From Flavisolibacter tropicus (GTDB taxonomy: Bacteria; Bacteroidota; Bacteroidia; Chitinophagales; Chitinophagaceae), in contig NZ_CP011390.1 of the NCBI RefSeq assembly GCF_001644645.1, forward strand, positions 4,522,001 to 4,586,000: a stretch of DNA of 64,000 bases, written 5' to 3'. The notes below the pieces were generated by a model that was given only the letters and a program-made list of their open reading frames with translations, was not told the origin of the DNA and did no database searches. Within the stretch, counting starts at the first letter, position 1, and every line of letters begins with the position of its first letter. Both the position numbers and the translations under genes were made by a program. Positions 1 through 64,000 of the stretch are shown one piece after another.

Positions 1-1
1 T

Positions 2-94
2 GCACTTGACAGGCCACTATATGATTCCATCATTTTATTGAAGAATGATTTTGGTAATAAAGCTTTAAAGGGATTAAGAAATTCAGTAATTTGA
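2..94 (+). CDS. possible 3' end of an upstream gene
   Basis: An open frame is already running at the window edge and stops at TGA 92-94, giving about 30 codons. The residues are a plausible protein tail (ending GLRNSVI), but no family can be recognised from so little. The next gene starts 40 bases downstream on the same strand. It may be a chance open frame. Confidence 0.25.
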   Translation, partial: ALDRPLYDSIILLKNDFGNKALKGLRNSVI

Positions 95-133
95 TATACC
101 ATACGATATTAAACCTACCTACGCCGTTTTTCA

Positions 134-679
134 ATGATTACAGACCAGGGAAATAATTTGCTAACACAAGCGTCGGATGCTCATATTATAGCTCAAAGGG
201 CCGTGCAGCAAGCCAATCAAATGCTGGAAGAAGGTGAACTGCAGCATAAAGTACTGACCTGTCTGATAAATGCGGCGGAAGAGATAGCCGGCGCCGACTC
301 TGTCAGTTCCATTCTGGTGCTGGACAAAGGCGGTTTATTGCGGAATGGTTGTTCGCCTCGCCTCCCATATGATTATCTAACGGCCATTGACGGCTTGAAA
401 CCCAATCCGCTGTTGGGTACCTGTGCCTCGGCGGCGGCCACGGGTACAATGGTGATAACAAAAGATTTTAAGTCGGATGATAAATGGGCTGAATTACGCC
501 ACCTGCCACTGGCGCTTGGCTTTGTTGGGGCCTGGAGTATGCCTATTAAAACAGCCGAAGGAAAAGTGTTGGGAACCTTTGGTACCTATTTTAGGCAAAA
601 TCGCGAACCATCACCGGAAGAGATCAGTAGCGTTCAACTCCTTGCCGATACAGCGGTAAAAGTCTTGTGCGTAGTGTGA
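134..679 (+). CDS. stand-alone GAF domain protein
   Basis: The 181-aa product is essentially one GAF domain (about residues 35-180) after a short helical N-terminus, with no kinase, cyclase or DNA-binding domain attached. Family features seen are a conserved small-residue run after LLGTCAS, the W in DDKW, and a closing strand GTFGTYF followed by REPSPEE, a typical end of GAF domains in bacterial sensor kinases. GAF domains bind small ligands or mediate signalling contacts. No signal peptide or membrane segment is present, so it should be cytoplasmic. It converges with the cyclase gene downstream. The ligand and partner cannot be told from the sequence. Confidence 0.8.
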   Translation: MITDQGNNLLTQASDAHIIAQRAVQQANQMLEEGELQHKVLTCLINAAEEIAGADSVSSILVLDKGGLLRNGCSPRLPYDYLTAIDGLKPNPLLGTCASAAATGTMVITKDFKSDDKWAELRHLPLALGFVGAWSMPIKTAEGKVLGTFGTYFRQNREPSPEEISSVQLLADTAVKVLCVV

Positions 680-813
680 TGTGTTGTGGCCTCTTACTAT
701 TTGTAGTATTCTTCAAATCATAAACGACTGTTATCCCGAAATTGCAACTTCAGACTTGGATGCTTTGCGGAATACCGACAATGATCAGGCTGTATGTGTT
801 GCCAGGTTTATAG

Positions 814-1848
814 TCATAGGCTACGAATATCACTCACACTGAAAAGCTCCACTTCTGTTTCTTTGCCACGAAGTGTTGTTGCACCTATTCGTTCCCAGAG
901 GAAACCATTCATCGATTTGAGCTGGTTCATCAGTATTCCGGAAACCAGGCACTCACATTGGTATTGCCTGCAGGCATCCCGGATTCTGGCGGTTGTATTG
1001 AGCACATCGCCGTTATAGACAATCTCCTGTTTTAGATCGCCTATTTGTGCGCTAATGACTTTTCCAAAATGCAATCCTGCTTTGAAGGTTGGCTGTACAC
1101 CAAACTTTTTCAGGTAATGACTGCTATTTCGGTGCAGGTTTTCCTGGAATAGAAAAAAGGTTTTTAGGCAATTCGCATTTTCCAGACCCTGCTTTACCTC
1201 CCATGTAAGAACAACTTCATCTCCCACATACTGATAGATCTCCGCTTTTGTTTGAAGTACGGGTTGAGAAATTTCATGGAAAAGCTCATTCAGCAAAGCG
1301 TAAAAACGTACATGTCCTAGTTGTTCTGCAATAGTTGTGGATGAATTCATATCAAGGAACATAAAGATTCGTTCCTCCTCGTGGGGCTTGTGGTATTTGC
1401 CACTAATGAATTTCCATAATATCCCTTCACCCAGCAGGCGGTTGAGATGCAGAAAGAAAACAAGCAAACTATAAATGGCTAGTGTATAAACCACTAATAT
1501 CAATTGATCTAAAGAGGCCAGCGATACAAAGAGCTCACTGATTTTGCGATGTTCAAAAAGGCCCGCAATAAACATCATGATAACACTGACAACATAAATG
1601 GCGGCCGTATATAGTAGTATCTTAAATAACGTGATCTTGGTGAATGACCAGTGTTGAAACCGTCGTTCGGTCTTTGGGAACAGAAATAGCTCCAATAAGC
1701 CAAAGACCAAGCCTAGTGGCAGTCCGACCAACACACTTCTATGATCGAGGTGCTTTTCATTTATAAGTTGATAGATCACCCCGGCAAAACCTGTAAATAG
1801 GCAAATGAAGGCCAGCGTTCTAAGCGTTCTGACGCGATTGGGTTGCAT
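814..1848 (-). CDS. membrane-bound class III adenylate/guanylate cyclase
   Basis: The 344-aa protein has about four N-terminal membrane helices (around residues 10-28, 38-56, 72-95 and 110-132) and a C-terminal class III cyclase catalytic domain (about 160-340). The metal-binding aspartates are visible as D166 in FLDMNSS and D210 in YQYVGDEV, and the transition-state Asn/Arg pair as N284 and R288 in DVLNTTARI. At the position where classical adenylyl cyclases have the adenine-selecting lysine (KTIGD) this protein has Q, so the choice of ATP or GTP is unclear. It would make a cyclic nucleotide at the cytoplasmic face of the inner membrane. The gene stands alone, with a long upstream gap that may hold its control region. 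Confidence 0.85.
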   Translation of the reverse strand: MQPNRVRTLRTLAFICLFTGFAGVIYQLINEKHLDHRSVLVGLPLGLVFGLLELFLFPKTERRFQHWSFTKITLFKILLYTAAIYVVSVIMMFIAGLFEHRKISELFVSLASLDQLILVVYTLAIYSLLVFFLHLNRLLGEGILWKFISGKYHKPHEEERIFMFLDMNSSTTIAEQLGHVRFYALLNELFHEISQPVLQTKAEIYQYVGDEVVLTWEVKQGLENANCLKTFFLFQENLHRNSSHYLKKFGVQPTFKAGLHFGKVISAQIGDLKQEIVYNGDVLNTTARIRDACRQYQCECLVSGILMNQLKSMNGFLWERIGATTLRGKETEVELFSVSDIRSL

Positions 1849-2645
1849 ATGTCAGAATTAATGGTAGAGAAATTATCATTCTCGCTAGGGTATGAAGTGC
1901 CGTTCGACTATAATGAAGGTAGATAAAGTTGTTGTGTTAAATAAGTATTCTGCTTTCACATGTCTGCATCCCGGTTTTTGGGAGATAAAAGAAACGTTGG
2001 CTGGAACAACGAAAGGCCGGTTGCAGTCATAATCAAACGCCGTGTCCCTGTAAACGCAACAAGCCTATGAGAGGAGCCAAAGCTAGTGCCAGGAAAGAGT
2101 GTGCAATGCTGCACTATTAAGTTGATGATCGTTACTTAATAAAGGAAGCTTTTAATGACCGCTTGCTTCGTTTCACGTTCAAAAAAAGTCAATTCATTCA
2201 ATACGCTTAGCGCATCAGTGTTTGCTGTTACTATTTTTGTGTGGACCTAAATGGATTGTGTGTGTAAGACTGACGTTCAGTTGCCGTTGTTGGACGGTAG
2301 TTCTTGTAGAGGCACTATTCACCGGATATGCTTTGTTGAATAGGATTTACAGCTTCAAGTGCTGTTTTTAAAAAGGGCAGCTCCACTTATTCGACACCTC
2401 TATAAAGCATTCGGTCGTTGTCACCATTTATATAGAATGAGGTTGCGCTGATGAAGATCAAAGGCTGCTGTTGCTGCTTTTGTGCTTAATGGTATTCAAA
2501 CGTATTTGTTTGACTATACCAGTGTATCGATTTGCTATACTATGAAATGTGTGGCTTTCTGTTGACCTTAAAATTAATCTGTAATAAGCTATCAATTATT
2601 TAAATGCGCCCGCACAAAGGGCATATAGATGAAAACATACCTTTT
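1849..2645. other. intergenic stretch with no gene recognised
   Basis: About 800 bases between the divergent cyclase and small lipoprotein genes. I see no credible coding frame, tRNA or known RNA motif. The composition resembles the rest of the intergenic DNA. It could hold divergent promoters or a decayed gene. Confidence 0.4.
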
Positions 2646-2792
2646 ATGAAAATTAAACAAACTTTAGATTTACGCATTGTAGCGGCTTCTCTTATCATCG
2701 CGGTTTTAGTAATTGCTTCCTCCTGTGCTTCTGCAAAAGGCTATACCGGCAGAAGGGGTGGGTGTAATGCTACGCGGTATACTATTCTGTAA
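2646..2792 (+). CDS. tiny putative lipoprotein
   Basis: A 48-codon frame starting at the ATG at 2646 encodes a positively charged start (MKIKQ), a hydrophobic stretch, and an ASSC lipobox-like site near residue 27, followed by a short Gly/Arg-rich tail with one further Cys (GRRGGCNATR). Bacteroidota often encode such very short lipoproteins of unknown role. An ATG 42 bases upstream gives a longer version, but the extra residues do not look like a signal sequence. A palindromic repeat and a strong hairpin follow the stop codon. No function can be assigned. Confidence 0.5.
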   Translation: MKIKQTLDLRIVAASLIIAVLVIASSCASAKGYTGRRGGCNATRYTIL

Positions 2793-2814
2793 CATACCGG
2801 CTAGAGACAGCGCG

Positions 2815-2890
2815 GCGAGAGCCAGGCTGGTGAGTGGTGAGTGAGGGAAGCTGCAAGCTGTACGCTACACGCTGCAAGCAGAAAACAGCC
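2815..2890. repeat. short tandem repeats with 7-bp units (GTGAGTG and CTGCAAG types)
   Basis: Directly after the small lipoprotein gene lie a GTGAGTG-type tract and a GCTGCAAGC-type tract. The same two tracts recur in opposite orientation at 57330-57500, next to each other again, which shows they are a dispersed pair rather than a chance pattern. Confidence 0.6.
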
Positions 2891-2907
2891 TGTCGTGAAA
2901 GAGCCAG

Positions 2908-2946
2908 GCGCACGCCCCCAGCCCCTAAAGGGGAACGCCCGCGCAC
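2908..2946. repeat. GC-rich palindromic repeat with CCCCTAAAGGGG core, copy 1
   Basis: A GC-rich element framed by GCGCACGCC and CGCGCAC around a CCCCTAAAGGGG palindrome. Near-identical copies lie at 53990-54026 (same orientation) and 55388-55425 (inverted). It sits between the short-tandem-repeat tract and the terminator hairpin at 2972. Confidence 0.75.
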
Positions 2947-2971
2947 ATAAGAGCAAATACTTTTAAAATAT

Positions 2972-2999
2972 AAAAGCACTCCGTTAGTGGAGTGCTTTT
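2972..2999. terminator. bidirectional terminator hairpin, AAAAGCACTCC family
   Basis: Perfect 11-bp stem AAAAGCACTCC / GGAGTGCTTTT with a 6-base loop, flanked by A-runs and T-runs so that it can work in both directions between the convergent lipoprotein and DUF2200 genes. The same stem occurs at five other places in the window. Confidence 0.8.
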
Positions 3000-3151
3000 A
3001 TATTTATCAATTCATCTTTTCTTAATTGAACATTGAAAGTTGGATCTAGGATTGAGTATTGAACATTTCCTCCTCTTCTATGTGTTTCTTCCTGTCTTTC
3101 AACTTTTGTTTCAGAGGTGAATGGTGGTTATTCAACTGTTTGCAAGCTGCT

Positions 3152-3517
3152 CTATGCCATTCGTAAGATCTTCTCCATCTTACGGCCTTTCGCTAATTCG
3201 TCTACCAGCTTATCTAGATATCGTACCTGCTTTGTTAATGGGTTTTCAATTTCTTCAATCCTGTAGCCACAGATGACACCGGTAACGAGGTGGGCATTTG
3301 GATTAAGAGTAGCTTGCTGAAAGAATTGTTCAAACGTTAGTTTCTTTTCTATGATCTCTTGTAGTTTCTGTTCATCAAAACCCGTTAGCCATTCAATGAC
3401 CTGGTGCAATTCTTCTTTGGTTCTTCCTTTCTTCTCGGCTTTTGCCACATAATGTGGATATACAGAGGCGAATGTCATTTTTGCAATACGCTCATCGTGA
3501 TTGTTTGTATTGTTCAT
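3152..3517 (-). CDS. DUF2200 family protein
   Basis: The 121-aa protein matches the DUF2200 family along its length: an opening [20 protein letters not shown], a central [13 protein letters not shown] helix (here [11 protein letters not shown]), and a charged C-terminal helix ending KILRMA. The family is small, soluble and of unknown function, and is scattered across unrelated bacteria as an accessory gene. It is the last gene of the minus-strand accessory run and ends near the hairpin at 2972. A diverged repeat lies just upstream of its start codon. Confidence 0.85.
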
Positions 3518-3530
3518 AGCTTGTATTTTC

Positions 3531-3630
3531 TACGCTGTTATAGGTGTTTCTCTTGGTTTCGGTGTTGCAGCTGCTCCAACACCGAAATTAATAAAAGCGA
3601 GACAAGGAAAGAATGGCAAGACTTTATATC
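3531..3630. repeat. diverged spacer repeat, copy 1 (CCAACACCGAAATTAA type)
   Basis: This spacer aligns with those at 4741-4840 and 7401-7472 around a shared core CACCAACACCGAAATTAAGG-like stretch, with additional matches on both sides (CTTTATATC, ACAAGGAAAG). It contains an inverted repeat CGGTGTTG / CAACACCG. All three copies have the same orientation and sit 15-45 bases before a minus-strand start codon. Confidence 0.6.
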
Positions 3631-3655
3631 AATATTTTGTTAGCAACAGGTTGTA

Positions 3656-4723
3656 TCAATTAATCTCAAGACTTACAATCTGTGGTTGTATTGTTGGCTT
3701 GCCGTTTACTTTCATTGGCGTCCAATTTTCCATTGTCTGTAAAACTTCAATTAAATCTAATTCGTGGCCAATTCTAGATAGTGGTCTAAAATTAGTCATC
3801 TTGCCATCTTTGTCAATTATTATCCCAATTCTAATAATCCCCCGGTTGAGTATTGGTCCGGTGAGTACTATTCTTTTCCTTATCTGTTCATAAAATCTAT
3901 TCATTCCACCTGGGTACTTCGCATATTCCAGGTTGTTCTTTTGAATTTTATAGCAGCGGCTCATCTGGAATTGTTCTGCTGTCAAAAACGCTGGAGTTTT
4001 CTCAATGGAACAATACTGGGTGTCTTTGTATGATTCGGTTCCTGAAGCCACTGAAATCATTTTCCCGCTAATAAACTTCCCTTCTTTGTATTTTTCAATA
4101 TTGGTCGTCATGTTTCGAGAAGGCAATGTGTTTTTCCATGTTCCATTTTTTCGTCCATTAAGAACTTCCCCCGAAGTTTTTATGAATTCATCTGAAGGTG
4201 TATAACTATACCATTCACCATTTCCAGACTCTACCAATTTCTTTCCTTCTTTATTCCAAAATTCCATAATTAGAATTTCATTGTCCTGAAAGTCCAGTAT
4301 CTGGCGCTTGGTGCCGTCCTCATAGAAATATTCCCAAATCCCAGTTTTTTTATCATTTACATACTTGCCAGATTGTTCAAGTTGCCCGTTTGGGAAGTAG
4401 ATATTAAATAAACCTTCCTTATTCCCCTTTGTATAATTCCCTTCAATGGCTATTGTACTGTCGTGAGCATAATAGTCAACAAAGTTTCCAGTAAAAGTTA
4501 ATAGGACTGTGTCCATTCTTGAGATCCTGAAAATTGTACCGCAAACAGGCTTTACTAATTGCCATCTGTCATTGTAATAAAATACCAGCGTGTCAGAACC
4601 CCTTTGTCGAATGACTTCATATATTGAAGTTGGACGTGCTTCAAAATTTGCTGAGTCATTAGTTTGGGAATACAGGTTGTTAAACAATAAAACAAAGGAT
4701 ATTAATAGTAGGAGTCTTTTCAT
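3656..4723 (-). CDS. secreted MORN/YwqK-type repeat protein with TonB-C-like tail
   Basis: The 355-aa protein has a signal peptide (MKRLLLLISFVLLFNNLYSQ). A middle part (about 95-215) contains repeated YxxGxxxG-type MORN/YwqK units such as GNYTKGNKEGLFNIYFPNG and SGKYVNDKKTGIWEYF. The C-terminal segment (about 285-355) resembles the TonB C-terminal fold (IIIDKDGKMTNFRPLSRIG, then VLQTMENWTPMKVNGKP). This combination is common in Bacteroidota envelope proteins, but the job is unknown. There is no TonB transmembrane anchor beyond the signal peptide, so energy transduction is unlikely. It lies in the accessory run between two copies of a spacer repeat. Confidence 0.75.
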   Translation of the reverse strand: MKRLLLLISFVLLFNNLYSQTNDSANFEARPTSIYEVIRQRGSDTLVFYYNDRWQLVKPVCGTIFRISRMDTVLLTFTGNFVDYYAHDSTIAIEGNYTKGNKEGLFNIYFPNGQLEQSGKYVNDKKTGIWEYFYEDGTKRQILDFQDNEILIMEFWNKEGKKLVESGNGEWYSYTPSDEFIKTSGEVLNGRKNGTWKNTLPSRNMTTNIEKYKEGKFISGKMISVASGTESYKDTQYCSIEKTPAFLTAEQFQMSRCYKIQKNNLEYAKYPGGMNRFYEQIRKRIVLTGPILNRGIIRIGIIIDKDGKMTNFRPLSRIGHELDLIEVLQTMENWTPMKVNGKPTIQPQIVSLEIN

Positions 4724-4740
4724 AAGTTAATTGTCTCTTT

Positions 4741-4840
4741 ACGACGTTGTTGGTATTCCTATTGGCTTTGTGTTGTATCTGCACCAACACCGAAATTAAG
4801 GAAAGCTGCACAAGGAAAGGCTGATGATACTTTATATCGG
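4741..4840. repeat. diverged spacer repeat, copy 2
   Basis: Second copy of the spacer repeat, ending 18 bases before the MORN-protein start codon. It shares the CACCAACACCGAAATTAAGG core with the other copies and has arms TGTTGGT and ACCAACA. Relative to copy 3 it carries a 1-base deletion, so whatever frame the family may once have encoded is not conserved in all copies. Confidence 0.6.
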
Positions 4841-4860
4841 GTAGTTGGCGGGGCATTGTT

Positions 4861-5211
4861 TTATTCGTTATCATAAGGCCTAACTTGGTCAGCCAGTTTT
4901 TTAGGGGCTACTTCACAATAGGCGCATGTCAATGCGTCTGAGAATAGGTCTTTATTAACTTTATTCATTTCAATAAGTGTCCAACCTTGCTTGCCCCATT
5001 TGTTGTTAACTGGATAAATAATTGTCTTGTCAGCAGCCGAAAAAACATTCTGATCTATCTCTGATAGTTTTATACAAGCTCTTTTGTTTTGGTTGTCATA
5101 AGTTGCAAATATTTTCTTTTTCACTCTGAAAGAAGTCTTTTCAAAATGAGGATCTTCTGTCACTTCTGGAAATGAAAGAGCAATGGTTCTATAGGTGTCA
5201 AAGCTTATCAT
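4861..5211 (-). CDS. MmcQ/YjbR family protein
   Basis: Reading from the ATG at 5211 gives 116 residues. The pattern is that of the MmcQ/YjbR family: SFPEVTEDPHFEKTSFRVKKKIFATY at the N-terminal side, a middle KLS strand, and the WTLIEMNKV and AYCEVAPKKL elements. Family structures show a cystatin-like fold with a double-stranded-DNA-binding-like surface, but the cellular role is not known. An upstream TTG at 5229 would add six residues and is less likely than the ATG. It is a typical free-standing accessory gene, here between the MORN protein and a secreted unknown. Confidence 0.85.
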   Translation of the reverse strand: MISFDTYRTIALSFPEVTEDPHFEKTSFRVKKKIFATYDNQNKRACIKLSEIDQNVFSAADKTIIYPVNNKWGKQGWTLIEMNKVNKDLFSDALTCAYCEVAPKKLADQVRPYDNE

Positions 5212-5292
5212 TAATTGTCCATTTTTCAATGCTTTCTACAAAACATCATCCCTTCAGTGTTAACCTATCTAATTGGCTGAAACATGGCGTAA

Positions 5293-5320
5293 AAGGCTGT
5301 ATTGAGGAAAATACAGCCTT
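5293..5320 (-). terminator. intrinsic terminator after the 181-aa secreted protein gene
   Basis: Stem AAGGCTGTAT / ATACAGCCTT with an 8-base loop. On the minus strand it is followed by TTTTACG, and it lies 14 bases past the stop codon of the gene at 5334-5879. Confidence 0.75.
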
Positions 5321-5333
5321 ATGTGTTTTCAGG

Positions 5334-5879
5334 CTATGATTTCAGGCTTAAAATCTGGCGGAATACTGGTTGGATCTGGCCATTATGTTTGATCTTTTTT
5401 GTAGACCTGAGTTCTACCATCATGGCCCTACCGTCCACCTCCCCAGAAACGACGATAGCATACCATTTGTGGTTTTCTTTTGTTTCACAGCTAATGGCAT
5501 ATCCTGATACTTCTTTGCCCAACAAATAACAAGTGATTGGCTCTTTTTTAAACGTTTTCTGTTGCTGCTGCATTTGTGAGGCGAAGCTCTCCACATTCCA
5601 AGCTGCAACTTTCAGATTTTGCATATAATCCCAGGATAGTCCTGTGCCGTTATCGCAACCCAGTTGATCCGGCTTGGATACATAGGAGCAGCAATTTGAT
5701 TGATCCTTGCCCTCACAATCTCTTGGTATGGCGTAGGTTTTACCTGCAAAAACAAAGCTGTCTTTCCGGGTAATTTGTTTTGATGTTGTACTGTCGGTTA
5801 AGAGAGCGTTACTGTTAGCTTCCTGACTAAAGGCCGCAGTGAAGGTTAAACAAAGAAATGTTGTTAATAAATGTCTCAT
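5334..5879 (-). CDS. secreted protein of unknown function
   Basis: The 181-aa product starts with a clear signal peptide (MRHLLTTFLCLTFTAAFSQ). The mature part has a Cys-rich stretch around residues 54-75 (DCEGKDQSNCC, then GCDNGTG) and a later CETKENHKWYAIVV strand, which suggests a small disulfide-stabilised periplasmic or outer-surface domain. I recognise no family. A terminator follows it, and an imperfect palindrome lies about 35 bases upstream of its start codon. It is transcribed on its own as far as can be seen. Confidence 0.65.
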   Translation of the reverse strand: MRHLLTTFLCLTFTAAFSQEANSNALLTDSTTSKQITRKDSFVFAGKTYAIPRDCEGKDQSNCCSYVSKPDQLGCDNGTGLSWDYMQNLKVAAWNVESFASQMQQQQKTFKKEPITCYLLGKEVSGYAISCETKENHKWYAIVVSGEVDGRAMMVELRSTKKIKHNGQIQPVFRQILSLKS

Positions 5880-5911
5880 ATGCAGTAGTTATTGGTTAGT
5901 GTACTAATTAG

Positions 5912-5968
5912 TGCATAACGGAAGTGAGCCTGCCGACTATGGTAATAGTCAGTGCTGCATCTGTTTGT
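5912..5968 (-). repeat. quasi-palindromic spacer element A (AACGGA...TCTGTT)
   Basis: Outer arms AACGGA (5917-5922) and TCTGTT (5960-5965), inner AGC/GCT, and a central GACTAT-GGTA-ATAGTC hairpin. On the minus strand it ends CCGTTATGC about 35 bases before the next start codon. The layout of nested arms resembles an integron attC site, but the R-box does not match the usual GTTRRRY consensus exactly. Confidence 0.4.
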
Positions 5969-6055
5969 TTGCAGTTTGAAGATAAGTAGAAATAGGGTTG
6001 TAAAGAATGCATAGATAAAGGGATTTCCCTTTTAGACGTTAAAGGCATTTCGCTT

Positions 6056-6700
6056 TTAGCAAGTGAGGCCATAACCTATAGTCATGCGATTATTATATCT
6101 CCATCTTATCCATCCAGACTTGATAGGTCTTTTGCTTTCATTACATTCCAATGTCTCGTTGGTTCTTACCCTCATCCATTCTCCTTTTATTTCCAACACC
6201 TCAAAACAATCTGCCTGTTCCATCTTCTTGATGGTTTTGGCACCATCTGATGGAGCTAATTTTACATCCAAGTTGAATTCAGTAAGCTTTTCAATAGCAG
6301 TTGTTTCCTTCAATAAAAAGGCAGGCCACTTTACCACTTGCTTAATGGGCTCCGATTTCGTCCACATTGTTCTACCTGATTCATTATTGACAACTACTTT
6401 ATGCCATTTGCCGATACTCGTATCCAAACGGATGATGAATATGCTGTAGTCCAGCCAAAGGCCCTCTGGCTGAAACCAGGAAGCAACCTGCGTGCTGTTT
6501 TTAATTAAATACTCGCCTTGTTTATCCTGTATCACCGAAACAGTTCCTGCAGGAGTTTTCTGCAGCGTATCAGCGTAAAAATAAAGTGTAGGCTTTTTGT
6601 AAAAATCAATTTTAAGAACGCCCAAGCCTAAGTTAATGTTCTTCTGACCGAATGCTAGTAGGGGAGCTAGAAAGAAAAGTATTGACAAAAAGTGTTTCAT
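6056..6700 (-). CDS. secreted protein with C-terminal bacterial SH3-like domain
   Basis: Starting at the ATG at 6700 (214 aa) puts a signal peptide at the N-terminus (MKHFLSILFFLAPLLAFGQ). A TTG 24 bases upstream is an unlikely start because it would bury that signal. The C-terminal part (about 145-205) reads like a bacterial SH3 domain: VKLAPSDGAKTIKKM, then DCFEVLEIKGEWMRVRT and SGWIRWR. Such domains bind cell-wall peptides or other ligands in the periplasm. The N-terminal half is not recognised. A neighbouring quasi-palindrome lies 22 bases before the start codon. Confidence 0.65.
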   Translation of the reverse strand: MKHFLSILFFLAPLLAFGQKNINLGLGVLKIDFYKKPTLYFYADTLQKTPAGTVSVIQDKQGEYLIKNSTQVASWFQPEGLWLDYSIFIIRLDTSIGKWHKVVVNNESGRTMWTKSEPIKQVVKWPAFLLKETTAIEKLTEFNLDVKLAPSDGAKTIKKMEQADCFEVLEIKGEWMRVRTNETLECNESKRPIKSGWIRWRYNNRMTIGYGLTC

Positions 6701-6721
6701 AGAAGATGGTAAAATGAGTTT

Positions 6722-6774
6722 CAACTAACGGAAGGGAACACTGCACTGTAGCACCATCCGTGCTTCTTAGTTGG
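6722..6774 (-). repeat. quasi-palindromic spacer element B (CAACTAACGGA arms)
   Basis: Left arm CAACTAACGGA (6722-6732) pairs with TCCG (6757-6760) plus TTAGTTG (6767-6773), leaving an asymmetric bulge of six bases. An inner TGC/GCA pair adds to the stem. It fills most of the gap between the DHFR-like gene and the SH3-domain gene. Confidence 0.45.
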
Positions 6775-6811
6775 TTTACTCAATGAAGATAATTAAAGCT
6801 TTGTTGCTCCA

Positions 6812-7357
6812 TCATTTTAGGTGTCTATAAATAAGTTGCACCACACCTGATTTAAATCTGTTCACTTCAACTAACTCAAGATTCATTCTTTCTTTCAAAC
6901 CTTCAAATAAGGGCTTGCCACCTCCAAGTACAGTAGGATGGACTGAGATCCTGTAAATATCAATCAAACCATGATGGATGAATGTGGTGATCAATTTTGC
7001 TCCACCATACAGCCATATATCCTTGCCATCTTGATGTTTGATCTGCGCTACTTTTTCGGCTAAGTCAGAAGTTATATACGTAGCGTTATTGTCTTGCGTT
7101 GGGTTGCTGGAAAACACATATTTCTTTTTGGAATGAACGCTAGACCAAATAGACGTTTCTGTTTCGCTAGCGTTTACATCTGGCTGATAATTTCCCCACG
7201 CATCATAGCTTACCCTACCGTAAAAGATGGTGTCGATACTGGAAAGGAAACCTTCAAAGTCCATATCGTCGTCCATAATACACCAATCCACTTCTCCATT
7301 GGGGCCTTCAATAAATCCATCAAGTGTTACGGCTAAATCTAAAATGATCTTTCTCAT
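6812..7357 (-). CDS. dihydrofolate reductase / RibD-C family protein
   Basis: The 181-aa protein fits the RibD C-terminal/DHFR superfamily group to which YyaP and YwjB belong. It opens MRKIILDLAVTLDGFIEGP, followed by a DTIFYGRVSYDAW segment, KDIWLYGGAKLI (the Gly-rich nucleotide-binding turn) and ISVHPTVLGGGKPLFE. Members are presumed NADPH-dependent reductases, but substrates of this branch are generally unknown, so true folate reductase activity should not be assumed. It is soluble and single-domain. Such genes are frequent passengers of mobile or cassette DNA. It belongs to the minus-strand accessory run. Confidence 0.85.
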   Translation of the reverse strand: MRKIILDLAVTLDGFIEGPNGEVDWCIMDDDMDFEGFLSSIDTIFYGRVSYDAWGNYQPDVNASETETSIWSSVHSKKKYVFSSNPTQDNNATYITSDLAEKVAQIKHQDGKDIWLYGGAKLITTFIHHGLIDIYRISVHPTVLGGGKPLFEGLKERMNLELVEVNRFKSGVVQLIYRHLK

Positions 7358-7375
7358 TGCTGGTGAATAATAAGT

Positions 7376-7540
7376 TTACTTGGGGCTTCCCTGCTTGACC
7401 TTACGCCTTTGTTGGTGTTCATCTCGGCTTTGTGCTGTGGCTGCACCAACAAACGAAATTAAGGAAAGGGCGATCATACTCAGTAAAGTGAAGACTCTTA
7501 TATGTGCAATAACCTTTTGCTTAATCAGATTTGTATTCAT
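7376..7540 (-). CDS. possible 54-aa secreted peptide overlapping the amylase gene end
   Basis: A 54-codon frame begins at an ATG (7540) that overlaps the last codons of the amylase gene and ends at TAA 7376-7378, shortly before the DHFR-like gene. It reads as a signal peptide (FTLLSMIALSLISFVGAATAQ) followed by a short, basic, Gln/Arg-rich tail. The frame coincides with the third copy of the spacer repeat; the other two copies have frame differences, so it may be a fossil or a by-product of the repeat. It would be translationally coupled to the amylase gene if real. Confidence 0.3.
   Translation of the reverse strand: MNTNLIKQKVIAHIRVFTLLSMIALSLISFVGAATAQSRDEHQQRRKVKQGSPK
7401..7472. repeat. 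diverged spacer repeat, copy 3
   Basis: Third copy of the spacer repeat also seen at 3531 and 4741. It carries a perfect 8-bp inverted repeat TGTTGGTG / CACCAACA and the downstream AAATTAAGGAAAG block. It ends about 45 bases before the start codon of the DHFR-like gene. Confidence 0.6.
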
Positions 7541-8879
7541 ACACTGCATAACCCCATGGTGATATATTCCAGGCTTTATTACTTATAGACTCTTTTGTGC
7601 CCTTAAAAACATTGTAGGCGTTGCCCAATAAAACTTTCTCTTTGATAGTTATTGGTTGTGGACGATTAGAAAAATTAAGAATAACCAATACCTTTTTTCC
7701 TCCTTTCTCTCTAATGAATGCATAAACTGCTTTATCATCACCCACGCTCAGTTTTCTAAATGAGGCATCAGCCGAAAGCGCCGCGTTTCTTTTACGAAGA
7801 TCAAGCAGGGTTTTATAAAATGGAGCTCTTTGAAGTTTGCCAAAATGCATCGGGTCTTTATCAAAGAATTTTAAAGCCCGTAGCACTGGTTCTTCCTGGC
7901 CACCATAGATCAGGGGAACGCTATTGGCCGTTGTTTGTGTAAATACGGCAAAGGGCGCATGTACAGGCCCGGGAAAAGTACCGAAGTCGGCATGGTTCCA
8001 GCTATTTTCATCATGGTTGCTGGTAAAGTACATCTGAATGGTATTGGCAGGATACATACTGTCGCTTTCATGCACAATGCTATCCAGACCAACGGCAGGT
8101 CTTTCGCCTTTGGCTACCTTCTCCATCATTTTAAACATATGCCATGCATAAACAGCATCAAAGCCACTTTCTGGCAGGTAGGCACTGTCACCTTCAGCCA
8201 GCATGAAAATGCTTTTCATGCGCTTTAATTGTGGAATGCATTTGCTCCAAAAAGTAGCAGGAACGTTCCAGGCTACATCGCACCTGAATCCATCGATGTC
8301 TGTATTGGAAACCCAGTATTTCATAGCAGCTATCATACTGTCCTGCATAACGGGGTTTTTATAATTCAATTGCCGGGTGTCGGCCCAGTCAACCGCCATG
8401 GCCGCTTTGCCGGTGCTGTCTTTTACAAAGAAGTCGGGTTGCTCGGTAAGCCATCTATGGTCTGCCCCTGTATGATTCGGCACCCAATCAATGATAACCT
8501 TCATTCCCTTGTTGTGTATGGTTTTTACCAGTTGCTTAAAGTCGGCTATGGTACCAAATTCAGGATTGAGGGCTGTATAATCTGAAACAGCATAATAACT
8601 CCCTAATGAACCTTTTCTATCTACCTTACTGATGGGGTTAATGGGCATAAACCAAACTGTTTGTACGCCCATCTCTTTCAAACGGTCAAGATGTTTTGCA
8701 AAAGCATTTAACGTTCCTTCTTGAGTATACTGTCGCACATTGACCTCGTATATATTCCCCTGCATGATCCAGGCTGGATGTTCATTGGCAACTCCAGTTT
8801 TATCATCAGTAGTTGTTTGACATAAACTATAAGAAAGTACAAGGAATTGTAGCAGGAGAAAATTGAATATTCTTTTCAT
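7521..8879 (-). CDS. secreted alpha-amylase family glycoside hydrolase (GH13)
   Basis: The 452-aa protein has an export signal (FNFLLLQFLVLSYSLCQ, with a Cys that may be a lipidation site) and a GH13 barrel. All hallmark regions are present: DWVPNH (131-136), DGFRCDVAW with nucleophile D201, MLAEGDS with acid/base E229, and SNHDEN with D290. A C-terminal beta domain (about 370-450) follows. It should cleave alpha-1,4-glucans or related oligosaccharides in the periplasm or at the cell surface. It is not in a sus-type locus: no SusC/SusD or regulator is nearby. The stop codon overlaps a possible small frame. Confidence 0.9.
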   Translation of the reverse strand: MKRIFNFLLLQFLVLSYSLCQTTTDDKTGVANEHPAWIMQGNIYEVNVRQYTQEGTLNAFAKHLDRLKEMGVQTVWFMPINPISKVDRKGSLGSYYAVSDYTALNPEFGTIADFKQLVKTIHNKGMKVIIDWVPNHTGADHRWLTEQPDFFVKDSTGKAAMAVDWADTRQLNYKNPVMQDSMIAAMKYWVSNTDIDGFRCDVAWNVPATFWSKCIPQLKRMKSIFMLAEGDSAYLPESGFDAVYAWHMFKMMEKVAKGERPAVGLDSIVHESDSMYPANTIQMYFTSNHDENSWNHADFGTFPGPVHAPFAVFTQTTANSVPLIYGGQEEPVLRALKFFDKDPMHFGKLQRAPFYKTLLDLRKRNAALSADASFRKLSVGDDKAVYAFIREKGGKKVLVILNFSNRPQPITIKEKVLLGNAYNVFKGTKESISNKAWNISPWGYAVYEYKSD

Positions 8880-8930
8880 TACCGAAATTTAAATAATCAA
8901 AATACTGCGTTAGATAGGGGATTGGATTGT

Positions 8931-8970
8931 GTATAACGAACAGGCTTGTTGCAATAGCAGCAGGTCGTTT
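8931..8970 (-). repeat. quasi-palindromic spacer element C (AACGA...TCGTT)
   Basis: Outer arms AACGA (8935-8939) and TCGTT (8965-8969) enclose GTTGC-AATA-GCAGC. On the minus strand it ends TCGTTATAC, 55 bases before the amylase start codon. The +strand lead GTATAACGAACAGGC resembles elements A, D and F. Confidence 0.4.
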
Positions 8971-9075
8971 TCCAGTTGTTTGATTTATAATCTGAAGATA
9001 ACTAAAATTGATTTGTAGAGTATATGTACTGCTTCCGCTTTGGTAGCAAGCTGGTTTTGTAGGCAGCTTTTCTAT

Positions 9076-9744
9076 TTACAGGAATTGTCGGTAATTGTTC
9101 GTCCAGTATTCTTCAATAAATCCCCATTTATAGTCTTTATATTTCCAAATGGTCATAATGGGAAGCGTTTTAAAAAACTGTTTTTGCTTGCCATGAAACT
9201 TATGTATGTAAACCGCATCTTTGACACCATCTCTGTTATCGCATTGTCTACCTGAAATCTTTCCAAGAGTAATGGCTTTAAAGTCTTTGATGTAAAACAA
9301 ATCACTATCCCAGTTCATATCTGCACAACCACTTTTGTGGTATGAATAATAATAGCCTGTATTCTTAATAGGTAAAGGGGCAGGAAACTGCCGGAAACCC
9401 TTTACTTCTTTAAAACTCTTTATTGTCGGTATATAAACAAACAGATCTAACACCATTGTAGCATTACTGGAATAGTGCAGCAGAATGTCTTTATGGCCAT
9501 CCTGATTAAAGTCTTTGAACTCAGCACCAAAATAATAGTCAGTCTTTTTAATCAGGGTATCGCCTTTCCCATTTAATAAATAATAGGTCTTGTCATTAAT
9601 AAATCCGATGAATTTGTTTTTGCCAACAGTAACTGTATCAATTGAAAAGATATTAGTATCTAAATAGACCTTTTCCCACTTTTGAGCTATACTGCAATAG
9701 GAAAGTGTAACAAAGGAAAATAACAATCTTAAGGGCTGGTTCAT
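9076..9744 (-). CDS. secreted protein with an FG-GAP/VCBS-like segment, unknown function
   Basis: The 222-aa protein has a signal peptide (LRLLFSFVTLSYCSIAQ). One segment, EFKDFNQDGHKDILLHYS, is the calcium-loop motif DxNxDGxxD of FG-GAP/VCBS beta-propeller repeats; only one copy is evident, so a full propeller is not present. The rest is beta-rich and unassigned, with two Cys pairs (SGCADMNWD, RQCDNRDG). It is probably periplasmic or surface-associated and sits among other secreted unknowns. Confidence 0.6.
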   Translation of the reverse strand: MNQPLRLLFSFVTLSYCSIAQKWEKVYLDTNIFSIDTVTVGKNKFIGFINDKTYYLLNGKGDTLIKKTDYYFGAEFKDFNQDGHKDILLHYSSNATMVLDLFVYIPTIKSFKEVKGFRQFPAPLPIKNTGYYYSYHKSGCADMNWDSDLFYIKDFKAITLGKISGRQCDNRDGVKDAVYIHKFHGKQKQFFKTLPIMTIWKYKDYKWGFIEEYWTNNYRQFL

Positions 9745-9752
9745 ATAGTTGC

Positions 9753-9798
9753 CTACAATGGAACAGGCATTCCTGCTAGTAATGACAGTCTGTGTTCC
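9753..9798 (-). repeat. quasi-palindromic spacer element F (GGAACA...TGTGTTCC)
   Basis: Arms GGAACA (9760-9765) and TGTGTTCC (9791-9798) with an inner CAGG-CATT-CCTG hairpin. The stretch TACAATGGAACAGGC aligns with TATAACGAACAGGC of element C. It is about 10-50 bases upstream of the 222-aa gene start. Confidence 0.35.
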
Positions 9799-9879
9799 TT
9801 GGCTTGGTTAAAGATAATAGGTTGATTGATGTTTTATAGCAGGTTAATCTTATGCAGCCCTCATTGAAGTAACATAGCG

Positions 9880-10284
9880 TTACGAGTGTGGCTTTTTTAA
9901 GTGTTTTAATTCTATTTGCTCCAGGTTCTCTTCTGATATGGCAAGCAGACCATCGATTTCTTTTTCCAACAATTCTATTTGGCCTTTCTTAATAAGTGTT
10001 CGCATCCACATAGGCTTTGGTGAAGGTTTGGTTGAATGTGACACATCTTCTAACCAAGCAAGGTTGATAAAGTCCCACGTATCTGAACTAACGCCAATTC
10101 CTGGCTTAATGTCTGGCCGAATCATTATTCCTTTTCCGATTCGCCCATCTATACAGACAACACTTCTTTCTTCTACTGGAAATGATGGCTCTGGAAAGTA
10201 TACAGTACCATTCGTAGCTACTTTTACCTTTAGCTTTTGGGCAAAGGCTTTCAGCTTGATGTCTATTTGTTTGAATTTACTCAT
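9880..10284 (-). CDS. small cytoplasmic protein of unknown function
   Basis: A 134-aa protein without signal peptide or membrane helix. It starts with a basic helical segment (KFKQIDIKLKAFAQKLKVKV). The middle has a beta-rich stretch with VVCIDGRIGKGIMIRPDI and a Trp-rich patch (DTWDFINLAWLEDV, PKPMWM). The C-terminal helix is Glu/Leu-rich. I do not recognise the family. It is the upstream-most of the small single genes in the accessory run. Confidence 0.5.
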   Translation of the reverse strand: MSKFKQIDIKLKAFAQKLKVKVATNGTVYFPEPSFPVEERSVVCIDGRIGKGIMIRPDIKPGIGVSSDTWDFINLAWLEDVSHSTKPSPKPMWMRTLIKKGQIELLEKEIDGLLAISEENLEQIELKHLKKPHS

Positions 10285-10465
10285 GAAGTAAGCGTAGTCG
10301 AATGTTCGTAATTATTGCACATAACTCTCTAAAATACCACCTTGTTGTTCATTTTTTTATTGAAACAGCAAAAGTTGAAATCATCTCAAGCGGTGTCTCC
10401 CTACGCTTAGGCTCGGCAGAGAAGACCCCGCTTAGACCCTAAATATGCAACGACTACAAAAGAAA

Positions 10466-10488
10466 AAGCACTCCTTATCAGAGTGCTT
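10466..10488 (-). terminator. terminator hairpin of the AAAAGCACTCC family, copy 2
   Basis: Stem AAGCACTC / GAGTGCTT, followed on the minus strand by TTTTTCTTTT, downstream of the gene that stops at 10548. It shares its stem with the hairpins at 2972, 43101, 54086 and 59472. The adjacent CCTCCTAATCCTTCTAAT stretch recurs at 14186-14222 beside the next copy. Confidence 0.75.
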
Positions 10489-10547
10489 AAGTATAGTAGA
10501 ACAGCTGTTATTTCCTCCTAATCCTTCTAATCAAAATAATCCTAGTT

Positions 10548-11588
10548 CTACTTATAGCTGAACTTTTCAATTCTAACACCCACTATTTTTCCATACTTAC
10601 TGGTGAAGCTGTAATCAAACCCATCAACCTTACTTGACGGAGAAGACAACCCAAAGTTCAGGCTATTATCGGCCAGGTAAGGAACGTAGGAAAAATGTCT
10701 GGTGTGTCTGAAATCTTGTCCAGTGGTAGTATGTACCACAAACGTAACATCAATTTCCAGGTCTTTACCGGTAGTGTTGTAGCCGCATATGCTTACAAAT
10801 TGTGTGGAGGGTTCAAAGGGAGCATCAAACACACAAATACTCCTTAGTTTGATCTGGCCATCTGCAAAACGGTAGGCATCGCCCAGATCAATGAATTGTT
10901 GATTCTCGTAGCAGGGACGGCACTCCGGTATTGTTTTATTCAGCGGCGTTTTAGGGTTGCTTGTTTGCTTATTTTCTTTTGAGTTGGGTAAGTCCATGTT
11001 TTGTCCCTGAAAGGGAACTCCATTCTCCATCTCAAAGGTCTTTTTCTTTTGCTCCTGTTTGGCACTTTCCACCTCCAGGCTTTCCAGGTCAACCTTGGCT
11101 GTTGATGAATTCACTACTTTTCCAATGGCATTATAGTTTTGCGCTTGTTCATTTTCCAGCACTTTATTATGCGCAGGTTGGGCGTTATTATATGTTACCT
11201 TAGCTTGCTCTGCCTTTTTGGATGCCGCTTCAATCTCCTTTTCAATTTTCGCCTTTGCCTGGTTATACTGCATCTCTAATTTCTTGTACGCTGCATCTAC
11301 TTTGAGACCAGAAATACACTTTGAATAACATGCATTTAACTTGTTACCGATATCTAGCAGTTTATCATAAGAACTTCCTGGCGCATTGCGATTATAAGCG
11401 GCATATTCACGATTAAAGGTTTGCTCTAATGTTCTACATTCAGGACAAACATTTGCTCCACTGGTGAGGCTGAAATTGCTTTGTTTCCCATTTCCTGTTG
11501 GTCCACCCACTTCACCATTTATAGCACTCTGTGCCAATAAAAGGCATGGCAGCAGTAGTATGGATACGATTACGACTAATGACTTCAT
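10548..11588 (-). CDS. secreted coiled-coil protein with paired CxxC motifs, unknown function
   Basis: The 346-aa protein has a signal peptide (MKSLVVIVSILLLPCLLLAQ). A CPEC motif occurs near residue 48 (VCPECRTLEQ) and a similar CRPC motif near residue 225 (PECRPCYENQ), so the two PEC-R-type sites may pair or bind a metal. Between them lies a long charged helix (about 95-185, rich in K, E, A and Q) that should form a coiled coil. The C-terminal third is a beta domain with no family I recognise. It follows the 638-aa gene by only 9 bases, so the two form an operon and probably act together in the envelope. Confidence 0.6.
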   Translation of the reverse strand: MKSLVVIVSILLLPCLLLAQSAINGEVGGPTGNGKQSNFSLTSGANVCPECRTLEQTFNREYAAYNRNAPGSSYDKLLDIGNKLNACYSKCISGLKVDAAYKKLEMQYNQAKAKIEKEIEAASKKAEQAKVTYNNAQPAHNKVLENEQAQNYNAIGKVVNSSTAKVDLESLEVESAKQEQKKKTFEMENGVPFQGQNMDLPNSKENKQTSNPKTPLNKTIPECRPCYENQQFIDLGDAYRFADGQIKLRSICVFDAPFEPSTQFVSICGYNTTGKDLEIDVTFVVHTTTGQDFRHTRHFSYVPYLADNSLNFGLSSPSSKVDGFDYSFTSKYGKIVGVRIEKFSYK

Positions 11589-11597
11589 GAATTGTAT

Positions 11598-13514
11598 TTA
11601 AAGTTCAAACTCTTGTGGAATCTTGTTGCCTTTACATTCATACATGCGACACGCTACTTCATAATCCCTTATTTTCTCTACGATGTGTAAAAGGGCTTCG
11701 TTTTTGGCCTTTTCGTTTTTGCCGGCAGCTACGTAGGCTTTCAGCAGCTTTTTTAATGTCGGCTTGTCTGATGAAAATTCCGTGAGCATGCGCAAGGTAT
11801 ACTGCTCATTGGCCAGCATAAAAAACTGAATGTCCTGTCCCAGGAATGTTTTGCTTAGCTCGATTTCATTGACATCTTTCTTTAATTGCTCAAGCAATTC
11901 CGTGTTTTGTTTTTTTCCGGCTAATGAAGCGTACATAGAAGTGGTTACTTGCTGGTCAAGCTTTTCCAGTTGCTTTTGCACTAAGGCATCCTGGTATTCA
12001 TCTTTTTTAAATGAGCGGTCAAAGCTTTTTTGATCAAAGGTTCCGGAAGTAGCCACGGTGCCGGCTCCTATAGCTGTTTGCAGGCCCAGGTTAAAGAAGA
12101 ATTTTGCATTTTCCGCCTTTCTCAAGGCTTTCTTGTAGGCTTCATAATCTATTCTGTTTTGCACTTGTTCATCTGCTACAGCCAATTGTTTATGAACTTC
12201 TTCCATGGCAGTATAATAAATGCTATCGGCTGTCTTGGCATTTGGTGAGGCAAGGTAATTCTCGCTCAGTTTTGCGTCGAGCTCTAAAAGACTGCTATAA
12301 AATGTTTGCTGACGCTGTGCTGCCACAGAAGCCAACCCTGCTAAACATTTTTTGCGTATATCCACTTTCACGGCTGCACTGGCATTCAGGTTGTTGGTCA
12401 GCAATAAGGCGGACCAGAAGTAATGGGCAGCGGCAGTCTTGTCTTGTAGTGCTTCTTTTTGATTAGCTATGTATTCCAAAAACAAGGGTGCTCCAGGATT
12501 CGAAAACTTGGGAAAGAACATCGATGAAACACTGTAAACGAAATCTTCGGGTAAGTTTCTATCCAGGCCCGTGAATTCAGCAAAATAGAATTCCTGCGAC
12601 TTCAAAAAGCGGTAGTTTAATGTATAAAATTCTTCCAGGTCGCTTAAGGAAGGATCCTTCAATTCTTTTTCAGGTGTTTTTGAAGGGAACCGCTTTAGCC
12701 ACTGGTCTTTGGGTAAACTGTAATTAGGCCAGGTAATACAGTTATAGCCGGGTATTACGCTGGATATACTGGTATTTTTATACTTGCTCTTGTACTTTGC
12801 AAGACCTAAAAGACCTACTTTATGGCCATCGTTGCCTAATTCCATCAACTCTACTCCGGTAAACTTTTCGAAAGTGATATTTGAAAAATTATAGGCCACA
12901 CTGCCCTTTTTCGATTTTGCGGTCGTTCCGCCGGTCAACTCCAGAATAGCTGTGTGCAGGTCTATGAGACCTTGCTTTATATCCATCAATCGCTTATCCA
13001 CAGCCCAAAATCCTTGGCAGTTACTATTACCTACTATAGGCTTATAGCCTAAGAAATAAGTACAAAGGTCTCTTTCTGTAATGGTTTTGTGAATCCCTGT
13101 TTTCCTATCGTCAAAGTAGGTTGTATCCTTTAATTCCTGCACCAGTCTTTTATTCTTCCAGATTTTGAAAGCCATATCTGTTTCAAAAGTGTTGCAGTGA
13201 TCTGCCTGATTAGTTTTTGTTGAATCGGGGCAACATCCCGTATGATAATGCTTGAAGCTCCCGGTTATGGCAAAATCCGTTTGGTAGGGATCGTCTACCA
13301 GTTGCACTTTAAGCGGGGTGCCATTGACCATTATGGGGTTATCCATAAAAAACTGGTATACATCGTGTGAGATGCGATCGTAGTCAGCGTTGTCAATGAT
13401 AAGCCCAATGCCAAGGGTAGCGGTTTGCGCCGTTGCGGCAGTTGTGTTAAAGAAGGCTGCCATTACTAGCAGGCAAGTGGCTGTTAGTTTTTGAAATCTC
13501 TTTCTCATTTCCAT
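11598..13514 (-). CDS. large secreted protein of unknown function
   Basis: The 638-aa product has a signal peptide (CLLVMAAFFNTTAATAQ). Translation may begin at the first Met or at the second, two codons later. The N-terminal part (30-150) is beta-rich with a Cys cluster (GCCPDSTK). The central and C-terminal parts (about 330-630) are mostly helical with many charged residues, reminiscent of a TPR-like or coiled-coil scaffold, but no clear repeat consensus is visible. It is the first gene of a two-gene operon with the CxxC coiled-coil protein. No enzyme motif was found. Confidence 0.6.
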   Translation of the reverse strand: MEMRKRFQKLTATCLLVMAAFFNTTAATAQTATLGIGLIIDNADYDRISHDVYQFFMDNPIMVNGTPLKVQLVDDPYQTDFAITGSFKHYHTGCCPDSTKTNQADHCNTFETDMAFKIWKNKRLVQELKDTTYFDDRKTGIHKTITERDLCTYFLGYKPIVGNSNCQGFWAVDKRLMDIKQGLIDLHTAILELTGGTTAKSKKGSVAYNFSNITFEKFTGVELMELGNDGHKVGLLGLAKYKSKYKNTSISSVIPGYNCITWPNYSLPKDQWLKRFPSKTPEKELKDPSLSDLEEFYTLNYRFLKSQEFYFAEFTGLDRNLPEDFVYSVSSMFFPKFSNPGAPLFLEYIANQKEALQDKTAAAHYFWSALLLTNNLNASAAVKVDIRKKCLAGLASVAAQRQQTFYSSLLELDAKLSENYLASPNAKTADSIYYTAMEEVHKQLAVADEQVQNRIDYEAYKKALRKAENAKFFFNLGLQTAIGAGTVATSGTFDQKSFDRSFKKDEYQDALVQKQLEKLDQQVTTSMYASLAGKKQNTELLEQLKKDVNEIELSKTFLGQDIQFFMLANEQYTLRMLTEFSSDKPTLKKLLKAYVAAGKNEKAKNEALLHIVEKIRDYEVACRMYECKGNKIPQEFEL

Positions 13515-13573
13515 TTGTTTTCATTAAGTCCAGATACAAGGTAGGGCTATTCGGCTCTATTCAAAGCCTGCCC

Positions 13574-13641
13574 ATAACGGAGAAGGTATTACCGTTGTGC
13601 AGCTATGCTATTTGCAATCGTTCACTCGGTATTCTGCCGTT
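13574..13641 (-). repeat. quasi-palindromic spacer element D (AACGG...CCGTT)
   Basis: AACGG at 13576-13580 can pair with CCGTT at 13592-13596 or at 13637-13641. On the minus strand it ends CCGTTATGG about 60 bases before the start of the 638-aa gene. It shares the ATAACGGA lead with elements A and C. Confidence 0.35.
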
Positions 13642-13837
13642 ATTTTTTGGTTGCGAGCAAATATAGGCTACGCCTGCATTTTAGCAACTTATTGTAGATG
13701 TTTATTGAGGTGTATTTTGTACACTTCATGTTTAGGTAAGGGCTTTACTGCATAGCCTTAAAATTTAGGGTGATTTTGCATGAAGCAAAAAGAAAGAGGT
13801 GTTGTTGATAGTTGCTAGAATGAGATAGTGACCATTA

Positions 13838-14009
13838 GATGCTGAAACGAGTTACGCCTGACAGGTGAGAAGCATTATGGATGGCAGACAGGTTTTGTAT
13901 GGCAGTGAGGCTTCGCCAGGCTCAGCCTGACAACAGCACAACGTTACCTATGGATAGTAGTCTGTTCTTTGATGTGACAGCAGATGCTGAAACAAGTTAC
14001 GCCTGACAG
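13838..14009. repeat. pair of 27-bp direct repeats in a gene-free stretch
   Basis: The 27-bp unit GATGCTGAAACRAGTTACGC + CTGACAG occurs at 13838-13864 and 13983-14009 with one mismatch. A related short motif GATCCTTCACTGCGTTCAGG follows near 14057, and reverse-oriented relatives are seen around 31141-31250. The 13515-14219 gap otherwise holds only the terminator at 14135 and no credible gene. Confidence 0.65.
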
Positions 14010-14134
14010 CGGAGTGTCGTTATGATAGCATTCTGTGTTTATGTGTGAGCGTATGAGATCCTTCACTGCGTTCAGGATGACAAAGGGAAGAAACAATATT
14101 GACGGCATTCTTACTCCCTATGTTAAAAGAATAA

Positions 14135-14160
14135 ATAAAAGCACCCTATTAAAGAGTGCT
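14135..14160 (-). terminator. degenerate terminator hairpin of the AAAAGCACTCC family, copy 3
   Basis: AAAAGCACCC / GAGTGCTT with a T-rich tail on the minus strand (GCTTTTATTTATTC), downstream of the metallo-hydrolase gene. It has more mismatches than the other copies. Confidence 0.65.
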
Positions 14161-14219
14161 TCTGCTATATTAATCGGTTATCCTTTCCTCTTAATCCTTC
14201 TAATTTCCAAATTCTAGTT

Positions 14220-15095
14220 CTACATGTCTTTCAGTTCAATCGCCTCTTTCATACGAATACCCCTTTCCGTGAGTTGCAGGTTGCAGCATTCGTATTGAGC
14301 ATCGTGCTCGAAGTAGAGGATGTAGTTATTATCTATAGCTTCATGTAAAAAGCTTTTCTTTTCGTTGAGTGTTGTTAAGGGGAACATATCGTAGGCCATT
14401 ACATAGGGTAGGGGCAGGTGGCCAGTTGAAGGCAACAGGTCGGCCATGTATACAACGGTCTGGCCCTTGTAACGGATCTGTGGTAGCATCATACTTTCAG
14501 TATGACCGCTAACAAAACGGATATCAATGTTCTCCATGAATGGTGTAGAACCTAATTGCGGACCATTGGTAGTAGGTGTATCTACAAACTTCAGTTGCCC
14601 GCTTTCTTGAATAGGCAATATGTTTTCTTTTAAGAAGGAAGCCTTCTCGCGGTCGTTAGGATGTACCGCCCATTGCCAGTGCTTTTCATTGCTCCAATAG
14701 GTAGCGTTTTTAAAGGCGGGAACCAGCTTATCGCCTTCGCGCACAATAGAGCCGCCGCAGTGGTCAAAATGCAGGTGAGTTAGAAATACATCTGTAATAT
14801 CGTTGCGGTGGAAGCCGTGTTTTTGTAATGACTTGTCTAGTGTATCATCGCCATGCAGGTAGTAGTGCTTAAAGAATTTTTCATCCTGCTTATCGCCAAT
14901 ACCATTATCTACCAGGATCAAACGATTGCCTTCCTGTATCAGTAGGCAGCGCATAGACCAGGTGCACAGGTTGTTAGCGTCGGCTGGGTTCAGCTTGTTC
15001 CAAATGCTTTTGGGTACCACACCAAACATAGCACCACCGTCTAATTTAAAATTGCCTGTGTTTATTGTAAAGAGTTGCATATCTACTATTTTCAA
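14220..15095 (-). CDS. MBL-fold metallo-hydrolase
   Basis: The 291-aa protein is a metallo-beta-lactamase-fold enzyme. The binuclear zinc motif HLHFDH is at residues 107-112 (THLHFDHCGG). Later ligands are in the SGHTESM and MADLL segments and the FEHD near the end. Length and spacing are close to the AHL-lactonase-like group, which hydrolyses lactones and other esters, but this group is broad and the substrate is not determined. No signal peptide, so cytoplasmic. It lies 42 bases downstream of the MFS transporter gene and is probably cotranscribed with it. Confidence 0.85.
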   Translation of the reverse strand: MKIVDMQLFTINTGNFKLDGGAMFGVVPKSIWNKLNPADANNLCTWSMRCLLIQEGNRLILVDNGIGDKQDEKFFKHYYLHGDDTLDKSLQKHGFHRNDITDVFLTHLHFDHCGGSIVREGDKLVPAFKNATYWSNEKHWQWAVHPNDREKASFLKENILPIQESGQLKFVDTPTTNGPQLGSTPFMENIDIRFVSGHTESMMLPQIRYKGQTVVYMADLLPSTGHLPLPYVMAYDMFPLTTLNEKKSFLHEAIDNNYILYFEHDAQYECCNLQLTERGIRMKEAIELKDM

Positions 15096-15136
15096 ATAAA
15101 TAGAGAGCGCCTGTAACGCTCTTTACCTGAATATTT

Positions 15137-16462
15137 TTATGATTTAAAGAACAGACTGCGTTTCTGCTTGTACAAGGTTATGACTAATCCATATAACCCA
15201 ATACAGAAAAATAAAACCAGCGAAAGCACGCTGTTCTTCATACCCAGGAATTCGTCAATAACACCAAAGCTGAGCATGCCAATCACAATGGCCACTTTTT
15301 CTGTTACATCGTAAAAGCTAAAGAAAGAGGCGGTGTCTTTGGTAACAGGCATCAGCTTGCTGTAAGTAGAACGGCTAATAGCCTGAATGCCGCCCATTAC
15401 AAGGCCTACTGCTACCGCCAGTCCATAGAAATAATATTCTGTATTGATGCCTTGCTCGGCCAGGTTGGCAATGAAGTAGGCACTTACACAAACCACTATC
15501 CAGAAGATCACAGCGCCAATCAGTACCTGGATGTTACCAAAGCGGGTAGATAAGCGCGCCATGCCTACGGCACCGGCAATGGCTACCAGTTGAATGAGTA
15601 CGACTGTTACAATCAGGTTGGTGTCGGGTAGTTTTAATACCGTACTGCCAAAAAGTGTAGCCGCTAGCATTACGGTTTGTACACCCATGCTGTAAAAGAA
15701 AAAGCTCATGAGGAACTGTTTCAGTACCGGCATCGATTTTACCTGTCGCCATACTTTGCCCAGCTCAATAAAGCCTTCGGTTAAAAAGTTCTTGGTATGA
15801 TTTTCTACAGCAGCCTGGCCCTTGGGCAGATGTTTGAAAGGAATTTGGGCAAATCCCATCCACCACAATCCTACTAAAAGAAACGTATACAGCGGGCCAC
15901 TTGAGTTGTCGCCTTTACCACTAAAATAAAGGACAAGGCCAAAGCCTACCAATTGTAATAATACACTGCCAATATACCCCATAGAGAAACCCTTGGCACT
16001 AACACGGTCGCGGTCTTCCGGTGCGGCAATCTCAGGCAGGTAGGAGTTGTAAAATACCAGGCTACCCACAAAGCCAATGCTGGCCAGCATCAGACAGCCA
16101 ATACCCCAGCCCACACTAGGCTGATCACCCTTGAAGAAGAACATGGCACAACAAGCCAAGCCGCCCAGGTAACAAAAGAACTGCATGAAGCGTTTCTTGT
16201 TGCCACGGCTATCAGCAATAGAGGAAAGTATAGGCAGCAGCAATACAATAATGGCATAGGCGGTGGCCAATGCGTAATCGTACAGCGATGAGTTCTTAAA
16301 TGTGCGGCCTAAGAAGGGTACCGTTTCTTCGCCATAGGCCTGCTTGGTAACGGCGGCAAAATAGATGGGAAAGAAGGTGGTGGTAATTACCAGGTTGTAC
16401 ACACTATTCGCCCAGTCGTACATGGCCCAGGCATTGATCACTTTTTTGGGGGCAGTCTGCAT
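15137..16462 (-). CDS. MFS transporter, UMF1 (Atg22-like) type
   Basis: The 441-aa protein has about twelve hydrophobic helices and the distinctive opening NAWAMYDWANSVYNLVITTT of the UMF1/Atg22-like major facilitator branch, with the loop SSIADSRGNKKR after helix 2. Bacterial members are inner-membrane transporters of unknown substrate; the yeast relative effluxes amino acids from vacuoles. It is the upstream gene of a likely pair with the metallo-hydrolase. Short tandem repeats lie just upstream of it. Confidence 0.85.
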   Translation of the reverse strand: MQTAPKKVINAWAMYDWANSVYNLVITTTFFPIYFAAVTKQAYGEETVPFLGRTFKNSSLYDYALATAYAIIVLLLPILSSIADSRGNKKRFMQFFCYLGGLACCAMFFFKGDQPSVGWGIGCLMLASIGFVGSLVFYNSYLPEIAAPEDRDRVSAKGFSMGYIGSVLLQLVGFGLVLYFSGKGDNSSGPLYTFLLVGLWWMGFAQIPFKHLPKGQAAVENHTKNFLTEGFIELGKVWRQVKSMPVLKQFLMSFFFYSMGVQTVMLAATLFGSTVLKLPDTNLIVTVVLIQLVAIAGAVGMARLSTRFGNIQVLIGAVIFWIVVCVSAYFIANLAEQGINTEYYFYGLAVAVGLVMGGIQAISRSTYSKLMPVTKDTASFFSFYDVTEKVAIVIGMLSFGVIDEFLGMKNSVLSLVLFFCIGLYGLVITLYKQKRSLFFKS

Positions 16463-16545
16463 GTTCGGTTTTGTGAGCCATAAATATAGAAAGACCTAGT
16501 GGATATTGAATTGTATTATGAAAATCTGAATAACAAATACCAAAA

Positions 16546-16601
16546 TACAAGGTACAAGATACAAGGAGCAAGGTACAAGGTTCAAAATCCAAATTCCAAA
16601 A
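16546..16601. repeat. tandem repeats with 7-bp units (TACAAGG / TCCAAAT type)
   Basis: Eight consecutive 7-mers fit in strict phase: TACAAGG, TACAAGA, TACAAGG, AGCAAGG, TACAAGG, TTCAAAA, TCCAAAT, TCCAAAA. The tract lies in the spacer between the MFS gene and the lipoprotein gene. The last units resemble those inside leuS at 20082-20137. Confidence 0.75.
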
Positions 16602-16650
16602 GCGAAATCCGAATGCGTTTATAGTACTACCTATTGAAATGAAACTGGTG

Positions 16651-17064
16651 TTAGGGATGCTGCAGGGTAGAGGTGCCGTCTATTTTGTATAAGGTGTGTT
16701 TCTGTTCATCGGCAATTATCACCAGGGTGGGTGAATAGCCAAAAGCATATTCTCGTAGCCAATCCTGCCACACTTTAAAACCTTGCACAAGGTTTTCCTT
16801 GTCGGAAAGAAAGAGTTCTTTGTTGATGATAAATGTTACCTGGTACTGGTTTTCTTTCTTATTGAGGTATACCGTGCGCTTGTCTATGGTATTAAAGTAG
16901 CCGTAGCTTAGTAATACATTGCCTAAGCGTTTTGCCTCTGCATGTGTGGTTGCTACTTTCTGATAGACAACAGTGCTCTTTTCGTTAATAGCCACTTTGT
17001 CTTCCAATAAGCGACAACCGCTTAGGAGCAAAAGAAAACAGGAAAGCCATAGCAGCAGCTTCAC
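16651..17064 (-). CDS. small putative lipoprotein at the end of the envelope operon
   Basis: The 137-aa product starts MKLLLWLSCFLLLLSGC with a good lipobox (LSGC), so it should be a lipoprotein. The mature part has mixed helices and strands (VLLSYGYFNTIDKRTVYL, YQVTFIINKELF) and no family I recognise. It follows uppP by 19 bases on the same strand and is probably cotranscribed with the envelope genes, which hints at a role in the cell envelope, but this is only context. Confidence 0.65.
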   Translation of the reverse strand: MKLLLWLSCFLLLLSGCRLLEDKVAINEKSTVVYQKVATTHAEAKRLGNVLLSYGYFNTIDKRTVYLNKKENQYQVTFIINKELFLSDKENLVQGFKVWQDWLREYAFGYSPTLVIIADEQKHTLYKIDGTSTLQHP

Positions 17065-17083
17065 CAGTTGTTATTTTAAGCGA

Positions 17084-17950
17084 TTAAAGATAGCCGGCCG
17101 CAATAAGGCCCAAAAGAATAATACCTACAATAATACGGTAGATGCCAAATACGCGGAAGCCATATTTCTTCAGGTAATTGATAAAGAACTTGATGGCCAC
17201 TATAGCCACTACAAAAGCCACTACATTGCCAATAGCAAAGGCATAGATGTTTTGTTTGCTATCCAAGATCAACTCATAGCCCTTGTGTACAGTAGTACCG
17301 TCGGTATGCCATTTTTTTAAGAACAGCGAGTAGGCCGCTGCAGCAAACATGGTAGGTACCGCCAGGAAGAAAGAGAATTCGGCTGCAAAGTTGCGCGACA
17401 GGCGTTGCTGCATACCGCCAATAATAGAAGCTGCACTGCGGCTTACACCCGGTATCATAGCCAGGATCTGCCACCAGCCAATGATAAAAGCTTTTTTGTA
17501 TGTCAGTTTCTCGTCGGCTTCAATGAATTCGCCTGGAGTCAATTCTGTAGCAAAAAGATCAGGCGATTGCTTGACCGGTTGCTTGAACCATTTGTCTACA
17601 TAAAGCAGTACAACACCACCTACTAATAAAGTAATGGCCACGGTGAGCACGCTTTCCAGTAAGGCTTCAATAACATCATTAAACAAAAAGCCCACGATCA
17701 GTGGCAGCATTCCCACAAAAAGCTTGGCGTAGAATTCTGGTTTATTGAACTGGAAGAATTTTTTCCAGTACAATACCACTACCGCCATGATAGCACCCAA
17801 TTGAATGGCTACTTCAAACAGCTTGGTAAACTCGTTCGATTCTATACCCAGTAAGGAACTGGTAATGATCATATGCCCGGTTGAGGAAATAGGCAAAAAC
17901 TCGGTTAGCCCTTCTACAATGGCTATAATGATGGCTTCAAAAAAACCCAT
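17084..17950 (-). CDS. uppP: undecaprenyl-diphosphatase UppP (BacA)
   Basis: The 288-aa membrane protein removes one phosphate from undecaprenyl diphosphate, recycling the lipid carrier for peptidoglycan and surface polysaccharide. Both family motifs are intact: the glutamate-rich [15 protein letters not shown] near the N-terminus and PGVSRSAAS around residue 160. About eight membrane helices are predicted. Length is slightly above the usual 270 because of an acidic loop (about 125-150). It lies 18 bases after the DUF3098 gene within an ftsX-DUF3098-uppP operon, the usual Bacteroidota order; truB, which often follows, is absent here. Confidence 0.95.
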
Positions 17951-17968
17951 TACTGAAAAACTAAAGCG

Positions 17969-18247
17969 TTATTTATTTTTAGGGTGGCGGAAGATTGCCA
18001 CAATTAGAACTACCAATCCGATCAGGATAACAATCGGTGCTACGGTAATACGGCGTGCGCTGTATACCTCATTTGGATCAAACACATTGGGGTTGTCGCT
18101 GCGGCCACCAGCCATTAGCAGGAATCCAATGATCATAATGGCAATGCCGCCCAGCATCCATACCAGGTTTTGCTTATCAAATAGGGCAATAGACCTGTTT
18201 GGTGTTGTATCTTTTGCGGGTGTAGCCGTGGTTCTTTGACTTTTCAT
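17969..18247 (-). CDS. DUF3098 membrane protein
   Basis: The 92-aa protein has two hydrophobic helices (LVWMLGGIAIMIIGFLLMAGG and IVILIGLVVLIVAIF) separated by DPNEVYSARRITVAP, which is the DUF3098 pattern. The family is nearly confined to Bacteroidota and is almost always encoded between ftsX and uppP, suggesting a link to cell division or envelope assembly; the function is unknown. Both ends should face the cytoplasm if the two helices form a hairpin. Confidence 0.9.
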   Translation of the reverse strand: MKSQRTTATPAKDTTPNRSIALFDKQNLVWMLGGIAIMIIGFLLMAGGRSDNPNVFDPNEVYSARRITVAPIVILIGLVVLIVAIFRHPKNK

Positions 18248-18303
18248 GACAAAACTTAAAGGGGCAAGATAAGTAGAAAATGAGTAATGAATCGTGAGTG
18301 GTC

Positions 18304-18365
18304 AATGGTGAGTGGTGAGTTAGGAGTCGTTTGCCCCACTAACTACTCACCACTCACCATTCACT
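18304..18365. repeat. inverted pair of 7-bp tandem repeats forming a long hairpin
   Basis: AATGGTGAGTGGTGAGTTAG (18304-18323) is the near-complement of 18339-18361 (CTAAC + TAC + TCACCACTCACCATT). The right arm is made of 7-mers ACTCACC, ACTCACC, ATTCACT and touches the ftsX stop codon. In the transcript it would fold into a 20-bp stem between ftsX and the DUF3098 gene. Confidence 0.75.
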
Positions 18366-19239
18366 AATACAGTTCGTCCAGCTTCATACGCAGGTATTTA
18401 CGTACGCTGCGGTAGGTGCTGAAGAGGGTAATGGCGATACCTATAATTAATAAGGCAATGAATAAAAGGATCAGCGTCTTGGTATCGTTCAGGGCCCTTA
18501 ATTCCGGCAGAAAGCTTTCTGCTGCCAGGGTTAAGCAATACACCAATATAATGGCAATGGTAGCACTAATAGCCCCGTTGACGATGGCTCGTACATTGAG
18601 CGGCTTAGCAATGAACATACGGGTAGCACCCACCATTTGCATGGTTTTGATCAGGAAGCGGTTAGAGAACATAGCCAGGCGAATGGTGTTGTCGATCAGT
18701 ATGATCACTACCACGGCTAAAATAACGGCCAGCACCAATAGGATCAGGCTAATGCGGTTGATGTTCTTATTCAGGTTGGTTACCAACTCTTTAGGGTATT
18801 GAACATCGGAGATCAGCGGGTTGGCCTCGATGGTTTTTTCAATATTCGCCAACGTGTCGCTCTGTACATATTCGTTTTTCAACTTAAAGTTGATGCTGTT
18901 AGGCAGTGGGTTTTCGTCCAGTACGCCGGCCCAGTCCTGATTACCATCTTCCAGGTACTGTTTCTTGGCGGCCTCCTTGGTTACATACGTATATTGACGT
19001 ACATAGGGTTGTTGCGCTATATAGTTTACGATAGCCGTACTGTCTTGCGAAGTGACATCGCTGCTTCTTAAATAAGCACGTACTTCCACGCTTTCCCTGA
19101 AATACTGGCCCAGTTTGTTGGCGTTGATCACCAGCCAGCCAATGATTCCCAGGAGGAAAAGGACAAGGGTGACACCCAAAATTGACATAAAGTACGAAGG
19201 TTTTCCACGCTTGGAACCTGCTCTACCGATTTGCGCCAT
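18364..19239 (-). CDS. ftsX: cell division protein FtsX
   Basis: Starting at the ATG at 19239 gives 291 residues beginning MAQIGRAGSKRGKPSYFMSI; a longer reading from 19296 adds 19 residues unlike FtsX N-termini. The protein has one N-terminal helix, a periplasmic domain (about 45-155) and three C-terminal helices, the four-helix FtsX topology. FtsX pairs with the ATPase FtsE to activate peptidoglycan hydrolases at the septum; ftsE is not adjacent, as is common in this phylum. It heads the operon with DUF3098 and uppP. Confidence 0.9.
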   Translation of the reverse strand: MAQIGRAGSKRGKPSYFMSILGVTLVLFLLGIIGWLVINANKLGQYFRESVEVRAYLRSSDVTSQDSTAIVNYIAQQPYVRQYTYVTKEAAKKQYLEDGNQDWAGVLDENPLPNSINFKLKNEYVQSDTLANIEKTIEANPLISDVQYPKELVTNLNKNINRISLILLVLAVILAVVVIILIDNTIRLAMFSNRFLIKTMQMVGATRMFIAKPLNVRAIVNGAISATIAIILVYCLTLAAESFLPELRALNDTKTLILLFIALLIIGIAITLFSTYRSVRKYLRMKLDELY

Positions 19240-19264
19240 GCTATCTGTTTTTATAAGGAGGAAA

Positions 19265-19272
19265 CAAAAATA
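19265..19272 (-). promoter_or_regulatory. candidate -7 promoter box for the ftsX operon
   Basis: The minus strand reads TATTTTTG, an exact match to the Bacteroidota -7 consensus TAnnTTTG, 25 bases upstream of the ftsX ATG. No clear -33 TTTG was found at the usual distance. Confidence 0.45.
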
Positions 19273-19384
19273 ACCCTTTGAGCCTAAACCCGGCATACCG
19301 CTTATTAAAGCTTTGCCAATTCTCTAAGGCTGTTTATGATTATTTTTGCCTTGAACGGAGATTGGCCAGGGAATATTGCGGAAG

Positions 19385-19515
19385 GAGTTGACAAGTTGAA
19401 AGGTTGACAAGTTGACAAGGGAAATCGTAAAGAATGAGCCCATTCTATTATGAACGCAGTCAACATGTTAACCACATTGCCTTTTCAACTTATTAACTTG
19501 TCAACTAGTTAACCC
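19385..19515. repeat. inverted GTTGACAA-type repeats between ftsX and leuS
   Basis: Repeats of an 8-base GTTGACAA unit (19388-19420) face an opposed tract containing TTCAACTTATTAACTTGTCA (from about 19484). The divergent spacer between ftsX and leuS is otherwise free of recognisable genes. Confidence 0.6.
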
Positions 19516-19563
19516 CAGCTTCTCGTCTTACAATGACAACTTAAACAGAAACCAAATATCCTG

Positions 19564-22338
19564 ATGGAGTATAATTTCAGAGCGATAGAGAAAAGATGGC
19601 AGCAACAGTGGACCGAGAGTAAGGTGTATCAGGTGCCCAACACATCTGATAAGCCAAAGTATTACGTACTGGATATGTTCCCTTACCCCAGTGGGGCGGG
19701 ACTGCACGTAGGTCACCCTTTAGGATATATAGCCTCTGATATATTTGCCCGTTATAAGCGCTTAAAAGGCTTTAATGTGCTGCATCCTATGGGCTACGAT
19801 GCCTTTGGCCTGCCCGCCGAGCAATACGCTATTGAGCATGGCGTGCACCCGGCCGTAAGTACCGCTAAGAATATTAAAACCTTCCGCGGCCAGCTGGATA
19901 AGATCGGCTTTTGCTTCGACTGGAGTCGGGAAGTGAACACTTCGGATCCAAAATACTATAAATGGACCCAGTGGATCTTCCTGCAACTGTTCAAAAGCTG
20001 GTATAACAGGAAGGCCAACAAAACAGAGCCTATCGACGGCCTGATCAAGGTATTTGAAGCGGAAGGGAATACAAATCATCCAATTCCCGATACCCAATTT
20101 CAAATTCCCAATTTCAAATCTCAAACCTGCAACTTCACTGCCGCAGACTGGAAAGGCTTTGATGAAAAAACAAAGCAGACCATCCTGATGGAGTACCGCG
20201 TGGCTTATTGCGGCTACGGTGAAGTAAACTGGTGCGAGGCCCTGGGGACGGTACTGGCCAACGATGAAGTGGTAAACGGTGTGAGTGAGCGTGGTGGCTA
20301 CCCGGTAGTAAAGAAAAAGCTGCGCCAGTGGTACCTACGGATCACGGAATATGGCGATCGCCTGTTGGAAGGCTTGCAGCGTGTAGACTTCAGCGAGGCC
20401 ATGAAGGAAATGCAAAGCAACTGGATTGGAAAGTCTAGCGGCGCTGAGATCACTTTCTCTATTCACAACTCACCATTCACCATTGACGTATACACTACTA
20501 GGCCTGACACCATCTTTGGTGTGGACTTTATGGTGGTGGCGCCTGAGCATGAACTGGTAGAGCAGATAGCTTCTGCAGAACAAAAAGCGGCTGTGGAAGA
20601 ATACATTGCCTATGTAAAGAGTCGCAGCGAGCGCGAGCGGATGGCGGAGAAAAAGATCAGTGGTGTATTTACTGGTGCGTATGCCGTACACCCATTCTCT
20701 GGTCGAGAAATTCCCATTTGGATATCAGAATACGTATTAGCAGGCTATGGTACTGGTGCTATTATGGCCGTGCCTAGCGGTGATGAGCGTGATCATAAGT
20801 TTGCCCAATATTTTAATATACCTATCACCAACATCTTTGGTGAAGCGTATACAGGCGAAGATGCGGTAACGTCTAAAGACCTGGTGCTGCACCAGAGTGC
20901 GTTTTTGGATGGCCTGACGTATAAAGAAGCCACGGAAAAAGTAATTAGCAAGCTGGAGGAAATGGGAATTGGTAAACGTAAGGTCAATTTCAAGATCCGG
21001 GATGCGGCGTTTAGTCGCCAGCGCTACTGGGGTGAGCCCTTCCCCATCAAATGGATCGATGGTGTAGCCTATCCGCTGGATGAAAGCGAGCTGCCTCTAG
21101 AACTGCCACATGTGGAAAGCTACAAGCCAGGACCAGAGGGTGAAGGCCCGCTGGCTAACATACCCGAATGGACCGCACAACAGCTGGAAACGAACACCAT
21201 GCCGGGCTATGCCGGATCCTCATGGTACTTCCTGCGTTATATGGACCCGCACAATGAAGCAACGTTTTCCGATAAAAACATCAGCGCTTACTGGAACCAG
21301 GTAGACCTTTATGTAGGTGGTACTGAGCATGCCGTAGGGCACTTGTTATATAGCCGGATGTGGGTAAAGGCCATGTATGATCTTGGCTTTATCACGTTTG
21401 ACGAGCCGTATAAGAAGTTGCTGAACCAAGGCATGATCCAAGGTTCATCCCGTTTTGTATATCGTGTAAGAGGTACTAATAAATATGTATCTGCAGGACT
21501 AAAGGACCAATATGAAACCGATGACCTGCATGTGGACGTAAATATGGTGGACGGCGTAGATTTGGATGTAGACGCCTTTAAAAAGTGGAAGCCTGATTTT
21601 GCAGACGCGGAATTTATTTTGGAAGACGGTAAGTACATCTGCGGTGTGGAAGTAGAGAAGATGAGTAAGAGCAAGGTGAACACCGTGAACCCCGATAACA
21701 TCGTAGAAAAATACGGTGCCGATACCTTCCGTATGTACGAGATGTTCCTCGGTCCTGTAGAAATGAGCAAGCCTTGGGATACCAAGGGTATTGAGGGCGT
21801 ACACCGTTTCTTAAAAAAACTCTGGCGCTTGTTTGCCAACGAAAATGGCCTGGTGGTAACTAATGATAAGGCTACGCCAGAAGAATGGAAGGTGTTGCAT
21901 AAAACCATTAAGAAGATTGAAGAAGATACGGAACGTTTCTCTTTCAATACAGCAGTGAGTGCCTTCATGGTTTGTGTGAATGAGTTGCAGGATTTGAAGT
22001 GTAACAAGCGCGAGGTGTTGGAGCCAATGTTGATCTTGTTAACACCGTATGCTCCGCATATTGCTGAAGAACTGTGGCACCAATTGGGCAATACAACTAC
22101 GATACTGGATGCAGCTTATCCGAAGTTTGAAGCACAGTACCTGGTAGAGAGCACAAAAGATTATCCAGTGTCTATTAATGGTAAAATGCGTACACAGATC
22201 ACTATTGATCTGAATGCTACACAAGATCAGGTGCAGGAGATCGTACTGGCAAATGAGATCGTACAAAAGTGGATGGAGGGCAAGCCTTTGAAGAAGTTCA
22301 TCTTTGTGAAGGGTAAGATGGTGAATGTGGTGGTGTAG
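19564..22338 (+). CDS. leuS: leucine--tRNA ligase with repeat-derived inserts
   Basis: The 924-aa enzyme charges tRNA-Leu. The HIGH-type site is GLHVGHPLGY (about residue 48), the KMSKS loop is K699-S703, the editing (CP1) domain spans about 225-420 with TTRPDTIFG and the conserved GTGAIMAVPSGDERD, and the C-terminal anticodon-binding region ends the protein. Two stretches look like repeat DNA translated in frame: residues 173-191 (QFQIPNFK region, encoded by eight 7-mers) and 300-308 (IHNSPFTI, encoded by ACTCACC-type 7-mers). Both fall in loops: the first before FTAADW in the connective region and the second just before the editing-domain strand. A perfect terminator follows. Confidence 0.97.
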   Translation: MEYNFRAIEKRWQQQWTESKVYQVPNTSDKPKYYVLDMFPYPSGAGLHVGHPLGYIASDIFARYKRLKGFNVLHPMGYDAFGLPAEQYAIEHGVHPAVSTAKNIKTFRGQLDKIGFCFDWSREVNTSDPKYYKWTQWIFLQLFKSWYNRKANKTEPIDGLIKVFEAEGNTNHPIPDTQFQIPNFKSQTCNFTAADWKGFDEKTKQTILMEYRVAYCGYGEVNWCEALGTVLANDEVVNGVSERGGYPVVKKKLRQWYLRITEYGDRLLEGLQRVDFSEAMKEMQSNWIGKSSGAEITFSIHNSPFTIDVYTTRPDTIFGVDFMVVAPEHELVEQIASAEQKAAVEEYIAYVKSRSERERMAEKKISGVFTGAYAVHPFSGREIPIWISEYVLAGYGTGAIMAVPSGDERDHKFAQYFNIPITNIFGEAYTGEDAVTSKDLVLHQSAFLDGLTYKEATEKVISKLEEMGIGKRKVNFKIRDAAFSRQRYWGEPFPIKWIDGVAYPLDESELPLELPHVESYKPGPEGEGPLANIPEWTAQQLETNTMPGYAGSSWYFLRYMDPHNEATFSDKNISAYWNQVDLYVGGTEHAVGHLLYSRMWVKAMYDLGFITFDEPYKKLLNQGMIQGSSRFVYRVRGTNKYVSAGLKDQYETDDLHVDVNMVDGVDLDVDAFKKWKPDFADAEFILEDGKYICGVEVEKMSKSKVNTVNPDNIVEKYGADTFRMYEMFLGPVEMSKPWDTKGIEGVHRFLKKLWRLFANENGLVVTNDKATPEEWKVLHKTIKKIEEDTERFSFNTAVSAFMVCVNELQDLKCNKREVLEPMLILLTPYAPHIAEELWHQLGNTTTILDAAYPKFEAQYLVESTKDYPVSINGKMRTQITIDLNATQDQVQEIVLANEIVQKWMEGKPLKKFIFVKGKMVNVVV
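20082..20137 (+). repeat. 7-bp tandem repeat tract inside leuS
   Basis: Eight 7-mers in strict phase: AATTCCC, GATACCC, AATTTCA, AATTCCC, AATTTCA, AATCTCA, AACCTGC, AACTTCA. The frame stays open across it. The units match the intergenic repeat style seen at 16581-16601 (TCCAAAT, TCCAAAA). Confidence 0.8.
20461..20488 (+). repeat. second 7-bp repeat tract inside leuS (ACTCACC type)
   Basis: Four 7-mers ATTCACA, ACTCACC, ATTCACC, ATTGACG, closely matching the intergenic tract at 18345-18365 and those at 57330-57450. It encodes a short linker leading into the editing domain. Confidence 0.65.
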
Positions 22339-22362
22339 TTCTTATTAAACAAGTATTTCATA

Positions 22363-22400
22363 AAGAAGCGGCCCTACCTGATCAGGTAGGGCCGCTTCTT
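22363..22400. terminator. bidirectional terminator after leuS
   Basis: A perfect 38-bp palindrome (AAGAAGCGGCCCTACCTG then ATCAGGTAGGGCCGCTTCTT) with T-runs at both ends, between the convergent leuS and beta-propeller genes. Confidence 0.9.
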
Positions 22401-22421
22401 TTATACTTGGGTTTGGCAAAG

Positions 22422-23771
22422 CTAGTACTCCATTTTTCGGAAGGCCCTTTCAGCGCCTTTTATTTCATCCCATAATACCAACGTTTGACCCAGTTTGAAT
22501 TGGCCGGTATACTTGTTTGTGTGACTTTCTATCTGAAAGTTCCAATGCTTATAACCTGCGCTTTTAGCCTCGTCTGTTGATGTTATCTTAAGGCTGATCG
22601 GTTTAGTAAAGAGGTCGGCTTCGCTTACGGTAAGACCGAACGAGATCTTGTTATCATCAATAACCAGATCTCGCATATTAGTAACAAAGAACCCTGGTAT
22701 ATGCGGGTGTCCTTCTGGAACTTCCTCCGTGGCTTCTTCAAAGTCTGTTGATGGGCCAAAGTACAAGCCGGTAATACGTCCGTCCTCTTTCCAAAGTACA
22801 ATGTAATGGTTCTCTTTTATGCCCTTTTTATTAAAGGGAAAGTTGTTGATATATTCATAGGTGCCCACATAGGACGGATACTTATTGTTGTTTTCTGTGT
22901 CCGTAGCTGCTGCTATTGTTTCGTTGGAAGTCAAGCGTGCGCTAGGGTTGCGGCCATTACGGATAACAGTAGTCATCTTTTTAGTAATGAGATCCAGTTT
23001 GTGGATATTCTCTTCCTTTTCATGATCATAAGAACCACAAAAGAAAAGTTCGTTCTGGTTGTTTAAAAACAAGTCGCCTGTACAGCTCATGCCTTTGGGG
23101 GAGAGACGCGTAAGGGCACTTGTTTTCAGGTTGTACATAAATACAGCTCCTACTGGCATGCCTGCTGCGTCAAAAGCATCGGCGGTAAACAGCAAGAATT
23201 GCTCGTCTGGCGTAAGGATAAATTTGGAGTCACTGGATGTTGAATAATCCTTGGTAATAGGGCCCAGGTTATAGTTTTTTACCAGCTGTCCGTTGCGCTC
23301 ATAGATATAGAGTTTATTCATATCCTGTACAAGGATGCGCTTACTATCTGCTGCCCAGCTTGGTGCATAACTTTCATGCGCACGGGTGAGCAGGCGAAAG
23401 CTTTGATCAACAAAAGAGAATAAGCCCGTATACCAAACACCATCCACAAATGTTTGAAAGGCAAGGTAGTTGCCATCCGGCGACCATACCGGTGCATACG
23501 ATGTATGATTGCCTACGTTTATAGTCAGGTGTTTTTTAGTGTCTAACGAATAAGCCACCACTTTTCTAGTGCCGGTAGTATTGCTGGTATAGGCGATTTT
23601 GGAACCATCGGGCGAAAGACAGGCATCGTTTCCCTGAATGACTGAAACGGCCTTATTGGCTTTTTCATCAAAAACAAAGATTTTATCAGCCCGTTGGAAA
23701 GCCAGGTTGAAAGTAAGCGTTTGTGCCTGGCAGTTGTAAGCCAATACCAGAAGAAAAAGAAAAAAGCGCAT
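22422..23771 (-). CDS. secreted TolB-like beta-propeller protein
   Basis: From the ATG at 23771 the protein has 449 residues and a signal peptide (MRFFLFLLVLAYNCQAQ). An upstream ATG adds six residues before it and is less likely. PD40/WD40-like propeller blades are visible as repeated SPDGxxIAY and WSPDGNYLAF motifs (ACLSPDGSKIAYTS, PVWSPDGNYLAFQT, LTPDEQFLLFTAD) over about residues 30-290. A C-terminal beta domain (about 300-445) is unassigned. Such propellers are periplasmic or surface scaffolds; no catalytic domain is evident. It stands alone, convergent with leuS. Confidence 0.75.
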   Translation of the reverse strand: MRFFLFLLVLAYNCQAQTLTFNLAFQRADKIFVFDEKANKAVSVIQGNDACLSPDGSKIAYTSNTTGTRKVVAYSLDTKKHLTINVGNHTSYAPVWSPDGNYLAFQTFVDGVWYTGLFSFVDQSFRLLTRAHESYAPSWAADSKRILVQDMNKLYIYERNGQLVKNYNLGPITKDYSTSSDSKFILTPDEQFLLFTADAFDAAGMPVGAVFMYNLKTSALTRLSPKGMSCTGDLFLNNQNELFFCGSYDHEKEENIHKLDLITKKMTTVIRNGRNPSARLTSNETIAAATDTENNNKYPSYVGTYEYINNFPFNKKGIKENHYIVLWKEDGRITGLYFGPSTDFEEATEEVPEGHPHIPGFFVTNMRDLVIDDNKISFGLTVSEADLFTKPISLKITSTDEAKSAGYKHWNFQIESHTNKYTGQFKLGQTLVLWDEIKGAERAFRKMEY

Positions 23772-24066
23772 AGGATATTTTGAATGCAAAGTACTTGTTT
23801 AGAAAAATAGGCATATCTCACAACTATCTTTTTTGATGCGTTCTTTAAAAAAGGTGTGAAATACGGAGATGAGAAAATAAGTAGTGTGCTGATTTCTTTA
23901 AAGGGCTACTTTGTTAATTAATCCAACTGATGTCAGGTCGGTTACATACTTTTCCTTAAATTAGAGGTAATTACTATTAACCAAGAGTTACATCTTCACC
24001 TTTCATATTAATTGGAATTTGTTGGTACGGCTTTGTTGCTAACTGTTATATAAAAGTTAAGGAGGC

Positions 24067-25026
24067 ATGATGTTATTATTTGCAGATGTTTTTGGTGCTC
24101 CCAAAATTCCCTTCGCGGGTATTGATAAGGTAAAAGATAATGTACCAGATGTTATTATCTGGGCCGCACCGGTTATGTTTTTCTTTGTACTCCTGGAGTG
24201 GGTAATCTCGCGTTGGCAACACCGTAAGTTATACGATAAAAAAGAAACAATTGGTTCCATTTGCGTAGGTATTGGTAATGTGGCCATCAATACAGTCCTG
24301 AAGCTAACCTTGTTGTATGGTTATATAGCGCTCTATAATTTATTTCCCTGGCGCATGCACTTTAGCTGGTGGAGTTTTATTCCCTGTTATATACTTTTTG
24401 ACCTTTGTAGTTATTGGGCACACCGTATTTCGCATGAGCAACGCTTTTGGTGGGCCACGCATGTAGTACACCATAGCAGCGAGAATTATAACCTTACCGT
24501 ATCCTTTCGGTTAAGCTGGGTGCAACAGATCAAATTGATCTTCTTTTTGCCAGTAGTATTCATTGGCTTTCATCCAATCATCTTTTTCCTGGTAACACAG
24601 GTAGCTATCCTGTTTCAGTTCTGGGTGCATACTGAATATATCCGCAAGCTGCATCCTGTTATTGAATACCTTTTTGCTACACCGTCTAACCACCGGGTAC
24701 ATCATGGTTCGCAGGAGAAGTATATCAATAAGAATTATGGTCCTACTTTCATTATTTGGGACCGGATGTTTGGTACCTACCAGGAAGAAGACGAAAAGCC
24801 GATATATGGACTTACTCATGAACTAGAACATAAGTCAAATCCTATTTACATCAACTTTCACGAGTTTGCCGATATGTGGAAAGATGTAAAGGCAGCAAAA
24901 GGCTTGCGTAAAAAATGGTTCTACCTATTTGGCGATCCTATTGATATAGCGAAGGAAAAAGGGCAGCAGTCGCAACAAGAACATGCGTTGGTAACTATGG
25001 TTACGGAGGATTCCAAGTCGGCGTAA
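24067..25026 (+). CDS. sterol desaturase / fatty acid hydroxylase family membrane enzyme
   Basis: The 319-aa integral membrane protein carries the eight-histidine cluster of the family: HRISHE, HVVHHSS, and HRVHHGSQ, with WVHTEY and a late histidine between and after them. These bind two irons and support O2-dependent hydroxylation or desaturation of lipids. About four to five membrane helices surround the motifs. Two tandem ATGs occur; a strong AAGGAGG (24059-24065) touches the first and is 4 bases from the second (24070), so the second is the better-spaced start. The lipid substrate is unknown. Confidence 0.85.
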   Translation: MMLLFADVFGAPKIPFAGIDKVKDNVPDVIIWAAPVMFFFVLLEWVISRWQHRKLYDKKETIGSICVGIGNVAINTVLKLTLLYGYIALYNLFPWRMHFSWWSFIPCYILFDLCSYWAHRISHEQRFWWATHVVHHSSENYNLTVSFRLSWVQQIKLIFFLPVVFIGFHPIIFFLVTQVAILFQFWVHTEYIRKLHPVIEYLFATPSNHRVHHGSQEKYINKNYGPTFIIWDRMFGTYQEEDEKPIYGLTHELEHKSNPIYINFHEFADMWKDVKAAKGLRKKWFYLFGDPIDIAKEKGQQSQQEHALVTMVTEDSKSA

Positions 25027-25188
25027 CCGTATTCTCCATATACAAGATTTAGGGATATCAATAAAGAGTCTGTTAAAAGTGAAGAAGACAGCTTGCTATT
25101 CCTTATCCTCATCAAGAATAGGGTAATACCTGTACTCCCGTTCACTATGTTGACAATTCCTTCACAAAAGCGTAAAAGGTGAATTCTC

Positions 25189-25196
25189 TATTTTTG
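25189..25196 (+). promoter_or_regulatory. candidate -7 promoter box
   Basis: TATTTTTG matches TAnnTTTG exactly and sits five bases upstream of the ATG at 25202. No TTTG was found at the usual -33 spacing, so it is only a candidate. Confidence 0.35.
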
Positions 25197-25201
25197 CAAA
25201 A

Positions 25202-25558
25202 ATGGGTAAAGGCATTCTCTCCATATTAATCCTCATCGCATCCTTCTTCTTTTCAGATGAAGCGCAGGCGCATGGGCTGTCTGGTGAGAGCAAAACAAAG
25301 ATTATTGTTGAGCAGCATAACCATGACCTACTCTCCGCCATTGCCAATACACACCGTTTTGATCTTGAACAAAGTTTAATAAGAATAGTGCCGGCATCCC
25401 GCTGTGGCCAGGTATATAAATATGTTGGCAATAGTCATTGGTCGGTGTTGTCGTTCTCTGCTGCTACCTTTCCCTATCACGTACGGTGTATCAGGGCTAG
25501 TGTACCAGCTAAAAATAGCTATCTATCCCACATCTACCCCTCGCATAACTTCTGGTAA
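25202..25558 (+). CDS. small secreted protein of unknown function
   Basis: The 118-aa frame starts with a convincing signal peptide (ILSILILIASFFFSDEAQA) and continues with a His-rich mature part (AHGLSG, EQHNHD, NTHRFD). No family is recognised. A TATTTTTG box lies only five bases before the ATG, so the mRNA may be nearly leaderless. An overlapping frame continues 50 bases further, so a late frameshift that shortened the protein cannot be excluded. Confidence 0.5.
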   Translation: MGKGILSILILIASFFFSDEAQAHGLSGESKTKIIVEQHNHDLLSAIANTHRFDLEQSLIRIVPASRCGQVYKYVGNSHWSVLSFSAATFPYHVRCIRASVPAKNSYLSHIYPSHNFW

Positions 25559-25649
25559 TACCTACTCGCTTTCTTTCATTTATACTAGCAAGGCCAATGG
25601 CTTTGTGTAGCCGCCTATCTATTATTTCCTAACTCTATAACTATTTAGT

Positions 25650-25781
25650 ATGCCTCCGCATATAAAAACCCTATTGGTATTCTTAGGCATTGTTGCCGCT
25701 GTCGTTGCTTTAATGATATATGTACCTACATCAAAGCGTGGGAATCGTGATACCGCTTCTCTGCCTGAGGATAAAATATAA
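25650..25781 (+). CDS. 43-aa single-pass membrane peptide upstream of the antiporter
   Basis: The frame from ATG 25650 to TAA 25781 encodes one membrane helix (TLLVFLGIVAAVVALMIYV) followed by a short polar tail (PTSKRGNRDTASLPEDKI). It ends 42 bases before the CPA2 antiporter start on the same strand, so it could be a cotranscribed accessory subunit. It shows the amino-acid bias expected of a real membrane peptide but has no recognised family. Confidence 0.5.
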   Translation: MPPHIKTLLVFLGIVAAVVALMIYVPTSKRGNRDTASLPEDKI

Positions 25782-25823
25782 TTAAGCAATTTCTAAATAC
25801 CAGTTTATCATTAAAAAGAAAGT

Positions 25824-28052
25824 ATGGGTCATTTACCAAACCTTATAACCGATCTTGCCCTTATACTCGGGGCTGCAGCTATTAGTACAATAATTTTTAA
25901 ATGGCTGAAGCAGCCTCTTGTTTTAGGATATATCATTGCAGGGTTTGTTGTAGGCCCTTACTTTCATCTTACACCCACAGTAGTAGACAGGGAAAACATA
26001 GAAACCCTAGCGGAGATCGGTGTGATCTTTCTATTGTTTAGTCTTGGTCTGGAGTTCAGTTTTAAAAAGCTGCTACGCGTAGGTGGTTCTGCGTCGATAA
26101 CGGCGCTGGTAGAGATACTCTTTATTACCGTTGCCGGCTATTTTGTTGGTCAGTTGATGGGCTGGACCATGATGGACAGTTTATTCTTAGGTGGTATGCT
26201 TGCCAGCTCCTCTACCACCATTATTCTTCGCGCCTTTGATGAGCTAGGTGTGAAAACCAAAAAGTTTGCAGGTATTGTATTCGGTGTGTTGATCGTTGAA
26301 GACATCGTTGTGATCTTAGTAATGGTATTGCTTTCTACCGTTGCTGTTACCCGGGCTTTTGAAGGCTCAGAAATGTTGCTCACTGTTTTAAAATTATTGT
26401 TCTTCCTCGTGCTTTGGTTCCTGGCAGGTATTTTCTTACTGCCCACCTTCCTGAAAAAAGCAAAAAAGCTGATGAGTGAAGAAATGTTGCTGATCCTTTC
26501 TCTAGCTCTTTGCTTGGGTATGGTAGTGTTAGCAACGTATGTAGGCTTTTCTGCAGAATTAGGTGCCTTTGTAATGGGGTCGATTATTGCAGAAACAACT
26601 TCTGCTGAAAAAGTAGAGCACCTTTTAAAACCTGTAAAAGATCTATTTGGTGCTATATTCTTTACTTCCGTTGGTATGATGATCGATCCACAAGCTATGG
26701 TAGATTACGCGCAGCCAATTTTCTGGATTACGATGCTTACTTTATTGGGTAAACTTTTCAGTACCACACTAGGGGCATTGCTTTCAGGTCAACCATTGAA
26801 GCAATCGGTTCAAGTGGGGATGAGTATGGCTCAAATAGGTGAATTTGCCTTTATTGTGGCGGCCTTGGGTTTGTCGCTTGGGGTTACGTCTGCCTTCCTG
26901 TTTCCCGTGGCTGTAGGTGCCTCTGCCATCACTACTTTCACCACACCTTATCTTATCAAATCTTCGGGTGCTTTAGCCCAATGGCTGGAGAGGGTGTTGC
27001 CAAAAGGATTGCTTAACCGGATAAACCGGTATAGCACGGAAACCAAAATGGTGTCGTACACCAGCGAATGGAAAAAGTTTATCCGGTCGGCTGCTATCAA
27101 TGCCGTGCTGCTGTCTATTGTTATTCTGTCTATTATATTTTTCTCCTCACGGTATGTGCAGCCTTGGATACAAGAACGCGGTGATTCCTTGGCGTTAAAA
27201 ATTACAGCAGTGATGGTTACTTTATTAGCGCTTACACCGTTTTTGTGGGCGTTGGCCATTAAGAGTCCAACCGAGGTAAATCAAACGGTGATCGCCAATA
27301 GCCGATACAAGGGTTTATTATACACTATTCGCTTCCTGAAGCTTGGCCTAGCGGCTTTCTTTATTGGCTTTCTGTTGGATCGCTACTTTAGTATGTTTAC
27401 TGGTATTGCTTTTACAGCAATATTTATAGCCTTACTCATTTTGCTTTCTGAAAGGATTCGAACGTTTTACAGCCAGATTGAACATCGCTTCTTTAGTAAC
27501 CTGAATCAGCGGGAAATAGCAGCAGCACAAAGCAACCGCACTGAGCTGGCGCCATGGGATGCGCATATAGCCATGGTGGAAGTAGAACCAAGTGCACCTA
27601 TTATTGGTAAAAGCCTGTTGGAACTTCGTTGGCGCGAAACAATTGGTATAAACGTAGTAATGATCAAACGGGGCGATCATCCTATTGCCGCCCCTGGTAA
27701 GGATCAACTTATTTTTCCAAGCGACCATTTGTTAGTGCTAGGTACCGACCACCAGATACAGCGACTAAAGGCTTCCATGCGTCCACAGAAAAAGACAGTG
27801 GAAGAACCTGGCTATAGCGAGGTAACCCTTCATAAACATTTCGTTGACAACACATCTCCGTTACGATCCTTATCGATACGGCAGACAGGGCTCCGAGAAA
27901 AAGCTGGTGCTTTAGTAGTGGGGATAGAGCGAAATAATGAACGCTTACTAAATCCGGAATCGGAACTGATACTGCAGGAAGGCGATACCGTATTTATAGT
28001 GGGTAATAAACGGAAGTTGTTCCAAACCTATCACATGGATCTGCATCGTTAA
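25824..28052 (+). CDS. CPA2-family monovalent cation:proton antiporter with two RCK-C domains
   Basis: The 742-aa protein begins with the CPA2/KefB transporter core of about twelve helices (residues 5-390), including the conserved FLLFSLGLEFSF and the LGAFVMGSIIAET regions. A further block of about four helices (415-550) follows. The C-terminus has two TrkA-C/RCK-C domains (about 585-650 and 670-740), each with the xVGxxxxxL-type pattern (GKSLLELRW, LREKAGALVVG). No nucleotide-binding RCK-N (Rossmann) domain is visible, unlike KefB/KefC. It should exchange K+ or Na+ for protons at the inner membrane. A small membrane peptide gene precedes it and a terminator follows. Confidence 0.88.
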   Translation: MGHLPNLITDLALILGAAAISTIIFKWLKQPLVLGYIIAGFVVGPYFHLTPTVVDRENIETLAEIGVIFLLFSLGLEFSFKKLLRVGGSASITALVEILFITVAGYFVGQLMGWTMMDSLFLGGMLASSSTTIILRAFDELGVKTKKFAGIVFGVLIVEDIVVILVMVLLSTVAVTRAFEGSEMLLTVLKLLFFLVLWFLAGIFLLPTFLKKAKKLMSEEMLLILSLALCLGMVVLATYVGFSAELGAFVMGSIIAETTSAEKVEHLLKPVKDLFGAIFFTSVGMMIDPQAMVDYAQPIFWITMLTLLGKLFSTTLGALLSGQPLKQSVQVGMSMAQIGEFAFIVAALGLSLGVTSAFLFPVAVGASAITTFTTPYLIKSSGALAQWLERVLPKGLLNRINRYSTETKMVSYTSEWKKFIRSAAINAVLLSIVILSIIFFSSRYVQPWIQERGDSLALKITAVMVTLLALTPFLWALAIKSPTEVNQTVIANSRYKGLLYTIRFLKLGLAAFFIGFLLDRYFSMFTGIAFTAIFIALLILLSERIRTFYSQIEHRFFSNLNQREIAAAQSNRTELAPWDAHIAMVEVEPSAPIIGKSLLELRWRETIGINVVMIKRGDHPIAAPGKDQLIFPSDHLLVLGTDHQIQRLKASMRPQKKTVEEPGYSEVTLHKHFVDNTSPLRSLSIRQTGLREKAGALVVGIERNNERLLNPESELILQEGDTVFIVGNKRKLFQTYHMDLHR

Positions 28053-28158
28053 GTAGGCACAGAGCGAATAACTATTTGCCACCATTGTCAAAATGCATAG
28101 TGATCGTCCATAAGCTTGATTCAAATAAGCTATGCTATTTTGTACAGGAAGGCAAAGG

Positions 28159-28181
28159 ACCCCTCTGATTTTCAGAGGGGT
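28159..28181 (+). terminator. terminator after the antiporter gene
   Basis: Stem ACCCCTCTGA / TCAGAGGGGT with a 3-base T loop and a T-rich tail, about 105 bases past the antiporter stop codon. Confidence 0.8.
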
Positions 28182-28323
28182 TATTTATGTTATGTATTAC
28201 TAAGAACAATTGGCCACCAGAATTCTACAATCTATTAATGATCTCATTTTCTTAAAACGCAGCTAATGTAACTTTCTCTTTTAATTGACATCAGGAATGA
28301 ATCAAATCATGATGCATAGTACC

Positions 28324-29775
28324 ATGAAAAAAAGCATCGTTGCACTAACTGTACTTGTTAGCTCTTTAACTGGTAGCGCACAAACCTGCGACTGTCAGAC
28401 TGCTTTTGATTTTACCGTACAAAAGATTGAAGCCAACTATTCTGGTTTCAAGGATAAGGTAACAGCAGCTAATCAGTCGGAATATCGCGCCTTTACAGAT
28501 AGCCTGCGCAGTATGGCCGCCACTACTGTTTATCAGCGTCACGACTCTTGCCATTCGCTACTTACTCGCTGGTTAGGGTTTATGAAAGATGGGCATACCT
28601 ATGTAAACATGTTTGCTAATATTCCCACCAATGTCAATCCAGATTCTGTGCGAGGATTGTATGCCAATTGGCCGGTGGTCAAGCATACGTCGGCCAGCTT
28701 TGCTACTTACTTGTCTACCCATAAAAAGCAGTTGAAGCCATTGGAAGGTGTGTGGCAAATGGAAGACGGTAATTATAAAGTGGGTATTATTTACCAAAAA
28801 GGAAAATACAGCGCCTTTGTTTTGAAAGCAGATAGTTTGTACTGGATGCCCGGGCAAATAAAGTTTGAAGTAACACCAAAAGGCAATGTGTATGAAGGAA
28901 CTTTTTACTTACGCAATCATGTGGCAGAACCGGCCGTATATGATCTTAGCCACATTACCGATGGTTATATACAAACCGGTATTCGTGGCACCTGGTATAA
29001 GCTGGATGAAAACGGAAAGCTTTTACTCAAAAACTTTTATCAAGGTTATGGTGTAGCCAGTTTTAAGCAGCTTAGTCCTAAAACCAACCTGTTCACTATA
29101 AAGAGTTTTAATGGTAATTACCGCCGGCTGATTGATAGCCTCATTATTGCAAACGACTCCTTACTACGTCATACAGAAAATCTGATCATTGACCTTAGAG
29201 GTAATGGCGGCGGTAGCGACTATGCACACTATCCCTTACACAAATACTTATATACGAACCCGTATACAATTTATGGAATGGAGGTATATACTTCTAAGGA
29301 TAACATCGATAAGTTTAGAGCATTGGCAGTTAATCCCAATATTAAACCGAATGAACAGGAAGATTACCGGAAATGGATAGCATTGATGGAACAGCATCCC
29401 AATCAATTTTATTCAAGGGAGCAAACGGTTTTTATGTCTGATACATTAGAAGTGTTGCCTTTTCCTAAACGGGTAGCAGTGTTAATTGATAAGGATTGTG
29501 CCAGCGCTACTGAACAGTTCTTAATAGAGCCTGTGCTAAACAGCAAGAAGGCTACGATCTATGGACAGGCTTCGGCTGGTATAAAGGATTATAGCAACCT
29601 ACATTGGTTAGCTATTCCCAATACACCTTTTGAATTGAATTATCCTACTACGCGCAGCAAGCGGGTAGATCTGGGATTAGGTATAGATAACAAAGGGGTA
29701 CAGCCTAATGTAAAGCTGGATAGTAATACAAAAGACTGGGTACGGTATGTACAGCAAGAAATGGAAAAGTCATAA
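28324..29775 (+). CDS. secreted S41 family peptidase
   Basis: Starting at the ATG at 28324 gives 483 residues with a signal peptide (MKKSIVALTVLVSSLTGSAQ); the frame extends upstream but that would place extra residues before the signal. The S41 (C-terminal-processing) fold is seen in the NLIIDLRGNGGGSD substrate-binding region and in DKDCASATEQF, where the Ser after CA is the expected nucleophile. The N-terminal part (about 25-130) has the tail-processing helical domain; no PDZ is evident. It probably acts in the periplasm or at the surface. A strong bidirectional terminator follows. Confidence 0.85.
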   Translation: MKKSIVALTVLVSSLTGSAQTCDCQTAFDFTVQKIEANYSGFKDKVTAANQSEYRAFTDSLRSMAATTVYQRHDSCHSLLTRWLGFMKDGHTYVNMFANIPTNVNPDSVRGLYANWPVVKHTSASFATYLSTHKKQLKPLEGVWQMEDGNYKVGIIYQKGKYSAFVLKADSLYWMPGQIKFEVTPKGNVYEGTFYLRNHVAEPAVYDLSHITDGYIQTGIRGTWYKLDENGKLLLKNFYQGYGVASFKQLSPKTNLFTIKSFNGNYRRLIDSLIIANDSLLRHTENLIIDLRGNGGGSDYAHYPLHKYLYTNPYTIYGMEVYTSKDNIDKFRALAVNPNIKPNEQEDYRKWIALMEQHPNQFYSREQTVFMSDTLEVLPFPKRVAVLIDKDCASATEQFLIEPVLNSKKATIYGQASAGIKDYSNLHWLAIPNTPFELNYPTTRSKRVDLGLGIDNKGVQPNVKLDSNTKDWVRYVQQEMEKS

Positions 29776-29790
29776 ATGGCACATGTAATA

Positions 29791-29828
29791 AATGAAAAGG
29801 CCTTATCCTGAGATAAGGCCTTTTCATT
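29791..29828. terminator. bidirectional terminator between convergent genes
   Basis: AATGAAAAGGCCTTATC (29791-29807) pairs perfectly with GATAAGGCCTTTTCATT (29812-29828), between the S41 gene and the gene stopping at 29851. Confidence 0.9.
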
Positions 29829-29850
29829 TATTGAACGGTTTGAATTTTTA

Positions 29851-30918
29851 TTATTTCTGTTGAGGTTTGCTATCAGTAGTGCTGGGTTTTAAGAGTCGTA
29901 TAACCGCACTGCTATTTTCTGTACTGGCAAGCTGGGCTTCATAACGTTTGTCACCCACCACAGCTACCATGAAAGAAGTATTGGGTGGGATAGAGCCTAA
30001 GTTCTCGGCCACCATGGTCAATTCATTCGAGCTGCCCATATCCGACACCGGTAGTTTAATGGTATATGCTTTATCGGTGAGGCGAATGTGTTCAAAAAGC
30101 AGTTTGTTGTTTAGGAACAGTGAAATGGAGTCGCCATCAATTTCAGCATTGTCATAAAAGCGCAATTCAATAGAATCGCCGGTTAATGGAATATCGGTCG
30201 TAAAAACTTTGCGGCGCGCAATAAACTTCTCTTCAATGGTTTGGGACTTAATGACAGCAGGCGGTTGAGGGTTTTCTTTTTTTGTTTCCGGAGGCATTGA
30301 AATCACAACCATGCCAGGAATAGGAGATTGCATAGGTGGTGCCTTAGGTTCCTTAACTGGTTTTCTTCTACCTGGTACGCTTGCAATCAGGTTTACACTA
30401 TCAATAATGTCCGGGTCATTAGCACCAACCAGGTAGTTCTCAATAACATAGTCCCACTCGTCCCGAAAGGAAGGGCCTTTTACCTTGGTAAGCGCTACGG
30501 GCCCTTCGGTTTCCTGACTCTCTTTTGGAGTGGCTTTTCCATCCAGGTGCATTTCTCCGCCGCCGGGGCAGTTAAAGTCAGCTGTAGAAAGTAGCGGTGT
30601 TTTGCCAGGCGTACCCAGCAGGCCTCCCTTTTCTTCAATGAGCTGATCGTCCCACCAGATCACACTATTGGTGTTGGGGTCAAAATACCCTTTGATACTG
30701 TAGCGGCTATAGTTGCCAGCCGACGCATAGTAATAGGAGGTGCCGGTGAGACTGTCTCCATTCTGGACAATCTTCACTTCTACCTTTTCCTTTTTGACCT
30801 TGCCCTTCCACACACCGGTAACCTGTTGGGCCTGAAGGGAAGACAGGAATAGGATTAATGATATGGACAATAGGATTTTGCACGAGGCAGAGCGCAAATA
30901 GTTGCTGGAAGGCGACAT
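29851..30918 (-). CDS. secreted protein of unknown function, Pro-rich linker
   Basis: The 355-aa protein carries an N-terminal signal (KILLSISLILFLSSLQAQ). Residues 32-130 form a beta-rich domain (GVWKGKVKKEKVEVKIVQNG, then YFDPNTNSVIWWDD) resembling lipocalin-like secreted domains of Bacteroidota. A Pro/Lys-rich linker (about 185-230) leads to a C-terminal beta domain (about 235-340) with DNAEIDGDSISLFLNNKLL, a pattern seen in many secreted Bacteroidota proteins. No catalytic motif was recognised. Confidence 0.65.
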   Translation of the reverse strand: MSPSSNYLRSASCKILLSISLILFLSSLQAQQVTGVWKGKVKKEKVEVKIVQNGDSLTGTSYYYASAGNYSRYSIKGYFDPNTNSVIWWDDQLIEEKGGLLGTPGKTPLLSTADFNCPGGGEMHLDGKATPKESQETEGPVALTKVKGPSFRDEWDYVIENYLVGANDPDIIDSVNLIASVPGRRKPVKEPKAPPMQSPIPGMVVISMPPETKKENPQPPAVIKSQTIEEKFIARRKVFTTDIPLTGDSIELRFYDNAEIDGDSISLFLNNKLLFEHIRLTDKAYTIKLPVSDMGSSNELTMVAENLGSIPPNTSFMVAVVGDKRYEAQLASTENSSAVIRLLKPSTTDSKPQQK

Positions 30919-31729
30919 GTTTATTAAACGCGTAAAGCGGAAATATATTTTGTGAGGAGGCGAGGACGCACCCCTAAGAGGGAGCGCTTCGCACTATATT
31001 ATTTCACGCAGAGGCGCGGAGAACCCAGCGAAAAAGTTTCGCACAGAGGAAAGGAGAAAAGGAGAAGTATTTCAAGATTTTAGGTTCCAAGTTTCAGCCT
31101 TGCTTTCACAACCTACCCCTAGTGCAAACGCCTCTCGCTTTTGTCATTCTGAGCAATAGCGAAGAATCTCAGAGACTACGTTTATAGAACAAACTGCTAT
31201 TGTAAGATCACTTGCTTGTCACCCTGAACTCGTTTCTGAGTCTGATCTTACATCAAAGACAGTTTAATCAACAAAGGCAAAGTAAATATTCAGGAAGGTA
31301 ATCCTAATAATCCTTCTTTAAATCCCATTCATCCGCGGTGCCATTTTTATGGTTTTAGATAGTTCTATCCTTCATATGCGAATGTTGTGTTATGTAAAAG
31401 CGGCTAGCTTTCAAATGGTAAAATGTGCCTATTAAAAAACTAATTGAAATACTTGCAACTACAATCTTGCGCTATTATGTTTATGGCGCGTTTCACGCAA
31501 TCCTTCTCTTCCAATTCCTGCTGAAGAAACATAGATAGTTCCGTTAGCCCGAGCCACTCCTTTATTAAGTGCCCGCCCTTGCGGTAATTATCACCTTTTC
31601 AGCATAAACGTTTATCAATAGATAGAAATAGCAACTGTTGCTGTTATTACTTTGATCCAACCCGTTGAAACAACTGCCGTTATCCAGTGTTCCTGACGAA
31701 CTGTAATCCATTTGATTAAACGACAGGAA
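30919..31729. other. gene-free, repeat-containing stretch upstream of the GH9 gene
   Basis: No credible gene is seen in about 800 bases. It contains a CACGCAGAGGCGCGGAGAA-type repeat (about 31012-31050) whose inverted relative (CTGCGCCTCTGCGTGA) lies at 60050-60065, and TTGTCATTCTGAG / CACCCTGAACTCGTTTC motifs (31141-31250) related to the direct repeats at 13838-14009. The GH9 promoter must lie near its right end. Confidence 0.5.
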
Positions 31730-34684
31730 ATGAAACAATTCAACCCCCGTACTCTTACCACAACCACTTATTTTTTGAGCCAAGCGCTCAAGCAAATGCT
31801 TGTGTTTATGTTGCTCTTTGCCACTTCCTTTTATTTAAAAGCAGCACCTGCACAAACCACCTATCATATCAAGGTAGACCAATTTGGTTATTTGACGGCA
31901 TCCAAAAAAGTTGCCGTTATTGTTGATCCGCAAGTAGGCTACAATGCAGCTGAAAGTTTTCTGCCTGGCACAGGTACTAACCAATACCAGGTGCGCCGTT
32001 GGAGTGATGATGTAGTTGTATTCGCCGGAACGTTGCAAGCGTGGGGTAGCGGTACTACTCATACGCAATCGGGCGATAAAGGCTGGTGGTTTGACTTTAC
32101 TTCCGTAACCACTCCAGGATCTTATTATGTGTATGATGTGGCGAATAATATAGGTTCTTTCCGTTTTGAAATTGGTGATAATGTATATGATGAAGTGTTG
32201 AAGCAAGCCATGCGTGTATTCTTTTACCAACGAATCAATTTTGCTAAGCAAGCGCCTTATACCGATACCAAGTGGGCAGATGGAGCGGCCTTTGAAGGTG
32301 CCAACCAGGATCGGTTTGCTACCAGCCGGTTTGCAAAAGGCAATATGTCTACCGCCAAGGATGTGCATGGTGGCTGGATGGACGCAGGTGATATGAACAA
32401 GTATACCACGTTTGCCAATAGTGCTGTTATTCAACTAATGGAAGCCTACCGTATCAATCCTGCTGTGTTCAAAGACAATTACAATATCCCTGAATCAGGT
32501 AATGGCATTCCGGATATACTGGATGAAGTGAAATGGGAGCTAGACTTTTTAAAACGTATGCAGGATGCTGCTGGCACCAATGGCTTTCTATTAAAAGTAG
32601 GTGTAGATAATTATAATGAAGTAACACCACCTAGTACAGACACCCGCCCTCGCTACTACCTGCCAGAATGTACAGCAGCTACACTTTCAGGCTGCTCCAT
32701 GTTTGCGGTTTCGGGTATGGCTATGAAAAATGTAGCGGCCTTATCGACTTATGCGCAGGACCTTATTGCTCGTGCAGAACTGGCATGGGCCCGGGCTAAA
32801 GTAACTACCAACAACTTTACCAGCTGGCAAACGGCTTGTGATGACGGTGATATTAAAAGTGGTGATGCTGATAATACCGCTGAACAGCAATTGGATAATG
32901 CTTTTGTAGCTGCGGTGTATTTATATGAAGCCACTGGCAAAGCGGAATACAAGACCTTTGCTGAAACGAATTACACCAATGTAAATCCTTACAAGATCTA
33001 TTGGTGGGGACCTTACTGGATGCCGCAGCAACTGGCACTTTTACGACTCACTACGTTGCCTAATGTGTCATCTACTGTAATTAATAATATTCTTAACCAG
33101 AAAGCCGGAATGGACTATCTCTATTCGGTTCAAAACTATACTGCCGCTACCGACCTATACCGGGCGCATATGGGAGATGATACCTACCATTGGGGACATA
33201 ATCAGGTGCGTACCAATGCGGGTATTATGAACCTGGATTACATCACTTTTGGTTTAAACACCACAAAGCATCAGCAATATAAAGAGGTGGCGGAACAATA
33301 CCTCCATTGGATGCATGGGGTAAATCCCATGGGAATGGTCATGCTTTCCAATATGTATGCTTATGGTGCAGAGAAATCCGTAAATGAGATTTATCACGCC
33401 TGGTTTACCAATGGCTCTAAATGGGACAATGCGTTGACCTCACCCAATGGCCCCGCACCAGGTTATGTGCCTGGCGGCCCCAACAAACAATACTCAGGTC
33501 CTGTAGCAGGTATAACAGACCAGCCGCATCAAAAGGCCTACAAAGATTGGAATACGGCTTATCCTGAAAACTCCTGGGAAATTACAGAGCCAGCTATTTA
33601 TAGCCAGGCCTCTTATATAATGTTATTGGCCCGCTTACTTTCACCCACTACTACACCGCCTCCACCAGCGGATACTATCGCGCCCGCCGAACCAACGAAT
33701 GTGATGGTCACAAGTACTACTGATAAAACAGCAACATTGAGCTGGACAGCCGCTTCAGATAATGTGGGTGTAACAGGGTATGATGTGTACCAGGGTGCAA
33801 CACTGTTGCAAGCCAATGTAACGAGTACAACAACAACTATCAATAACTTAAACTGTGCCACTGCGTATGGTTTTTCAGTAAAAGCAAAAGATGCTGCCGG
33901 CAATCTATCTGCTTTCAGTAATATAGCCACAGCAACTACTCAAGCTTGTATAGTAGTAGCTAGTCCAATAATTTACGATGATGCGATAGGCGTAGACTGG
34001 AGTGATGTGTCGACTGGTTCAACAAGAAACTTTAACGCAACTAATATTATTAAGGTAGGAAGTAAATCAATAAAGGTTGATTATGCAGCCAGCGGCTTAT
34101 TGGCTTTTCAAAAAGGAACCGCTGTTACCAGCAGCAGCACTACACAATTAAAGTTTTGGATATACAATGCCAGTAAAAATGGTATTCGTATCTATACAGA
34201 GTCCACTACTGGTGCAAAAAGTGCAGATGTATACCTGAAGACGGCTAGTAATAAATGGGAAGAAGTAGTAGTAAGTATGAGCCAGTTGGGTAATCCGGCA
34301 ACGATTAAAAAAGTGGTGATTGGCAACAACTCAAAGCAAACCGGCACCATGTACTTTGATCAAATACAACTGACAAGTACTGCAGCCACTGCTCGAGCTG
34401 TTGAAAGTAATACTAATGAAACCGCTCCATCTCCTACACCATGGACAGTATACCCAAATCCTGCCAAGGATCAAGTAGTTATTCAACTTCAAACGTCTTC
34501 GGCTTCCTGGCGGTTACTATTCATCAGTGATAATACAGGTAAGGTGGTTTACAAACAGCGTGTTCACTTGTTGGAAGGTGCAAACAAATGGCTGCAAGCA
34601 CTACCAAAATTGACCCCAGGTATTTATACCATCAGCATTAATGACGGTCAAACTTTGTATACGAAAGCAATAGTTATTCAATAA
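31730..34684 (+). CDS. T9SS-secreted GH9 endoglucanase-type hydrolase
   Basis: From the ATG at 31730 the protein has 984 residues. Order of domains: signal peptide (to about 40), N-terminal Ig-like CelD_N domain (about 45-130), GH9 alpha/alpha barrel (about 150-640) with DAGD at 218-221 and acid catalyst E620 in WEITEPAIY, a fibronectin type III domain (about 655-740), a beta-sandwich CBM-like domain (about 745-885), and a type A T9SS sorting tail starting at VYPNPAKDQVVIQL. GH9 enzymes invert beta-1,4-glucan bonds. The tail predicts outer-membrane secretion and attachment. It is not part of an obvious PUL. Confidence 0.92.
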   Translation: MKQFNPRTLTTTTYFLSQALKQMLVFMLLFATSFYLKAAPAQTTYHIKVDQFGYLTASKKVAVIVDPQVGYNAAESFLPGTGTNQYQVRRWSDDVVVFAGTLQAWGSGTTHTQSGDKGWWFDFTSVTTPGSYYVYDVANNIGSFRFEIGDNVYDEVLKQAMRVFFYQRINFAKQAPYTDTKWADGAAFEGANQDRFATSRFAKGNMSTAKDVHGGWMDAGDMNKYTTFANSAVIQLMEAYRINPAVFKDNYNIPESGNGIPDILDEVKWELDFLKRMQDAAGTNGFLLKVGVDNYNEVTPPSTDTRPRYYLPECTAATLSGCSMFAVSGMAMKNVAALSTYAQDLIARAELAWARAKVTTNNFTSWQTACDDGDIKSGDADNTAEQQLDNAFVAAVYLYEATGKAEYKTFAETNYTNVNPYKIYWWGPYWMPQQLALLRLTTLPNVSSTVINNILNQKAGMDYLYSVQNYTAATDLYRAHMGDDTYHWGHNQVRTNAGIMNLDYITFGLNTTKHQQYKEVAEQYLHWMHGVNPMGMVMLSNMYAYGAEKSVNEIYHAWFTNGSKWDNALTSPNGPAPGYVPGGPNKQYSGPVAGITDQPHQKAYKDWNTAYPENSWEITEPAIYSQASYIMLLARLLSPTTTPPPPADTIAPAEPTNVMVTSTTDKTATLSWTAASDNVGVTGYDVYQGATLLQANVTSTTTTINNLNCATAYGFSVKAKDAAGNLSAFSNIATATTQACIVVASPIIYDDAIGVDWSDVSTGSTRNFNATNIIKVGSKSIKVDYAASGLLAFQKGTAVTSSSTTQLKFWIYNASKNGIRIYTESTTGAKSADVYLKTASNKWEEVVVSMSQLGNPATIKKVVIGNNSKQTGTMYFDQIQLTSTAATARAVESNTNETAPSPTPWTVYPNPAKDQVVIQLQTSSASWRLLFISDNTGKVVYKQRVHLLEGANKWLQALPKLTPGIYTISINDGQTLYTKAIVIQ

Positions 34685-34765
34685 ACGAAGGTTAGTTAAA
34701 AAGTAGAATTCAGCAATGCGTTCCTTTCAGTGCTATTGACCTTGAGCGCCATCCTTCCACTAGAG

Positions 34766-34789
34766 AGCCCCGGCCATTTGGTTGGGGCT
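34766..34789 (+). terminator. terminator after the GH9 gene
   Basis: AGCCCC / GGGGCT core extended by GG-wobble pairs, then TTGTTTTCTT, 80 bases past the GH9 stop codon. Confidence 0.75.
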
Positions 34790-34840
34790 TTGTTTTCTTA
34801 AAGTGGTACATTCAAGCTAAAACAATTAGGCCAATAAGTA

Positions 34841-35239
34841 ATGAACCAACGAATAGCCCATATAGCCCTGGTGGTGAATGACTATGATGAAGCCATTCAG
34901 TTTTATACCGAAAAGCTGCATTTCACATTAATAGAAGATACGCCTTTGAGTGAAACAAAGCGATGGGTGTTAGTGGCCCCAAAAGGAGATACTACATGCT
35001 GTTTGCTGTTGGCGAAAGCCGCCAGTGAAGAACAAAAAAGCCGTGTGGGCAACCAAACTGGTGGACGGGTGTTCATGTTTTTATATACGGACAACTTTCA
35101 ACGCGATTATCAGAACCTGCTGGATCATCAAATTAAAATCGTACGGCAGCCTTCGATGGAAGAATATGGCACAGTGGCTGTATTCGAAGATCTGTACGGT
35201 AATCTTTGGGATTTGATTGAGCCAATCGATCGCAAGTAG
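34841..35239 (+). CDS. VOC-family (glyoxalase-like) protein
   Basis: The 132-aa protein has two beta-alpha-beta-beta-beta halves of the vicinal-oxygen-chelate fold: MNQRIAHIALVVNDYDEAIQFYTEKLHFTL in the first and FMFLYTDNFQRDYQNLL, then VAVFEDLYGNLWDLIEP in the second. The closing E in NLWDLIEP and an early H (IAH) are typical metal ligands. Members include glyoxalases, dioxygenases and resistance proteins, so the reaction is open. It stands alone upstream of the cobalamin riboswitch. Confidence 0.85.
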   Translation: MNQRIAHIALVVNDYDEAIQFYTEKLHFTLIEDTPLSETKRWVLVAPKGDTTCCLLLAKAASEEQKSRVGNQTGGRVFMFLYTDNFQRDYQNLLDHQIKIVRQPSMEEYGTVAVFEDLYGNLWDLIEPIDRK

Positions 35240-35459
35240 ATGCTATAAAGAAAATAGGCATGTGATTTCTTTGAATAATTGGCTGAAGCAATTTAAGCAG
35301 TTGATTATGGAATCGATCATAATAGTTCCCTTAGCTGCTTTGTCCTAAATCAAATGTTTATCTATCTATAAAGTCTTGTGCCACAAGCGCTCAGAGGTTT
35401 TCAACATAGGGTGCATAACATCTGCTGCCGTTTTACGATTTCTGTTTTTCTTTTGTAGG

Positions 35460-35655
35460 GCATATCGGTTTCTACGCTTAACGCAAAGAATGAAAAGGGA
35501 ATCAGGTGTAAATCCTGAGCTATCCCCGTAGCTGTAAGCTCCTTTACTTGTTTAATCTCCATGCCACTGTTGAAAAAAACGGGAAGGCCTTAAACAAGGG
35601 AGTAAGTCAGAAGACCTGCCGGTATCAAGTATTAAGTAACTACGCTTTCGGAGGA
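35460..35655 (+). promoter_or_regulatory. cobalamin (B12) riboswitch upstream of nrdB
   Basis: All conserved elements of the cobalamin aptamer appear in order: AGGGAATCAGGTGTAAATCC, CTATCCCCGTAGCTGTAAG, GCCACTG (the B12 box region), GGGAAGGCC, and AAGTCAGAAGACCTGCC. The ends TCTACGCTT and CTACGCTTTC flank it. Downstream, AAAGGCAT (35655-35662) can pair with ATGCCTTT (35677-35684), a candidate expression-platform hairpin before the nrdB ATG at 35747. When B12 binds, such riboswitches normally reduce expression of the genes below, here the class I ribonucleotide reductase. Confidence 0.93.
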
Positions 35656-35746
35656 AAGGCATGGTACTGGTAGTTTATGCCTTTACCGGCTTTACTCTCG
35701 GCACTATACTATTCACCCGCAGGTAAAATGCTCCAATTATTTTACT

Positions 35747-36718
35747 ATGCAACACAACAATGAAATTCTGTTGAAAGAAAACAAAGACCGCTTTGTTATT
35801 CTTCCTATCAATTATCCCAAGGTATGGGAGCACTACAAACGCCATGAAGCCAGTTTTTGGACCGCTGAAGAAATTGATCTTAGCAGTGATCTGAAAGACT
35901 GGGCGGCACTCAATGACGGAGAACGCCATTTTATATCGCACGTACTGGCTTTTTTTGCCGCCAGCGATGGTATTGTTAATGAAAATCTGGCCGTGAACTT
36001 CATGAGTGAAGTACAGTTGCCAGAAGCCCGCTGCTTCTATGGCTTCCAGATCATGATGGAAAACATTCATAGCGAAACCTATGCATTGCTCATTGATACC
36101 TACATTAAAGACCCGCAAGAAAAGCACAAACTCTTTCATGCTATAGATACGGTGCCCGCTGTAGCAAAGAAAGCAGAATGGGCGCTACGCTGGATCGAGA
36201 ATGGCACGTTTGCCCAGCGATTGGTAGCCTTTGCAGCTGTCGAAGGCATCTTCTTCAGTGGTAGCTTTTGTTCCATTTTCTGGTTAAAGAAAAGAGGCTT
36301 GATGCCCGGACTAACCTTCAGCAATGAACTGATCAGCAGAGATGAAGGGTTGCACTGCGAATTTGCTTGTTTACTCTATAGTATGCTTTCCAACAAACTG
36401 CCAGAAGAAGAAGTAAAAGCTATCATTGGTGATGCTGTTACTATTGAAAAGGAGTTTATTACAGAAGCCTTGCCTGTGGACCTGATTGGTATGAATGCAA
36501 AGTTGATGCAGCAATACATAGAGTTTGTGGCAGACAGATGGCTAACCGAATTGGGGTATTCAAAGATCTTCCACACAGCTAACCCTTTTGATTTTATGGA
36601 AATGATTTCCCTGCAGGGCAAGACTAATTTCTTTGAGAAGCGCGTTGGTGATTATCAAAAGGCTGGAGTTATGGCTAACAAAGATGCACAGGTATTCTCC
36701 ACTGATGATGATTTCTAA
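35747..36718 (+). CDS. nrdB: class I ribonucleotide reductase small subunit, eukaryote-like type
   Basis: The 323-aa subunit holds the di-iron site and tyrosyl radical that start nucleotide reduction. Visible ligands are D74 ([12 protein letters not shown]), E105 and H108 with radical Y112 (MENIHSETY), E in [12 protein letters not shown], and E/H in [11 protein letters not shown]. The sequence is closer to animal/yeast R2 than to E. coli NrdB, from [12 protein letters not shown] to the C-terminal docking tail FSTDDDF, and belongs to the NrdBe branch, which also occurs in Bacteroidota. It is controlled by the B12 riboswitch upstream and is followed by nrdA after 146 bases containing a strong hairpin. 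Confidence 0.97.
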
Positions 36719-36736
36719 TACGATTAGTTGTATCAA

Positions 36737-36799
36737 GGTCTGCCACGGTTACCAAGCAGTTTGCAAACAAGTAGTCACAGCTAAAAACCGTGGCAGACC
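36737..36799 (+). other. 14-bp stem hairpin between nrdB and nrdA
   Basis: GGTCTGCCACGGTT (36737-36750) and AACCGTGGCAGACC (36786-36799) are perfect complements separated by 35 bases. No U-run follows, so it is not a simple terminator; it may stabilise or process the nrdBA mRNA, or be a mobile palindromic repeat. Confidence 0.7.
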
Positions 36800-36864
36800 T
36801 CAACGCTATCAACTCTATGGTGAATACAAAAACTATTTTTAAACAGCTTCTAAAAGATTAAATC

Positions 36865-39249
36865 ATGTTCGTTATAAAAAGAAATGGTAAGAGCGAGTCG
36901 GTAAAGTTTGATAAGGTTACTGCCAGAATCGAAAAACTATCTTATGTTTTAAGTTCATTGGTAAACATACACGAGGTGGCAAAGAAAACAATTGAAGGAA
37001 TCTATGATGGTGTTCCTACTACACAGCTGGATAATCTGGCTGCTGAAACGGCCGCTTCGTTAACCACCATACATCCCGATTATGCACGGTTGGCATCGCG
37101 CATTGCTATTAGCAATTTGCATAAGAACACCACCAAGCGTTTTTCTGCTACCATGCGTAAACTGCATCAATATACCGATGCCACTACCGGAAAGAAAATG
37201 CCGCTGATTGCAGATGATGTTATGCAGATTATCGAAGATCATGCCGACCTGCTTGATAGTACCATCATTTATGACCGGGATTATGCCTTTGATTATTTCG
37301 GTTTTAAAACATTAGAAAAGTCCTACCTGTTGCGTATTGACAACAAAGTGGTAGAACGCCCGCAACATATGTATATGCGAGTGGCTTTAGGAATACACAA
37401 GGAAGATATTGAAGAGGCTATTAATACATATCATCTGATGAGCGAAAGATGGTTTACGCATGCTACACCTACTTTATTTAATGCCGGTACACCCAAGCCT
37501 CAAATGAGTAGTTGCTTTTTACTAACGATGAAAGACGATAGCATTGATGGCATTTACGATACCTTGAAGCAGACAGCCAAGATCTCTCAAAGCGCAGGAG
37601 GTATTGGATTGGCCATTCATAACGTCAGGGCAACAGGAAGTTATATCAGTGGCACTAATGGTACAAGTAATGGTATTATTCCTATGCTGCGTGTGTTTAA
37701 CGATACGGCACGCTATGTAGACCAGGGTGGGGGAAAGCGCAAAGGAGCCTTTGCTATTTATTTAGAGCCCTGGCATGCCGATGTGTTTGAGTTTTTGGAT
37801 TTACGAAAAAATCATGGCAAAGAGGAACTCCGTGCCAGGGATTTATTTTATGCTCTTTGGATATCAGACCTGTTTATGAAACGGGTGGAAGCAGATGGTA
37901 ATTGGAGTTTGTTTTGTCCGAATGAAGCGCCGGGCTTAAGTGAGTGTTGGGGAGAAGAATTTGAAGTCTTGTATGAACGATATGAGCGTGAAGGGCGGGC
38001 GAAGAGAACCATTAAAGCACAGGAGTTGTGGTTTGCTATCCTGGAATCACAGATTGAAACGGGAACGCCTTATATGCTGTATAAAGATGCGGCCAATAGT
38101 AAGAGCAATCAGCAGAATTTGGGTACTATTAAAAGCAGTAACCTGTGTACAGAGATCATGGAATATACGAGTGCCGATGAAGTGGCCGTTTGTAATCTGG
38201 CTTCTATTGCATTGCCGCGTTTTGTAGTAGATGGCCAATTTGATCATCAAAAATTATTTGAAGTCACTTACCAAGCCACGCGAAACCTGAATAAAATAAT
38301 CGACAATAATTATTACCCTATTGAAGAAGCAAGGAATTCTAATCTTAGGCACCGGCCTATAGGTTTGGGCGTTCAGGGCTTGGCAGATGTATTTATTTTA
38401 CTACGCCTTCCTTTTGAAAGTGAATTGGCCAAAATGCTGAACCAAAACATTTTTGAGACCATCTACTTTGCAGCTATGACGGCCAGCAAGGATCTGGCAA
38501 AAGTGTCTGGACCTTATGAAACATTTGCAGGTTCGCCGGTATCGAAAGGTATTTTCCAGTTTGATATGTGGGGTGTAACACCTACCAATCGTTGGGACTG
38601 GGCAGCCTTGAAAGATGAAGTAAAGCAGTACGGTGTCAGGAACTCCTTGCTGGTGGCACCCATGCCAACAGCGTCAACCTCACAAATACTAGGCAACAAT
38701 GAATGCTTTGAGCCTTATACGTCTAATATTTATACAAGGAGAGTATTAAGCGGTGAGTTTATTGTGGTAAACAAACACTTGTTGAATGACCTGGTAGAAC
38801 TGGGTTTATGGAATAATGATATGAAGAACCGAATTATTGCAGCGAATGGTTCCATTCAACACATACCAGAAATACCTGCCAGTATAAAAGAACTCTATAA
38901 AACAGTTTGGGAAATAAAACAGCGAAGCATTATTGATATGGCTGCCGATAGAGGTGCCTTTATTTGTCAATCGCAGTCGTTGAATTTATTTATAGATACC
39001 CCTACCACATCAAAACTTACGTCTATGCATTTTTATGCGTGGAAGAAAGGATTAAAAACGGGTATGTATTACCTGCGTACACAAGCTGCGGCGCAAGCCG
39101 TACAGTTTACAGTACAGAAGCAGACAGAACAACAGCCTGCTGCCTCACAGATTCAAGTGAAGGATCCTATGGTTATAGCTGAAGGAGATGCGCAAACAGA
39201 TGGAGCCACATGCAGTATGCAGGATGGTTGTATCAGTTGCGGTTCTTAA
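36865..39249 (+). CDS. nrdA: class I ribonucleotide reductase large subunit
   Basis: The 794-aa catalytic subunit reduces ribonucleoside diphosphates to deoxy forms. An ATP-cone opens the protein (about 1-90, [18 protein letters not shown]). Active-site residues are C217 (MSSCFLL), N426/C428/E430 (SNLCTEI) and C443 (VAVCNLAS); the C-terminal thiol pair that re-reduces the site is C789 and C792 (GCISCGS). The ATP-cone means activity should be switched off by dATP. It pairs with NrdB upstream; both lie under the cobalamin riboswitch. A terminator follows directly. Confidence 0.97.
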
Positions 39250-39257
39250 AATACGCT

Positions 39258-39294
39258 AACCTGCCATGCTTATGTAAAAGAAGCCTGGCAGGTT
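39258..39294. terminator. terminator after nrdA
   Basis: AACCTGCCA / TGGCAGGTT with inner GCTT/AAGC pairs, directly after the nrdA stop codon, before the convergent HAD gene. Confidence 0.8.
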
Positions 39295-39318
39295 TCTAAT
39301 TAGTTACGTACAGTAGTT

Positions 39319-39939
39319 TTATATAAAACGGTTAAGTTCTTTAAAGTCAGAAATTTTATTGGTGGCGTTGTAGGTTGGATACCGGTTAAACTTATCATAG
39401 AGTACTGTGTCAATGCCCAGTTCGGTTCCAGCTTTTATTTCAGACTCGGGATCATCACCCACCACTAACGCGTCAGAAGGGGTAAGGTTGTATCGTTGTA
39501 AAATATCTGCAAATACGGTCTTCTTTGTTCGTTCACCCGTATTAGGATCAACAATATGTATTTCTTTGAAATCCTGTTCAATGCCCATATTCTTGATCTT
39601 GCTGGTCTGTAAATTTTTAAAGCCTGTTGTGACTAGAAATCGATCTGCTGGTAATTGTTTTATTTCATGGTAATCCGGAAAAACATCGATCGGCTCATTG
39701 TACGTAAGGCCTTGTAACAGCTGTGTTGTCGTTTGCAAAAAGGAATGATCAAACTGGTATCGTCGCACTACTACCTGGAAAGGTTCACGCATAACGGCAT
39801 CTTTGATTTCAGTAATTTGATGAGCTGGCAGTCCGCTTGCATCTATCTGTTGAAAAAGGGAGGCAAACAACTTTTCTCCAATAGAGGCAACCGAATAAAT
39901 AGTATTATCCAAGTCGAGAATAATTGCTTTCTTGGCCAT
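39319..39939 (-). CDS. HAD-family hydrolase
   Basis: The 206-aa protein has the haloacid dehalogenase-type motifs: DLDNT (residues 9-13) with the nucleophilic Asp, a Thr in VTTGF, Lys in NLQTSKIK, and DD in VGDDPESEIKAG. A small helical cap (about 18-90) places it in subfamily I. Such proteins are usually phosphatases of small metabolites; the substrate is unknown. Cytoplasmic, alone, convergent with nrdA. Confidence 0.88.
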   Translation of the reverse strand: MAKKAIILDLDNTIYSVASIGEKLFASLFQQIDASGLPAHQITEIKDAVMREPFQVVVRRYQFDHSFLQTTTQLLQGLTYNEPIDVFPDYHEIKQLPADRFLVTTGFKNLQTSKIKNMGIEQDFKEIHIVDPNTGERTKKTVFADILQRYNLTPSDALVVGDDPESEIKAGTELGIDTVLYDKFNRYPTYNATNKISDFKELNRFI

Positions 39940-40078
39940 TTTATCTATTGTATGATAAGGATGTAAAGTTAAATCTGTTGCTCAGAAAATGCTTTATTGT
40001 ATCTGCTCTATGAAAGGTTTTGACTTTGTATTCCCTTTAAGTAATCGATCTTTGCTGCTTTAAGAAGAAGCGAAAGAA

Positions 40079-40594
40079 ATGATATCGATTGTAAAGGCAC
40101 AAGTGGCAGATGCTCCCTTACTGGCACATATCGGGAGACTATCTTTTATTGAATCGCATGGTCGTAGCGCTACGCCAACTGTCATCGACGAGTATGTAAA
40201 CGATAAGTTTAACTTGGAGGTGATGCAGCAAGAGTTGCGTGACTTTGCTAATATTTATTACATCATTTATCACAATGAGCAGCCAGCCGGCTATTCAAAG
40301 ATCATTTTTGACGCTAAACATCCAAATATCTCACTTCCACATGTAACCAAGCTGGAACGACTTTATTTGCTGGAAGCTTTCTACGAGTTAAGGCTGGGCG
40401 CTGAACTAACGCAATTTAATATCGACCTCTCTAAAGAGCATCATCAGAATGGTATGTGGCTGTTTGTCTGGACAGAAAATGAAAGAGCGCTGCGCTTTTA
40501 TAAAAAGATGGGTTTTCAGGCTATAGGTAATTTTGATTTTAAACTTACCGACGCGCATGCCAATCCTAATTATCAGATGTTACTTACATATTGA
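40079..40594 (+). CDS. GNAT-family N-acetyltransferase
   Basis: The 171-aa protein matches the GNAT fold: IVKAQVADAPLLAHIGRL at the start, the strand KLERLYLLEAFYELRLGAEL that includes the acetyl-CoA loop region, and the closing WTENERALRFYKKMGFQAIG, a diagnostic C-terminal motif. It transfers an acetyl group from acetyl-CoA to an amine, but the acceptor cannot be told. The canonical Q/RxxGxG/A loop is weak (RLGAE). It stands alone. Confidence 0.85.
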   Translation: MISIVKAQVADAPLLAHIGRLSFIESHGRSATPTVIDEYVNDKFNLEVMQQELRDFANIYYIIYHNEQPAGYSKIIFDAKHPNISLPHVTKLERLYLLEAFYELRLGAELTQFNIDLSKEHHQNGMWLFVWTENERALRFYKKMGFQAIGNFDFKLTDAHANPNYQMLLTY

Positions 40595-40762
40595 TCAGCT
40601 GCATGTTTTCGTAAGCGTTTGTCATTAGTAGTTATCAATAAACCAAATCTGTTTCTATAACGCTGGTACTTTACAAACCGGGTTCTTCTAATTAATTTTA
40701 GAGTACAAATTCATTGCCTTAGAGGAAAGGGTCTTTTGGTGTTCTATACTAAAATGATCAAA

Positions 40763-41857
40763 ATGAAGCAGTACTATCTCTTGTTGATTGTATTACTGTT
40801 TGTTAACTGCAATCTGAAACAGACAAAGCATCCGCTAGCTGAAGCGGATAGTGATTGGACGCTCCTTGGTTTTGTCAAAATGGACCGGCTTAATCCGATT
40901 TTGCAACCCGATTCTACTTCTACTTTTTATTGCCCTATAAGTCGCAAAGGTGTTCAGTGGGAAGCAAGAAATGTATTAAATCCTGCCGCGGTAGTAAGAG
41001 AAGGAAAGGTCTATATGCTCTACCGGGCGCAGGATCAGGCCATGACGTCACGTTTAGGGTTAGCTGTTAGTGATGATGGTTTGCATTTTAAAAAAGAGCG
41101 CTGGCCCGTGTTGTTTCCTCAAAGCGATAGTTTGAAAAAGTATGAATGGAAAGGCGGTGTTGAAGATCCCCGTATTGTAGAGCGGGAAGATGGCATGTAT
41201 ATTCTTACCTACACTGCCTACGATGGTAAAACAGCCCGGCTTTGCCTGGCCACTTCTTCTGATCTAAAGTCGTGGACAAAGCATGGGTTAGTGATTCGCG
41301 GCGAACAGTATAAAAACCTATGGTCGAAGTCAGGCGCTATCCTGGCCCGGTTGCAAGGCAATCGGGTAGTGGCTGCCAAGGTAAAAGGCAAATACTGGAT
41401 GTATTTTGGTGATAGCAATATTTTTATGGCTACTTCTGATGATCTCATTCATTGGGAGGTGGCTACCAGTGAAGAAAGCAAACAGATGGTGCCTGTACTT
41501 AATCCACGTCCAGGTTATTTCGATAGTAGGCTGGTAGAACCAGGCCCTTTTGCGCTCTTGTACAAAGGAGGCATCCTGCTTATCTATAATGGCAGTAATG
41601 CGGCTAATTATAATGACAGGGCAAAGCCGCGCTTTGCATACAGCGCCGGACAAGCTTTATTTGATAGCAGTATGCCTTATCGATTGGTTAAGCGTATGGA
41701 TATGCCTTTTATTTTCCCCGACAGGTCTTATGAGCGAACAGGCGAAGTGAATGAAGTCTGCTTTGTTGAAGGATTGGTATACTTTCAAAACCGGTGGCTG
41801 CTTTATTATGGAACAGCCGATTCAAAGATTGCTGTGGCAATAAAAGAAGAGGGATAA
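40763..41857 (+). CDS. GH130-family beta-propeller, putative lipoprotein
   Basis: From the ATG at 40763 the protein has 364 residues and a short hydrophobic export signal ending VNC (MKQYYLLLIVLLFVNC), probably lipidated. Two further ATGs lie upstream in frame. The body (about 35-360) is the five-bladed GH130 fold, with the family's WEARNVLNPAAVV entry, GGVEDPRIV, and RLVEPGPFAL stretches where catalytic acids reside. GH130 contains mannoside phosphorylases and related hydrolases; a periplasmic lipoprotein is more likely a hydrolase than a phosphorylase. No PUL partners are adjacent. Confidence 0.8.
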   Translation: MKQYYLLLIVLLFVNCNLKQTKHPLAEADSDWTLLGFVKMDRLNPILQPDSTSTFYCPISRKGVQWEARNVLNPAAVVREGKVYMLYRAQDQAMTSRLGLAVSDDGLHFKKERWPVLFPQSDSLKKYEWKGGVEDPRIVEREDGMYILTYTAYDGKTARLCLATSSDLKSWTKHGLVIRGEQYKNLWSKSGAILARLQGNRVVAAKVKGKYWMYFGDSNIFMATSDDLIHWEVATSEESKQMVPVLNPRPGYFDSRLVEPGPFALLYKGGILLIYNGSNAANYNDRAKPRFAYSAGQALFDSSMPYRLVKRMDMPFIFPDRSYERTGEVNEVCFVEGLVYFQNRWLLYYGTADSKIAVAIKEEG

Positions 41858-41887
41858 GTATAACCGTTTTACCTCTTCCATACGCCA

Positions 41888-41895
41888 TACCTTTG
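41888..41895 (+). promoter_or_regulatory. candidate -7 promoter box
   Basis: TACCTTTG fits TAnnTTTG and lies 11 bases before the ATG at 41907, in the short gap after the GH130 gene. Confidence 0.45.
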
Positions 41896-41906
41896 TAGCA
41901 GCAATT

Positions 41907-42305
41907 ATGAATAAGCTATTTACCAAACGCACTGCCAGTTACTGCATCCTTATTACATTATCGCTGATTGTGCTATTTCACCTTCTGGTTTTGGTCAGTA
42001 TTGTGCCTTTCCAAATTGTTTGGGGTGGACGGCTAACCAATCATTCGCAAATGGTGCGATTTGAAATGATATCGATTGCGATCAATCTGATAATGCTTGC
42101 TGTTGTTGCTATCCATACTGGTATTTTAAAACTTCGCATTAAGCCTTTGCTGATCTATATTGTTTTATGGTGTATGGGTGGTCTCTTTCTCTTGAATACT
42201 ATAGGCAATTTGTTATCTATAAATACTTTTGAAAAAATGGTATTTACCCCATTAACGCTGCTACTATCCATCTGTTGCTTTCGCTTAGCGTTGGATAAGC
42301 AATAA
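41907..42305 (+). CDS. four-helix membrane protein of unknown function
   Basis: The 132-aa protein is almost entirely hydrophobic, with helices at about 13-35, 49-68, 78-97 and 108-128, so both ends face the same side, probably the cytoplasm. No family, conserved charged site or transport motif was recognised. A -7 promoter box just upstream suggests that it has its own transcript despite following the GH130 gene closely. Confidence 0.6.
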   Translation: MNKLFTKRTASYCILITLSLIVLFHLLVLVSIVPFQIVWGGRLTNHSQMVRFEMISIAINLIMLAVVAIHTGILKLRIKPLLIYIVLWCMGGLFLLNTIGNLLSINTFEKMVFTPLTLLLSICCFRLALDKQ

Positions 42306-42516
42306 AAGAAATAATAATTGATTAGGAACCTAGTATTCAATAAATGTTTTGATTGCCATGAAATATAGCGGATTACACCTTTCAACTTCTCATATCACTA
42401 TGGCAGCTGGTTAGCAAGTTTCTTTTCTACTCATCAGTTTAGTACAATGCATCATATCTAGCCCACTCAGAACAACAAAAAGGCGCTGTTTTTGTGCGAA
42501 TAATAAAAACGATGTT

Positions 42517-42999
42517 ATGGCTTACCCAAACCTGACTTTGATTGGCGCTTTGCGTCAGGCTGCTAAACAATTAAGAGAAGGCGCTCACTATGCCTGGGGC
42601 CATCATGGAGCTTGTAATTGTGGCCATTTATTGCAGGTAGTTACGCATTTATCAAAAGAAGAGATACTAAAGCATGCTCATACCGGTATTGGTGAATGGA
42701 CAGAAATTGCAGAAGATTATTGCGAAGTAACCAGCGCACCGGCTTACTTGCTTATTGGTAAATTGGAAGCAATTGGGCTTACGCCTACTGATATTCATTG
42801 CCTAGAATACCTAAAAGACCGGGCAGTGTTGGAACGCTTGCCTGGTGGTTTTCAATGGCTGCAAAAGAATAAGGGGGAAGATGTAATTCTTTACTTTGAA
42901 ACGTTCGCTAATTTGTTGGAAGAACAATTGCTAAAATATATTGATCTGCCTGAAGTGAATACGCTGCAACATAGCGCCCTGAGGCAGTCCGTTTCGTGA
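42517..42999 (+). CDS. conserved-looking protein with HHGACNCGH motif, unknown function
   Basis: The 160-aa soluble protein contains a His/Cys cluster WGHHGACNCGH at about residues 27-37 and further His/Cys at HAHTG and EDYCEV, an arrangement that could bind a metal. The rest is mostly helical. The frame starts at a well-placed ATG and codon use is like the neighbours. I do not recognise the family. It is followed by palindromic repeats and a terminator hairpin. Confidence 0.6.
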   Translation: MAYPNLTLIGALRQAAKQLREGAHYAWGHHGACNCGHLLQVVTHLSKEEILKHAHTGIGEWTEIAEDYCEVTSAPAYLLIGKLEAIGLTPTDIHCLEYLKDRAVLERLPGGFQWLQKNKGEDVILYFETFANLLEEQLLKYIDLPEVNTLQHSALRQSVS

Positions 43000-43011
43000 A
43001 AAAAAACCTGC

Positions 43012-43066
43012 CTCCGAAGGGGGGAAGGCCCTCCTAAATCCTCCCGAAGGGAGGACTTAGCTGCCG
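43012..43066. repeat. palindromic repeat units with CCTTCGGGG-type core, copies 1-2
   Basis: Two units in inverted orientation: CTCCGAAGGGGGGAAGGCCC and CCTCCCGAAGGGAGGACTTA. Read on the minus strand they match the TCCCCCTTCGGGGGA...AGGGGGCC pattern seen at 43190-43285 and at the right end of the insertion at 47367-47391. Confidence 0.7.
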
Positions 43067-43100
43067 CACAGCACCAGAAGATTATAGAGTAATATATAAC

Positions 43101-43128
43101 AAAAGCACTCCTTCAGTGGAGTGCTTTT
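43101..43128. terminator. terminator hairpin, AAAAGCACTCC family, copy 4
   Basis: Perfect stem AAAAGCACTCC / GGAGTGCTTTT plus T-run, between the convergent 160-aa and Tricorn-like genes. Confidence 0.85.
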
Positions 43129-43189
43129 TTGTTTATTGCTCTAATTGTAAAAGTAAAGTATCGTGGCAAAGCTGGCCTCTGTGCGACGG

Positions 43190-43281
43190 TATTCTCCTCT
43201 TTCGGGGGAGTTAGAGGGGGCCGGTCTCCTCCCCTTCGGGGAGGCCGGGTGGGGCCTTACCCTTCCGGGGACAGGGGGCCG
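43190..43281. repeat. three tandem palindromic units (CCCCTTCGGGG core)
   Basis: Three successive units, each a TTCGGGG-type palindrome followed by a G-run and GGCC: CTTTCGGGGGAGTTAGAGGG, then CTCCCCTTCGGGGAGGCCGG, then CCTTCCGGGGACAGGGGGCC. The last runs up to the stop codon of the Tricorn-like gene. The same unit flanks the DUF559 insertion at 46846-47391. Confidence 0.75.
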
Positions 43282-46200
43282 CTAGAACCCTTTTTTCTCT
43301 TTTTCTTTTTTGATCTCATCCAACATTTCTTTCACGGCTCTTTCCAGTTGAGGATCTTTACCTGCCAGCACCGACTTGTAATCATTTGGCACTTTAATAT
43401 CTGGCTCTAGTTGCAGGTTTTCAGTAGGACGTCCTTCTTTTCCAATAGTGGCAATCATTGGAATACCAAATACTATTGTGGGGTCAATCTGTGTTTCCCA
43501 CCATACGGCAGTACCTGTACCAGGAACAGGCATACCAATGGTTTTACCAATACCCAGGCTCTTATAAGCATAGGGGAAGATGAAGGCATCAGAATAATTG
43601 CTTTCGCTCATGAGCACAGTAGATGGCGCCGTCCATTTATTACGTGGTTCACCCACCATAGGCTTTACACCCTGCGGTGAAAAGTCTAAGTATTTCTTAC
43701 CACTCAGGAATGTTACCAGGTCGTCGTGCAGCCAGCCACCGCCATTGAAGCGTGTATCTACAATCAGTGCTTCTTTATCAGCAGCCTTACCTAGCACGTC
43801 CTCATATACGGTGCGATAGCTACCATCGTTCATACCTTGGATATGTACGTAGCCTACTTTACCGCCCGATAGCTCTTCTACTTTTTTGCGGTTCATAGCT
43901 ACCCAACGGTTATACAACAGGTTTTGCTCTTCACCTTGTGTGATGGGTTTAGTGGTTTCTTCCCAGCGTTGTTTTGTCGTTGGATCATAAAGGCTTAACA
44001 GAACATTCTTGCTATTTTTTCGATTAAGTAAGTAGGCCCAATCTGTATTATCAGGGATAGCTTCTCCGTCGATCTTTTCAATGATCACACCTTTTTTGAT
44101 CTTGGTGCGTGCATTGATAAATGGACCACCTTCCAATACTTCCATAACCTTAACGCCTTCACCGGCATAGGTTTCATCATAGAGTAAGCCAAGCGAAGCG
44201 GTTGCGTCTGTATTCTGTTGCGGAGGTGCGTAGCGGCCACCTGTATGCGAAGCATTCAGCTCGCCAAGGAACTCACTCAATAACTCCTGGAAGTCGTAGT
44301 TGTTGTTGATATAAGGTAGGAACTTGGCATAGTCTGCGTGGTACTTATCCCAGTTCAATCCATGGATTTTCGGATCATAGAATTTCTTAGCTACCTGGCG
44401 CCAAGCGTGATCAAAGATGTAAGCTCTTTCTTTATCAGCCTTCAATACCATTTCACCATTAACTGTAACAGGGCTTACTTTTCCTGCATCAGCATCCACT
44501 TTCATGATCTTGCCATCACTAACTACAAACAATGATTTGCCGTCTTTAGAAACATCAAGACCAGCAGGACCGCCATCTAGCTTCGCAATCAGTTTGGTTT
44601 CTTTAGTGCGTGGATTGGTCATCCACAGATCATAACCTTTCTCCATTCTTGCTAAGAAGTACAATTTCTCGCCATCATTGCTTAGCATAAAGTCAGAAAT
44701 ATTGCCCGAATTAATCGTCAGGCGCATCTTACGATTATCCAATCCTTCAAACAGTGGCTCCCAGTTTTTATTTGGTGCAGCGATCTTCAGGCTGGTATCT
44801 TTCTTGGCAGCTTCTTTATCCTTGTCCTCTTTTTCTTTCAGTAAGGAAAACTCGTCTTTGGTCAGACGGAATTTATCATACGCTTCCTGGTCAAAGAACA
44901 TAGCATATACATCCACTTCACGAGCACCTTGGAAAGCCAGTGGCTTTTTACCATCGCGGTCGGTTGTCCATAATAAGGCTTTACCACCAAAGGCCCACTT
45001 GGGAGAACCATCAAAGAAGCCGCTGGTAGTTACGTTCTTACGCTGGCCACTGCCATCAGCTTTCATTAAGGCTACTTCAGAAGAGCCCCAGCGGCCTTCT
45101 GCTGAATTAAACGCCAGCCATTTGCCGTCGGGCGACCAGGTATAGTACTGGTCTCCATCGGCATACGAAAAGTTAACACCAGCAGGTACAATGGTTCTGC
45201 TTTTTTTAGTAGCGATGTTATATACTTTCAAAACATTTCGTTCTTCTAAGTAGGCGATCTCTTTTCCATCGGGAGAGATGTCGGGCTGAAATTCTTCAGC
45301 TTCTGTAGCCACTACCGGTTCTTCCTTGATCACTGTGGATGTATAGAAGTAAGGTTCTTCTTTACGCTCAATAGTAGCACGGTAAATATCCCAGCTATTG
45401 CCGCGCTCTGAAGCATAATAAAGGGTACGGCCATCAGGACTGAATTCAACACTACGCTCTTGTTCAGGCGTATTGGTAATACGTTTAGTAAAGCCACCTT
45501 CTACAGAGGTTACAAAGACCTCTCCACGCACCACAAAGGCAATCTCCTTTCCGTTGGGGGAAAGAGCTGTTTGTGTAACACCTGTATTGATTGGTAAGAT
45601 CTTTTCGGCGTTAGTGCGGGTATCTGTTCCAATGCGGATGGCTACCTTTTGTGGTGAACCACCTTCTTTCAGCGTATAAATTTCACCGTTATATGTAAAA
45701 GATAATGTACCGTCATTGGCCCGGCTTAAGTGACGTACCGGGTGGTCTTTTAATTTGGTAAGCACCTGTGTTGAGCTTTGTCCGCCCAGTACAGATTTAT
45801 AAATATTCTGAGAACCGTCTTTTTCACTCAGGTAGTAGAATGTGTTATCATCGCCACCCCATACCGGCTCACGGTCTTCGCCTTCAAAAGCCGACACTTG
45901 TGTGTATTCATCTTTCTTGGTATCGTATACCCAGATGTCGCGGGTAACGGAAGATGTATGTCGCTTGCGCCAGGCGTCTTCATAACCTTTGCGGTCCTGG
46001 AAGATCACCTTATCACCTTTGCTATTAAAATGGGCAAACTCAGAGCCTGCCGATAAGAACATTACAGAGCGGCCACCGGTTACAGGTACCTGGTATAACT
46101 TCTGGAACAAACCCTTTTGCGGGAATCGAGCAGATGTATAAACGTCATTCCGGTTAGTGCCAAACAAAACCGTCTTTCCATCAGGCGTAAAATCATAAGG

Positions 46201-46533
46201 GTAATCATTAGCCGAATGATAGGTTAGGCGACGGGCTTCACCACCTGCAGCTGGCATTACATACACGTCAAAATTGCCATAGCGGTCAGATGCAAATGCA
46301 ATCCATTTGCCATCGCGGCTCCAAACGGGCATAAAATCATGCGCTTCGTGCAAGGTTAAAGGGTAGGCCTCACCACCACTGGCGGGCACCTTGTATAGAT
46401 CACCTTTGTAGCTAAACACAATGGTTTTGCCATCCGGTGATATGGCAGGATAGCGCATCCAAAGGGGTGTTTCCTGTGCGGCGCTACTCAAGCTTACGGC
46501 TAGTGCAGCTGCAGCCATCAGTCTTTTCATCAT
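43282..46533 (-). CDS. Tricorn-like S41 protease
   Basis: The 1083-aa secreted protein (signal MMKRLMAAAALAVSLSSAAQ) has two N-terminal beta-propeller regions built from PD40-type blades such as YPAISPDGKTIVFSY and TALSPNGKEIAFVV (about 25-640), a PDZ domain (about 800-870, GVKVMEVLEGGPFINA), and a C-terminal S41 core with the nucleophile Ser at about 981 in SESNYSDAF and a preceding DTRFNGGGW oxyanion region. Homologues degrade peptides released by larger proteases. It is periplasmic here. Its start is 51 bases from the divergent M23 gene. Confidence 0.92.
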   Translation of the reverse strand: MMKRLMAAAALAVSLSSAAQETPLWMRYPAISPDGKTIVFSYKGDLYKVPASGGEAYPLTLHEAHDFMPVWSRDGKWIAFASDRYGNFDVYVMPAAGGEARRLTYHSANDYPYDFTPDGKTVLFGTNRNDVYTSARFPQKGLFQKLYQVPVTGGRSVMFLSAGSEFAHFNSKGDKVIFQDRKGYEDAWRKRHTSSVTRDIWVYDTKKDEYTQVSAFEGEDREPVWGGDDNTFYYLSEKDGSQNIYKSVLGGQSSTQVLTKLKDHPVRHLSRANDGTLSFTYNGEIYTLKEGGSPQKVAIRIGTDTRTNAEKILPINTGVTQTALSPNGKEIAFVVRGEVFVTSVEGGFTKRITNTPEQERSVEFSPDGRTLYYASERGNSWDIYRATIERKEEPYFYTSTVIKEEPVVATEAEEFQPDISPDGKEIAYLEERNVLKVYNIATKKSRTIVPAGVNFSYADGDQYYTWSPDGKWLAFNSAEGRWGSSEVALMKADGSGQRKNVTTSGFFDGSPKWAFGGKALLWTTDRDGKKPLAFQGAREVDVYAMFFDQEAYDKFRLTKDEFSLLKEKEDKDKEAAKKDTSLKIAAPNKNWEPLFEGLDNRKMRLTINSGNISDFMLSNDGEKLYFLARMEKGYDLWMTNPRTKETKLIAKLDGGPAGLDVSKDGKSLFVVSDGKIMKVDADAGKVSPVTVNGEMVLKADKERAYIFDHAWRQVAKKFYDPKIHGLNWDKYHADYAKFLPYINNNYDFQELLSEFLGELNASHTGGRYAPPQQNTDATASLGLLYDETYAGEGVKVMEVLEGGPFINARTKIKKGVIIEKIDGEAIPDNTDWAYLLNRKNSKNVLLSLYDPTTKQRWEETTKPITQGEEQNLLYNRWVAMNRKKVEELSGGKVGYVHIQGMNDGSYRTVYEDVLGKAADKEALIVDTRFNGGGWLHDDLVTFLSGKKYLDFSPQGVKPMVGEPRNKWTAPSTVLMSESNYSDAFIFPYAYKSLGIGKTIGMPVPGTGTAVWWETQIDPTIVFGIPMIATIGKEGRPTENLQLEPDIKVPNDYKSVLAGKDPQLERAVKEMLDEIKKEKEKKGF

Positions 46534-46584
46534 GTGCTTTAATTTAGTTTTGTGGGATGTCCTTAAAATTATTGAAGACTTGTT

Positions 46585-47820
46585 ATGGTTAAAAATAAAT
46601 TTGAAGAGCGGTTAAATGCATGTAAGGTTGATTTTCACGCGGTTGTACCTGTACAGAAAACAGACAAACTTTTACGCTTAGACTTTACGGCTAACAACAC
46701 AGAATTAACGCCTGAGATCTTATCCAATACAATCCTTTTCTCTGAATATGTAGACAAGCAGCTGAAACAAGCCGGTGCTACTTATGGTATTGGTGGTTAC
46801 AATGAGCACCGGACTATTTATAGCAGGAGTGAGGTTTTTGATGGAGCAGCCCCCTCAGTGGCCCCTCCTTGCCTCCCCGAAGGGGATGACCTCAACGCAC
46901 AAGGCCAGCTTGAGGAAGATGATGAGGAGGATTTGGATAGTTTATTAGGCGAGAGGGAAGGTAGCTATGGCTGCCAATGGGCGGATCCATTTTATTATAA
47001 GCAGTTGAAAGAATATGCTTTAAGCCATAGAAAACAGCCTACGCATGCTGAAGCAGTTTTATGGTATGCTTTGAAGGGACGACAACTAGGAGGATATCGC
47101 TTTAGGCAACAACATATTATTGACAAGTATATCGCCGATTTTGTGTGTTTAGGCAAACGTCTTATAATTGAAGTTGATGGTTTGATTCATCAACTTCCAG
47201 ATAATAAAGAAAGTGGTCAAGCTAGAAGTGAGGCGCTAATACAAAAAGGCTTTACCGTTATCCGGTTCACAAACGACCAAGTGTTACATCAAAAAGATCA
47301 AGTCCTTCAAACTATTCTCTTACGTTTAAGCCAATTGCCAAGTATAAAGGAACAATCTGACCTAAGTTCCCCCTTCGGGGGAAAGGGGGCCGAGCCGCGT
47401 CGATTGCATTTAGGTACTGACATTTGGGGACCAGTAGATACGCCGATATATGCGCCTTTAGCAGGAACCGTCCATAGCGTAGGTTTTAATGATGCCTATG
47501 GCGATTATGGTGCAACCCTGATCCTGCAGCATGAAATCAATGGCTTAATCTTTCATACCTTATATGGTCATTTAAGCTTAAACTCTATCCAGGATAAACA
47601 GCAAGGGCAGGAGATCGAGAAGGGGGCCTGGATAGCGAGTTTTGGTGATATAGCTGAAAATGGTAACTGGCCGCCACATTTACATTTTCAGTTGATCTTG
47701 GATATGCAAGGCTATAATGGTGATTATCCCGGCGTTTGTCGGTTTTCCGAAAGGGAAAGCTACCTCTACAACTGTCCGAACCCTGAACTCATCCTTGGTA
47801 TGGAACAGTTTGTTTTATGA
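46585..47820 (+). CDS. M23 metallopeptidase interrupted in frame by a DUF559 nuclease domain
   Basis: The 411-aa frame joins three parts. Residues 1-87 form the N-terminal part of an M23 peptidase (ending GGYNEHRTIYSRSEVFDG). Residues about 88-269 are foreign to the family: an acidic linker, then a DUF559 domain (139-250) with QQHIIDKYIADF and LIIEVDG, the D...ExD core of the Vsr-like PD-(D/E)xK nucleases. Residues 270-411 resume the peptidase with zinc ligands H275/D279 (LHLGTDIWG) and HLH 365-367. The insert has TTCGGGG palindromes at both ends. There is no signal peptide. The product may be a working fusion or a tolerated insertion; no intein motifs are seen. Confidence 0.85.
   Translation: MVKNKFEERLNACKVDFHAVVPVQKTDKLLRLDFTANNTELTPEILSNTILFSEYVDKQLKQAGATYGIGGYNEHRTIYSRSEVFDGAAPSVAPPCLPEGDDLNAQGQLEEDDEEDLDSLLGEREGSYGCQWADPFYYKQLKEYALSHRKQPTHAEAVLWYALKGRQLGGYRFRQQHIIDKYIADFVCLGKRLIIEVDGLIHQLPDNKESGQARSEALIQKGFTVIRFTNDQVLHQKDQVLQTILLRLSQLPSIKEQSDLSSPFGGKGAEPRRLHLGTDIWGPVDTPIYAPLAGTVHSVGFNDAYGDYGATLILQHEINGLIFHTLYGHLSLNSIQDKQQGQEIEKGAWIASFGDIAENGNWPPHLHFQLILDMQGYNGDYPGVCRFSERESYLYNCPNPELILGMEQFVL
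46846..47391 (+). mobile_element. DUF559 module bounded by TTCGGGG palindromes, inserted in a peptidase gene
   Basis: About 546 bp (182 codons, a multiple of three) interrupts the M23 gene just before its first zinc-binding motif. The left end carries CCTCCCCGAAGGGGATGACC and the right end TTCCCCCTTCGGGGGAAAGG then GGGCC; the left end read on the other strand matches the right in order (CCCCTTCGGGG, A/G run, GGGGCC), so the ends are imperfect inverted repeats. Boundaries are estimated by where M23 similarity stops and resumes. No target duplication was identified. Confidence 0.65.
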
Positions 47821-47938
47821 CCTTCTTGTCATTTTGGGGTTGTAAATTGAAAGTATAAAAGCTAATTTTAGACTTCTCGCCATACATGCACTGTATCTAA
47901 TGATAGCTACTTTTTTTAAACAGCTAAAATGAACAGTT

Positions 47939-49207
47939 ATGGCATTCAATCTTCTGGATACCGTTCGCGGCTATCTGTCTCCAAGTTTAGTGGAAAGAGC
48001 CAGTAGTTATTTGGGTGAATCTCCAACTGGTATTAACAAGGCACTTACTGCTATCATTCCCACAGTGTTGGGCATGTTTGTCAATCGTGCTGAAACAGGT
48101 AATGCGCAAGGCTTATTAAATGATGCCTATGAGGCTGCTGACAGTAATGTATTAAGCCAGCCGCAGCGTTTGTTTACTGGTGAAATGAGTTCTTTTCTGA
48201 CTGGAGGTTTGGGTCGACTTGAGAATTTGCTAGGTGGTAATGCCTCAAATATCCTTTCATCTATTGGCAATTTTGCTGGCATAAAGTCAAATGCCGTTCA
48301 AGGACTTATGGGTATTATTGCTCCTATTGGTTTAGGAGTTATAGGAAGGCATGCAAGAGAAGAAAATTTGTCTGCTCAGGGGTTGACGTCCTATCTGTCT
48401 AGTCAAAAAGCTGATATTGGCAATGCGTTGCCATCAGGATTTTCATTAGATAGCTTTCTTGGCGAACCACTCAGAGCTGGCCGTACAACAACTATTACAG
48501 GCGAAACACCTCGAATGGCACGTGTGGAGACCGTGCCCGAGCGGCGAAAGTCTAGTATGATGGCCTGGTTACTGTTAGGACTTGGAGCTATTGCTTTGAT
48601 TTGGCTCTTAAATCGTAACAGAAACGATAATACAACATCAACTGCAAAAACCAATATTACTACTACGGAAAACCGTGCAGCAAAAGCGCCAACAACTACA
48701 ACAACAGAAGCACCGATAACTACAACAACGATTGAAACGAATAGAGCTGCGGTAAGAGTGCGGTTGACAAATGGAGTGGAAATAGATGCCTATAAGGGAG
48801 GTATAGAAGATAAGTTGGTGAACTGTTTAAATGACGCTAGTTGTACTGCAGGAAAAGAAAAGTGGTTTGACTTTGATAATATCAATTTTGAAACCGGTAG
48901 TGCACAGCTTACACCATCCAGCCAGCTGCAGGTCCGTAACATTGTATCGATCTTAAATGCCTATCCAAATGCCAAAATTAAAATAGGCGGTTATACAGAT
49001 AAAACTGGCAATGATGCGGCTAATAAGACCTTAAGCCAGCAGCGCGCTGATGCTGTATTGAATGCCATAAAAAATTCTGGTGCAAATACAAGCCAATTAG
49101 TGGGGGCTGAAGGCTATGGGTCTGCCTTTGCGAAAGTACCAGCAATTGCATCAGATGAAGAAAGACGACAAGATAGAAGGATTGCTGTGCAACTGCGCAG
49201 TAAATAA
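47939..49207 (+). CDS. DUF937-OmpA fusion protein
   Basis: The 422-aa protein has an N-terminal DUF937 helical domain (about 1-175, rich in GLL/GIAP motifs such as LMGIIAPIGLGVIG), a single membrane helix (about 204-222, MAWLLLGLGAIALIWLL), a Thr-rich linker (225-265), and a C-terminal OmpA/MotB peptidoglycan-binding domain (about 300-420: FETGSAQLTPSSQLQV, IGGYTDKTGNDAANKTLSQQRA, DRRIAV). With no signal peptide, the DUF937 part is predicted to be cytoplasmic and the OmpA part periplasmic, anchoring the inner membrane to the wall. A terminator follows. Confidence 0.88.
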   Translation: MAFNLLDTVRGYLSPSLVERASSYLGESPTGINKALTAIIPTVLGMFVNRAETGNAQGLLNDAYEAADSNVLSQPQRLFTGEMSSFLTGGLGRLENLLGGNASNILSSIGNFAGIKSNAVQGLMGIIAPIGLGVIGRHAREENLSAQGLTSYLSSQKADIGNALPSGFSLDSFLGEPLRAGRTTTITGETPRMARVETVPERRKSSMMAWLLLGLGAIALIWLLNRNRNDNTTSTAKTNITTTENRAAKAPTTTTTEAPITTTTIETNRAAVRVRLTNGVEIDAYKGGIEDKLVNCLNDASCTAGKEKWFDFDNINFETGSAQLTPSSQLQVRNIVSILNAYPNAKIKIGGYTDKTGNDAANKTLSQQRADAVLNAIKNSGANTSQLVGAEGYGSAFAKVPAIASDEERRQDRRIAVQLRSK

Positions 49208-49230
49208 ATGGTTTCGTAGAGAAGCATGAA

Positions 49231-49271
49231 AAAGAAAGGCAGGTGGCTCTTATTGTTACCTGCCTTTCTTT
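49231..49271. terminator. terminator after the DUF937-OmpA gene
   Basis: AAAGAAAGGCAGGT / ACCTGCCTTTCTTT with T-run, between convergent genes. Confidence 0.85.
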
Positions 49272-49345
49272 TTTATGTAGTAGTGAACGATATTGAAATT
49301 GAAAAGCAATTATCACAATTTCAGTAAGAGAACTGCTTGTAAGTT

Positions 49346-50239
49346 TTAGCTCTTATTATATACGGCTGCAAAGGTTTGGGCAAAATCTTCCAGTTTAGTT
49401 TTTCCAAAGCTGGAAGGACGGTTTTTCCAATAGTCTTCCGCCATAATTCCAGTGCGCAAACCTGCACCCATTTCTGTATAGTTCTTGGCAATTTCCTCTG
49501 GTAAGCCAGCTTGCTTTAAACCCTCTACGGCCTGTTCATCGGTAAAGATTATCCAAGGCAACTCGGGTTTGTTAACCGCTTTTCCTAATACAGAAGCAAT
49601 ATCTGCAGTATTGCGTTCATCGCTGGTAATATAACGCACGGTGTGTCCTTTGAAGTCTAATTTTAATAATGCTTCAGCAGCTACTGCAGCAATATCACTA
49701 GGATCGGCTAAAACCAACTTGAAATCATCACCACCGAAATTGCTGCCAATGATGTTCATGTGTTTTACCATATCAATATTGCCCAGGAAATTCTGAAAGA
49801 AGTAACCGGGGCGTAAGTGTATGATATTGACATCTGTTAGTGCATTCAAAGCACCTTCTGCGCGGTATAAGCCACTGACGGGGCCACAACCGTCTGGTCT
49901 ATGCGCGCCAAAGCTACTTAGGTTCACTACGTACTTTATGTTGTTTGCTTGAATAGCATCGGCGTAGTTTTTACCAACCTTTCCAATATGAGCCTTCCAG
50001 TCAGTTACATTAAATATGGGCGGTACCATAGTGTATACAGCATCCGCGCCGGCAAAAGCTTGTTTTAAAAAAGCAACATCCTCTATAGACCCAATTGCTG
50101 CTTTTGCTCCCTTATCCGTTAATTCTTTTAAATGTTCTGCGTTTCTGCCTATAACAGTTACTTCATGGCCGGCCGCCAATAATTGTTCTGCCAATGGCTT
50201 TGATATGTGTCCTGCACTTCCTGTAATAACGTATTTCAT
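49346..50239 (-). CDS. NmrA/SDR-type NAD(P)-binding oxidoreductase
   Basis: The 297-aa protein has an N-terminal Rossmann fold (MKYVITGSAGHISKPLAEQL with a Gly-rich turn, then VTVIGRN) and the atypical-SDR course of the NmrA family (AVYTMVPPIFN, VNLSSFGAHRP, IIHLRPGYFFQNFLGNID). The classical YxxxK pair is not evident; NmrA-type members often lack it. It may act as an NAD(P)H-dependent quinone or aldehyde reductase or as a redox sensor. It lies downstream of a MarR-type gene and has a perfect 20-bp palindrome 19 bases before its start, so it is probably under MarR control. Confidence 0.85.
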   Translation of the reverse strand: MKYVITGSAGHISKPLAEQLLAAGHEVTVIGRNAEHLKELTDKGAKAAIGSIEDVAFLKQAFAGADAVYTMVPPIFNVTDWKAHIGKVGKNYADAIQANNIKYVVNLSSFGAHRPDGCGPVSGLYRAEGALNALTDVNIIHLRPGYFFQNFLGNIDMVKHMNIIGSNFGGDDFKLVLADPSDIAAVAAEALLKLDFKGHTVRYITSDERNTADIASVLGKAVNKPELPWIIFTDEQAVEGLKQAGLPEEIAKNYTEMGAGLRTGIMAEDYWKNRPSSFGKTKLEDFAQTFAAVYNKS

Positions 50240-50257
50240 GATTCATGGTTTTGAATG

Positions 50258-50277
50258 ATGTTTGTATATACAAACAT
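50258..50277. promoter_or_regulatory. candidate MarR operator upstream of the NmrA-type gene
   Basis: ATGTTTGTATATACAAACAT is a perfect 20-bp palindrome 18 bases from the oxidoreductase start codon, and its core TTTGTATATACAAA is repeated almost exactly near marR. Spacing and symmetry suit a winged-helix MarR dimer. Confidence 0.75.
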
Positions 50278-50298
50278 TGGTATAAAAATTTTTAACTC

Positions 50299-50720
50299 CT
50301 ATAGTTGGTCAGTGATAGTGGCAATTTGCTGTACGGCCACTGCACTTTCTTTTTCACCCAATAAGCGCATGTAATGGCCTGAGAATTCCTCTACACAGGT
50401 TTTCATCTTTGGTAGTAATTCTTTTGCTTTTGGCGTAGGGTAAACATTGGTAATCTTTCCTTCCGTAGTACGGATTACCAGCTTTTTTCTTCTAGTTTCT
50501 CAATTAAACGGGTAATGGTGCTGGGTTGCAACTGTAGCTGCTCCGCTAAGGCGGTTGGTTGCATGCCTGGCTCTTCTAAGATGGACATTAATAAATAGCC
50601 ATGGCTGGGAGAGAGGTCTACTTTCTTCCAGCTGGCTTGTGCCAATTTCTCCACTTTGCGGGCTAGTGCAGCAGAAGTAAAGTAAAGGCATTGACCATAT
50701 TTAGAACCGCTTACTTTCAT
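50299..50720 (-). pseudogene. MarR-family regulator with a frameshift in an A-run
   Basis: From the ATG at 50720 the protein reads as a normal MarR: AALARKVEKLAQASWKKVDL, then the winged helix with MQPTALAEQLQLQPSTITRLIEKLEEK. The frame then stops (KSW*). Adding one base to the six-A run (minus strand, T6 at 50483-50488) restores KKLVIRTTEGKITNVYPTPK and a full C-terminal helix to the TAG at 50299-50301, giving about 141 residues, the usual family length. Possible explanations are a sequencing error, a real mutation, or transcriptional slippage on the A-run. It would normally repress the neighbouring oxidoreductase and itself. Confidence 0.8.
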
Positions 50721-50744
50721 TTGAGGACACAAAGGTAATATCGT

Positions 50745-50762
50745 TATTTGTATATGCAAATA
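50745..50762. promoter_or_regulatory. candidate MarR operator upstream of marR
   Basis: TATTTGTATATGCAAATA is a near-perfect palindrome (one mismatched pair), about 25 bases upstream of the marR ATG and sharing the TTTGTATAT...CAAA core with the site at 50258. It suggests autoregulation, and ruvB in the other direction might be affected. Confidence 0.7.
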
Positions 50763-50818
50763 TATTTTTTCTACACCTCTTTAACACTCCATCTAGCTGC
50801 TGTTTTGTATATTTACGC

Positions 50819-51856
50819 ATGTCAAATCCTAATCTAAAAAGTGGGCAGGAGGGGTTATCAGCAGCCGATAAAGAGTTTGAGAATAATATACGACCAAAGG
50901 ATATAGAGCAGTTTTCAGGGCAGGAGCAGATCATTGAAAACCTGCGCATTTTTATTAAGGCCGCTAAGATTCGCGGTGAGGCATTGGATCACGTGCTGTT
51001 TCATGGCCCTCCTGGTTTAGGTAAAACCACCTTATCACGCATCGTTGCCAACGAGTTGGGCGTAAACATCAAAGAAACTTCTGGTCCAGTCATTGAAAAA
51101 CCAGGTGATCTGGCAGGCTTGTTAACCAACCTGGGGCCAAGTGATGTATTGTTTATTGACGAGATTCACCGCTTGAGTACAGTCGTAGAAGAATATCTGT
51201 ATTCCGCTATGGAAGATTATAAGATCGATATCATGATCGATAGCGGTCCTAATGCCAAGAGCATTCAAATCAATTTAAATCCCTTTACGCTTATAGGTGC
51301 TACCACACGTAGCGGTTTGTTAACAGCACCGTTGCTATCCCGCTTTGCCATTAAGTCGCGCCTGGAGTATTATGATTCTACAACCTTACAAAAGATCATT
51401 TTACGGGCAGCACATATCTTAAATGCCCAAATTGATACTGACGCTGCTGGTGAAATAGCCCGCCGCAGTAGAGGTACGCCTCGTATTGCTAACGGGTTAT
51501 TGCGCCGGGTAAGAGACTTTGCCCAGGTATTGAACGATGGACAGATCGATATAGGTATTACCCAACACGCCCTACGTGCTCTGCATGTTGACGAGCATGG
51601 CCTGGATGAAATGGATAACCGCATTCTGGCAGCTATTGTTGAAAAGTTTAAAGGTGGGCCTGTAGGTATCACCACCATTGCTACATCTGTTGGTGAAGAA
51701 GCGGGTACGCTGGAAGAAGTGTATGAACCGTTCCTGATCCAGGAAGGCTTTATCAAGCGCACGCCTCGTGGCAGAGAGGCTACTGAAAAAGCGTATGAGC
51801 ATTTGGGTAAAACGCCACCGGCTTATGGAGCTACAGGCACACTATTCAGTTTGTAG
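50819..51856 (+). CDS. ruvB: Holliday junction branch migration ATPase RuvB
   Basis: The 345-aa AAA+ protein has Walker [10 protein letters not shown] (63-71), Walker B DEIHRL, sensor GATTRSGLL and the C-terminal winged-helix domain with [26 protein letters not shown]. It forms hexamers that drive branch migration with RuvA. ruvA and ruvC are not adjacent, which is common in Bacteroidota. It is divergent from the marR gene; a TATATTTA box lies just upstream of the ATG. A strong terminator follows. Confidence 0.97.
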
Positions 51857-51910
51857 AACCAGGATGATTAAGATTCTATAGATTAAAAGCATATAAGCGT
51901 ATTTATTATA

Positions 51911-51948
51911 AAGCAAAAGGATTGAGTTTTAACTCAATCCTTTTGCTT
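51911..51948 (+). terminator. terminator after ruvB
   Basis: AAGCAAAAGGATTGAGTT (51911-51928) pairs perfectly with AACTCAATCCTTTTGCTT (51931-51948), then T-rich. The remaining gap to 52162 has no recognisable gene. Confidence 0.9.
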
Positions 51949-52161
51949 TTATGCCTGGTGTATGCTGCTGGTGCATATACACTATAGCGTTTTTGCAAAG
52001 TGCTTACAGGCATCAGCTTTTATTAATGTTGCCTATCATATGAGAAGTTTCAATCAATACATACAGCTAAACTGTTATTCCATTCATTGTTACTTATAAG
52101 GGCTTATAAGCGCAAAATACTTTTGGCTTCTTAACCACTGCTAACAGCTATTAAAACGCTT

Positions 52162-53985
52162 ATGAAACAACATTACCTTAAAGCATCATTTTTCTTTCTT
52201 TTTCTTTTAGCAATTAAAACTGGATTTACCCAAACAGGTCCTGGTGGTGTAGGAACCACCGACGGCACTTCTTCCTTAAAAGTATGGTTGCGTGCTGATA
52301 AAAATGCGTATACCAATGCAGGTGTTACTGCAGCTGCCAATGGACAAGCCGTGCAACAATGGAATGATCAATCCGGTAGTAACCTGTACGCAAGGCAAAC
52401 AGATGCTGTAGCACTAAAGCCTACGTATAAGGCATCGTTTAGTAATGGACAGCCAGCTTTAAGCTTTGCTAATAATCAATTAGTAGTACCATTTGACATC
52501 AGTCCCGCGGTAACTCCCAATTTTACCGTGTTTGCTGTGGCATCTCATAAGACTGCTTTAAGAGTAAAATCGAAGTTGTTTGGTCACGATAATGGTGGAT
52601 ATGACCGGACCATTGGTTTTGATGATAGAGCGACAAAGAAGTTCACCTACTTTTCAGGTAGCTCTGTCGGTGACTTTTCTGATCAGCCAGTTGCTAATAC
52701 GCCCTTTCTTATTACTGCAAATTATACTACCACTACTTTTTCTGGTTGGATGAATGGTGCACAGGAAGTAAGCGGTGCTAGTGTGTCGAACGGGGCTGGG
52801 GTAAATTATTTTGGCATCGGGAACCTTACAGGCACTGCAGGATCGGGTGCAGAGTATTGGAACGGCGATATAGCCGAATTCATCCTTTTCAATAGGTCTG
52901 TAACCAAGGCTGAACGCATACTGGTAGAGAACTACCTGTCGGCCAAATATGGTACTACACTTAGTGCTGATGATTTCTATACGAAGGATAATAATGGGTA
53001 CGATTTTGATGTAACCGGTATTGGGCAAGCCGATGATAATTCACAAGTGACAAGTGCAGTAGGGGCCGGTATAATCAAAATCAGTATGGACAATCCATCA
53101 GGTTTGGCTGCTGGTAGCAATTTTCTATTCATTGGCCACAATAATGGAAGCCTTGCAGCAGATGCGGCAGATATACCAACCGGCTTGGTTAAGCGTATGA
53201 ACAGAACATGGGCTGTTTCTGAAACAGGAGAGGTAGGCACTGTTACTTTAAGCATTGACCTTGGTGACCAACCGGTAGCTAGTGCAGCTGACTTACGTTT
53301 ATTGATTGACACTGATAATGATGGCGTATTTAGCGACGAAACGGATGGAGTTGGTGTTATAGGCGGAGCCATACAGTCTGGAACAGTTTATACATTTAAT
53401 TCTGTTAACTTGGCAGATGGCACCCTCTTTACTATTGGTTCTACTACCCCTGTTACCCTTCCACTCACACTTACCAGCTTTGAGTTAATAAAGGGCAGTA
53501 CGAATCAATTAGTGTGGCGCACTGCATCCGAGCAGAATACTGCCTTCTTCGAAGTGCAAAGAAGTACAGATGGAAGGAACTTCAACACGATAGGTAAAGT
53601 CGATGCCGCTGGTAACAGTACATACGAGCGTAGCTATTCTTTTACTGATGCGGCTAACGTACAGGGAAAAATATATTACCGGTTAAAGATGGTTGACGTA
53701 GATAACAAGTTTGAGTATTCAGCTGTTGTAAGTGCTTCCAACGACGCGGCTACTTACACACTACGCCTGGCTCCAAATCCAGTAGTGAATAATATTGTTA
53801 TTAGCGGGCTGAAGAACGGTACTTCCTTTATACGTGTTCTTAATGCAAATGGAGAAGTGGTAGCACAACAGCAAACTACTAAAACCCGAACTGAAATAGA
53901 CTTTACAAAACAGCCTGCTGGTTCTTATTTCATACAGGTTACAAACAATAATAAGGTGCTTACAGAGAAGATTATTAAGAAGTAA
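52162..53985 (+). CDS. T9SS-secreted LamG-like surface protein
   Basis: The 607-aa protein has a signal peptide (FFFLFLLAIKTGFTQ), a concanavalin/LamG-type domain (about 35-275: LKVWLRADKNAYT, VQQWNDQSGSN, IAEFILFNRSVTKAERILVE), a middle region (about 275-430) with DTDNDGVFSDE, a calcium-binding-like loop, a fibronectin-like domain (about 432-525) and a type A T9SS sorting tail (APNPVVNNIVISGLKN onward). It should be secreted across the outer membrane and displayed. LamG domains often bind glycans or proteins; no catalytic residues are evident. Confidence 0.85.
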   Translation: MKQHYLKASFFFLFLLAIKTGFTQTGPGGVGTTDGTSSLKVWLRADKNAYTNAGVTAAANGQAVQQWNDQSGSNLYARQTDAVALKPTYKASFSNGQPALSFANNQLVVPFDISPAVTPNFTVFAVASHKTALRVKSKLFGHDNGGYDRTIGFDDRATKKFTYFSGSSVGDFSDQPVANTPFLITANYTTTTFSGWMNGAQEVSGASVSNGAGVNYFGIGNLTGTAGSGAEYWNGDIAEFILFNRSVTKAERILVENYLSAKYGTTLSADDFYTKDNNGYDFDVTGIGQADDNSQVTSAVGAGIIKISMDNPSGLAAGSNFLFIGHNNGSLAADAADIPTGLVKRMNRTWAVSETGEVGTVTLSIDLGDQPVASAADLRLLIDTDNDGVFSDETDGVGVIGGAIQSGTVYTFNSVNLADGTLFTIGSTTPVTLPLTLTSFELIKGSTNQLVWRTASEQNTAFFEVQRSTDGRNFNTIGKVDAAGNSTYERSYSFTDAANVQGKIYYRLKMVDVDNKFEYSAVVSASNDAATYTLRLAPNPVVNNIVISGLKNGTSFIRVLNANGEVVAQQQTTKTRTEIDFTKQPAGSYFIQVTNNNKVLTEKIIKK

Positions 53986-53989
53986 AGCC

Positions 53990-54026
53990 CGGCACGCCCC
54001 GGCCCCTAAAGGGGAGGCCCACGCAC
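53990..54026. repeat. GC-rich palindromic repeat with CCCCTAAAGGGG core, copy 2
   Basis: CGGCACGCCCCGGCCCCTAA then AGGGGAGGCCCACGCAC, directly after the stop codon of the T9SS gene. It is the same as 2908-2946 and the inverse of 55388-55425, so two inverted copies flank the IS30 element. Confidence 0.8.
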
Positions 54027-54085
54027 AAGCGTCTCCCACAGATAGCGCAGATAAATAACAGAAAACAACTGCTATCCAATAAAAG

Positions 54086-54115
54086 AAAAAGCACTCCACC
54101 AAAGGAGTGCTTTTT
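54086..54115 (+). terminator. terminator hairpin, AAAAGCACTCC family, copy 5
   Basis: AAAAAGCACTCC / GGAGTGCTTTTT with T-run, 100 bases after the T9SS gene stop codon. Short tandem ATTGAAC-type repeats follow (54140-54175), the same order as at 2908-3075. Confidence 0.85.
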
Positions 54116-54177
54116 CTTTATAGTCTTTTCTTCTTTTCTTATTGCTCATTGAATATTGAACGTTGAGCATTCCTAGA

Positions 54178-55314
54178 TTCAACTCATAAATGCAAAGTTG
54201 ATTTATTAAATTCAAAAGGGAAACATCCAATCATTTGCGGTGAAGATGTCTCCCTTTTACTTAGTAAGTAACTTAGTATGGATAAAGTTAGATCATTTAA
54301 CCAACTGGGACAAGATGAACGCACCCAAATTGAAGTTCTTTTACAACAGGGATTGTCTTTCAGCGCCATTGCCCTGGTGTTGAACCGTTCGGTGTCCACC
54401 ATCTGTAGGGAAGTGAAAAGAAACCGGGTAGGCAAGGCCAAATATCTAGGCCAGGTGGCGGAAAGGCGGTGCCGCCTGCGACACCGGCAAAAGAAAAAGC
54501 ACGAGCTTTTTTCGGCCTCGATGAAGGCGTTTGTTTTCGCTCAACTGAAAACCAAAAGACTCTCTCCGGAACTCATTGCGGTGGAAGGCAAAAAACACTT
54601 TTGCGGCTTTGTCTCAGCAGAATGGATTTACCAGTGGATCTGGCAGATGAAGTTTTCCAAAAGCCGTAAAGACCAGTGTTACCAGCAGTTGTACCGGTAC
54701 CTGCGGCATGCAGCAAGAAAGCGAAAACGAGGCAATAAAAGAAAGATGCGGGGCAATATCATTGACAGAAGGTGGATCGAGCTGCGGCCTAAAAGGGCTG
54801 CACAAAGAAGCCAAAAGGGCCATTTGGAATGCGATATCATGCTGGGAAAAAACAGAAAACCCGGGTTGTTGGTGGTGCTGGACCGCAAAACCCGTAAGAC
54901 CTGGATCCGGCACCTGAAAAACAAGGACAGTGTTTATGTGATTGGTAAAATAAAGCGGATTGTACAAAGCTGCGGGGCAAAGACGATTACCTTTGATAAC
55001 GACCAGAGCTTTGCCCTACACTACAAGCTAAAGGTTCCCACCTTTTTTACCCATCCTTACTCCTCGCAGGAAAAAGGATCGGTGGAAAATCGTATCGGTT
55101 TGATCCGCATGTTCTTTCCCAAGCAGACCGACTTTTCGTTAGTCAGTCAGGCGGCAGTCAAAAAAGTAGAGGATTTGATCAACAACCGCCCTTTGAGAAT
55201 GTTTGGCTATCAAACACCTAATCAACTACACCTTTAATCCTAACCCTTTTGAATAACTCCGCCGGAGGCACAATCCCTTTACCTTTAAAACAACCTTTGC
55301 ATTTATGAGTTGAA
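54178..55314 (+). mobile_element. complete IS30-family insertion sequence
   Basis: The element is bounded by inverted repeats TTCAACTCATAAATGCAAAG (54178-54197) and its complement at 55295-55314, both extended by a further TTG/CAA with one gap, and contains a single full transposase frame. Total length is about 1.14 kb, usual for IS30. I see no clear short target duplication. It has landed in a repeat-rich spacer between the T9SS protein and the OmpR-type regulator. Confidence 0.85.
54278..55237 (+). CDS. IS30-family transposase
   Basis: The 319-aa protein has an N-terminal HTH (QLGQDERTQIEVLLQQGLSF, STICREVKRN), a basic middle, and a DDE catalytic domain: first D in LECDIMLGK, second in TFDNDQSF, E in SVENRIGLIRMFFPKQT. 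All catalytic residues are present and the frame is uninterrupted, so it is likely active. It moves the element by binding the terminal repeats. Length is within the IS30 range. Confidence 0.95.
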   Translation: MDKVRSFNQLGQDERTQIEVLLQQGLSFSAIALVLNRSVSTICREVKRNRVGKAKYLGQVAERRCRLRHRQKKKHELFSASMKAFVFAQLKTKRLSPELIAVEGKKHFCGFVSAEWIYQWIWQMKFSKSRKDQCYQQLYRYLRHAARKRKRGNKRKMRGNIIDRRWIELRPKRAAQRSQKGHLECDIMLGKNRKPGLLVVLDRKTRKTWIRHLKNKDSVYVIGKIKRIVQSCGAKTITFDNDQSFALHYKLKVPTFFTHPYSSQEKGSVENRIGLIRMFFPKQTDFSLVSQAAVKKVEDLINNRPLRMFGYQTPNQLHL

Positions 55315-55387
55315 CACGGCATTGAACATTTCCGCTACTTCTTCTTTCATCATTCCTTGTTCCTTGTTCATTATTCTGCCTGGCTTT

Positions 55388-55425
55388 GTGCGCTGCCCTC
55401 CCCTTTAGGGGCCGGGGGCGTGCGC
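55388..55425. repeat. GC-rich palindromic repeat with CCCCTAAAGGGG core, copy 3 (inverted)
   Basis: GTGCGCTGCCCTCCCCTTTA then GGGGCCGGGGGCGTGCGC, inverse of the copies at 2908 and 53990. It ends five bases before the stop codon of the response regulator gene. Confidence 0.8.
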
Positions 55426-55429
55426 TGCT

Positions 55430-56134
55430 CTACGCCGGATTCTGCACTACCAGACGGAAGCCATTACCATGAATATTGACAATCTCAATATTGGAGTCTT
55501 CCTTCAGATACTTACGCAGTTTGGCAATGTACACATCCATACTACGGCCATTGAAATAAGTATCGCTACCCCAAATGCGTTTTAACGCTTGCTCGCGAGG
55601 TAACAGATCATTCATGTGCTCGCACAGCATTTTCAATAACTCATTCTCTTTTGGAGAAAGGGTTTGTGTTTTGCCAGCATGCGAAAGTTCACGCAGTTTT
55701 GGGTTAAAATGATAGCCAGCCAGGTCAAACTCTTTATTTTCAGCTTCTTTGTTCAGCTCTTCATTGCGCTTTAAGATCGCTTTGATCTTGTGCAGCAATA
55801 CTTCACTGTCAAAAGGTTTGGTGATATAGTCATCAGCACCCAGCTTGTAACCTTGAATAATGTCTTCCTTCATAGTTTTAGCACTCAGGAAAAACAGGGG
55901 TACATCGGGGTTTATATCGCGAATCTCTTCTGCTAGTGTAAAGCCGTCCATATTTGGCATCATTACATCCAACAGGCAAAGATCAAATTGTTCACGTTGA
56001 AAAGCGGCCAGACCCAAACGGCCGTCTCGTTCCAGGGTTACATCATAATCATTCAATTCCAGGTAATTCTTTAAAACAGAGCCTAAGTTGGGATCATCCT
56101 CGCATAACAAGATTTTTGCTTTCTTTCCTTCCAT
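55430..56134 (-). CDS. OmpR-family response regulator
   Basis: The 234-aa protein has a receiver domain (about 7-122) with acid pocket E12/D13/D14, phospho-acceptor D56 (LLDVMMPNMDG) and K106 (TKPF), followed by a winged-helix DNA-binding domain (about 140-230, LSPKENELLKMLCEHMNDLL, VYIAKLRKYLKED). It should activate or repress genes when phosphorylated by a partner sensor kinase. No kinase gene is adjacent; the histidine kinase at 60180 is 4 kb away on the other strand and is not necessarily its partner. Confidence 0.93.
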   Translation of the reverse strand: MEGKKAKILLCEDDPNLGSVLKNYLELNDYDVTLERDGRLGLAAFQREQFDLCLLDVMMPNMDGFTLAEEIRDINPDVPLFFLSAKTMKEDIIQGYKLGADDYITKPFDSEVLLHKIKAILKRNEELNKEAENKEFDLAGYHFNPKLRELSHAGKTQTLSPKENELLKMLCEHMNDLLPREQALKRIWGSDTYFNGRSMDVYIAKLRKYLKEDSNIEIVNIHGNGFRLVVQNPA

Positions 56135-56236
56135 ATAATGGGTTTTATTAGTTGCCTAAAATTAGTGGTTTCCGCTCGAAACACTATACCGTTCTTATAG
56201 ATCATTAATATGCAAAAACGTTACCACTATCTGATT

Positions 56237-56244
56237 TACCTTTG
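56237..56244 (+). promoter_or_regulatory. candidate -7 promoter box for the GroES-like gene
   Basis: TACCTTTG, an exact TAnnTTTG match, 21 bases before the ATG at 56266. No good -33 element was found. Confidence 0.45.
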
Positions 56245-56265
56245 CAGCCTGAATTTGAAGCTGTT

Positions 56266-56637
56266 ATGCGAATTACTCCAGACAACAAATTGCAGAAACT
56301 CATTATCATTGGCGACCGTCTGCTGATTCGCCCTACTACACCACACGAGCGTACCCAAAGCGGTCTTTACCTCCCACCCGGCGTTCAGGAACGTGAAAAA
56401 GTACAACAGGGGTATGTCATAAAAACTGGCCCAGGTTACGTATTACCGGTACCCGCAGAAGATGAGCCTTGGAAGAATACGGAAGACCAGGTCAAGTATA
56501 TCCCGCTACAGGCGCGTGAGGGCGACCTGGCTATTTTCCTTCTCAGCGGTGCCACCGAGGTCATGTACCAGGACCAAAAATATTTTATTGTACCACAAAG
56601 CGCGATCCTCATGCTGGAAAGGGAAGAGGATCTATAA
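56266..56637 (+). CDS. GroES-like co-chaperone family protein
   Basis: From the ATG at 56266 the protein has 123 residues. The Cpn10 fold is seen in IIGDRLLIRPTTPHERTQSGLYLPPG (base plus start of the mobile loop) and in REGDLAIFLLSGATEVMYQDQKYFIVPQSAILM. The mobile-loop part (GVQEREKVQQGYVIKTGPG) differs from true GroES and an extra stretch (VPAEDEPWKNTEDQVKYIP) is inserted, so it is probably a divergent paralogue rather than the GroEL partner. No groEL is adjacent. A TTG start at 56242 is less likely. Confidence 0.8.
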   Translation: MRITPDNKLQKLIIIGDRLLIRPTTPHERTQSGLYLPPGVQEREKVQQGYVIKTGPGYVLPVPAEDEPWKNTEDQVKYIPLQAREGDLAIFLLSGATEVMYQDQKYFIVPQSAILMLEREEDL

Positions 56638-56761
56638 GATGACAGATGATAGAGGGCAGTTGACAGCTTTGTTGTCCTTTTATTAATTAGACTTAATCTT
56701 ATAAAAAATAGATGGTGTTGAAGACTGTCATCTGTCAACTACCAACTGCCAACTAATAATT

Positions 56762-57208
56762 ATGAAGAGCTTATTTGACAAAACAGCAGCAACGGAAATT
56801 ACACAGCGTATTGAAAAGCTAACGTCAACTACACCGGCGCAATGGGGCAAGATGAACGTGGGCCAGATGATGGCGCATTGTGGTATTGCGCTGGAGCTAT
56901 ACTTTGGACAAAAGACTATCAAGAGGCCCCTTATTGGAATCTTGATAGGCGGTATTGCTAAAAAGCAAATGTTGAGTAATAAGCCTTGGGCAAAAAACCT
57001 GCCTACCGCCAAGGAATTAATACCATCTGCTAACACTGACTTTGAAAATGAGAAAAAGCAGTTGTTGTACTGGCTTAACCGGTTTGTGCAACAGGGATCT
57101 GCCCTACCACCTGTACCGCACCCTTTCTTTGGCAAAATGACCACTAACGACTGGGGCCTACACCAATACAAACATCTTGATCACCACCTGACCCAATTTG
57201 GTGTATAG
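56762..57208 (+). CDS. DUF1569 (DinB-like) family protein
   Basis: The 148-aa protein matches DUF1569: RIEKLTSTTPAQWGKMNVGQMMAHCGIALE at the start, and the late WGLHQYKHLDHHLTQFG. The spaced histidines (H in MAHC, H in LHQYKHLDHH) fit the metal triad of the DinB-like four-helix fold, which includes thiol-dependent metal enzymes. Cytoplasmic, alone, and followed by a large terminator hairpin. The function of the family is unknown. Confidence 0.88.
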   Translation: MKSLFDKTAATEITQRIEKLTSTTPAQWGKMNVGQMMAHCGIALELYFGQKTIKRPLIGILIGGIAKKQMLSNKPWAKNLPTAKELIPSANTDFENEKKQLLYWLNRFVQQGSALPPVPHPFFGKMTTNDWGLHQYKHLDHHLTQFGV

Positions 57209-57243
57209 CTGCCAATAGTGAATTACAGCACAACTAAGACTAT

Positions 57244-57293
57244 AGCTAAATTAAAAGAGGGCAACAGAACTGTTGCCCTCTTTTAATTTAGCT
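57244..57293 (+). terminator. long terminator after the DUF1569 gene
   Basis: A 24-bp stem (57244-57267 with 57270-57293) containing AGAGGGCAACAG / CTGTTGCCCTCT and an A/T-rich base, which can stop transcription in both directions. Confidence 0.85.
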
Positions 57294-57323
57294 AAGAAAA
57301 ATTGTTGTCTACACTTGAATTAC

Positions 57324-57500
57324 TTTTCACCACTCACCACTCACTTTTCCTTCTGTCAACTGTCCTCTGTCAACTGGGACCTACTCTCTCTCGGCTGTTT
57401 CGCTTGCAGCTTGCAGCTTACAGCTCTCTACTCACCACTCACCACTCACCCCACGGCTGTTTGGCTTGCAGCGTGTAGCTTGCAGCTTGCAGCCTCTCTC
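57324..57500. repeat. mixed 7-bp tandem repeat cluster
   Basis: Blocks of ACTCACC, CTGTCAA/CTGTCCT and CTTGCAG 7-mers follow one another, and the CGGCTGTTT-GCTTGCAGC block occurs twice. It fills the spacer between the terminator and the next gene's stop codon. The same ACTCACC + CTTGCAG pair appears inverted at 2815-2890. Confidence 0.7.
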
Positions 57501-57501
57501 A

Positions 57502-58170
57502 CTATTTCTTCACCTTACCTTTCAATTCAGCCAGTTTCGCTTTTTCTGTTTCAACTACTTTCTTCTGGTTATCCTGCTGTAGTTTGTTCAGGCGGATTTC
57601 TTCCTGTAACTGTACAATTTTCTTTTGTAACTCTTGTTCGCTCTCTTGGGTTTTTGTCAACTTCTTTTCGGCTTCTTTTACCACACCATCCTGATCCTCA
57701 ATTTCCACTTTAAGCTTATAAGCAGCCGACTCATCCACCAACTTATTCAAGAACTTCTTAGCATTGCTATGAATTTCTTGGTCAGCTTCCGGTGTAATAA
57801 ACTTTTCATCGCCTTTACTTACCAAAAAATAGACAGTGGCTGTTTCGTTTTCCTTTTTTCCCCTTGGCTCTACTTTAAAATACAGGTCCAGTGGGCTTTC
57901 ATATATGTCTTTTAATACAACACTTTTGAATGTATAGAAGCCATTTACCTTGTTTTGTTTCCAAAATGCTTTGCCTTTTGTTTCCGGGTCATAGCCATTG
58001 TCGCGCAGTTTTTGTAGAATAGCGCCTTCGGTTATGCTTTCCGAATAGGGTAGTAACAGCATTATGGCGGGTTGTGTGCTTTTGTTGAAAGAAACTCCGG
58101 TGGAGATCGATTGTGCCGAGGTTGTGAGGGTTAGTATACAACCAGCTAGCAGTGTAGAAATGGCTTTCAT
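57502..58170 (-). CDS. secreted protein with C-terminal coiled coil, unknown function
   Basis: The ATG at 58170 gives 222 residues with a signal peptide (MKAISTLLAGCILTLTTSAQ); the longer frame upstream is unlikely because it would hide the signal. Residues 25-140 are a mixed globular part (AFWKQNKVNGFYTFKSVVLK, DLYFKVEPRGKKENET). The last 80 residues form a long charged coiled coil rich in E, K and Q (EEIRLNKLQQDNQKKVVETE). No family is recognised. Probably a periplasmic or envelope scaffold. Confidence 0.6.
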   Translation of the reverse strand: MKAISTLLAGCILTLTTSAQSISTGVSFNKSTQPAIMLLLPYSESITEGAILQKLRDNGYDPETKGKAFWKQNKVNGFYTFKSVVLKDIYESPLDLYFKVEPRGKKENETATVYFLVSKGDEKFITPEADQEIHSNAKKFLNKLVDESAAYKLKVEIEDQDGVVKEAEKKLTKTQESEQELQKKIVQLQEEIRLNKLQQDNQKKVVETEKAKLAELKGKVKK

Positions 58171-58350
58171 GTACGAGATTTTAAAAAGGTAAATTAAAAA
58201 AGATTTAGCTACCGCTAAATGAATTTTCAGGCACTGTCCTTCTTCACTAAAAGAGACAGGCTTCAGCAATATAACCACAACCTATTGGTTTTGCAACCAA
58301 TGATGATGGTTATAGGTAATAGACTACAACATAATAGAAATGCTAAGCTT

Positions 58351-58839
58351 TTAGCGCAATTCTTCAAATACGCCGCTTTCTTTATTCTTTCTTACATTAT
58401 TGGCATGGAAGTAACGTCCGTTCATAGCTACATAAACGCCGGGTGGCAGTGTTTGTACAAATGCCATAGCGCTGCCCAGGTTAAATAACCCGTCAGACGA
58501 GCCGAACTTATAAGGGATCATAGCACCCGTAAGTACAATGGTTTTATCTTTTATTCTTTCTGCCAGCAGTTGTGCCGTTAAGGCCATGGTATCGGTACCA
58601 TGCGTAATAATGATCTGTGTGGCATCTACCTCCTGGCAATGACGAACAATCAGCTCGCGGTCCATATCGGTCATATCCAGCGAGTCAATCATCATCAGGG
58701 TGCGGATGTCTACAGGCACCAGGCAACGGCCCAGGTCCAGCATTTCCGGAAGGTGGGAGTCTTTAAAAAACAATTGACCACTGAGTTCATTATACTCCTT
58801 ATCGAAAGTGCCACCTGTAACAAAAATGCGAATGCTCAT
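58351..58839 (-). CDS. half-length asparaginase-domain protein
   Basis: The 162-aa protein covers only the N-terminal domain of type I/II L-asparaginases: GGTFDK (catalytic first Thr), HGTDTM (Thr-Asp pair), and LTGAMIPYKFGSSDG. Full enzymes are about 330 residues with a second domain; the frame ends cleanly at its own stop codon, and short versions like this recur in Bacteroidota and Proteobacteria. Catalysis normally needs both domains of a tight dimer, so activity is doubtful or relies on self-association. Divergent from the TerB gene. Confidence 0.85.
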   Translation of the reverse strand: MSIRIFVTGGTFDKEYNELSGQLFFKDSHLPEMLDLGRCLVPVDIRTLMMIDSLDMTDMDRELIVRHCQEVDATQIIITHGTDTMALTAQLLAERIKDKTIVLTGAMIPYKFGSSDGLFNLGSAMAFVQTLPPGVYVAMNGRYFHANNVRKNKESGVFEELR

Positions 58840-58920
58840 GTTGTATATTACTTGGGCGCTAAATTAAGGAACTACATGTCGTGTCAACAATAAATTCAGT
58901 TTTGGGCCATGCAAGTTTCC

Positions 58921-58928
58921 TACATTTG
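58921..58928 (+). promoter_or_regulatory. candidate -7 promoter box before the TerB gene
   Basis: TACATTTG matches TAnnTTTG and ends 4 bases before the ATG at 58933. A TTTG at 58901 lies 16 bases upstream, roughly where a -33 element is expected. If used, the mRNA is leaderless or nearly so. Confidence 0.5.
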
Positions 58929-58932
58929 AGCC

Positions 58933-59364
58933 ATGCACTCATTACCAATTGAAACCGAGCAGGAAGCGGCCGTTGCTATATTATTTGCCAGTGTCTTATT
59001 TACGGGACAGCAACTTACCCAAGCCCAGATTGAACATTTGTCCCGCATGCTGGTAATGTCAGCCCGTTTTCGTGGCCATTCCCTAAACGACCTAACCCGT
59101 AAGGCCCTTTCACTACAAGCTGAACATGGTAGTAAAAAGCTCATTGAAGAAGCGGCTCCATTAGTAGATGAGGAGTTTAAAGAAACGCTCTTTGCCATGG
59201 CTTGTGAGATCATGACCGCCGATGGTAAGGTAGATGAAAAGGAGAGTGAGATCATTGCCATGATCGCTATCTACCTGGGTCTATCCATGGAAACCATGAA
59301 AATGATCCTGACTACCTATATGATCCGCAATCGCTGGAATATCCAGATTATTGAACGGGAGTAA
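58933..59364 (+). CDS. TerB-like protein
   Basis: The 143-aa all-helical protein resembles the TerB family: acidic, with ACEIMTADGKVDEKESEIIAMIA (the DGxxDxxE loop that binds metal in TerB) and the closing helix. TerB proteins occur in tellurite-resistance and phage-defence contexts, but single genes like this are general and their role is open. No terC/terD genes are nearby. The start codon lies directly downstream of a promoter-like box. Confidence 0.8.
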   Translation: MHSLPIETEQEAAVAILFASVLFTGQQLTQAQIEHLSRMLVMSARFRGHSLNDLTRKALSLQAEHGSKKLIEEAAPLVDEEFKETLFAMACEIMTADGKVDEKESEIIAMIAIYLGLSMETMKMILTTYMIRNRWNIQIIERE

Positions 59365-59471
59365 ATGGTGTGAGTGGTGAATGGTCAGTGGTGAGTTGTC
59401 GTGAAACGTCAAACGTGAGACGTGAAAAGGGCCCAGCGCATGCAACCTGTAGATCAATCGCTGTAAAATAG

Positions 59472-59503
59472 AAAGCACTCCTTTGACGGGAGTGCTTTTT
59501 TTA
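59472..59503 (+). terminator. terminator hairpin, AAAAGCACTCC family, copy 6
   Basis: AAAGCACTCC / GGAGTGCTTT plus a run of seven T's, 110 bases after the TerB gene stop codon. Confidence 0.85.
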
Positions 59504-59572
59504 TAGGTAACCCCCATCCTTTAAATAATAAACGCCCCTAATATTTCCCTTAAATTTCTCCCTTTTACCGTT

Positions 59573-59727
59573 CTTCCTTCATGGTTCCTTCATGGTTTCT
59601 TCATAGTCTCTTCCTACTAACGTCATACTAACTTGTAGGTGTCCTGTAGGTTCACCCGTACCTCACCCGTACCTCATCCGTACCTCATCCGTACCTCGGC
59701 CCATACCCACCCGATACCTCACCCGTA
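59573..59727. repeat. tandem array with 11-bp period
   Basis: Units of 11 bases follow in near-perfect phase: CTTCCTTCATG, GTTCCTTCATG, GTTTCTTCATA, GTCTCTTCCTA, CTAACGTCATA, CTAACTTGTAG, GTGTCCTGTAG, GTTCACCCGTA, CCTCACCCGTA, CCTCATCCGTA (twice), a 12-base variant, CCCACCCGATA, CCTCACCCGTA. The sequence drifts gradually while the period holds. About 155 bases in a non-coding gap. Confidence 0.8.
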
Positions 59728-59873
59728 TCCTGCCCCTTCAAAGCCGGTAGAAATCCAATAAGAAATAGTAAAGAAAAATGTAATAAGAAGAGCAGAAAAT
59801 CTCACCAAAAGAAGTCCCTAAAGATACAAAATGGCCCCTGTAGAGCAAGTCTTTTCTTTACTTGTACCTTGAT

Positions 59874-59950
59874 CATTGATCATTGAAAATTGAGCATTGA
59901 ACATTTCCTCACTTCTTCCTTCATCATTCCTTGTTCCTTGTTCAATATTC
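59874..59950. repeat. 7-bp tandem repeats (CATTGAA / CTTGTTC type)
   Basis: CATTGAT, CATTGAA, AATTGAG, CATTGAA, CATTTCC, TCACTTC, TTCCTTC, ATCATTC, CTTGTTC, CTTGTTC, AATATTC in strict 7-base phase. A near-copy lies at 55321-55375 beside the IS30 element. Downstream (60000-60080) is a CTGCGCCTCTGCGTGA motif related to 31012-31050. No gene is seen from 59365 to 60179. Confidence 0.75.
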
Positions 59951-60179
59951 TTTTCTCCCTCATCCCTAAATCTCCCCAAATCCCGGTTCAGACAATCTTC
60001 TCTGTGTCCCCCTGTGTTCCCAGTGCCTCCGTGGTTCCTCCCTCTGTGTTCGCTGCGCCTCTGCGTGACACATTCAGCGCGAAGCGCCCTAATAGGATCC
60101 TTTCCTCATTTCCAGCACACATTTTGCTAGAATAGGATGCGCTAGATGTAGCCATATAACGACAGCACCGGACGGCACT

Positions 60180-61922
60180 ATGAATAAAAAAGCCCTATAC
60201 TCTTTCTTTATTGGTTTTTTTCTTTTGGTAGTAGTTACCATAATTAATCAGTGGAGCTTCAAATCCATGAAGGAGTATACTGCTGCCGTTGATCATTCTC
60301 GTGAGGTGATCAATTCCTTTGAACGTTTATCCAATCATTTTAAAAGTGCACAGATCTACTCACCCCAACATGAGCAGGCTTATGATAAATTCTTCTACCT
60401 GTATAAAGTAGATGCTGAGGGCCTGGATAGGGAAGTAGGCCGGTTAAAGCGCCTGGTGCAGTACAACCCTGAACAGCGCAACCGGGTCGATTCAATCGGC
60501 CTCTGGATACAACAGCAGTTAGGTACCCTCTTACAAAAAGGAGTGGTAGGCATTGTAGCGGACAAGGAAGATTGGCGTTTGAAGCAGCTTTTTATTATTC
60601 ATATGGCTATCAATGAAGGGGTGGTGTATGAATTGAACCTTTTAGCCGAACGGGAAATTGAACTACAGCAGCTAACACACCTTACTAGCATTCTTACCCT
60701 CGTTTTTACCATTGTAGCCATTGCTCTCATAGTCTGGACCCTGATCTCAAACATTTTATTGGTCAGGAAACGAAATTGGTTAGAGGGCTTCCTTGGCTCA
60801 GTATTAAACACTACACAAAATGGCGTGGTATCATTTAAAGCTATTCGGCAAGGGGATACGATCAGTGATTTTGAGATCGAGTACGCCAATTATGCCATTA
60901 AAAAGTTTTTAGGAGCGACGCCAGATAAATTGGTGGGCCAACGGCTAAGCGGCATGGATGGCTTTGTGCAGGAATACAAGCTAATGGAAAGGTTTAAGCA
61001 AGTGGTGGAAAAGGGTGAAATGCAGGAACTGGAGGTATGGTATAAAGAAAACAACCGGAACGGCTGGTATTATGTATTGCTGGCGCAACGCGATGATGGC
61101 ATTACTGTCACCTTCCATGATATCTCTGATTTGAAACGCTATGAAGAAGAGTTAAAGAAAAAGATTGAGGCACTGGAACACTCCAATACGGAACTGGAGC
61201 AATATGCCTATGCTGCCTCGCACGATCTGCAGGAGCCACTGCGAAAGATCCAGATATTTAGTGACTTTCTCAACGAAACACAAAGTGATCGATTAGACGA
61301 AAGCGGAAAAGTGCACCTGACACGCATTGCGAATGCCGCTGCCCGCATGTCAGGTTTAATTAAAGATGTTCTCAGCTTTTCCAGCATCCGGCAAGAAGAT
61401 GCTTTTGTAGAAACAGATCTAAAAGGAATTGTGCAAAAAGTGCTGCGGGATCTGGATTTACTCATTGCTCAAAAGGGTGCTACAATAGAAGTGGAGCCTT
61501 TGCCAATTATAGAAGCAGTTCCTATTCAAATGACGCAACTGTTTTATAACCTGATTAATAATGCGTTGAAGTTTAGTCATCCCGACCGCGAGCCTTACCT
61601 GCAAATCAGGGTACAAAAACTTTCTCCAGAAGCCGTAATAGCACAGGCCGGGTTGAATCCACTGCTTTCTTATTTTGAAATTACATGCTCCGATAATGGA
61701 ATAGGCTTTGATCAAAAAATGGCAGATAACATTTTTGGTTTGTTCAAACGCTTAGGTGATCGCAACGACTATCCGGGCTCTGGAATTGGGCTGGCGCTTT
61801 GTAAAAAAGTAGTGCTCAATCACCAGGGAGTTATTGTTGCTGAAGGTAACCATGGCGAAGGAGCTTGTTTTCGTCTGTTCTTACCAGAAAGGCAATCGCC
61901 TGTTACAGAAGCTAGCACCTGA
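60180..61922 (+). CDS. sensor histidine kinase
   Basis: The 580-aa protein starts with a membrane helix (about 8-24), a helical sensor domain outside the membrane resembling CHASE3 (about 25-160), a second helix (about 170-195), a PAS-like domain (about 205-320), and a kinase core: HisKA with H348 in AASHDLQEPLRK, N-box LFYNLINNALKFSHP, and DNGIGF / GSGIGLALCK. It autophosphorylates and passes phosphate to a response regulator. The partner is not adjacent; the regulator at 55430 is a possible but unproven partner. Convergent with the PhnD-like gene. Confidence 0.92.
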   Translation: MNKKALYSFFIGFFLLVVVTIINQWSFKSMKEYTAAVDHSREVINSFERLSNHFKSAQIYSPQHEQAYDKFFYLYKVDAEGLDREVGRLKRLVQYNPEQRNRVDSIGLWIQQQLGTLLQKGVVGIVADKEDWRLKQLFIIHMAINEGVVYELNLLAEREIELQQLTHLTSILTLVFTIVAIALIVWTLISNILLVRKRNWLEGFLGSVLNTTQNGVVSFKAIRQGDTISDFEIEYANYAIKKFLGATPDKLVGQRLSGMDGFVQEYKLMERFKQVVEKGEMQELEVWYKENNRNGWYYVLLAQRDDGITVTFHDISDLKRYEEELKKKIEALEHSNTELEQYAYAASHDLQEPLRKIQIFSDFLNETQSDRLDESGKVHLTRIANAAARMSGLIKDVLSFSSIRQEDAFVETDLKGIVQKVLRDLDLLIAQKGATIEVEPLPIIEAVPIQMTQLFYNLINNALKFSHPDREPYLQIRVQKLSPEAVIAQAGLNPLLSYFEITCSDNGIGFDQKMADNIFGLFKRLGDRNDYPGSGIGLALCKKVVLNHQGVIVAEGNHGEGACFRLFLPERQSPVTEAST

Positions 61923-61945
61923 CTTGTACTAAATAGTGCGTTGAC

Positions 61946-62839
61946 TTAATTAGCAAACTGTTTTAGTATAGGTTCAATGGATTTCATGCTACCAAACTGA
62001 TTCAGAAAGGGTAGGTAAGTTTCTCCATGTGTCTTATCAAAATGTGTAGCTTGTTTAGCCTCTGTCCAGGCAGCTTTTATGGACTCTAAAACAGCAGGCG
62101 CCTGCTCGTGCACTGTTAGCAGAACTTGCTCTATTTGTTGCTGTAACGATTTGCTTAGCTTTTTATTAAATAGTACAGGGCCTAGCGGAATTTCTGTAGA
62201 GATCCAAATAGGTCTTAATTGCAGCTTGCTTATGCTATCCAGTTTGGCATATTCGCTATTGCCCATTGCAGCCAGGTCTACCTGATTGCTTAATAGGGCC
62301 TGAATGGCTTTGGCATGTGTGCCAGTATACATAACGCTTTGAAACTGTTGTTCAGCATTTGTTACACCAATGCGGGTTAAGGCCAGTCGCGGTACCAGGT
62401 TGCCACTGGTAGAGCCAATGGCAACCAATCCCAGCCGGGTTTGTTTACCAAAGGTGGTTACATCTTTAAGCTGTTGAATCGGCGATTGTGCTCTGGCAAT
62501 GAAGACTGTTTTGTAATTGTCGTCTGGGTCGGGAACAGTAAGGGCTACTTTAGGCTCCATAGGATAGTGCTTGCTACTAGCTTGCAACAGCAGGTAGCCA
62601 AACGTATTGATGAAGGCAATGTCCACTTCACCTTTTTGAATGGCTTCTATAAAAGCGGGTACTGTAGGATAGCTTTTTACAGATGCCTGTATACCTAATT
62701 TTTGCTGTAGCAGATCTGCTAGGGGTTGTATGTTTTTAATGCGGGGATTATCGGCGTATTGATAAACAGCTAAGCGTAAGTTCTGACTGAAGCCGGTAAA
62801 CGTTATCAATACCAATAGGGTAACCAATATCTTCTTCAT
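61946..62839 (-). CDS. PhnD-like phosphate/phosphonate ABC transporter binding protein
   Basis: The 297-aa secreted protein (signal MKKILVTLLVLITFTGFSQ) has the two-lobe periplasmic-binding fold of the PhnD family: LRLAVYQYADNPR, FIEAIQKGEVDIAFINTFGYLL, VAIGSTSGNLVP, and QALLSNQVDLAAMGNSEY. It may bind phosphite, phosphate or phosphonate, or another oxyanion. The permease and ATPase genes are not in the window, so an orphan or sensor role is possible. It is divergent from the DUF763 gene. Confidence 0.85.
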   Translation of the reverse strand: MKKILVTLLVLITFTGFSQNLRLAVYQYADNPRIKNIQPLADLLQQKLGIQASVKSYPTVPAFIEAIQKGEVDIAFINTFGYLLLQASSKHYPMEPKVALTVPDPDDNYKTVFIARAQSPIQQLKDVTTFGKQTRLGLVAIGSTSGNLVPRLALTRIGVTNAEQQFQSVMYTGTHAKAIQALLSNQVDLAAMGNSEYAKLDSISKLQLRPIWISTEIPLGPVLFNKKLSKSLQQQIEQVLLTVHEQAPAVLESIKAAWTEAKQATHFDKTHGETYLPFLNQFGSMKSIEPILKQFAN

Positions 62840-62943
62840 GAATACAAAGATGCAGTTACTATGCCAAGGGGTAATCCCAAAAGCTGTATGAATTGCTGTT
62901 TCTTATCATTTCCTTTGCACCCTTTTTGCGATCTTTATTGGCT

Positions 62944-64000
62944 ATGAAGCGTAGTGGTTCTGCAGATCTTCCCTTACACAATGGAGCCGTACCCAATTGG
63001 TTATACGAGCGCATGGGGAAGTTGGGCTTGGCTATCACGGAAGCCATTTTGGTGGAGTATGGAAAAGAAGAATTTCTACGCCGCATGAGCGATCCTTTCT
63101 GGTTTCAGAGCTTAGGGGCGGTGATGGGAATGGACTGGCATTCATCGGGTATTACCACATCTGTCTTAGGGGCTTTACGCCGTTCTATAAATCCTCACTC
63201 CAAAGAACTGGGCTTGTATTTCTGCGGAGGGAAAGGCAAGTTTTCCCGGCAAACACCAGAAGAACTATTGGCCATTGCTGATAAAACCGGCTTGAACGGA
63301 CATGAGCTGGTACGTAGTTCTAAACTCAGTGCCAAGGTAGACAATACCGCTGTGCAGGATGGCTTTCAATTATACATTCACAGTTTTATTCTTTCTGATA
63401 GTGGGCAGTGGACCGTAGTGCAACAAGGGATGCGCGAAGTCGATGCCATGGCGCGCCGCTATCATTGGCACTCTGCCGATCTGAAATCATTTGTTGAAGA
63501 GCCTCATGCTGGGGTGCATGGCGCAAACCAGGGGTTGATCCTGAACTTAACAGCTACCGACGCCAATATCACACGGGAAGGTATTCTGCAGATCGCTGGT
63601 GAAAAGCCAGAGACCATGATGCAGGAGATTCAGCATTTGATCATGCCTTCTCATCATGATGTGCGTAGTAAAGATGTTGACTTAAAACGTTTAGGTACCG
63701 TACTATGGTTAGCCCATGACAAGCAACCCAAAGACTTTGAAGAGCTGTTATTGCTGGAAGGTGTTGGTCCTCGTACGCTGCAATCCTTAACCTTAGTGAG
63801 CGAGGTGGTACACGGTACACCGTCACGTTTTAAAGATCCTGCCCGCTTTTCGTTTGCCCATGGCGGTAAGGATGGGCATCCATTCCCTGTGCCTACCAAG
63901 ACCTTTGATGAAGTGATCCATACCATGCAAAAGGCAGTGGAGCGCGCTAAGATTGGTCAAACAGATAAAGCACAAGCGCTGAAGAAACTTCATGAAATAG
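62944..64000 (+). CDS. DUF763 family protein, truncated by the window end
   Basis: The frame opens at ATG 62944 and is still open at the last base, giving 352 complete codons plus one base. It matches DUF763: LPLHNGAVPNWLYERMGKLG, then DWHSSGITTSVLGALRR, LYFCGGKGKFSRQTPEEL, and LLLEGVGPRTLQSLTLVSEV, a helix-hairpin-helix-like element that suggests nucleic-acid binding. The family is widely distributed in archaea and bacteria, about 370-420 residues, with no known function; only a small C-terminal part is missing. Confidence 0.9.
   Translation, partial: MKRSGSADLPLHNGAVPNWLYERMGKLGLAITEAILVEYGKEEFLRRMSDPFWFQSLGAVMGMDWHSSGITTSVLGALRRSINPHSKELGLYFCGGKGKFSRQTPEELLAIADKTGLNGHELVRSSKLSAKVDNTAVQDGFQLYIHSFILSDSGQWTVVQQGMREVDAMARRYHWHSADLKSFVEEPHAGVHGANQGLILNLTATDANITREGILQIAGEKPETMMQEIQHLIMPSHHDVRSKDVDLKRLGTVLWLAHDKQPKDFEELLLLEGVGPRTLQSLTLVSEVVHGTPSRFKDPARFSFAHGGKDGHPFPVPTKTFDEVIHTMQKAVERAKIGQTDKAQALKKLHEI

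Follow-up and report, generated by a model that had tools for sequence, protein, structure and literature searches.

How did a nuclease domain of the DUF559 family come to lie in frame within an M23-family peptidase gene of Flavisolibacter tropicus, and is it a copy of a mobile element? The gene in question is a single 411-aa ORF on the + strand (46585..47820 of the window, i.e., the whole 64,000-nucleotide stretch of DNA that was analyzed), in which Pfam detects DUF559 at residues 140-248 (1.6e-31) and M23 at residues 274-372 (1.6e-15). An earlier reading of this DNA (the sequence-only reading) had proposed that the former belongs to an in-frame module that entered the peptidase gene right before its first zinc-ligand motif, that inverted palindromes bound it, and that it moved as a unit in a manner possibly analogous to REP/RAYT systems or homing endonucleases.

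The insert and its ends

Alignment to uninterrupted M23 homologs, viz., P0040, P0042, and P0043, and to loci of the genus fixes the edges of the module to about 5 residues and bears out its in-frame state: it comprises 182 codons (46846..47391, + strand; residues 88-269), with the M23 domain following 3' of it (47404..47700, + strand). The insert sits between VFDG and EPRRLHLG of the peptidase, the window's VFDG-insert-EPRRLHLG corresponding to VFD-GVSGEEG-RRLHLG in P0040; in both P0040 and P0042 (233 and 244 aa) VFD is linked to RRLHLG by about 7 residues. The point of entry is, as proposed, just upstream of H275 and D279, which we take to be the first zinc-ligand motif (HxxxD) of M23. The host part of the window protein (87 + 142 residues) is 83% identical to the uninterrupted P0040 and P0042, and 82% and 79% identical to the closest interrupted proteins, P0003 and P0002 respectively; its relatives are equally close whether or not they have the module. 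The sequence-only reading had held that an ancient fusion would be indicated if uninterrupted homologs did not exist and all related M23 proteins carried the domain at this site. Such homologs do exist (P0040 and P0042), 12 of the 18 M23 loci of the genus are without the module, and in the genus loci and M23 relatives compared the domain is not present at the site in all. Names recovered in the search for M23 relatives include Flavisolibacter sp. BT320 and Flaviaesturariibacter sp., and both Pfam domains occur together in 42 other proteins among the 120 matches listed; databases label fused proteins of this sort 'very-short-patch-repair endonuclease'. The M23 orthology rests mainly on identity, since a tricorn-like gene is present in the fetched flanks of 6/17 loci and an OmpA-like gene in 4/17. 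In one genome (L036 and L038; G017:C1:4814753-4816386) there are two tandem M23 genes, one of which was checked and is uninterrupted. No intron or intein was found at the insert, there being no splicing domain among the Pfam matches of the 411-aa protein and no Rfam RNA match at window positions 42800-48000. The focal copy looks old.

The DUF559 (Vsr-like) nuclease domain (47002..47328, + strand) has the D...ExD core claimed for it, with D46, E57, D59, and H63 of the domain present, though D72 is replaced by glycine. It is the sole DUF559 domain found in its genome, and the D72G change is unique, 106 of the 107 in-gene copies compared having aspartate at this position, which makes the activity of the window's copy doubtful. 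The D..ExD residues are intact in all 107 (68 found by a search pattern requiring E, D, G, and H, and 39 by a profile free of that bias), and in 10/15 pairs, namely those for which dN/dS is calculable, the embedded nuclease has a value of 0.02-0.17. Profile comparison matches the domain to PDB chain 3r3p ('Mobile intron protein'; 4.1e-7), which we take to be I-Bth0305I, and better to 3hrl (2.9e-31), which is named endonuclease-like only. At the thresholds used, no domains other than DUF559 (with related nuclease models) and those of the hosts are detected in the insert and its scanned relatives; the focal protein has an additional sub-threshold Pfam match to PX.

Palindromes in inverted order, each followed by GGGGCC, were correctly read at both ends of the module. 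The left one with its tail reads outward (46860..46885, - strand; the reverse complement of CCCCTTCGGGGAGGCAAGGAGGGGCC), and the right-end repeat GACCTAAGTTCCCCCTTCGGGGGAAAGGGGGCC, which resembles ends at other loci, lies at 47359..47391 on the + strand, its portion 47370-47391 being CCCCTTCGGGGGAAAGGGGGCC. The two ends are inverted to each other, and each is a hairpin followed by an outward GGGGCC. Outside the palindromes they match poorly, with a terminal inverted-repeat score of 11.5 that equals the shuffle maximum. Among the 22 left ends compared, those nearest to the left end of the focal copy belong to inserts in tryptophan 2,3-dioxygenase (TDO) genes (L082, L083); sequences like its right end occur in its own genome (L012, L014), at L089, L091, L174, L176, and L191, and in a MITE family of another genome of the genus (G009).

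The repeat is dispersed in the genome. The 11-mer CCCCTTCGGGG has 3 copies in the window, where 0.02 are expected, and 33 in the genome, where the reversed control has 2, and the full form of hairpin plus GGGGCC has 18 genomic copies against 0 for the reversed control. Apart from those of the insert there are 16 copies, and 15 of them are either outside any open frame of at least 110 aa or at most 20 residues from a frame end, the exception (L009) having 63 and 152 residues of frame on its sides. At G000:C1:4376823-4377034, a pair resembling the two ends of the insert is found 212 bp apart without a nuclease. A related palindrome also lies elsewhere in the window (L016; 43231..43256, + strand), the middle one in a run of three palindrome-plus-tail units (43198-43281) at the 3' end of the neighboring tricorn-like gene. 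At this locus, and at L003, L007, L010, and L011 of the same genome, left-end-type palindromes lie near a terminator-like stem with, as judged by eye, GCACTCC/GGAGTGC-type arms, as if a longer repeat included a transcription terminator.

Insertion sites in the genus and host families across the phylum

Searches of 18 genomes of the genus for PF04480 recovered the domain in 15, of which we count 14, since the sole match in one (G002) is weak and lies in a long frame. We examined 41 of the 43 strong copies (those at G016:C81 and one of G017 not among them), leaving out 7 weak PF04480 rows in long frames and, from the trees, L116 and L117. Sixteen of the 41 are in host frames, viz., M23 (three), LeuRS (four), TDO (two), RecQ, IspG, and MetH (one each), and ArgB and DUF5522 (two each, with the module N-terminal); hosts were identified by Pfam, and MetH in the genus by sequence reading. 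The six internal host sites, with 104 loci classed by eye, comprise 12 full, 15 palindromic without DUF559, 74 native, 2 unresolved, and 1 ambiguous locus; in this scheme loci with 6-bp stems (L157, L134) are native, those with 5-bp stems plus the tail motif (L172, L191) palindromic, and L188 ambiguous. All six sites are found in three states: empty, occupied by DUF559, or occupied by a short palindromic insert without a nuclease. Thus, the 18 loci of the M23 site include 3 full, 1 short palindromic, 12 native, and 2 not resolved by the script (one separately read copy of G017 is uninterrupted). The corresponding numbers of full, palindromic nuclease-less, and native loci are 4, 2, and 12 for LeuRS, 2, 1, and 14 for TDO, 1, 1, and 14 for RecQ, 1, 7, and 10 for IspG, and 1, 3, and 12 for MetH, the last with the 1 ambiguous locus in addition.

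The resolved gap lengths are all multiples of three, as is expected for genes staying open, with the exception of the MetH locus L090 (G017), which contains an 11-N stretch. The right-end hairpin is translated in differing frames in L146 and L192, and host loop residues have often been replaced at the site, TDO being the clearest case. The frame-keeping stressed in the earlier proposal is probably better read as survivorship, with selection filtering for insertions in tolerant loops. The junctions carry inverted repeats, e.g., a perfect 40-bp one in the LeuRS gene of G013 (L081). Two copies have unusual surroundings: at L087 (G001:C30) the DUF559 gene lies inside nested inverted palindromes of two types, which suggests stacked insertions, and at L080 (G008:C19) the copy is flanked by repeated GGCTGGCGCACCAAATAG-type units and not by the usual ends.

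An even draw of 148 genomes from the window's phylum yielded DUF559 in 63, with 136 copies, 25 of them in frames of at least 300 aa. In a scan of GTDB genomes, 68 of the best 80 of at least 579 loci are in such frames, a share biased by the use of this clade as the query. By the names in their titles these 80 are all from Bacteroidota, except for one Candidatus Nitrotoga MAG; the DUF559-bearing MetH of that MAG (L232) shows ~74% DNA identity to that of Flavobacterium cucumis (L263), and its contig is probably misbinned. Pfam scans of 45 frames (one free-standing and two without a host match) distinguish 27 host families. Beyond those of the genus, these include IleRS-, MetRS-, and PheT-type synthetases, CinA, UvrA (at two sites), RecG, adenine deaminase, an aldehyde dehydrogenase/MaoC protein, urocanase, an epimerase, methylmalonyl-CoA mutase, PurL, QueG, formylglutamate amidohydrolase, and five kinds of restriction-modification protein, names such as IleRS, MetRS, RecQ, and PaaZ-like being our reading of the Pfam matches. 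The module is at the protein end in four families (ArgB, DUF5522, QueG, and formylglutamate amidohydrolase). Those in restriction-modification proteins (HsdR, HsdM, and others) come from outside the genus (L275, L276, L280, L281, L282, L291, L292, L295). Viral relatives of the domain (68) are distant, at most 45% identical. Judged from these sequences, related modules reside inside many unrelated, often essential, genes across Bacteroidota, which suggests that they are an undescribed sort of mobile element living inside working proteins.

Covariation of ends and nucleases, and the evidence for movement

The terminal inverted repeats of the modules were scored against random positions of the same loci, with two genus copies and one other left out on account of short flanks. 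Scores of at least 16 are reached by 26/39 genus copies against 1/380 control positions, by 37 of the best 80 GTDB loci against 4/806, and by 13/39 copies of the phylum draw against 2/222. Against shuffled flanks, 31/41 genus copies (a few of them not of the palindromic type) and 54 of the best 80 GTDB loci exceed the shuffle maximum. Of the 68 in-gene loci among the best 80 from GTDB, 36 do not rise above the 99th percentile of the controls, and the RecG copies, four in number, all score low within their sets. Among the 74 copies with a score of at least 16, nuclease identity and repeat similarity covary (r 0.42, 0/1000 permutations), and they do so within the genus as well (r 0.35, 0/1000 permutations), pairs in the same host or more than 85% identical having been excluded; genome relatedness may contribute to this covariation. 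The evidence that palindromes and DUF559 occur together in the genus is weak, because the patterns derive from the flanks of DUF559 copies and not all genomes are complete: two strict own-type palindrome patterns are present in 12/14 DUF559 genomes and 1/4 others (p 0.044), and in 11/14 once the elements' own ends are subtracted (p 0.083). One genome (G003) has 45 palindromes of one type, yet the ends of its one DUF559 differ from these at several positions.

In the tree of 39 genus domains, the nucleases in recQ (G012) and leuS (G014) are sisters (99/98), and one clade (96/93) unites copies in M23, TDO, ispG, metH, and DUF5522 with one free copy. In a wider tree of 158 domains (107 in-gene), the 36 labels (35 for host sites and one for free copies), which unscanned members received according to their cluster and position, need 50 changes, whereas shuffled labels need at least 91; 9 changes are needed for the 31 copies at MetH site b and 9 for the 13 copies at LeuRS site 1. 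Support in this tree is often weak, and the 96/93 clade of the genus tree is broken up there. In G009, the left end of the ispG insert is nearest to that of the M23 insert (63 vs 49 for the next neighbor); for the M23 left end, the next neighbor after the ispG end scores 51.5.

Short elements with such ends are dispersed outside genes as MITE families, the fetched copies of which were picked as inverted pairs. The G003 family (12 copies fetched, 9 of 215-217 bp) and the G009 family (8 copies fetched, 7 of 275-286 bp) both have exact inverted ends and unrelated flanks, and the interiors of the G009 elements are of more than one sort. The 12 G003 copies show no excess of target-site duplication (direct-repeat lengths sum to 10 vs a shuffled mean of 14). 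Within the G003 element of ~215 bp (L383-L394) an internal stem, AGAGCGGATGCC/GGCATCCGCTCT, is followed by T, like a built-in terminator. We also inspected larger inverted palindrome pairs (L403-L422) by way of an ORF listing, and the long ones (L403, L404) appear by eye to be intergenic DNA lying between the ends of genes.

An all-against-all comparison revealed no recent jump of a full element, its best 70 DNA pairs all being at like loci. One such match, L102 vs L274 (100% identical over 1309 bp), probably reflects a single genome present in both collections; L274 was excluded from the wider tree and the covariation test but counted in the GTDB end statistics. At 4-fold sites, insert and host show no significant difference in 13/14 pairs (15-42 insert sites per pair, with some pairs sharing members), which points to vertical inheritance. 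The CinA pair is the exception, its insert being less diverged than its host (0.21 vs 0.55, p 0.001, in one of 14 tests). The comparable copies thus look to have been inherited mostly vertically under purifying selection, and mobility is evident on evolutionary time only. The idea that the module moved as a unit gains comparative support: DUF559 genes elsewhere, which the sequence-only reading had wished to see compared for shared flanks, are related nucleases with related ends in unrelated genes, nuclease-less short forms occupy the same sites, and the likeness of the G009 ispG and M23 left ends and the dispersed MITE families agree with this. It is tempered by the mostly vertical descent of comparable copies and the apparent age of the focal copy.

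Known systems and rival explanations

The analogy with REP/RAYT holds in architecture and fails in membership. As in those systems, one small nuclease gene lies between two inverted hairpin repeats (true of the family; in the focal copy the palindromes are present, but the ends match poorly overall), DUF559-type repeats are dispersed in the genome, also as inverted pairs, and repeat type and protein lineage covary. Unlike in REP/RAYT, the gene of the element encodes a PD-(D/E)xK Vsr-like nuclease, with no Y1 (HUH) transposase detected by Pfam between the repeats in the insert and scanned relatives. The ends, read by eye, show GGGGCC, GGGGTGAGG, or similar, and no GTAG or GTGG tag beside the hairpin (the tag as defined in PMC6006769); further, full elements are in frame within unrelated, often essential, genes. 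Rickettsia palindromic elements (RPEs), which are palindromic inserts lying in frame, have appeared in the literature since 2002 or earlier. The accessible portion of PMC10969869 describes these as short palindromic inserts, in frame in unrelated protein genes and translated with the host, and names no mobilizer for them. Short palindromic inserts translated in frame inside unrelated genes are found here too (15/104 loci without DUF559, 12 with; the frame of L090 is masked by Ns). In our case, nuclease-encoding forms share sites with the short ones, a partner that this portion of PMC10969869 does not name for RPEs, and the phylum is different; the likeness drawn here is one of description. The nuclease domain is related by profile (3r3p, 4.1e-7) to EDxHD homing endonucleases, for which I-Bth0305I is given as an example in the excerpted text of PMC3943268; the DUF559 insert differs in having no further Pfam domain, many host sites, and palindromic ends. 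Finally, Caulobacter VsrA has the same Pfam domain as the insert; PMC12907096 reports a DNA damage response that depends on VsrA, and links VsrA itself to cytosine methylation and mismatch repair; 'palindrom' is absent from that text. No description of such an element was found in the open literature searched, a scope mostly outside subscription journals. We file it as a new variant among palindrome-bounded mobile elements, REP/RAYT-like but working with a different enzyme, and outside the REP/RAYT, RPE, and homing families.

The explanation that we favor, at somewhat better than even chances, is that the insert is one copy from a palindrome-bounded, REP-like family of mobile elements of Bacteroidota that has a Vsr/EDxHD-type nuclease, and not a transposase, as its partner. 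The full element would consist of two inverted hairpin-forming REP-like ends around one small Vsr/EDxHD-type (DUF559) nuclease gene, and the shorter derivatives would have the ends and lack the gene. We infer that the nuclease recognizes the ends and drives the copying or movement: it would nick or cut at the hairpin ends, both those of the element that encodes it and those of related short copies, and host repair would copy the element to a new place; target duplication is absent from the single MITE family in which it was sought. In-gene copies would presumably survive only in a tolerant loop, in phase and stop-free, where the nuclease would be translated as part of the host protein, the end state seen here; most copies would then be inherited with the host gene and keep the active site, as do the pairs and copies compared. 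Against this explanation, nothing ties DUF559 directly to movement, and purifying selection on the insert would also fit domestication.

The foremost rival, which we consider unlikely, is site-specific homing, wherein DUF559 would act as a homing endonuclease without an intron or intein that copies itself into empty alleles, always at one site, with the palindromes either incidental or serving as its recognition site. The match to the 'Mobile intron protein' at 4.1e-7, the use of the same host sites by different nuclease lineages (e.g., the 9 changes among 13 copies at LeuRS site 1), and the CinA pair (0.21 vs 0.55, p 0.001, albeit one of 14 tests) speak in its favor; but the host sites are many and apparently unrelated, nuclease-less forms at these sites and intergenic MITE families have such ends, and 13/14 pairs lack a significant sign of recent exchange. 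That DUF559 is instead a domesticated accessory domain of an ancient functional fusion, no longer or never mobile, is improbable. Its vertical inheritance, purifying selection, and conserved catalytic residues accord with that view, which nevertheless has to contend with a patchy presence within one genus where the empty site is the common state, with 27 unrelated host families, with end palindromes common to repeats elsewhere in the genome, and with nuclease-less inserts at the same sites.

We give a similarly small chance to the palindromes being ordinary REPs moved by RAYT (Y1) transposases, with DUF559 a passenger caught between two of them. RAYT-type genes (at 1e-10) are indeed present in 13/18 genus genomes, with palindromic flanks of their own (L423-L452); inverted repeats are found at 18/30 RAYT loci, and one (L443) shares its CCCCGAAGGGG core with the window's genome. 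However, the RAYT repeats look different, with GTAG/CTAC in 12 of those 18, and a strict DUF559-type palindrome within 500 bp occurs at 1/30 RAYT loci as against 8/41 DUF559 loci. Moreover, neither the window's genome (3 weak Y1 matches at 1e-7) nor G014 (62% complete) has a RAYT at 1e-10, though both have palindromes, and the DUF559 lineage and palindrome type covary. The RAYT and DUF559 systems look parallel.

Beyond the favored reading of the insert as a copy of a nuclease-partnered, REP-like element, we advance tentatively, at slightly below even chances, a broader view in which selfish elements persist phylum-wide as translated domains in essential proteins. In this view, a Vsr-like nuclease would form an autonomous unit together with its own hairpin ends and would move both itself and nuclease-less palindromic derivatives, in parallel with REP/RAYT though independently of it. 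The unit would be an autonomous partner of the kind missing so far for RPE-like in-frame palindromes. As the nuclease-bearing and nuclease-less forms share sites and ends, the question of the mobilizer becomes testable. If true, this would represent a route for mobile DNA to add whole domains, without splicing, to essential enzymes such as aminoacyl-tRNA synthetases, IspG, MetH, UvrA, and RecG; it would explain the fused proteins that bear the 'very-short-patch-repair endonuclease' name in databases, and would furnish a nuclease-based counterpart to REP/RAYT.
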